In this document: piece after piece, positions 1 to 21,223 of the stretch
How positions within the stretch are numbered: position 1 is the first letter of the stretch
How the letters are laid out: each line of letters starts with the position of its first letter
Virus record (IMG/VR): IMGVR_UViG_3300036832_000314
Coordinates: 1-21,223 of that record
Origin: a virus
Direction: 5' to 3' (one strand)
DNA: 21,223 bases
Notes under the pieces: model-generated
Database searches by the model: none
Told to the model about the DNA's origin: nothing
What the model saw: only the letters and a program-made list of their open reading frames with translations
Program-made: the position numbers and the translations under genes

Positions 1-1482
1 TCGCTGCGTCGTTGATTAGGGCTCTCTGAGCTTTTGCGCAGTAGCTGGCGGCCCATTCGAACGATGGCGACGGTGATGCAGTCTCGAACGCCATCACCGA
101 CGTAATCGCGTAGTTGTACTGGTCGCCCCACAGAACAAGGTCTGGATATTCACCTCGGAACGCACCAAACAAATGTCCGAAGAGCTGGCGGGCCCAACCC
201 CATCTTCCAGAATCGCTGAACCCGAATTCGTTGTTCCAATCAAACAAGGTCTGCGAGTCCAGATAGCTCAGCGCGACGTATTCGAACGGTGTCTCGCCGA
301 GATTAGCGATCGCGTTCGTCCAGACCGGAGTGCCAGCGCCGCCATGCATGAAGCCTGCTGGCCCCGGCGGTCCGGTAAACGTGAGCGCGGCGCCGGAGAG
401 CGTCGTCGCTTGGTTAGTGACGTAAACGCCAGGACCACCTGGCGTTCCTGACGTTTGACTGTTGACATGAGTGCCAGCGGGCACACCAGTCCCGGTGACC
501 GTAGCTCCCATAACAATCGTGCCGACTACTGTACCGCCGACCGTGAGGTTCGTCGTGCCGGTGCTAGTTCCGGTACCGCCGGTCGCCGTTGTTCCCGTTC
601 CTTGCGGCAACGTAAGCTGGATCCCAGGCGGCAGCTGCTGACCACCACGCCCGCCGTAGTAGTTTATCGTGACGTTGATCTCATTCCCGTTCACACCTTT
701 GAACGTGCAAGTGAGATCGACCTCGCCAGGAGTTGCGGATTTTACGGCAGTGACCGGGATGTAAGGATTGACCTGAGCGTTGATCGCATCAGTGATCTCT
801 TGCGCGACCTGATCGAGGGTGTCGGTCGAACCCACATTGACCGGGACGTAAGTGCCGGCAACGTAGAAATGCAGCGTGCCGGCTGCTGTCGGCGGCATAG
901 TGATTACGATCTTGCCGGTAGACGCTGTGCCACCAGCTGGCTGAGAAACTGGGAGACCCCAGACCTCATTGGCGAAGTTCGATTGGTAGAACGCACGGAA
1001 CATCCGCGCGAGCTCGGACTGAGGACCGAAGAACTGCTCGGCCATCGCCAGCGAGCCGATTGGCACCGCAACATCCATCGGCTGCGTGCCATCTGGCGTA
1101 GCCGTTCCTACCAACAACGCACGCAGGTTGATGGTCGGAAGACCGGCCATCGAGGGATCTACTTCAACCCAGTATCTTTATGTTCGCGACAGTTCGCTAA
1201 GCTGTTGCCGTCTTTCGACTGCTGCATATTCCTATGCAGAACAGACTATATCATCATCCCTTTTGGGGGAGCCGGGCGCTTCGGGCCGCTTGGCCCTACG
1301 AGCTTTCGCTCTAGTCGTTGCACCTTCACCAACTATTTGTTGGTGCTTGGCTCAGGATTGGCCGGTCTGGCGTTTCCCTGAGTTCACCCGGTTGTTCGAT
1401 CCCGATTGCTCGGGAAAGCGCCTAACTAATTGTTCAGCGGAACTTTGATATTCTGGGGGATGTCACTAAAGCTGATAGGCAT
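1..1482 (-). CDS. Tail sheath protein (Mu gpL-like), split by a group I intron; 3' end outside window
   Basis: Contractile tail sheath subunit. Exon 1 is 1482-1436 (MPISFSDIPQNIKVP plus CT) and exon 2 is 1175-1, open to the edge of the window. Joining T1436 to A1175 gives PLYWVEVDPSMAGLPTI, the usual start of Mu-type sheaths (compare VPLFYAEVD in family members, from memory). About 407 residues are visible out of an expected 480-570. Later family-like stretches include GVNGNEINVTINYYGG and ETPFEYVALSYLD. Residues about 209-293 are an extra Gly/Thr-rich segment (TVTGTGVPAGTHV, GGPGVYV) between the N-terminal and core parts of the sheath, probably a surface-exposed added domain. The start is fixed by AAGGAGG four bases upstream of the ATG. 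The gene follows a DUF2635 gene, as in Mu-like phages. Unspliced mRNA would stop at a TAG three codons past the splice site, so splicing is needed to make the protein. Family assignment is firm; the C-terminus is not seen. Confidence 0.9.
1176..1435 (-). ncRNA. Group I self-splicing intron, subgroup IA-like, without an internal ORF
   Basis: The 260-base intron lies inside the sheath gene. All core helices can be drawn (plus-strand coordinates). P1: exon CGCU 1439-1436 with guide GGCG 1422-1419, ending in the required U.G pair. P2: 1400-1415, six pairs with a GCAA loop. P3: CCGGG 1391-1387 with CCCGG 1276-1272. P4: CUCAGG 1382-1377 with CCUGAG 1356-1351. P6: 1327-1345, seven pairs. P7: GACUA 1316-1312 with UAGUC 1248-1244. 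P8: 1257-1270. P9: 1222-1239, seven pairs with a GGAA loop. Two extra hairpins between P7 and P3, at 1300-1311 (GAAA loop) and 1283-1296, are the P7.1/P7.2 mark of subgroup IA. Consensus blocks AATCCTGAGCCAAG (Q) and GATATAGTC (S) are present. The 3' end is G1176. An alternative 3' site after ACTG (G1170) is also in frame but would delete two residues (YW). No homing endonuclease is encoded inside. Confidence 0.92.
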
Positions 1483-1566
1483 GGATCCTCCTTCCCGCAA
1501 CCGCGGGGGTTTTGCCTGATCGTTTGCGAGTGGAGGGGCTTTTAGGCGCGCGCCCCGAAGCGCGTT
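1483..1566 (-). promoter_or_regulatory. Sheath leader: strong ribosome binding site preceded by hairpins
   Basis: This 84-base gap lies between the DUF2635 stop and the sheath start. A full Shine-Dalgarno AAGGAGG (1493-1487) sits four bases from the ATG. Directly upstream is a hairpin CCCGC-loop-GCGGG (1494-1507), and further upstream a GC-rich block holding the palindrome GGCGCGCGCC (1545-1554) and a possible GGGGC/GCCCC stem. Read on the plus strand, the first hairpin is followed by GGTTTT and looks like a weak intrinsic terminator. In the sense of the operon it may instead protect the mRNA or expose the ribosome site. The function is inferred; the sequences are visible. Confidence 0.45.
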
Positions 1567-1899
1567 TTACTCAGCCGACTGACGCGCGGCAGCGGCACGC
1601 TGCAGCACCGGCCGTTCTGGTCGGTCTGGCTTCTTTTGGTCGGGGTTGTCCTCGGCGATTTTGATCGAGCCATCCGCCAAGCGACGTCGCGTGAATGCAT
1701 CGTCTGGCCATTCGGCGCTACCTTCTGACGGGAATTTCATCCCGCTAACCGGATGCTTGAACACGCGGCGTATGGCTTCCGCGGTCCACCGGCCTGGCTT
1801 GTCGGCCGGTTCGACACGCAAGACCTGCAAACGCTGCGTGCGCCTGGCCAGGTTTTCCATGCGCTTCTGACCGGCGAGCTGAATGTTAACTGTTGCCAT
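1567..1899 (-). CDS. DUF2635 family phage protein (Mu gp38-like position)
   Basis: A 110-residue basic protein directly upstream of the sheath gene. The central part, VFKHPVSGMKFPSEGSAEW followed by DDAFTRRRLADGSIKI (about residues 46-80), fits the DUF2635 pattern of phage proteins (a VxDPxTGxPLPxEG-type block, then WxRRLxDGDV), recognised from memory. In Mu-like phages a DUF2635 protein sits between the tail terminator and the sheath, which is exactly its place here. The family usually has 50-70 residues. This one has an extra N-terminal basic segment (about 1-30) and a Pro/Arg/Ala-rich C-terminal tail. It starts 12 bases after the stop of the tail-terminator-like gene. The biochemical role of the family is not known to me; a minor part in tail assembly is an inference. 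Confidence 0.7.
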   Translation of the reverse strand: MATVNIQLAGQKRMENLARRTQRLQVLRVEPADKPGRWTAEAIRRVFKHPVSGMKFPSEGSAEWPDDAFTRRRLADGSIKIAEDNPDQKKPDRPERPVLQRAAAARQSAE

Positions 1900-1911
1900 C
1901 TGGTTTTCCTT

Positions 1912-2865
1912 TCATTGGTACGTGAACTGATCTGCCGAGCTTGTGGCACTCGTGCCGCTCGGCGTTGTGACGGTTAGATCGACTACGCCAGCAGTGCCCG
2001 CCGGCGAGACCACAGTGATCGATGTTGCACTGACGACGCGGAACGAGACCGCCTTGCTGCCGAACGTGACAGCCGTCGTGCCGGTGAGATCGGTGCCCGT
2101 AATAGTGACGCCAGTGCCGCCGGTTGTTGAGCCGCTGGTCGGTGAGATCGCTGTTACGGTGGGCGCCGGCGGTGGCGTAAAATCGTAAGTCACGTGCTCC
2201 TGCGCACGCTGATTCATTTCGTCCTGAGTATCGCCAGCTTTGACGCCGGTCTTCACGTCGATGGTGTCGAGCGTGTCAGTGATGTCTGGCCACCACATCG
2301 TGCGATACTTGCAGGTCACGTCGTACTGCAGCTCAGCGACTGGTGTCTCATTGTTGTGCGTGTTGCTTCCGAACCGATGCCGACGTACGCCGCGCTCGAT
2401 ACTTTCGATGCGGACGTTGTCCGGGTTCTGCGCAATGCCGCCCACATAATCGTAGGCGTTGATCATGTTCATGATATCGGGGTCGGTCCACAGCCGATTC
2501 ATGATGTGCCAGAAGATCGCGTCGATGGTTTGCTCGGCGACGTCCTGATCGCTGTAGGCAACGATGGCCGAGAATCCGATGCGCGTCATATGCGTGAAGC
2601 GCACCACAGTCGCGTTAGCATCGCCGTCCGGCGTCATATCCTCGTTGGCGATATAGACCCCGAGGAACGGCAGCTGCTCACGCTGCACCGGCACCATCGG
2701 TGTCTTGCGCATGAAATAGGTCGCGAAGAACGGATCTGCGGCTAGAGCGTCGTAGAAAATGTTGCGGATGATGTAGGAGTAGCTTTGCGTCGACGATAGA
2801 CCAGGTGGGTAGGATCGCGTGCCGGCGCCGTTTTTGCGTTTCTGCTCCTGACCGAGCAGGGTCAC
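1912..2865 (-). CDS. Tail terminator/completion-like protein with C-terminal IPT/TIG domain
   Basis: 317 residues in two parts. Residues about 25-230 (from SYSYIIRNIFYDALAADPFF to the WWPDITDTLDTIDV region) form an alpha/beta protein with no strong motif. Its place between the head-tail joining gene and DUF2635/sheath is that of the tail terminator (gp37/DUF1834-like) of Mu-like phages, so this role comes from position. Residues 235-317 form an Ig-like IPT/TIG domain: PTVTAISPTSGSTTGG, GVTITGTDL, VTFGSKAV, VVSPAGTAG, VDLTVTTPSG. Such domains are often added to exposed virion proteins and may bind cell-surface sugars. The ATG at 2865 overlaps the upstream stop as ATGA, which suggests translational coupling. 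The TIG call is strong; the terminator call is moderate. Confidence 0.65.
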   Translation of the reverse strand: MTLLGQEQKRKNGAGTRSYPPGLSSTQSYSYIIRNIFYDALAADPFFATYFMRKTPMVPVQREQLPFLGVYIANEDMTPDGDANATVVRFTHMTRIGFSAIVAYSDQDVAEQTIDAIFWHIMNRLWTDPDIMNMINAYDYVGGIAQNPDNVRIESIERGVRRHRFGSNTHNNETPVAELQYDVTCKYRTMWWPDITDTLDTIDVKTGVKAGDTQDEMNQRAQEHVTYDFTPPPAPTVTAISPTSGSTTGGTGVTITGTDLTGTTAVTFGSKAVSFRVVSATSITVVSPAGTAGVVDLTVTTPSGTSATSSADQFTYQ

Positions 2866-3212
2866 GGTTTGTATTCGCTCAACGTTAGGGTTGTCTCACC
2901 GCCGCCGTTGCGCACGCGATTGGTGATAACGAATTCGCCTTCAGCCGGCACTTCGCCATCGGCAGGAATGATCACGTGATCACCCTGCTCCGGCAGCACG
3001 CCATATTCGCGATCGCGAATGTCAAGGATCATACGGTGGTCTTGATAGTACGAAAGGTCGTCAGCGACGACGTTCTCATCAGTCTCTGTCCAAATCCCGC
3101 GGTTGCCATACGCGGGTTGGCCCGGCTGCGACATCAGCGGGTTTATCGTGACCGGCCGTCCGTAAAGGTCCTGGCAGGACGAATAGATCAATGTCGAAAA
3201 ATCTAATCCCAT
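2862..3212 (-). CDS. Head-tail joining protein (gpFII/Phage_H_T_join-like)
   Basis: A 116-residue, mostly beta-strand protein: YGRPVTINPL near the N-terminus, RGIWTETDEN, then ILDIRDREYGVLPEQGDHVI and EGEFVITNRVRNGGGETTLT at the end. This layout (a metal- or loop-rich start, a sentence on what the coordinate axis is, and a final strand pair) is typical of small head-tail joining or head closure proteins, which sit between the connector ring and the tail. It lies between the connector genes and the tail-terminator-like gene, as expected. It overlaps the upstream gene by 10 bases and the downstream gene by 4 (ATGA). No catalytic residues are seen. The exact family was not tested; gpFII-like is the best fit from shape and position. 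Confidence 0.6.
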   Translation of the reverse strand: MGLDFSTLIYSSCQDLYGRPVTINPLMSQPGQPAYGNRGIWTETDENVVADDLSYYQDHRMILDIRDREYGVLPEQGDHVIIPADGEVPAEGEFVITNRVRNGGGETTLTLSEYKP

Positions 3213-3589
3213 GTCACGTCCTTCAATAAGTCGCGCTGACGCTGCCAGGCTTCCTCGAGCAATACTGGCCGCATGATCGGCCGCGGGCCTGTGCTAACTC
3301 TGCGCACGCGCGGCCGATGCGAACCTTCCCCGGTCTTCACACCTTTTGGTCGTCCGCGCTTGCGCCCGGTTGGTCTGCGCTTGCCGAACGGTTTTGGATG
3401 AACCTCGGTCGTCGTCCAATGATGCACGTCGCCGTCGACCGAAGTCTCGTTTGGATACTGGCGCTTCATGTCCTGGGTTTGCCAGTCGTAGAGCGCCTGC
3501 GCCTGTTTGCTCGGCAGCTCATGAATGTGCCGCAGCATATTGTCGAGCCGCTGCAGCACCGGCTGATTTTTTACTGTGACGTTTGGCAT
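3203..3589 (-). CDS. Small basic protein with AT-hook-like motif at the neck-protein position
   Basis: 128 residues. The N-terminal helix (about 8-50: VLQRLDNMLRHIHELPSKQA) resembles HK97 gp10-like neck or tail-completion proteins, and the gene sits where those genes normally do, between gp6-like and head-closure genes. The middle (about 72-90) is very basic and holds KRGRPKG, an AT-hook core GRP flanked by basic residues. The C-terminus, RPIMRPVLLEEAWQRQRDLL, is a helix that could bind a neighbouring ring subunit. AT-hooks bind the minor groove of AT-rich DNA; in a neck protein this might touch the end of the packaged genome, but that is speculation. The start ATG overlaps the stop of the upstream gene by one base. 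The gp10-like call is moderate to low. Confidence 0.5.
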   Translation of the reverse strand: MPNVTVKNQPVLQRLDNMLRHIHELPSKQAQALYDWQTQDMKRQYPNETSVDGDVHHWTTTEVHPKPFGKRRPTGRKRGRPKGVKTGEGSHRPRVRRVSTGPRPIMRPVLLEEAWQRQRDLLKDVTWD

Positions 3590-4236
3590 TAGACTTGGAA
3601 TCGAACGTAATGCATCAGTAATGCATCGATGGCCCCCATGGCACCGCCTGCGCTGGCTGCGGCCTTAAAGAATGCGAGCGGGTCGTAGAACATGACTCGC
3701 GCCTCTTTGTGCGAAATAGATCGAATGCCTGATGTTTGCATTCGCATCGCCAGTGCGCGCATCTCCCAGATCACGAGTTCGGTGGCCTGCTTGAGCGCCT
3801 GCAGCGACGGGCGCGGATCCGTGGGCAGATCAAAGCCGCCGGTGTAGGTCACGAGGATGGGCTGCGGTGCGGCCGTGGCGAACGACCCGATCAGCTCGAG
3901 CTTGCCGCTGCGTTCCTCGAGCAGCCAGTCTGATGGATCAATCGGAGTGCCTTGCGGCGATTCCACGCCCTCGATGTCGGATGCCTTAGTCGGCCAATGG
4001 CTGAGATAGATCCGGTTCGAGCTCAGGCCAGTCCAGAGTTCACTCAACGTCTCCGTGGCAAAAATGCGATTGCATTTAACCGACACGGTATCGGACGCGC
4101 GCGTGATCCATTGCGCCATCTGAATATCGTTGGTCGTATCGGTGGTCGGAATGCCGAGCGTGATCTTCAATTCGTCCAGCGTCAGCAGATCGTAGGACGT
4201 CGCCGGCGTGATGATGGTCTCAACGGTATCAACCAT
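3589..4236 (-). CDS. gp6-like head-tail connector protein
   Basis: 215 residues. The start [17 protein letters not shown] and [21 protein letters not shown] match the opening helices of phage gp6-like connectors (consensus LxxLKxxLxI...D..I...I..A...I...), which form the ring under the portal. After a beta insertion (LTYTGG-type: [10 protein letters not shown], about residues 128-138) come helices [20 protein letters not shown] and a C-terminal part with [17 protein letters not shown]. It is longer than the usual 100-120 residue gp6 and closer to the 190-220 residue form found in many proteobacterial prophages. It overlaps the collagen-like gene upstream by 8 bases and the AT-hook gene by 1 base. 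The family is recognised from sequence pattern and position. Confidence 0.75.
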
Positions 4237-5758
4237 CGGCTTCCTCGTGGAATTGTTCGAACAGCGCGCGCAGCTCGAGCACCGGGCCTTCGTTGCCGTC
4301 GCTCAGCAGTGGGACGGCGCGATAGTTTTTGCCGTCGATCTTCCAGCTGACGATGCCGACGCCAGGCGGGCCCTGTTCGCCCTTTTCGCCGCGATCGCCA
4401 GGCTTGCCGCGATCGCCCTGGACACCGTGCGCGGTGATGAGCTGCCAGCCCTCACCAGGGCAATTGCCGGGATTGTCGACCTTGGCGATGAAGGCGCCGC
4501 GATCGCGGGCGACGATGTCGAGCCGCTTGTAAGTCTGATCCATGGCAAAGGTGCCGCGCACGATCGGCGTGAGACCATCGGCGCCGTCCTTGCCGTTCTG
4601 ACCATCCTGGCCTGGGGCGGCGAGGCAGACCCAATCTGGGTGCGGCGGCGTCTTCGCGGTGTCGGCGATCGCCTGGTAGAGGCCGCCGGCATGCGTGACG
4701 ACGTCGCCATCGTAGTGCACCGCGTCCGGCGTGAAGGCTTTTACCCGCGGCAGTTTCCCGGGTACGCCTTGGTCGCCCTTCTCGCCTTTCTCTCCTCGAG
4801 TTCCAGTCTCGCCGGCGCCGCCGCGCAAACCTTGTGGGCCTTGTGGACCCGGCGCGCCTGGCCGGCCGTCGCCCCCGCGCTCGCCTGGCATCCCGCGCGC
4901 GCCCTGCTCCCCGGGCAACCCTCGCTCACCCTGGATCCCGGGGATCCCCTGCGCTCCTGGCACGCCTGGCGCACCTTTAGCGCCGTCCTGGCCGCGTTCG
5001 CCGGCGAGGCCTGGCTCACCAGTCGCCCCGGTCTCGCCGCGCTCACCACGCGCGCCCTGAGGCCCGGGAGCCCCGGTCTTACCCGGATTGCCCATGAGAC
5101 CCGTCATCCCGCGCTCGCCGGGCGGGCCCTGCACACCTTGCTCACCCTTCGCTCCCCGCTCCCCCGGCAAACCCTCTGGCCCCGGAAGTCCGGTCAAACC
5201 ATCCTTGCCGCGCTCACCTGGCGGACCTTGCTCTCCGCGCTCGCCTGGCGCCCCGGGCACGCCAATGTCTCCGCGGCCGCCTTGCGGGCCCGGAGCTCCA
5301 ACGTCACCGGGCGGCCCCATGCGCCCGATCAAACCGCGCTCGCCTTGCACCCCCTGCAGACCCTGCTCCCCTCGAGCTCCGGTCTCGCCTGTCTCACCGC
5401 GGTCGCCGGCGACGCCTTGCGGGCCCGGCAAACCTAATCCTGGACGTCCACGCTCGCCCTGTGGGCCGGGCGGGCCCGGCTCTCCAGGCAACCCATCGCG
5501 ACCATCGGCGCCATTGTGAAGGCCGGCCAGGCGCTCTTCCACCAGGGTCCTGACCGTGCTGCTCCAGGACATGATTTCGGCGCGGAGCTCTGCGCGGAGC
5601 TCGGCCATTGTGAGCGCACGCTCACGCGACCACTGATGGCGCTCCTCTTCGAGCACCTGGCCGAGGGCTAGCCGAAATCCGTCAAGGACGGAGAAGTCGG
5701 CGTCGTCCGATTCGATCTGCTGCGGCCCGGATCCGTTGGAATTCTCGCTGGGCGTCAT
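4229..5758 (-). CDS. Collagen-like repeat virion protein with CBM-like modules
   Basis: 509 residues from the ATG at 5758; a longer reading from 5845 adds a basic Arg/His-rich stretch that is only the portal gene read in another frame. Residues about 20-80 form a charged helix (coiled-coil candidate: [18 protein letters not shown]). Residues about 83-334 are roughly 83 Gly-X-Y triplets with a single slip (GRPGLGLPG); GER, GPQ, GPP and GAP are frequent. Then comes a module [17 protein letters not shown]...PPHPDW, like a CBM5/12 carbohydrate module, a short collagen patch, a second similar module ([17 protein letters not shown]...GEGWQL), another collagen patch and a C-terminal beta-rich end. 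It is likely a trimeric fibre on the head or neck, by analogy with other phage collagen-like fibres. The 77-base overlap with the portal gene is long, so the start is the least certain part; an ATG at 5608 is an alternative. Confidence 0.8.
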
Positions 5759-7106
5759 CGGGCTTTGCCTGTGGTTGTGGTTTAGCGGGTGCCGCTGGCG
5801 GTGCTGCAGGCGGCGCATGCGGCGCGGGCGCTGCAGGAATTGCATTGGCGGCGCTCAATGGGACGACTTGTTGTTGGACTCTGGGCTCGCTGCCTGCCTC
5901 GACCGAATCCATCCCCTCTTCATTTCTCGCTTCATTCGGGCTGTACACACCGCCCTGAACACCGCGCACGAGTCCTTCGATCCGGTCTTTGTATGCAGAG
6001 CGCAGCAGCACCTTGGTATCGAACTCTGCCCATTCGTCGGGCTGGCCTTTCAGATTAAACAAACATCCGAACGCCTCTTCCACGTGCGACAGCGCAAAGC
6101 CAAGCCCGGTCGCAATCCACTCCTGCATCATGATTTCAGTGTTGCCGTGCGGAGCGCCTCCGAGGCCGAGGATCTGCAGCGGCACGCGATAGACCAGCGC
6201 GATATGCTGCTCGGTGAACTTCAACACGTCGGCGATCGCCGCGTCGCGTCCGAGAATGGTCCATGGTTGGACTTTTAAACCGGCGGTGAGAATTGGCGTC
6301 CCTCCCGCCTGCAGCAACTTTGTTTGCTCATTCCATCGATCGCGTAGGTGTTGGACCTGCTCCTTATCCAGCACGAGGTCAGTCGACAGCACGGCAGAAG
6401 GGCGCGCCTGATTGTTATAGAAGCCGAGCTGCTGTGAGATGATCGCCGACTGGGTCGCCACGTCGGTCATCGCAGCCATCAACGGGCTCTCGCCGACCAG
6501 CGGAAACGGCCAGCGTGACCGCGCGGTGTGCAAACGCATATGCAGCACATCGCGTTGCGGCACTATGACCGGCTGTTCGCCCAGCCGATAGTTGACCACA
6601 TGGTTGCCAGCGAGCCGATAGAACACATCGCCGGTGGTCGTGACCTGCGGCCAGCACTGTATCGGGTTCATCACGTGCAGTTCGTTGATTTCGAACCGCT
6701 CGTTTCTCACCGCGAGCGCGTATGCATTTCCATCCAGATACATCATGCGAACCATGTTCAGCATGAAGTCGGAAATCGATTGGTAATCGTTGGGCCTTTT
6801 CAAAATGCGCGAGAGCGCCGAGTTGGTGACGCGAGTGCGGCCACCTTTTTCGTTCGCGCGCCAGTGCGCGCCCGGACACATGGCAACCGTTTGTGAGTAG
6901 GCCGACACGCATGCTTCAACAATTGCGGACTGTGCGTCCTGCGGGATCGGCATCCCGCCCATCTGCCACCAATTCCACCAGCTGCCGACTTCGGTTGGAA
7001 GCCAGCCGCCGGTGATTGGTAATTGCCACGGTCCAGGCGTGTAGTCGCCGTCCGCTTTGCGGCGGAAGCGGTCGACCACACGCGACAGGACCGCAGGAAC
7101 ACGCAT
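5682..7106 (-). CDS. Portal protein, HK97 type
   Basis: 474 residues. It forms the dodecameric portal ring for DNA packaging and exit. Family-typical segments include [18 protein letters not shown] near the N-terminus, [67 protein letters not shown], the stem/crown region with [19 protein letters not shown], and [16 protein letters not shown] at the end of the core. The last 55 residues are Pro/Ala-rich and then basic. Length and order fit the Phage_portal (HK97) family. It lies downstream of the capsid gene rather than just after the terminase, unlike the common terL-portal-protease-capsid order. It starts 6 bases after the stop of the small upstream gene and overlaps the collagen-like gene at its 3' end. 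Confidence 0.92.
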
Positions 7107-7112
7107 CAGCTG

Positions 7113-7412
7113 CTAGCTGTGTGTCGTGCTGTGAGGAGTGGGAGCGGCACGCGCGGTCGAGGCCCGCGTCTGATAGCTGCCGCCCTGCCCGGCCGGCTTG
7201 TCGCCCTCGAGCGCCGCCTTGTGCCAACCAGGCGCCTTCGGATCTGGCTCACTGCCATCTGGCTCGAGCGTCACCTGTTGCCCAAGCGCGAGCTTGTCGA
7301 GCTCGGCTTGGGTTGGGGTTGGGCGACCGGTGGTCATACGCTTCTCGACCGCTTCCACGACTTTCTGCTTTTCCTCTGCAACTTTCTCTGCAGCGGCTTT
7401 ATCGTCTGCCAT
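7113..7412 (-). CDS. Small hypothetical protein between capsid and portal
   Basis: 99 residues, not recognised. Residues 1-30 form a charged Ala/Lys/Glu helix (KAAAEKVAEEKQKVVEAVEK), probably a coiled coil. Next come TPTQAELDKLALGQ and an acidic/proline stretch (EPDGSEPDPKAPGW), and the end is Ser/Thr/Arg-rich and disordered. A plausible ribosome site (CGGAG, about eight bases from the ATG) supports the start. The position between major capsid and portal genes suggests a minor head protein or assembly factor. It is cotranscribed with the portal gene (6-base gap). There is no evidence for a specific function. Confidence 0.6.
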   Translation of the reverse strand: MADDKAAAEKVAEEKQKVVEAVEKRMTTGRPTPTQAELDKLALGQQVTLEPDGSEPDPKAPGWHKAALEGDKPAGQGGSYQTRASTARAAPTPHSTTHS

Positions 7413-7437
7413 AATTTAACTCCGTGGGGTTTGAGGG

Positions 7438-7463
7438 TCTCTGGCGGGTCTAACCGCCAGAGA
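7438..7463 (-). terminator. Perfect 10-bp inverted repeat downstream of the capsid gene
   Basis: TCTCTGGCGG and CCGCCAGAGA pair perfectly around a six-base loop, 28 bases after the capsid stop and 25 bases before the next start. In the direction of transcription no run of T follows (CCCTCAAACCCC), so it is not a classic intrinsic terminator. It may set the ratio of capsid to downstream mRNA by partial termination or by blocking 3' exonucleases. Two GTTGATCA copies (7471-7478 and 7487-7494) lie between it and the capsid stop. Confidence 0.5.
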
Positions 7464-7491
7464 GATAACGTTGATCAGCTGAATTAGTTGA

Positions 7492-10032
7492 TCACGCCCA
7501 AGTCGGACTGGTCAGCGTGGCGACCATGCCGGCGCGTCGGTAGATCCAATTCGCTTGCATGATCATGCGAACGCCGATAGTGTCCGTCTGCCAGAGCGAC
7601 CGCGTCGGTGAAGCGACCGTCCCTGGTGAACCACTCGCAATCGCCAGCGGCGTCGTGTCCTCCATGTGTAGGACAGCTTGGTCTGATACGTCGAACCGCG
7701 GAGCCGCTTCAGTAACTGAAGCAAAATCCGCCGCGTCCAACATCATCACCGTATTTGCTGGAACGACCGTTGACGAAACGATCGGCACGCCATCCAAGGA
7801 ACCGCCGTTAACTTCCTCGCGGAACGGAGTATCGCCGGTCGTAGTGTAGACGAGGCTCGCCGACTTCTTGAGCTGCGGCGTTGTGATGAAGACCGGAGAG
7901 CGGATGTTATCGTTGGTGATCGCTTGCAGAGCGCCCCACAGTGCCTTGAGATCGCCCAGCATCGCCATGACCGGAGCAGTGCCGGCGGCAGTCGGGGGCA
8001 CCACTGTTGCACCCAGTCGCAGGCCTGCAGGTCGGATGACGGTCGCCGGATTGGCGTCGAGTAAGACGGAATCCAGCGCGACACCGGTATCACGAAGGAT
8101 CGCTTCACGAATTAATCCTTCGATGGCCGGCGTACTGTGCTCGCTCAGTTCGCGAGTAAATGTGCTGATCACAGCCATCTTTTTTGGCGTGAGTTGCACT
8201 GTCGCGAATTGCCCTTGGCGCACGGGTATTGGAGCGCCTTCGCCGACGAAGGATCCGCCGAGCGATGGCGTCCCAAGACGCATTGGGAGATTGATCACGC
8301 CGTTGCGGCCGAACGTAAACTGCGAACCGCGTGACGCGACAGCTGGGTAGACCGAATGGGGGAGCAATGCGTCGATGAAATCCATCCACACTTGCGTAAC
8401 CAATTCAGCTGCCCATCCCGCCTGTGGGATTGTCGCCGGCGCCGAGGCCGCACGTGTGATCATTGCCATCACGCCGCGCGTGCGTTCGTCTTCGCCGTAT
8501 TCCTCCTTCACGATCTCGAGGATCGGCCGCTTCTGCTGCTCGGTGTGGTGCTTGAGCTGACAGGTCAGCGAGCGCCACAAGTAATCGAGCGGCGTGATCT
8601 TCTTCTCCGGTGCCGCCCAGGCCTTCCCACTGGGCGAATTGCGCACGACCAGAGCACGCGATGTATCATGACCATTACCGTTCGGCTTCTTGTCGTCACC
8701 GTCGGGCTCGATCATCTGGTGCTTGACGAGACGCGCCTCGGCAGCTTTCAGGGTGTCGAGTAGTAGTTCCTCCTGCGCGACTTTCGCGGTGAGGTCTTTC
8801 GTCTTCTGCATATCCTCAGGGGAGGCGGTCTCGTCAACGATCTTGCCGAGATGCTCAGTGAGGTCGTCACGATAACGCACCAGCCGCTGCTCTGAGTCGG
8901 GGATGCGTTGTCCAAGCATTCCTGTCATCGGTTTATCTTTCGATGAATGGTGAGTGGCGGCAGGCTTGCCGGTGAAACCGCGCCGAGTAACCCCGTCCGT
9001 CCTGCCAGGCTTGGCAAAGACAAGGTCGATCGTTGCGGGCGAAACGTTGAGCGACTTTGCGACGGCGAGCGCATTTGGGTTCGCTGGCACAGCCACTAGG
9101 GACGTCTCAACGAGTTCTTGTTTGTGGAAGCGTTGACCGCTCCACGGATCTTTCGGATTGAGTGGGCTATGATCGAGCGGGCGGAAACCGACCGACACGG
9201 CCTTCAGGATTCCGGCCTCGACCAATTTGCGGATTTCGTTGATGCGCGGCGAGGTGCCCTTGGGGGCCAACTCAAGGTGCCCGCGCAGCTGATTGCCTTC
9301 GATGCGCAGCCGGTGCCACCGACCTACAATAAAATCTGGATGGTGATTGAATAATGCAATCGGATTGGATTTGAACGATTCAAGCTCCCAGCCCCCGGCC
9401 TCGATGATATCGCCCATCCTGTCTGGGGTGTCGTCGGATAGCACGTACTCAGCGCCATTCACCTCGCCGACGTGGGTCTTTTGCAAAACCTTCTTGGGAT
9501 CAATCTTGCGCTCTTCCATATCGTCCTCGCCGCCGCCGCCGTTGCCGTAATTGTCCCAAATGAGCTCGCAGGTTTCTTCGGGCAGATCCTGCAGACAACG
9601 ATCATAAAAATCGTCTTCGCTCTCGCCTTCCTCTGGCCGAATGCGATAGTCGTCGTCTGGTCCGAATTCCTGTTTGTGTCTCGCGCGAGGATTGCCGTGC
9701 AGCCCGACAGGATTGCCGTGGACTTGGCTTTCTTCCCAGACTATCGAGCACTGATCTGTGGCGCGCTCCTCGGTCACGTCTGGATCTTTCATTGCGTCAG
9801 GCACGCAACGGGCCAAAAAGGTTTTGAAATCTTCGCCTTTCTTTGGTGGTTGCACAGAGAGCGCCGCAGCTTTGTCCTTTGGCTCAGGCTCACCCTTGGC
9901 GTCACGCCAGGTACTCAGACAAATCGCGACGCATTGATCTTGTGGCCGCTTTCCATCCTGCATAAGTTCACTGACACAATCGTGCATAAACTCAGACTGG
10001 GTTTCGTCTTTTTTTGGTTTTCTGATAGGCAT
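7492..10032 (-). CDS. Prohead protease-major capsid protein fusion (HK97 fold)
   Basis: 846 residues. Residues 1-171 carry three copies of a Cys/Trp motif: FMHDCVSELM...QCVAICLSTW (15-42), FLARCVPDAM...DQCSIVW (72-99) and FYDRCLQDL...CELIW (142-159). Residues 172-345 are a U35-type prohead protease: MEERKIDPKK start, catalytic His in ALFNHHPDF (230/231), Ser in GILKAVSVGF (280) and the closing ETSLVAVPANPNA. Residues 369-846 are the capsid protein: a helical delta region (369-500), then SFVGEGAPIPV, QLTPKKMAVIST, LLDANPATVIRPAGL and LHMEDTTPLA...SPTRSLWQT. AGGAGG lies six bases before the ATG at 10032. Internal ATGs at 9519 (M172) and 8928 (M369) match the usual starts of separate protease and capsid proteins, so extra products are possible. 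The protease would be expected to cut itself and the delta domain away from the shell protein. Confidence 0.9.
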   Translation of the reverse strand: MPIRKPKKDETQSEFMHDCVSELMQDGKRPQDQCVAICLSTWRDAKGEPEPKDKAAALSVQPPKKGEDFKTFLARCVPDAMKDPDVTEERATDQCSIVWEESQVHGNPVGLHGNPRARHKQEFGPDDDYRIRPEEGESEDDFYDRCLQDLPEETCELIWDNYGNGGGGEDDMEERKIDPKKVLQKTHVGEVNGAEYVLSDDTPDRMGDIIEAGGWELESFKSNPIALFNHHPDFIVGRWHRLRIEGNQLRGHLELAPKGTSPRINEIRKLVEAGILKAVSVGFRPLDHSPLNPKDPWSGQRFHKQELVETSLVAVPANPNALAVAKSLNVSPATIDLVFAKPGRTDGVTRRGFTGKPAATHHSSKDKPMTGMLGQRIPDSEQRLVRYRDDLTEHLGKIVDETASPEDMQKTKDLTAKVAQEELLLDTLKAAEARLVKHQMIEPDGDDKKPNGNGHDTSRALVVRNSPSGKAWAAPEKKITPLDYLWRSLTCQLKHHTEQQKRPILEIVKEEYGEDERTRGVMAMITRAASAPATIPQAGWAAELVTQVWMDFIDALLPHSVYPAVASRGSQFTFGRNGVINLPMRLGTPSLGGSFVGEGAPIPVRQGQFATVQLTPKKMAVISTFTRELSEHSTPAIEGLIREAILRDTGVALDSVLLDANPATVIRPAGLRLGATVVPPTAAGTAPVMAMLGDLKALWGALQAITNDNIRSPVFITTPQLKKSASLVYTTTGDTPFREEVNGGSLDGVPIVSSTVVPANTVMMLDAADFASVTEAAPRFDVSDQAVLHMEDTTPLAIASGSPGTVASPTRSLWQTDTIGVRMIMQANWIYRRAGMVATLTSPTWA

Positions 10033-10059
10033 TGGGTGCCTCCTGCAAGGGGAAGTCCG
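10033..10059. promoter_or_regulatory. 27-bp divergent gap carrying two back-to-back ribosome binding sites
   Basis: This is all that separates the ATG of the capsid fusion (minus) from the ATG of the HNH gene (plus). It contains AGGAGG for the capsid gene (10044-10039) and AAGGGGA for the HNH gene (about 10047-10053). There is no room for a promoter for either gene, so the HNH gene must be read from a plus-strand promoter inside the capsid gene or be silent. Confidence 0.6.
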
Positions 10060-10551
10060 ATGCTAACTGCGCGGCGATTGCGAGAGCTGCTGGATTACAA
10101 TCAAAGAACCGGGCGCTTTATCTGGCGTGTGAACCGACAAGGACGTTGGGGGCGCGTTGGCGCTAAAGCTGGAACGATCAAAAGCAACGGCTACCGGCAA
10201 ATCTGCATTGATCAGGATATTTATTTGTGCGGTCGATTAGCGTGGCTGTGGATGACGGGGCGATGGCCGAAAGTAACCGTCGATCACATCAACTGTATCA
10301 AGGCCGACGACCGCTGGTGCAATTTGCGTGAGGCCACTCATTCACAGAACGGCGCGAACCAACATGATCGAAAGAGCCGTGTGCCGTTCAAGGGCGTGAC
10401 GTGGGTCAGTAGGGATAAAAACTATCAAGCGGCCATCCGCATCAACTATCGCACGATCACTCTCGGTCGCTTCGATACTCCTGAAGCCGCCCACGCGGCC
10501 TATCGCAAAGCCGCTAGAAAGCATTTCGGCGAGTTCGCTAGGTTCTCATAA
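10060..10551 (+). CDS. HNH homing-type endonuclease with AP2 DNA-binding domain
   Basis: 163 residues from the ATG at 10060, chosen because AAGGGGA lies eight bases upstream and the protein starts with the usual RLRELLDYNQRTGRFIWR of this family. The frame is also open upstream to 9472 but that part is antisense to the capsid gene. HNH core: VTVDHINCIKADDRWCNLRE with D75-H76 and N88, then HSQNGAN (N97, N100). Residues about 105-155 form an AP2 domain (FKGVTWVSRDKNYQAAIRIN...TLGRFDTPEAAHAAYRKAA). It would cut double-stranded DNA at a specific site and promote its own copying. It is the only gene against the direction of the operon and overlaps the 3' end of the methyltransferase gene by 14 bases, as expected for an inserted mobile gene. 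It could act in trans on the intron site in the sheath gene, but nothing here proves it. Confidence 0.92.
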   Translation: MLTARRLRELLDYNQRTGRFIWRVNRQGRWGRVGAKAGTIKSNGYRQICIDQDIYLCGRLAWLWMTGRWPKVTVDHINCIKADDRWCNLREATHSQNGANQHDRKSRVPFKGVTWVSRDKNYQAAIRINYRTITLGRFDTPEAAHAAYRKAARKHFGEFARFS

Positions 10552-11110
10552 ACGCCAACCACGTTCCGGCAATGCTGGTGATCGGCCAGCCTTCGTTGCT
10601 CAGCTGATCGAGCGCGGAAGTCACCTCGACTGAATCATTCTGATAGTCGTGCCAGACGATCACGCCGCCTGGCCGCAGCAGCGCGCGCGCGAGCATGCTG
10701 TCGTGGAGCACCGCTTCTAAAGAATGATCGCCATCGATAAAGACCGCGTCACACGGTTCGAGATCTTCCGGCTCGAGCTCCTGCGATCCTGTTTTTCGGA
10801 TCAGCAAATAGAACCGCGGGTCATTTTCCGCATAGAGACCAGGCGACGCTGGCACTTCGCTCTGCTGTCCGGGCAGCGTCGTCTTGTACTGGAACGGCAC
10901 GTCGATGCCGATGTAGGCCTCGAGCGACGGCACACGCTCGAGGATCGCCTTGGCCGTGCGTCCGAGCTGACAACCGATTTCGATCATCACCTTCGGGTAG
11001 ACGCTCTGCACCAGGCCGGCCAGCAGCGCGGTTTCGGTTGCGGTCAGATACGTGCTGCCGGGCACATTAAACAGCACAAGGCTGAGCTCAGCGTGCTTGG
11101 CGGTCAGCAT
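10538..11110 (-). CDS. Class I SAM-dependent methyltransferase
   Basis: 190 residues from the ATG at 11110; that ATG overlaps the upstream stop as ATGCTGA. A frame start at 11212 would lie inside the upstream gene and is not needed. Rossmann-type motifs: VMIEIGCQLGRTA (41-53, SAM-binding motif I), YIGIDVP (66-72, acidic residue for the ribose), CDAVFIDGDHSLEAV (110-124) and LLRPGGVIVWHDYQ (134-147). This resembles the Methyltransf_24 group, often found near glycosyltransferase genes and acting on sugars or small molecules. The target is unknown. It is coupled to the glycosyltransferase-like gene and may modify the same product. Its 3' end meets the HNH gene tail to tail. Confidence 0.8.
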   Translation of the reverse strand: MLTAKHAELSLVLFNVPGSTYLTATETALLAGLVQSVYPKVMIEIGCQLGRTAKAILERVPSLEAYIGIDVPFQYKTTLPGQQSEVPASPGLYAENDPRFYLLIRKTGSQELEPEDLEPCDAVFIDGDHSLEAVLHDSMLARALLRPGGVIVWHDYQNDSVEVTSALDQLSNEGWPITSIAGTWLAFMRT

Positions 11111-12162
11111 GGCGGGATCTGTGCAAAGGCGCTCGACCAGTCGCCGGCGGTGAGCTGCGGGCATAGCTTCAGCACTGGATGCCATGGATTGCCGTTGAGC
11201 CATCGCCAACACATCACTTGCGGCATTACCCCGAACGCGTTCGGGTGACCGATGGCGCCGGCGATATGCAGTGTGGCCGTGTCGATGCTCACGATCTCGT
11301 CCATCAGCGACGCGATCGCGGCCATGTCGGCGAAGTCTTCGATCGGCGGCGTGACAACGCCTTGCTCGCGGGCCTCGTCCTGAGCGAACGTCTGCAGGCT
11401 GACGACGGACCAGTCCCGCGGCACCGGCAGGAGTGCCAAGAATTCCTTAAGCGGCACGCTGCGCCAGTAGTTGAGATCGCGAAGGCTCGACCAAGAGATG
11501 CCGACGGCCGGCCGCTTGATTTGTTTGCTCCAGTGCGCCCGCAGCTCGGGGTCTGGCTTGAGATACGCGCCGATCGGAATGTGCTCGGTCGAGTGCCCGA
11601 GGATCCGCATCAGGTCGAACAGCTGGCATTGCACATCGAGCTCGCCGATGTTGCCGACCATCGGCGCCAGCTGCCGCGCCAGGCGCTCGAGCTCGGGCGG
11701 CATAGCGAGCGCGACGTCGATCCCCATGGCCTGCAGCGCGGGGACGTACCTCAACATCATGATCGCGTCGCCAAACCCAGCCTCGTGGATCAGCACCAGG
11801 CGCTTGGCGCGCAGATCTTCGCCGCCCCACAACGGGAGATCCCGCTGCAGGCGCCGGCCTGGCTCCCATTGCTTGGCAAACAGCACGGAGCGGGCCTGAT
11901 ATTCGCAAAACCCTTCCCGATAGCGTCCGAGCGCCAAAAGGGTGAGAGCTCGGTTCCAATGTGCGTTCGGGCTTTCGCCTGCTTCGAGCGCCTGATCCAA
12001 GGCGGTCAGGGCAGCGGTGAAATCGCCGCCCCTAATCAGGGGACGCGCGGTTTCGATCCACTCGCAATGCCGTTCGAATTCGGCGTCGCTGCTGAACCGA
12101 TAGGGATTGAGCGTGATTGTTCTCTTCTGGCAACGTAGTTTGCCGCGACCTTGAACAGCCAT
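11104..12162 (-). CDS. TPR protein with glycosyltransferase family 9-like domain
   Basis: 352 residues. Residues about 30-90 are TPR-like helices (FTAALTALDQALEAGESPNA, HWNRALTLLALGRYREGF). Residues about 118-330 resemble the GT-B fold of heptosyltransferase-type (GT9) enzymes: LVLIHEAGFGDAIMMLRYVP (122-141) fits the G.GD.I...R..P motif, and SIDTATLHIAGAIGHP (282-297) fits the C-terminal S.DT...H.A...G.P motif that binds the nucleotide sugar. RPAVGISWSS marks the start of the second Rossmann half. TPR-GT9 proteins are known in phages and alphaproteobacteria, but their acceptors are mostly unknown. In a structural operon, glycosylation of a virion protein or of the host surface is a reasonable guess. 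The start at 12162 is uncertain; only the core is firm. Confidence 0.7.
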   Translation of the reverse strand: MAVQGRGKLRCQKRTITLNPYRFSSDAEFERHCEWIETARPLIRGGDFTAALTALDQALEAGESPNAHWNRALTLLALGRYREGFCEYQARSVLFAKQWEPGRRLQRDLPLWGGEDLRAKRLVLIHEAGFGDAIMMLRYVPALQAMGIDVALAMPPELERLARQLAPMVGNIGELDVQCQLFDLMRILGHSTEHIPIGAYLKPDPELRAHWSKQIKRPAVGISWSSLRDLNYWRSVPLKEFLALLPVPRDWSVVSLQTFAQDEAREQGVVTPPIEDFADMAAIASLMDEIVSIDTATLHIAGAIGHPNAFGVMPQVMCWRWLNGNPWHPVLKLCPQLTAGDWSSAFAQIPPC

Positions 12163-12236
12163 TCTTCCCGAATTATGCGAAGGCGTATTTCAGATTCCTG
12201 AAGCGCCGGGGGAAGCTTTTCCAACCATGCGTCCAA
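12036..12236 (-). CDS. Possible small overlapping ORF
   Basis: A 66-codon frame with a TTG start. Its first half (LEKLPPALQESEIRLRIIRE) looks like a normal amphipathic helix and fills the gap between the 52-residue gene and the glycosyltransferase-like gene. The second half overlaps the latter by 127 bases and looks like an out-of-frame reading. It may be a real short gene, an older N-terminus of the next gene lost by frameshift, or chance. Low confidence. Confidence 0.25.
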   Translation of the reverse strand: MDAWLEKLPPALQESEIRLRIIREEWLFKVAANYVARREQSRSIPIGSAATPNSNGIASGSKPRVP

Positions 12237-12247
12237 AATCTGCGCGC

Positions 12248-12406
12248 CTATTTTTCGGGTTTTGACGAGCGATAGAGCTCGGCCGCACCTTTGGCCATAT
12301 GCTTGATCTGTTCGTCGGTCATACGATCCGGCTCGTCTGGATCATCGATCCACGGCGCGCTCTCGAGTTCAAACTTAGGCTTCTTAGGCTTCTTCTTCTT
12401 TGCCAT
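12248..12406 (-). CDS. Small lysine-rich protein (52 aa)
   Basis: ATG at 12406, stop TAG at 12250-12248. It starts with MAKKKKPKKPKFELESAPW, goes on with an acidic DDPDEPDR segment and ends in a helix MTDEQIKHMAKGAAELYRSS. AGGGA lies just upstream of the ATG. It overlaps the end of the 496-residue gene by 23 bases in another frame; the lysine run reuses the AAGAAGAAG that encodes the EEE end of that gene. No family is recognised. The strongly basic N-terminus followed by an acidic part might bind DNA or a capsid partner, but this is a guess. Confidence 0.5.
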   Translation of the reverse strand: MAKKKKPKKPKFELESAPWIDDPDEPDRMTDEQIKHMAKGAAELYRSSKPEK

Positions 12407-13874
12407 GTCCCTGGATCCGGCGCAGCGCCTTGGCGTAGTCGGTGTCGAGTTCTTTCACGCGCGCGCCCATGTGCTTGTATAGCACCTTTTCCGGGTTCCA
12501 CCATGTAGCCTGCGCGGCAGCTGGCTCGAGCGTAATGCCCTCGGTTTTCAGCTTATCGATGGCCTTGCCAAAAACGTCGGTGATCCAGGCTCGGTGATTG
12601 CCACCCCTCGGCGCCTCGACCATCGCGCCACCGTAGTTGTGATCGAACCGCTCCGCGGCGTGCACCAGCTCGCTCTTCTTGCGTTTACCAGATTTGTACT
12701 GGTCGTGATGCTCCTTATAGTCGTGCTCGTGCTGCTCGACGATTTTCTCGGCGACCTTCTGCAGCGCATCTAGGCTTTTCGGCGCGCGCTTGCCTTCGTC
12801 CTTGAGCGCGTTGCGTAACCGATCAGCGACCGGACCCATATCAGTCTGACCGATGCCGGTGCCGGTCATGCGACCCCACGCGCGCATGAACCAGATATCC
12901 ATCGTCAGCGGTTTGAAATTGCCGTTTAGGTTTTGATAGAAGCCGAGGCCGATTTTTGGCCCCAGCACCGCGGAGCCGTTCACGACGGCATCGGCGAGTG
13001 TTTTTCCAACCTTAAAGCCAGTGGCCTTGGCCAGATCGCGCACAGTGTATTCTTGATCGAAAAAGTCCTTCACCTGCGCTGGGCCACCGAACTCCTTGAT
13101 CAGTTCGTTCATCTTTTTGAAGTTGCCGTTGATGGCTGGATCGGCGACCTCCAGATCGGTTGGGAATTCCCCAGTCTTACTGTAGTGCTCATAGGCGAGC
13201 TCGGTCAGCCTGGCGCTCGAGTCGACGACCTCGCCCTGGCTGGTGATCGCCAGCGCCGCGATATAGGCGAATTTTTTGTTGGCATCCGATGCCAGCTCTG
13301 GATGCATTTCGGCCGCAACACCCATCGCCTCCTTCATCTTGTCGGAGTACCAGGTCGGCGAGGAGTGGCCGTTGCTCAGCCCGCGCTTGATATCGTGCGC
13401 CAGCGCACTCGCCAGATACTCGTCTTGCTCGGGTGTGTGGGTTTCCTCTGTGATCTCGCGCACCCCGAATTTTTTCTCGAGGATGTCGCCGGCGCGTTCG
13501 TTCAGCTCTTTGGCGACTTCCGGCACGGCGCGCGAGTTTTGTTTGTATGCCGGGATCTCCTGCATGATCCGTTCGCCGCCCAGATCGGCCCCGGCGGCGG
13601 CGGCGAACTCACCACCGATGGGCTGACCACCCGGCTCATGATACGGATTGAACTTTGCAAAGTAGTCCTGCCAGTTTTTTTCTTCGCGCCGCTTCGCATT
13701 CTTCTCGTCCATGTAGGCGCGGAATTTGGCGCGGCGTGCCTCGTCATGCGTGTGTGAGTACTTTTCCAGCGGCGACAGCCAATACGGCAGCTTGTTCTCG
13801 AGCTCCAACGCCAGAATATCGACGGATCTAATCTGTCCGTCTTCGCCAGGATGATTTGGTTTCGGCTTTGCCAT
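12384..13874 (-). CDS. Putative virion-associated effector, HhH-like domain (tentative)
   Basis: 496 residues, no sure family. The N-terminus has an aromatic segment LPYWLSPLEKY (29-39), a charged helix rich in Lys/Arg/Glu, then WQDYFAKFNPYHEPGGQPIG (68-87), which resembles the tag segments in the neighbouring 996-residue protein. The middle is helical (for example ANKKFAYIAALAITSQGEVV). Residues 289-338, with GFKVGKTLADAVVNGSAVLG, KIGLGFYQNLNGNF and TMDIWFMRAWGRMTG, recall helix-hairpin-helix DNA-glycosylase folds (GxGxKxA..., then a VDxHxxR-like block with D326), but this was not tested. The C-terminus is charged and helical. It lies 3 bases after the stop of the ART gene and is surely cotranscribed. 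Most likely a protein carried in the head or injected with DNA, by its context and tags. Confidence 0.6.
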   Translation of the reverse strand: MAKPKPNHPGEDGQIRSVDILALELENKLPYWLSPLEKYSHTHDEARRAKFRAYMDEKNAKRREEKNWQDYFAKFNPYHEPGGQPIGGEFAAAAGADLGGERIMQEIPAYKQNSRAVPEVAKELNERAGDILEKKFGVREITEETHTPEQDEYLASALAHDIKRGLSNGHSSPTWYSDKMKEAMGVAAEMHPELASDANKKFAYIAALAITSQGEVVDSSARLTELAYEHYSKTGEFPTDLEVADPAINGNFKKMNELIKEFGGPAQVKDFFDQEYTVRDLAKATGFKVGKTLADAVVNGSAVLGPKIGLGFYQNLNGNFKPLTMDIWFMRAWGRMTGTGIGQTDMGPVADRLRNALKDEGKRAPKSLDALQKVAEKIVEQHEHDYKEHHDQYKSGKRKKSELVHAAERFDHNYGGAMVEAPRGGNHRAWITDVFGKAIDKLKTEGITLEPAAAQATWWNPEKVLYKHMGARVKELDTDYAKALRRIQGHGKEEEA

Positions 13875-13877
13875 CCG

Positions 13878-16868
13878 CTAGGCCGCATGTTGCTGCAATG
13901 GCAATCTATCGAACGTCGGTGCTGTCTGGTGCCATGCATCCCATCCCTTCCAAGCGGTGCCGGCGACCACGACTTCATGCTCACTTTGCATGTTGATGCC
14001 GTAGGCGGGAACTGACACGGCAGCGGTGCGCGGGACCAGGGCACGCAACACGATCTTGCCTGCGCTTTTTCCCTTCCAATTATTGGCGACACTTGGATCA
14101 GTTGTCGTTGACGCGGCACCGTTGCGCTCGACGTGCATATTCGGCAGCAGCCGGCCCGAACCACCACCCAAGAATGGGATGGTAGTCACGGCTTGTTTGA
14201 ATCTCTTGGCAACATCTTCAGCTGGAAGCACGATGCCGCGATACAGCGGCAATTCCTTCACGTTCGCTTTGTCGAGCAAATACTGCGTCACTTCCCATTT
14301 GGCGCGCACGTAGGCCTTGACGCCTTTATAACCGCCGATGGCCTCGTAGCGTTTGTTTGCCATCGCCTGCAACGCATCGCGACTTTCATCGAGTTGTTCC
14401 TCGCGTAACCGGCCGCCAAGTTCATCGGCGGTCGCGAGTTGCAATAGCTGCCCATTCTGACTAGTCGAGCTGTCTTTCCATGAGCGCCAAAGCCTGCCAT
14501 CAAGGTCTTCCAGATAACTTTCCAATGCGCTCGCATTTTCTTTCAGGTACGGCGCGCTTGAATCAACGGCCACTAATTCCTCTTTGGACGGCAGTAGATC
14601 GCGCGCCTTCAGCACTTCCGCTGCGCGATGAATTGATAGATAGCGCGCGAGGGCTTGCGTTCGCCTGTAATCGTTGCCGCTGGTCTCGTTCAACGGATCG
14701 AATTTGTTTGGCATTGCCACGATGTAATCGTAACCTTCCGATCCATATTTTGTCGTGACCTCCTTTTCCAGATCGCTGATAATTTCAGTATTGTCAGTCA
14801 CGTACTTAAACTTCTGCTTGTCCGACATATTGGAATCCCAATCTTGCTCCAGATACTCGTCGGCGCTCTCTCCCAAATAATCAGGCGGCGTAATGTTATC
14901 CACGATCTTTTCGGCACGTTCGATAAAAGCGGCCTCGATTTGATTGACAATATCCTTGCGCATTTCATCGGTCAGATGCTCGGACAACACTTCTGGCTCA
15001 ACACCTGGCAGCGTCATTTGCTCTGGCGGCGGCGCGTTCGATGGTTCCTTGAGTTTGTCATCATCGAAGGAAATATCGAGCCCTTTCGTGTTGCTCATCT
15101 CGTAGCCCTGCGCGGCATCGCTTTGATCGATGGTCAAGGCCTCGATTAGTTGTTCATTGGTATAGGGGATTTTTGGTTCGCCGTTTTCTTCACGCGCTTC
15201 GTTCAATTCAGTCAGAGCTTCGTCGGCCCAATCCGTCTCGCCGCCGTCATTGAAGTCGTTAGCTACCAACGTCTTGGCTTCATACGGCGCGTCGTTCTCC
15301 ATCCAATTCTGCGTTTCGCTATCCAAATAGGATTCGTGGTTGTGCTTGATGTAGTGCTCCTTGGCTTCTTCTTGTTGGTCGTTACTCATCATGTCCCACT
15401 CTTCGGGAACAGCAATCTCATCTTCATCGTCCTCGCCGCCCGGCTTAGGTGCCTCCTCACCAATTCCTTCTTGTGCGATCTTTTCGATGGCTGGCTTGGC
15501 GCTCTTATATTCGGCCTCGAGCCGTTTGGCGGTCGCCTTGTTCCACTCGTCGCCGCCAACGGCGATCACCGCCGGATCGATGGCGTGCTCAGCTTCGCCG
15601 CCGCCACCGCCAGACGTCCATTTGCCACCCGGATCGCGCGGCTCATCTGATACATCGTGACCTGGTTGCTTGACTCCGTACTCATGAAAATATGCGAGCC
15701 AATAATCGAGGGGCGCGTCTTTCGACGTTGTCTCCTCGGTCGCTGGCTTGTGGCCTTTGCCGCCGGTGAACTTTTCTGCTTCCTGCAGCAGCTTGATAAT
15801 CGGGATATCGACGCGCGCGATTTTCAGCTTGGTGTCGTTGGTCAGATCGCCGTCGGCTGCATCGAGGCCGAGCTTGCCGGCCCAGTGATGGTGACCATCG
15901 AGGATGTAGTCGTCCCTCGAGATGATCAGCCGCTTGCTCTGGTGCTCGGGCTTTTCCTGCAGCTTTTCCATGATCGCCGCCACCTTGGCGCCATTAACCT
16001 CGTTCTGGGTGGCGCGCAGGTTGGCTGCGAATTCTTTGCCCTTCTCGATCTTGTAGCCTTTGTCTTTCAGATATTGGCGGAACGCCTTTGTTTGCTCGTC
16101 GTCCATCTGCGGCATTTTTATGCGCGGGATCCCCTTGGTCTGCGCACAAAACAGATTGGTGCCGGCGACGCTGACGTTGCACAGATTGTAGACCGGCGCG
16201 GTCTTGCCCTGCTTTTTGAACTCCTGCGCCTGCTTGCCGAGCTCCTTGATCAGCGTCGACACCTGCTTGGGTTGCTTGAGCTCGACCTTGCGGTCCTCGG
16301 CGAGCGCACGCGCTGCGTCGTGCACGTTGTTGGTATGGATGACGCCCTTGGCGTCGACGTAGGCGTCCTTCGAATAGCCCTCGCCGGGATGGTCGTCGGT
16401 AGCGTTGCCGCCGTCGGTCCAGCGGCCGTGCGGATCTCGCGGCTCGTCGGGATCGAACGCTTTTTGAGCTGTCAATAACTGACAGTCAGAATCGCCCCCA
16501 CGCGGGGTTTCTGGCACCCCGCGTCGCGGCGCGCCGTAGTTTTTATTCCAGAGCGCCTCGCATCTCGCGATGGCTTGCTCTTCGCTGGTATTGCCGCCCT
16601 CGTGCATCTCCACGCAGCGTTCCATGAAATCGTCATGGGCTTCATCGCGACCGGGTTTTTCCCTGGCATCAAAAATGTGGAGGCAGATTGCGATGGCTTG
16701 GTCTTCGTCAAAGCCAGCGGCCTCAGCATCCGGGACACATTCGTTCATCCATTCGGTATGTCCACTGGGCCCGCCGCGCGGTCCGCTGCCCGGCCCGCCG
16801 CGTTCACTCACCTTGTGATGGTGCGCGAAGTACTGCGTCCAGTAGTTGAGTTCTGGATCATGCGTCAC
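13878..16868 (-). CDS. Large ParB-like/ADP-ribosyltransferase multidomain protein
   Basis: 996 residues, GTG start at 16868 with AGAGG upstream. Order of parts: aromatic tag LNYWTQYFAHHH (7-18); RGGPGSGPRGGPSGH (23-37); two Cys/Trp repeats, WMNECVPDAEAAG...AIAICLHIF (40-66) and FMERCVEMHEGG...AIARCEALW (81-107); tag DEPRDPHGRWTDGG (141-154); a ParB/Srx-like domain with YILDGHHHWAGKLGLD (321-336) and VDIPIIKLLQ; a second tag LDYWLAYFHEYG...DEPRDPGGKWTSGG (387-421); a long acidic helical region; and a C-terminal ADP-ribosyltransferase of the R-S-E class: LYRG with R877, AASTTTDPSVA (S920-T-T) and EHE (E963/E965). The ART would transfer ADP-ribose from NAD+ to a protein target. It is probably packaged in the head and injected, as known for T4 Alt and other polyvalent phage proteins. 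The domain order is visible; the role is inferred. Confidence 0.85.
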   Translation of the reverse strand: MTHDPELNYWTQYFAHHHKVSERGGPGSGPRGGPSGHTEWMNECVPDAEAAGFDEDQAIAICLHIFDAREKPGRDEAHDDFMERCVEMHEGGNTSEEQAIARCEALWNKNYGAPRRGVPETPRGGDSDCQLLTAQKAFDPDEPRDPHGRWTDGGNATDDHPGEGYSKDAYVDAKGVIHTNNVHDAARALAEDRKVELKQPKQVSTLIKELGKQAQEFKKQGKTAPVYNLCNVSVAGTNLFCAQTKGIPRIKMPQMDDEQTKAFRQYLKDKGYKIEKGKEFAANLRATQNEVNGAKVAAIMEKLQEKPEHQSKRLIISRDDYILDGHHHWAGKLGLDAADGDLTNDTKLKIARVDIPIIKLLQEAEKFTGGKGHKPATEETTSKDAPLDYWLAYFHEYGVKQPGHDVSDEPRDPGGKWTSGGGGGEAEHAIDPAVIAVGGDEWNKATAKRLEAEYKSAKPAIEKIAQEGIGEEAPKPGGEDDEDEIAVPEEWDMMSNDQQEEAKEHYIKHNHESYLDSETQNWMENDAPYEAKTLVANDFNDGGETDWADEALTELNEAREENGEPKIPYTNEQLIEALTIDQSDAAQGYEMSNTKGLDISFDDDKLKEPSNAPPPEQMTLPGVEPEVLSEHLTDEMRKDIVNQIEAAFIERAEKIVDNITPPDYLGESADEYLEQDWDSNMSDKQKFKYVTDNTEIISDLEKEVTTKYGSEGYDYIVAMPNKFDPLNETSGNDYRRTQALARYLSIHRAAEVLKARDLLPSKEELVAVDSSAPYLKENASALESYLEDLDGRLWRSWKDSSTSQNGQLLQLATADELGGRLREEQLDESRDALQAMANKRYEAIGGYKGVKAYVRAKWEVTQYLLDKANVKELPLYRGIVLPAEDVAKRFKQAVTTIPFLGGGSGRLLPNMHVERNGAASTTTDPSVANNWKGKSAGKIVLRALVPRTAAVSVPAYGINMQSEHEVVVAGTAWKGWDAWHQTAPTFDRLPLQQHAA

Positions 16869-16876
16869 GCGAGCCT

Positions 16877-18511
16877 CTAACCGATCAAACTATCGATATC
16901 TATGGGCTTCTGTTGTTTGGTGAGCGCGATGTTGAGCGCCATAGCGAGCGCGACCAGGGCATCGATGCGGCCGACCGATTTTGCCTTATCGAACTTTTTG
17001 CCGCCGGCGGGATCCTTGGTGATCACGGCGTTGACCGCGCACATCTGCAGCACCGGGTGATTGCCGTGGCGAATTCGTTTCTGAGCAATCAATCGATCAA
17101 CAATTTCGACGGCTGGAGTCATATCCTTATAGCCCTGCCCGTGCTCCACGAGCGGCACCAAGCAACCAATCTTATCAAGCTCGCGTTTGAGATCGAGAAT
17201 GCGCCAGCGGTCGAACGCGAGGCCCAAGATTTTATTCTGACCGTTTATCTCCGCGATGCGGCGCGCCACCGCTTCGGGATCAGTAGTGACGCCGGCCGGG
17301 GTGATCAGTTTCTGCCGCGCCCAGCTCTCGTACGGCATGCGCTCTTCGTCGGAGCGATCACGCAGGTTGCCGGGGATCCAGCAATGCGGCACTACGTGCG
17401 CTACGCCATTGGCATCGATGAAGACCAGCACCAGCGCGGTGAGATCGCGCGTGCCGCCGAGGTCGAGGCCGGCGTAGACGGGCGCGCCTTGCGGGATCAA
17501 TGGCTGCTCGCCGCACTGCTTCCACACCCGCATTTCGACGAACCTGGTTTCAGCTGCGACCCGCTGATTGAGGATTAGATTGCGGAACGCGTTCTCTTGG
17601 CTCGGCATGCGCTGGGCTTGCTTGGCCAGGCGCCTCACGTCGGGGAGACTGCGGAAATCGTTGAGCGCGGGATTTGCTGCTTTCCAGGTCTTGAGCGTCC
17701 ACGGGTCGGCGTCCTCGGGCGCCGTATAGAACGTGAGATGGAACGAGGGATCCTTGATCTCGCCCGCGTTGACCTTGAGCCCGTAATCGATGAGCTGAGA
17801 CATCGGCGCGAAGTCATCTGCAGCCTGTGTCGAGATCACGAGGAGCAACGGATTTTTTCTGGCACCTAGCGCGCTATCCATCGCATCATAAAGTGCGCGA
17901 CTCGAGGTTTGACCAAGCTCATCATAGACGATGAAGGATGGGTTTAATCCCATCTTGGTTTTATGTTCGGCAGTGAGCGCCGAGTAGATCGAGCCGTTGC
18001 TGAGATCCTCGATGTCTTTGCGGAAGCGAACGACGTTGGTCTGCTCCGAGAGCCAGGGGTGATTCTGGATCAGCGCGACCATCTCGTTAAAAATTTTGCC
18101 GGCCTGGAAGCGATCGTTAGCGCAGGAATAAATCTCGCCGCGGCTTTCTGCTTCGGGACCGCTGAGGTGGCAGAGCGCCAGCGCCGCAGCGAGCTGGGTT
18201 TTGCCGTTTTTGCGCCCCATTGAGAGGATTGCGGTGCGGACTGGTCGCTCACCGTCTTCGGTCTCGCGATAGACGGCCCGAATGAACGCCTTCTGCCACT
18301 CCCTCAACCTCAGCTTCTTGAACGCCTCCTCACCGCTCGTAATAGTCAAGTCCTCGCAAAAGACGATAACCCGCTCGGCACGTGTTAGCGTCGGATCTGA
18401 CCATGGGTGAATGCGTTCGGAGAACGTCACTAGGCCCTCGGCGCGGCCGACCAGGCTCTCCCGCTTTGCTAACGTCTTTGCGCCAATTCCTCGCAGGCCC
18501 ATGCAGCACAC
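16877..18511 (-). CDS. terL: Terminase large subunit (HK97-type, Terminase_1)
   Basis: 544 residues. It is the motor and nuclease that packages DNA into the prohead. ATPase: LSMGRKNGKTQ (Walker A, residues 97-106), PSFIVYDELGQ (Walker B with D187-E188) and LLLVISTQA (coupling motif, about 212-220). Nuclease: VYAGLDLGGTRDLTA (355-369) with D360, ILGLAFDRWR, and a final acidic VGRIDALVALAMAL. It starts with GTG at 18511, one base after the stop of a 32-residue peptide gene; an ATG at 18502 is an alternative. No small terminase gene was found in the window; upstream lie a glycine-rich protein and a capsid-like gene instead. The call is very safe. Confidence 0.96.
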   Translation of the reverse strand: MCCMGLRGIGAKTLAKRESLVGRAEGLVTFSERIHPWSDPTLTRAERVIVFCEDLTITSGEEAFKKLRLREWQKAFIRAVYRETEDGERPVRTAILSMGRKNGKTQLAAALALCHLSGPEAESRGEIYSCANDRFQAGKIFNEMVALIQNHPWLSEQTNVVRFRKDIEDLSNGSIYSALTAEHKTKMGLNPSFIVYDELGQTSSRALYDAMDSALGARKNPLLLVISTQAADDFAPMSQLIDYGLKVNAGEIKDPSFHLTFYTAPEDADPWTLKTWKAANPALNDFRSLPDVRRLAKQAQRMPSQENAFRNLILNQRVAAETRFVEMRVWKQCGEQPLIPQGAPVYAGLDLGGTRDLTALVLVFIDANGVAHVVPHCWIPGNLRDRSDEERMPYESWARQKLITPAGVTTDPEAVARRIAEINGQNKILGLAFDRWRILDLKRELDKIGCLVPLVEHGQGYKDMTPAVEIVDRLIAQKRIRHGNHPVLQMCAVNAVITKDPAGGKKFDKAKSVGRIDALVALAMALNIALTKQQKPIDIDSLIG

Positions 18512-18610
18512 TCACGTCCAAAAAATGAGGATCAACACGAAGATCAAGATCGTGGCCAACGCCAGCACACTGACATAGAGCGCCTGGTTGTTGCGTAAGT
18601 TTAAATTCAT
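18512..18610 (-). CDS. 32-residue single-span membrane peptide
   Basis: ATG at 18610 overlaps the stop of the glycine-rich gene (ATGA); the stop TGA is followed directly by the GTG of terL. The N-terminus is polar (MNLNLRNNQALY) and the rest, SVLALATILIFVLILIFW, is one hydrophobic helix. It is too short to be a standard holin. Small membrane peptides in phage late operons can act as holin helpers or in host membrane effects, but no family is recognised. Tight coupling on both sides supports that it is translated. Confidence 0.6.
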   Translation of the reverse strand: MNLNLRNNQALYVSVLALATILIFVLILIFWT

Positions 18611-19671
18611 AGTTTCGGATCGTTGTACCAGAAGATGATTAGGCCGCCGGGGTTGCCGGGATTGCCGGGACTATTAAACGTGCCGTCAACACCACTCGCT
18701 AGCTCGTTGCGCCCGCCAACTCCGGGGGGACTAGACCCCACAAGCCCAACTGTGGTGCCGCCGCCAATAGTTCCATAAGTCGGCGTGCTCGCGATGCCAG
18801 TCTGACCGGTCTTGTTGATGTCGCCACCGGTTGCGGTCCCGCCAGCACTGCCAGCGTCAGCCATTCCGTTTGTCGATCCGTTGCTTCCGTTCGCGGTCAG
18901 CGTGGCAATCGTCTGTGTGCCGCTCGCCAAGATCGATGCGCCGCCATTGCCGCCGTTCCCAGTCGTGGCTGCGCCCGCCGCACCGCGCGTGTAGGCCAGC
19001 GTGTTCCCCGGCGTGAGCCCGGTTAGAAATTTCTCCAGATAACCGGGTGCGCCAACTCCTGACGACGCGTTCGAATAGCCATAAGCGTTGCTGGGATTGC
19101 CAGCGCCCGATGCGCCGCTGCCGCCCCACATCCGCACCCACGCCCGCGTGACCCCCGGCGGAATTGTGATCGTGCTGGTGCCCGGAAGATACAGTGTCCC
19201 GAGCAATTGGCCGCCACCCTTGGTCGGGGTCGTATCGCTTTGTGAGAATGCGATCTCCTGCCAGTTGCCCGAGGTGTCGCTCTGATAGGTGCCAAAGCTC
19301 TCGGCGCTGATTACACGATTGGCCTTGCCGAGCAGATTGAGAGCCGGCGCGTTGTGAGTGAGCGTGATCGTTTGGCCAGACGCTGGCTTAAAATCGATCC
19401 GCTTCGTAATGATGAGGATGTTGCCACGGTCGTCAGGCTGACCTCCGTTCGCCTGCCCAAAACTCGAGATCGTTCCCGAGCCAGTGATGATCACGCGGTT
19501 AGTATCGACCGAGTTTGACCCAGTGCCACTCCCGATGATGCCGACGTCAGACGGATCGTAATCCGGGTTGGTTGGATCCCACGTATCTCCCGGCGCGATG
19601 ATGACTGTGGCCGCCGCTGGCAACGAGACCACAGGGCTGTCGCCAAACGCAGCGCGAAATGGTGCGACCAT
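18607..19671 (-). CDS. Glycine-rich fibre-like protein
   Basis: 354 residues. The N-terminal part (about 10-170) is beta-rich, with VIIAPGDTWDPTNPDYDPSD, RVIITGSGTISSFGQANGGQ and a strand-repeat look. Then comes TITIPPGVTRAWVRMWGGSG (about 168-187) and a Gly/Ser/Ala-rich C-terminal domain with GAPGYLEKFLTGLTPGNTLA and GAAGAATTGNGGNGGAS, the pattern of the Glycine-rich domain family in phage tail tip, fibre and host-recognition proteins. The end, GNPGGLIIFWYNDPKL, is also typical of that family. It is probably a receptor-binding or decoration protein. It lies in the head block upstream of terL rather than among tail fibre genes, which is unusual. It starts 3 bases after the stop of a small membrane peptide gene. 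Confidence 0.7.
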   Translation of the reverse strand: MVAPFRAAFGDSPVVSLPAAATVIIAPGDTWDPTNPDYDPSDVGIIGSGTGSNSVDTNRVIITGSGTISSFGQANGGQPDDRGNILIITKRIDFKPASGQTITLTHNAPALNLLGKANRVISAESFGTYQSDTSGNWQEIAFSQSDTTPTKGGGQLLGTLYLPGTSTITIPPGVTRAWVRMWGGSGASGAGNPSNAYGYSNASSGVGAPGYLEKFLTGLTPGNTLAYTRGAAGAATTGNGGNGGASILASGTQTIATLTANGSNGSTNGMADAGSAGGTATGGDINKTGQTGIASTPTYGTIGGGTTVGLVGSSPPGVGGRNELASGVDGTFNSPGNPGNPGGLIIFWYNDPKL

Positions 19672-19674
19672 GTC

Positions 19675-19782
19675 TCACGTCATCGTGCACAGGTAGAGCT
19701 CGGTTGCGATCAGCAGCGCCAGCGCAATCAGCAGCAGCACCTTGACCAGCAGTGGCCACAGCCGGTCGTCGTCCTCAATCAC
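19675..19782 (-). CDS. 35-residue single-span membrane peptide
   Basis: A GTG start at 19782 overlaps the capsid-like gene's TGA (GTGA). The peptide reads VIEDDDRLWPLLVKVLLL, then IALALLIATELYLCTMT. It has an acidic N-terminus and one hydrophobic helix. It ends 3 bases before the glycine-rich gene. Like the 32-residue peptide, it is a tiny membrane protein placed between structural genes, coupled by stop-start overlap. Its function is unknown; a start at a GTG without its own ribosome site makes translation depend on the upstream gene. Confidence 0.55.
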   Translation of the reverse strand: MIEDDDRLWPLLVKVLLLIALALLIATELYLCTMT

Positions 19783-20846
19783 CACGCGGTGATGCCGGAC
19801 ATCCACGCAACCGCTGCCGGATCGCGGAGCGCCCAATTAAGGGCGAACCGCACCTTCAGCCCCACGCTGCGCGTCTGCCACAACGACCTTGTCGGCGAGG
19901 CCACCACGCCAGGCGAGCCACTGATCGGCAACGGATTCGCCCCTTCCATGTGCACTGTGGCGTCGCGGCTCGCGCTGATCTGTGGCGCGCCGTCGGTCAC
20001 CGTGACCAGACCCTGCTGCCCCACGCATACGACTTGATCATCGGGGATCTGGTTGGACGGCATGATGTCAACGTCGCGATACGGTGCACCTTCCGTGAGC
20101 AAATACCAAGCAGACCGCAAATACACGTTAGTGGCCCTGGCTGGGCTCATGACGAATGCGATCCGGCCGCCTACATGCGAGACAATGCCGGCGAGTTTTG
20201 ACATATCGGCAATCATCCCCTCGTTGCCGGTGGCCGTGCTGGGCGTGATCCCGGCAATCCCGTTGCGCAGCCCTGGCGGCCGGTTGGCGGTCGCAGGGTT
20301 GGCGTCGAACATCACCGCATCAGTGGCGATGCCGATCGAACGCGTCAGGACGTCCCGCACATAGGCCTCGGCGTTGGACGCCTCGAGCAGCTCCTCCGTC
20401 AGGACCACAATCGATGAAAGCTTTTTCGGCGTCATCGACGCGCCGCTGTCCTGCAGCTGCACGACCGGGATCGGCGCGCCTTCTCCAACGTACGCGGTCG
20501 CCACGGCCGTCGCCGCAAAACTGGGCACCGAGACGTACGCCGCACCGTCGAAGGTGAAGCTCGGCGAATACTGGATCAGCCGCGCGCTCGCCGAGTAGGG
20601 CGTCATTGCCTCGATGAGTTCCGCGACCACGATCTTCGCTAGCGGGGCGGTCGTGCCAATGCCGGCCGGCGGTTCGCTTGAGGCCTTCACAATCCAATCG
20701 GCCACCTCGTCGTCGGGCCACTTCTGGCGCAGGAAGTCCGCTGGCTCGATGCCCTTGCCATACTGGGCGCGCGCGGTCGCAATGCAGGCCCGCACGACCG
20801 AATTGACCAGGCGCTCGCGGGTCGGGATCTTTGCCGGGAAGGTCAT
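19779..20846 (-). CDS. Second HK97-fold capsid protein (paralogue of the major capsid domain)
   Basis: 355 residues, ATG at 20846 with GAGG about six bases upstream. It shares a clear series of motifs with the capsid half of the fusion protein: YVGEGAPIPV, SMTPKKLSSIVVLTEEL, VMFDANPATANRPPGLRNG, TVHMEGANPLPI...GSPGVVASPTRSLWQT. It lacks the protease and most of the delta/scaffold part; only about 60 residues (MTFPAKIPTRERLV...WPDDEVADWIV) precede the capsid fold. It could be a second shell or vertex protein (as gp24 is to gp23 in T4), or a remnant of another phage's capsid gene. The reading frame is intact and motifs are conserved, so it looks functional. It is the first gene of the block and follows the repeat-rich leader. 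Confidence 0.85.
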   Translation of the reverse strand: MTFPAKIPTRERLVNSVVRACIATARAQYGKGIEPADFLRQKWPDDEVADWIVKASSEPPAGIGTTAPLAKIVVAELIEAMTPYSASARLIQYSPSFTFDGAAYVSVPSFAATAVATAYVGEGAPIPVVQLQDSGASMTPKKLSSIVVLTEELLEASNAEAYVRDVLTRSIGIATDAVMFDANPATANRPPGLRNGIAGITPSTATGNEGMIADMSKLAGIVSHVGGRIAFVMSPARATNVYLRSAWYLLTEGAPYRDVDIMPSNQIPDDQVVCVGQQGLVTVTDGAPQISASRDATVHMEGANPLPISGSPGVVASPTRSLWQTRSVGLKVRFALNWALRDPAAVAWMSGITAW

Positions 20847-20855
20847 TTTTGCCTC

Positions 20856-21004
20856 GGGTTTTTTACGGGGCCCGAAAGAAGTCGGGGGGGGGGGTATTTT
20901 TCAGGGTTCGCGTTTGTTCCAGGGGGTTTTTTACGTAGGGCCCGGTTTCGTTCAGGGGGTTTTTTACGAGGCCCGACGAAACTGGGAGGGTTTTTTTCTC
21001 CTGG
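20856..21004. repeat. Imperfect tandem array of about 33-bp units with homopolymer tracts
   Basis: Units share G(3-5)T6ACG, then GGCCCG, then a short tail such as GTTCA. Copies start at 20856, 20884 (degenerate, with an 11-base G run at 20884-20894), 20922 and 20955; a partial copy (GGGTTTTTTT) follows at 20988. The two best copies (20922 and 20955) are 33 bases apart. The array directly precedes the capsid-like gene. It may be a protein-binding array or a length-variable control element; the long G run is also prone to sequencing error. Confidence 0.75.
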
Positions 21005-21062
21005 CGATTTTCGCTGATTTCACAAGGCCTTATTCCCCAGGCCCGATTTCAGGTTATCAGAC

Positions 21063-21145
21063 CCTGGTACCATACAACCCCCTAGGGTGTGCGACAGGTT
21101 GTGGCTTTTCCTATCCTGGTACCGAATACAACCTAGGGTTTGCGA
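21063..21145. repeat. Pair of about 31-bp direct repeats with GGTACC and CCTAGG palindromes
   Basis: The copies at 21063-21094 and 21115-21145 share CCTGGTACC, (A)TACAACC, CTAGGGT and TGCGA, and are 52 bases apart. Each holds two six-base palindromes (GGTACC and CCTAGG) about 10 bases apart, a layout that suits two-site binding by a dimeric protein. They could be operators of the late operon or integration-related sites; nothing here distinguishes them. Confidence 0.7.
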
Positions 21146-21223
21146 ATGTAGTATTTTATTCTACAAAATCGATTTATAAAGTATATAGATTTTCGAGCGG
21201 CCGCCGCGCGGCGAATTACGGGG

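Follow-up and report, generated by a model that had tools for sequence, protein, structure and literature searches.

Positions 1435 to 1176 of the window, on the minus strand, form a full-length group I intron that is very probably removed by splicing from a phage tail sheath gene, as judged from the sequence and its relatives. The window is a 21,223-base IMG/VR record that was analysed at its full length. We assign the intron to group I because of its Rfam score, the in-frame splicing of the flanking exons, the existence of intron-less relatives and the presence of introns at the same site in divergent phages. The intron itself is a typical representative of a well-known class, and its host gene is absent from the reports searched: a literature search, with most subscription journals outside its coverage, retrieved no report of a sheath gene interrupted by a group I intron. 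It is a known kind of intron in a new gene and on a new scale.

Boundaries and class of the intron

The sheath ATG lies at 1482, and its frame translates as MPISFSDIPQNIKVPLNN and ends at the TAG at 1428-1426; an earlier note on this DNA, made from the letters alone, had remarked on a perfect ribosome site followed by an immediate stop, and both are present (AAGGAGG at 1493-1487). The 3' part of the sheath frame resumes at 1175 on the same strand as (A)TACTGGGTTGAAGTAGATCCC. Joining 1436 to 1175 yields MPISFSDIPQNIKVPL followed by YWVEVDPSMAGLPT, which is the start of a tail sheath protein, and the spliced junction, in codon 16 (CT/A), reads MPISFSDIPQNIKVPL and then YWVEVDPSMAG, the continuation recognised in the earlier note. 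The spliced frame matched PHROG 165 (tail sheath) with an E value of 1.1e-73, residues 1-213 aligning with profile positions 1-209; PHROGs alone matched, the search against Pfam giving no match. Read-through of the TAG was ruled out because the intron holds many further stops in the exon 1 frame.

The boundaries (1176-1435, 260 bases) agree to the base with those first proposed. The accompanying description of a split after the fifteenth codon was right in that 15 whole codons lie upstream, but two bases of codon 16 also precede the intron, which interrupts that codon after its second base. A U closes exon 1 and pairs U.G with the guide, and a G is the last intron base (AAAG at the 3' end). 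An Rfam scan, a check that had been named beforehand, matched RF00028 at 77.6 bits against a gathering cut-off of 50 (E 1.7e-18), with the match spanning 1445-1222 and the model complete (positions 1-253 of 253); this was the sole Rfam family detected across the whole window. The family model R1, in whose training set the window copy was included, scored the intron at 285.6 bits, and no second intron of the R1 family was found in the window. As the earlier note had held, there is no endonuclease frame inside the window intron, 260 nt leaving no room for one. The features are collected in Table 1.

Table 1. Coordinates of the sheath gene, intron and endonuclease features in the window
Feature	Position	Strand	Remarks
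Sheath ribosome-binding site AAGGAGG	1487..1493	-	Read from sequence
Tail sheath exon 1 (MPISFSDIPQNIKVP plus CT of codon 16)	1436..1482	-	Final base U, typical of group I 5' splice sites
Group I intron, 260 nt, without internal endonuclease gene (GAACAATTAG...ACATAAAG)	1176..1435	-	RF00028, model R1, covariation
In-frame TAG, 8 nt inside the intron, in the P1 loop	1426..1428	-	Early in-frame stop also found in relatives
Internal guide sequence GGCG, pairs with exon 1 CGCU (U.G at splice site)	1419..1422	-	
P3 5' strand CCGGGUG (partner 1272-1278)	1385..1391	-	
P7 5' strand GACUA (partner 1244-1248)	1312..1316	-	Covarying U-A/C-G and C-G/U-A pairs
P7.1 (1311-1300) and P7.2 (1296-1283) hairpins	1283..1311	-	Typical of subgroup IA
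P3 3' strand CGCCCGG	1272..1278	-	
P7 3' strand UAGUC	1244..1248	-	
P9 hairpin	1222..1239	-	RF00028 match and helix model
Tail sheath exon 2 (A of codon 16, YWVEVDPSMAG...)	1..1175	-	Cut by contig end; L002 carries the continuation
Free-standing HNH endonuclease gene (HNH_3; weak AP2)	10060..10551	+	Candidate trans-acting homing endonuclease

The nearest sheath relatives in cultured phages are of the Mu/SfV type (ST64B, SfV and others), and prophage-like sheath genes from seven Bradyrhizobium genomes showed 56-63% identity across residues 1-407. On the strength of these prophage matches, the hosts of the intron-bearing phages would be placed in or near that genus. The intron pattern had zero matches in 85,462 prokaryote species genomes, and model R1 found zero introns in two Bradyrhizobium genomes in a run without a positive control. 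Residues 225-285 of the sheath form a glycine/threonine-rich insert, and in four loci (L010, L011, L013 and L014) a stretch like these residues lies about 1 kb upstream of the sheath gene.

Conservation of the fold and of guide pairing

The window fold is 4.5 standard deviations more stable than dinucleotide shuffles, none of 200 shuffles being equally stable. Thirteen helices form in the window copy (P1, P2, P3, P4, P5, P6a, P7, P7.1, P7.2, P8, P9, P9.1 and P9.2), in keeping with the earlier claim that the core group I helices pair. In a covariation alignment of 80 introns (78 distinct), with P3/P7 written as a pseudoknot, 95.5% of the named-helix cells (P1-P9.2) were paired across the 78 distinct introns and 52 of the 64 helix pairs had changed on both sides, a count reached by none of 500 shuffles; when the partners were slid by 1-3 columns, pairing fell to 31-41%. 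The P7.1 and P7.2 hairpins, likewise anticipated, were paired in 100% of cells in the 78 introns, with both-sided changes in 8 of their 9 pairs, and as modelled they fit subgroup IA.

P1 was the worst-paired helix of the model-based alignment (59.8%), and because that alignment is poor at P1 we scored this helix directly from the exon sites, which were fixed by protein homology, comparing each guide with its own exon and with the exons of other sites. Over 19 site classes the mean run of guide-exon pairing was 4.53 versus 3.32 (sd 0.22) for re-paired sets, and none of 2000 such sets was as high as the observed mean. The P1 call was poor or ambiguous in 2 of the 32 site-resolved introns, namely the L111 sheath intron (2 pairs) and that of L085, where the guide was placed at another G. 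The exons of the resolved introns join in frame. The guides thus follow their own exons, which is hard to explain unless these introns splice.

In the mechanism that we propose, the sheath gene would be transcribed together with its intron, and ribosomes starting at 1482 would halt at the TAG just inside it, leaving the ribozyme core free to fold. P1 would position the U.G splice site, exogenous guanosine at P7 would attack after CCGCU, and the freed exon 1 would then attack after the terminal G at 1176. The ligated exons (CCGCT/ATACTGG) would encode an uninterrupted sheath whose junction peptide spans VPLYWVEVDPSM, including LYWVEV. We infer both the splicing in cells and the route by which the intron spread, the route with less certainty than the intron itself and its removal.

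The insertion site in related phages

Eighty IMG/VR loci were fetched with the sheath protein. R1 introns were present in 8 of these sheath-bearing loci and absent from 72, and the intron-less sheath genes among them carry an unbroken KVPLYWVEVDPSMAG or a close variant across the junction. Introns at exactly the same site (CCGCT/ATAC or CCGCT/ATAT) were found in seven contigs, six with divergent sheaths (L003, L004, L005, L013, L149 and L156) and one, L002, with an identical sheath; L149 and L156 were found through the intron and not through the sheath protein. The same-site introns are 73-89% identical in nucleotide sequence, while exon 2 further in is 47-62% identical (78% for the window and L003) and the 150 bases upstream of the gene 42-55%, the close pair of the window and L003 excepted. 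An intron more alike than exon 2 and the upstream region is expected if the intron moved laterally, although part of its higher identity may reflect constraint on the ribozyme and not transfer.

An intron lineage in virion genes

A search pattern taken from the intron core, in the choice of which the host gene was disregarded, matched 88 IMG/VR stretches. Model R1 gave 113 matches among the 80 loci listed and 9 more in eight further loci. We assessed 108 related introns for their host gene, of which 82 were distinct after clustering at 97% identity, assigning the genes by clustering and by PHROG scans of representatives. Major capsid genes of several families hosted 41 of the distinct introns, sheath genes 20 and tail tube genes 14; the rest lay in genes for other head proteins (2) or terminase (1) or were unassigned (4). 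Virion genes therefore host at least 77 of the 82, and the earlier opinion that a sheath gene is an unusual location does not hold within this family, for which such genes are the usual target. This preference runs against the usual pattern, and it can be tested whether gene role, expression, conservation or a nearby endonuclease target decides where the introns lie. In metagenomes, gene callers can overlook the genes for sheath, tube and capsid in these phages, or the genes can seem broken.

The sheath and tube introns occupy 19 splice positions, about ten in sheath genes and nine in tube genes, and 8 of the 19, among them most of the sheath positions, fall in the segment for about 12 residues around KVPLYWVEVDPS. 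No family member holds an endonuclease frame, the stretches being 229-328 nt long and the longest Met-started segment 86 aa. Several phages carry more than one intron. L002, whose sheath is 100% identical to that of the window over the shared part, has a second group I intron (5808-6079) in the tail tube gene adjoining the sheath, so that both of its major contractile-tail genes are interrupted. In L156 two introns lie in the sheath gene and one in the tube gene, and L160 (3500-4006) has two tail tube introns around a 27-nt exon, the splicing of both of which would restore the protein. Four intron matches fall within an apparently single major capsid gene of L116 (2827-4450, minus strand), and there are three group I intron matches each in L107, L161, L108, L088, L150 and L151.

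Comparison with known introns

The T4 td, nrdB and nrdD introns belong to subgroup IA2, reside in genes of nucleotide metabolism and contain endonuclease frames. The window intron has the same overall core with P7.1 and P7.2, and over 43 bases it matches the T-even nrdB region at 88%. The closest DNA matches in cultured phages are the introns of PhAPEC5, CP1, phiB1_1 and similar phages, the best hits covering roughly half to nine tenths of the intron query at about 74-83% identity; unlike the window intron, these lie mostly in or beside DNA polymerase genes, and several have an HNH frame.

Closer parallels in host gene come from other phages. The intron in tail gene 33 of the mycobacteriophages BAKA and Optimus is 265 bp long, ORF-less and proven by RT-PCR to splice (PMC3706429). 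By description it resembles the window intron in its lack of an endonuclease gene, its virion tail gene, the U that precedes it and the G that ends it, but its host is a siphovirus tail gene and not a contractile sheath. It has a 156-bp part in common with the intron in the capsid gene of mycobacteriophage LittleE, for which RT-PCR proved splicing in infected cells (PMC3706429). That intron also lies in a highly expressed virion gene, but it is 819 bp long and has a LAGLIDADG-like frame on the other strand. Group I introns with reported exon skipping occur in orf142 of Twort, later identified as a tail tube gene (PMC11878797); they are comparable to the two tube introns of L160, although Twort is a Staphylococcus phage with a different gene family and intron set.

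Endonucleases, spread and function

The lineage would have spread repeatedly among the capsid, sheath and tube genes of uncultured phages. Because the intron carries no endonuclease, its spread probably depends on nearby free-standing HNH or NUMOD-type endonucleases (collaborative homing, which has been described for ORF-less introns; PMC3984707) or on reverse splicing to new sites. A bolder reading, to which we give slightly less than an even chance, is that a distinct endonuclease-free lineage is confined almost entirely to late virion genes and owes its continued mobility to free-standing endonucleases acting in trans from the same phages; if true, several introns per phage would be expected, as in L002 (sheath and tube), L156 and L116. 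HNH genes lie beside introns in L002 (148 nt from the tube intron; 5118-5660, minus strand, between the sheath and tube genes), L087 (66 nt) and L090 (128 nt) and farther off in L157 (242 nt) and L159 (320 nt), and a NUMOD3-like frame lies 0-11 nt from introns in L093, L124 and L126. With accessory ORFs common to 6 or more loci excluded, an endonuclease gene was found in 3 of the 8 intron-bearing sheath loci (L002, L006 and L013) versus none of the 72 intron-less ones (Fisher p about 7e-4, calculated by hand, with tblastn queries that came from the same phages and few loci). The only HNH gene found in the window is about 8.6 kb from the intron. It is encoded on the opposite strand from the late genes and is flanked by the protease-capsid gene and a methyltransferase-like gene.

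The spread of 19 positions over sheath and tube genes, 8 clustering around the short segment named above, the matching guides and the lack of an endonuclease within the intron would also suit a history in which the introns gained new sites chiefly through reverse splicing of their excised RNA together with recombination, not through endonuclease-driven homing; a case has been made for such spread into heterologous sites by fungal rDNA introns (PMC1299323). We consider it rather unlikely, however, as several of these introns have free-standing endonuclease genes directly beside them, homing accounts better for the same-site copies in divergent phages, and reverse splicing alone leaves unexplained why guides differ between sites.

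The earlier note suggested a tie to cell state, an idea for which the support comes from T4; that splicing acts as a switch by which the growth state or GTP level of the host governs virion production is improbable. T4 intron splicing needs ongoing translation and drops in stationary phase (Sandegren and Sjoberg, as relayed in PMC11878797), early in-frame stops recur in the relatives, and late virion genes are the main hosts of the family; yet the intron is missing from the majority of close relatives (72 of 80 sheath loci), the occurrence of one lineage at many unrelated sites resembles the spread of a mobile element, and the early stop can be explained as a means of keeping the core clear of ribosomes (PMC3984707). 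The patchy distribution and the large number of insertion sites speak more for a mobile element than for a conserved switch.

That the intron is a defunct remnant, with the sheath gene dead or its product made from the ATG at 1149 without exon 1, is very hard to credit: an open frame from that ATG does exist (583 aa for the corresponding frame in L002), but the intron-less relatives checked, in the homologue alignment suggested at the outset, start with the exon 1 residues and not at the exon 2 ATG, no ribosome site is evident before 1149 while AAGGAGG precedes 1482, the core helices and guide pairing are kept with compensatory changes, and the exons of resolved introns join in frame.

Other features of the window

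Two capsid-family genes (PF05065) are encoded on the minus strand of the window at 7492-10032 and 19779-20846, one fused to a prohead protease and the other stand-alone. A gene at 4229-5845, also on the minus strand and situated between the portal and head-tail connector genes, contains long collagen repeats (PF01391).

Follow-up and report, generated by a model that had tools for sequence, protein, structure and literature searches.

The protein P0001, encoded next to the terminase in a 21,223-base stretch of DNA (the window, which is a complete IMG/VR virus record), is probably a tagged effector polyprotein that would be packaged in the phage head and injected into the host, with the domains and the partner element (IDIL) proposed here. 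Its domains and motifs, the tag, the recurrence of the fusions and the linkage to IDIL are computed results. The gene is a 996-codon stop-free ORF at 13878-16868 on the minus strand, and the plus strand across the same interval is broken by stops. It starts with GTG, has an AGAGG-like SD sequence, and is separated from the TerL stop by 8 nt. P0001 is laid out as two Cys/Trp repeats, tag 1, a ParB/Srx-like module, tag 2, a helical module (M1) and an R-S-ExE ADP-ribosyltransferase (ART). Several distinct effector domains (ParB, M1 and ART) are therefore present in one polypeptide, encoded between TerL and the protease-capsid fusion among late virion genes. In the direction of transcription, the gene order begins with a second capsid-like gene (19779-20846), followed by a Gly-rich protein, TerL, P0001 and a 496-aa protein. 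Downstream of the 496-aa gene are TPR/glycosyltransferase-like and methyltransferase-like ORFs, the protease-capsid fusion, the portal, a collagen-like ORF and a head-tail adaptor. The features are as follows.

16877..18511, minus strand: terminase large subunit (TerL), from Pfam/PHROG-level searches
13878..16868, minus strand, stop codon included: putative effector polyprotein P0001, 996 aa, from ORF reading and relatives
16524..16766, minus strand: two Cys/Trp (CW) repeats, aa ~35-115, by HMM and direct match
16407..16457, minus strand: tag 1, FDPDEPRDPHGRWTDGG, aa 138-154
15747..16388, minus strand: predicted ParB/Srx-like module, aa 161-374, with its core at ~aa 246-372 (LRATQ...YILDGHHHWA)
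15597..15659, minus strand: tag 2, HDVSDEPRDPGGKWTSGGGGG, aa 404-424
14634..15578, minus strand: M1, a ~315-aa mostly helical module, aa 431-745
13896..14369, minus strand: predicted R-S-ExE ADP-ribosyltransferase (ART) domain, aa 834-991
14238-14240, 14109-14111, 13980-13982 and 13974-13976, minus strand: ART residues R877, S920, E963 and E965, respectively
12384..13874, minus strand: next gene, 496 aa, with IDIL leader, variant tag and third module
13698..13823, minus strand: IDIL partner element (VDILALELENKLPYWLSPLEKY...R...), aa 18-59 of the next gene
13602..13652, minus strand: variant tag FNPYHEPGGQPIGGEFA, behind the IDIL leader of the next gene
7492..10032, minus strand: prohead protease-major capsid protein fusion with N-terminal Cys/Trp repeats
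5682..7106, minus strand: portal protein

Pfam gave no match to full-length P0001 and nothing convincing for its single domains, a phmmer search of the protein against the PDB returned noise, and a plasmid search gave no match to it. The Cys/Trp repeats were detected by HMM with i-E values of 4e-5 (first) and 4e-15 (second), and the second repeat also aligns directly with the N-terminal part of the protease-capsid protein of the window itself. A first-pass annotation of this DNA had described a single 996-residue protein right after the terminase, two Cys/Trp repeats, and domains separated by tags. All three descriptions were borne out, by the uninterrupted frame that follows TerL, by the two HMM matches, and by the two tags, whose motif occurs far above chance. 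The helical module and the IDIL element in the next gene had been overlooked in that annotation.

The ParB/Srx-like module matched PHROG 2859 over aa 225-371 of P0001 (E=2e-26). Its core had matches, at ~30% identity, in 415 cultured-phage records, and the module was present in at least 214 IMG/VR stretches. An AlphaFold2 model was built from 14 relatives (pLDDT 82, pTM 0.77) and compared with the PDB using Foldseek. The best neighbours were human sulfiredoxin and a pNOB8-like ParB N-domain, over ~100 residues, with prob 0.95-0.98 and E 0.04-0.06 (prob 0.96-0.97 for Srx, and up to 0.98 for ParB-N). By this predicted fold, together with the DGHH/GxxR loop, aa 161-374 can be placed in the ParB/sulfiredoxin superfamily. 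DGHH is invariant in the family, and catalysis is uncertain because the position that follows, which corresponds to the ParB active-site Arg, is H, T, N or R. A DdrB-like identity was rejected, since the HMM of the module had no match in P1 DdrB even at E=100 and the active-site Arg is not conserved. Matches of the ParB alignment to DUF1889, ThiS, HSDR_N and protein A were also set aside, being under cut-offs or compositional.

In the ART domain, R877, S920 and E965 are invariant across 52 relatives, ten distant domains of other phages included, and E963 is conserved in at least 90% of these sequences. The motifs are arranged with R in strand 1 (YRG), S-T-x at strand 2 and (E)xE near the C-terminus. 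Weak database matches converge on ARTs (DRAT, 1.3e-4 in 8 members; ADPrib_exo_Tox, 0.025), and PDB entry 2kxi, which we take to be the bacterial ART NarE, aligns weakly over LYRG and STTT. In a model of aa 431-991, covering M1 and the ART (pLDDT 86), strands were found at the places expected for an ART. Comparison of the ART model with the PDB using Foldseek gave no significant match (best E 0.5), and the 18 PDB matches listed included four ART-fold chains, among them PARP3, the Rhs toxin TreTu and IcmQ, at E values that are not significant. A fold search of a viral library returned four models at E<=2.2e-5, reaching prob 1.00 and E<1e-6, which are without ART annotation; one of these, 1390 aa long, carries a phage head morphogenesis domain. 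On the basis of the motif, aa 834-991 is predicted to belong to the R-S-E clade of the ADP-ribosyltransferase superfamily. An ExE motif in ART biochemistry points to arginine as the target and, by analogy, the domain would mono-ADP-ribosylate host protein(s), probably on arginine. The earlier reading had proposed both a ParB/Srx-like domain (DGHHHWA) and an R-S-E ART. The PHROG 2859 match and the Srx and ParB-N neighbours of the AlphaFold model agree with the former, and for the latter the numbering (R877, S920, E963/E965) proved exact, with R, S and E965 unchanged in every relative.

Iterated HMM searches of the fetched loci showed that every module of P0001 also occurs alone and in other combinations; M1, for instance, is found without the ART in other phages. 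Relatives of M1-ART were present in 62 IMG/VR loci, and the ART is rare among related genomes (1 strong match in 399). ParB, M1 and ART occur within one ORF in ~17 non-redundant environmental phage ORFs from IMG/VR, and P0001 is thus not unique. A prophage of Bradyrhizobium sp. BRP22 (NZ_JADYVX010000002.1) shares the order TerL, tag-M1-ART, IDIL, CW-protease-capsid and portal. The suggestion in the first-pass annotation that the combination is a new architecture was consequently half right: the fusion of ParB and ART recurs, and a class of large head effectors that combine several domains, ART or ParB among them, has already been published (Iyer et al., 2017). For the tag, the link through Cys/Trp repeats, the ParB-protease-capsid fusions and the IDIL partner, no description was found in the open-access literature searched by term.

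The tag has the consensus PRDxxGRWT[DS]GGG, with the core [FYD][DEV][PS]x[EQH]PRD[EDP]xG[RK]WT[DS]GGG, and is followed by long Gly-rich linkers. It occurred 149 times in ORFs of at least 150 aa, compared with 0.6 times in shuffled ORFs, in loci that were fetched by protein homology and not by the tag, some of which overlap (87 contexts are distinct). A DNA pattern for the tag matched 89 IMG/VR stretches, and the reversed peptide control matched 0. The codons of the invariant residues vary freely at their third positions, indicating that selection acts at the protein level, and a DNA-level repeat was ruled out on the same ground. The tag is thus a modular element under protein-level selection. 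A total of 223 non-redundant ORFs were tagged, 186 with one tag and 37 with two to four, and a tag of the FNPYHEPGGQPIGGEFA type also precedes the ART in locus L003. We surveyed 139 non-redundant stretches behind tags, and found zeta toxins (7), ART-PolyVal (6), ADPrib_exo_Tox (6) and Acb1 anti-CBASS proteins (2, the match in L185 being at 2e-35), as well as GNATs, InPase, LPD3 and a CdiA-CT RNase. PHROG matches of tagged stretches included minor head protein, head maturation protease and Alt-like ART. Hosts in the genome scan were mostly Alphaproteobacteria (Bradyrhizobium, Methylobacterium, Azospirillum, Afipia and Hyphomicrobium), with a few others. In cultured phages, tblastn of the tag gave one plausible weak match, in Nocardia phage P3.1 (E 0.1), near the N-terminus of a protein annotated as capsid maturation protease.

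Tags mark junctions with proteins of the portal, MuF, protease and capsid types; in several ORFs a portal domain is immediately followed by a tag, and in L047 a tag comes after a MuF-like HPNCRC end. They were also found near the N-terminus of solo effectors. There is close to an even chance that the tag is primarily a cleavage site for the prohead protease and not a packaging signal. Its position between domains, up to four times in one protein, and between portal or MuF and effectors would suit such a site, and the annotation of DarA, an internal head protein of P1, records processing in head maturation. However, cutting at a tag near the N-terminus of solo effectors or of the Nocardia phage protease would release little, and a targeting role like that of the T4 CTS fits equally well.

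The strongest argument that these modules are made for the prohead comes from their links to the capsid genes. In 12 non-redundant phage ORFs, a single frame encodes tag-ParB-CW-(CW)-prohead protease-major capsid protein, examples being L072 (1111 aa), L139 (1182 aa), L144 (1183 aa) and L188 (1045 aa). Cys/Trp repeats of the family that opens P0001 were present in 54 of 60 non-redundant protease-capsid proteins. Where they share a locus, ParB is co-oriented with the head genes in every case (56/56 for protease-capsid, 30/30 for TerL and 38/38 for portal), and M1 and the ART are also on the same strand as TerL, portal or protease-capsid wherever they share a locus. The fusions, the shared repeats and the co-orientation together lead to this argument.

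A homologue of the ParB core is also found in virions. The LIMEstone1 protein CCD57662.1, 33% identical over aa 246-398, is annotated in its record as a confirmed structural protein. Mass spectrometry of LIMEstone1 identified an unknown structural protein of 17.31 kDa with 35.57% coverage from 5 peptides (PMC3296691, Table 2). This coverage equals 53/149 residues, so that the entry fits the 149-aa CCD57662.1, and presumably the two are the same protein, the numbering being ORF102 in the table and ORF101 in the record. Given this homologue, the ParB-capsid fusions, the tags at portal and MuF proteins and the co-oriented head genes, the first-pass proposal that P0001 would travel in the virion and be injected has good support from its context.

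These data bear on two other readings of P0001. It could be an effector that is made late and acts, unpackaged, inside the producing cell, redirecting late transcription or stopping superinfection, with the tags serving as flexible linkers. T4 ModA and ModB are ARTs that act inside the producing cell, the Gly-rich stretches that follow the tags would suit linkers, and a translationally coupled partner would suit control within that cell. We consider this unlikely, as tag and ParB are a covalent part of the protease-capsid precursor in the 12 ORFs described above, portal and MuF are joined to effector domains by tags, the ParB core has a homologue in LIMEstone1 virions, and amino-acid conservation of the tag core would not be expected of a passive linker. 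Quite unlikely is a purely structural role, in which P0001 would belong to the scaffold or the minor head components, with the ART and ParB folds as inactive binding modules. The Cys/Trp repeats common to P0001 and the protease-capsid protein, and the lack of conservation of the ParB active-site Arg, are in line with such a role. Invariance of the ART catalytic triad in 52 divergent sequences argues against it, as do the known toxins and the anti-defence enzyme carried by neighbouring tagged proteins and the free swapping of ART and ParB modules among proteins.

The favoured reading of P0001 as a packaged effector includes the partner of the ART. The ATG of the next gene lies 3 nt past the ART stop codon, and an HMM of this gene uncovered an element in its first 60 residues with the consensus [IV]DIL.ME....LP[HY]WL[DS]P...R.K.R, which we call IDIL; a search with the leader pattern LxYW..Y had found nothing general. 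The third module of the 496-aa protein, a module of no assigned function, recurs in other tagged proteins. In the fetched loci, IDIL was found right downstream of M1-ART in 78 of 85 ORFs. Among the remaining seven, two run off the contig, three carry IDIL fused to the ART's own ORF, and two are without IDIL; it was undetected in one lineage, L177/L261 (two loci, one contig). The ART-IDIL junctions are mostly ATGA or TGATG overlaps, 45 of 53 being in one frame, and in two lineages (L185 and L191) IDIL is fused in cis to the C-terminal side of the ART. Since the 85 loci had been fetched with the ART, we scanned IMG/VR for IDIL alone. IDIL was detected in 32 contigs, and the ART was present in all 32. 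It lay upstream of IDIL in 31 loci; for L287, whose locus begins 36 nt upstream, the ART is in the copy of the same contig labelled L179. In neither the fetched loci nor the scan was IDIL found without the ART, and the idea of IDIL as a general leader of tagged proteins was rejected for this reason. IDIL-ART distances correlate when capsid distance is taken into account (partial rho 0.32, p 0.0015); the corresponding value for IDIL-capsid distances given the ART was 0.04.

IDIL takes the form of a solo small gene, of the leader of the next tagged effector (as in the window), or of the leader of the protease-capsid precursor (L139, L142, L144 and L195). These forms suggest that it may be an inhibitor of the ART, a docking peptide, or both. 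It is a genuine possibility, if somewhat short of an even chance, that IDIL plays no part in packaging and is instead a classical immunity protein, shielding the producing cell or lysogen from the ART. Its position, small size and start/stop overlap resemble those of toxin-immunity pairs, and it co-varies with the ART and not with the capsid. The window does contain a linked, translationally coupled downstream partner, as a leader and not as a solo gene. Against simple immunity, IDIL often serves as N-terminal leader to the next tagged effector or to the protease-capsid precursor, and its fusion in cis to the ART in L185 and L191 would not be predicted by such a model; the leader and cis-fused forms look more like a docking or handover peptide. 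The broader proposal, that the tag is a transferable capsid-cargo signal with which many phages, mainly of Alphaproteobacteria, bring exchangeable toxins and anti-defence enzymes into the prohead, and that IDIL both silences the ART during assembly and tethers it to the protease-capsid precursor, so that one peptide would be antidote and packaging handle at once, is put forward tentatively, and we hold it to be rather less probable than not.

From the results above we infer packaging of P0001, cleavage at the tags, injection, both enzyme activities and the role of IDIL, which could be linked in the following way. P0001 would be made late, alongside TerL and the head proteins, and the Cys/Trp repeats and/or the tags, which are common to protease-capsid precursors, would draw it into the prohead. 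There, the prohead protease may cut it into units at the tags. During assembly, the co-translated IDIL peptide would restrain the ART or hand it to the capsid. P0001 would then be ejected together with the DNA, after which the R-S-ExE ART would mono-ADP-ribosylate host protein(s), probably on arginine, and the ParB/Srx-like domain may, as infection begins, target nucleic acid or nucleotide (host DNA nicking or anti-restriction).

If this is true, the tag provides a sequence signature for virion-borne effectors in uncultured phages, where most such proteins are unannotated, and it already points to candidate virion cargo in the form of zeta toxins, ARTs and an Acb1 anti-CBASS protein. Some counter-defence would then reach the cell ahead of all phage gene expression, and the tag would be a simple handle, like the T4 CTS, for loading proteins into these heads. 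The near-obligate pairing of ART and IDIL makes it testable how a phage silences a toxic cargo enzyme while building the particle.

Among known systems, polyvalent proteins and MuF toxins already embody the general idea. Polyvalent proteins are large multi-domain proteins whose genes adjoin virion genes, which combine ART, ParB/Srx, peptidase and further effector domains, and which are predicted to be packaged in the head and injected (Iyer et al., 2017; PMC5512222). P0001 is like them in being a multi-domain effector encoded among late virion genes. However, the ARTs of polyvalent proteins belong to the H-Y-D clade, and R-S-E ARTs, the type predicted in P0001, are stated to be absent from genuine polyvalent proteins (PMC5512222). 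Their ParB domains are DdrB-like, unlike that of P0001, for which DdrB of P1 remained unmatched. A shared short tag, Cys/Trp repeats and a protease-capsid fusion were not found in the text of PMC5512222. CCD57662.1 of LIMEstone1, the 'unknown structural protein' of a member of the Ackermannviridae, is homologous to the ParB/Srx core and present in virions, and differs from P0001 in being a solo protein without tag, M1, ART or Cys/Trp repeats.

MuF polymorphic toxins carry variable effectors, including ARTs, on a head protein, and a small downstream ORF is the candidate immunity gene (PMC5576092). P0001 similarly has effector domains with a small element directly downstream. Searches of Pfam and PHROGs gave no match to a MuF domain in P0001. 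Its downstream element also sets it apart from MuF toxins, as this belongs to a single conserved family (IDIL) and can be joined to the following effector or to the capsid precursor. In function, the closest parallels are T4 Alt, an R-S-E ART delivered from the head (PMC3012670, PMC9503650), and the T-even internal proteins, diverse defence proteins that have only a short capsid targeting sequence in common (PMC3012670); head-packaged ARTs have been reviewed (PMC9503650). The sequences of Alt and the internal proteins are unrelated to P0001 and, unlike the T4 CTS, the tag of the P0001 type is internal and repeatable, joins several domains, and occurs in phages with protease-capsid fusions.

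A single ORF in L185, one of the relatives' loci fetched for comparison, joins an Acb1-type anti-CBASS domain, an ADP-ribosyltransferase (ART) domain and the IDIL element, the small partner found downstream of ART. The Acb1-type domain follows the same tag as in P0001, the 996-aa effector polyprotein, making the protein a candidate virion-borne anti-CBASS. Tagged genes in L004 include ART, GNAT-like and zeta-toxin-like members, among others. Giant ORFs in L058 and L079, with up to three ART domains apiece, apparently represent an array of ART effectors, and a portal domain is fused to one multi-ART ORF (L058:1202-5896).

L185:10926-12185, plus strand, tagged Acb1-type domain (2e-35)
L004:5956-14133, plus strand, effector array of five tagged genes in succession after TerL

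Within the window, the following were observed.

4229-5845, minus strand, collagen-like protein with long GXX repeats, flanked by portal and head-tail adaptor
10538-12162, minus strand, overlapping TPR/GT9-like and methyltransferase-like ORFs
12384-13601, minus strand, body of the 496-aa neighbour of P0001
19779-20846, minus strand, stand-alone major-capsid-like protein (Pfam Phage_capsid, 2e-8)

The collagen-like ORF shares ~160 bp with the portal gene in a different frame. Flanking the TPR/GT9-like and methyltransferase-like ORFs are the effector genes on one side and the protease-capsid gene on the other. The neighbour's body is a recurring module, also present in tagged or multi-domain proteins of L008, L032, L074, L175, L199, L241 and L257. 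The stand-alone capsid-like gene, upstream of TerL, is additional to the protease-capsid fusion (7492-10032).

A degenerate tag, MARRKFNPRQPRDLRGRW, opens a Nocardia phage P3.1 protein (L138:5989-6699, plus strand) annotated as a capsid maturation protease.
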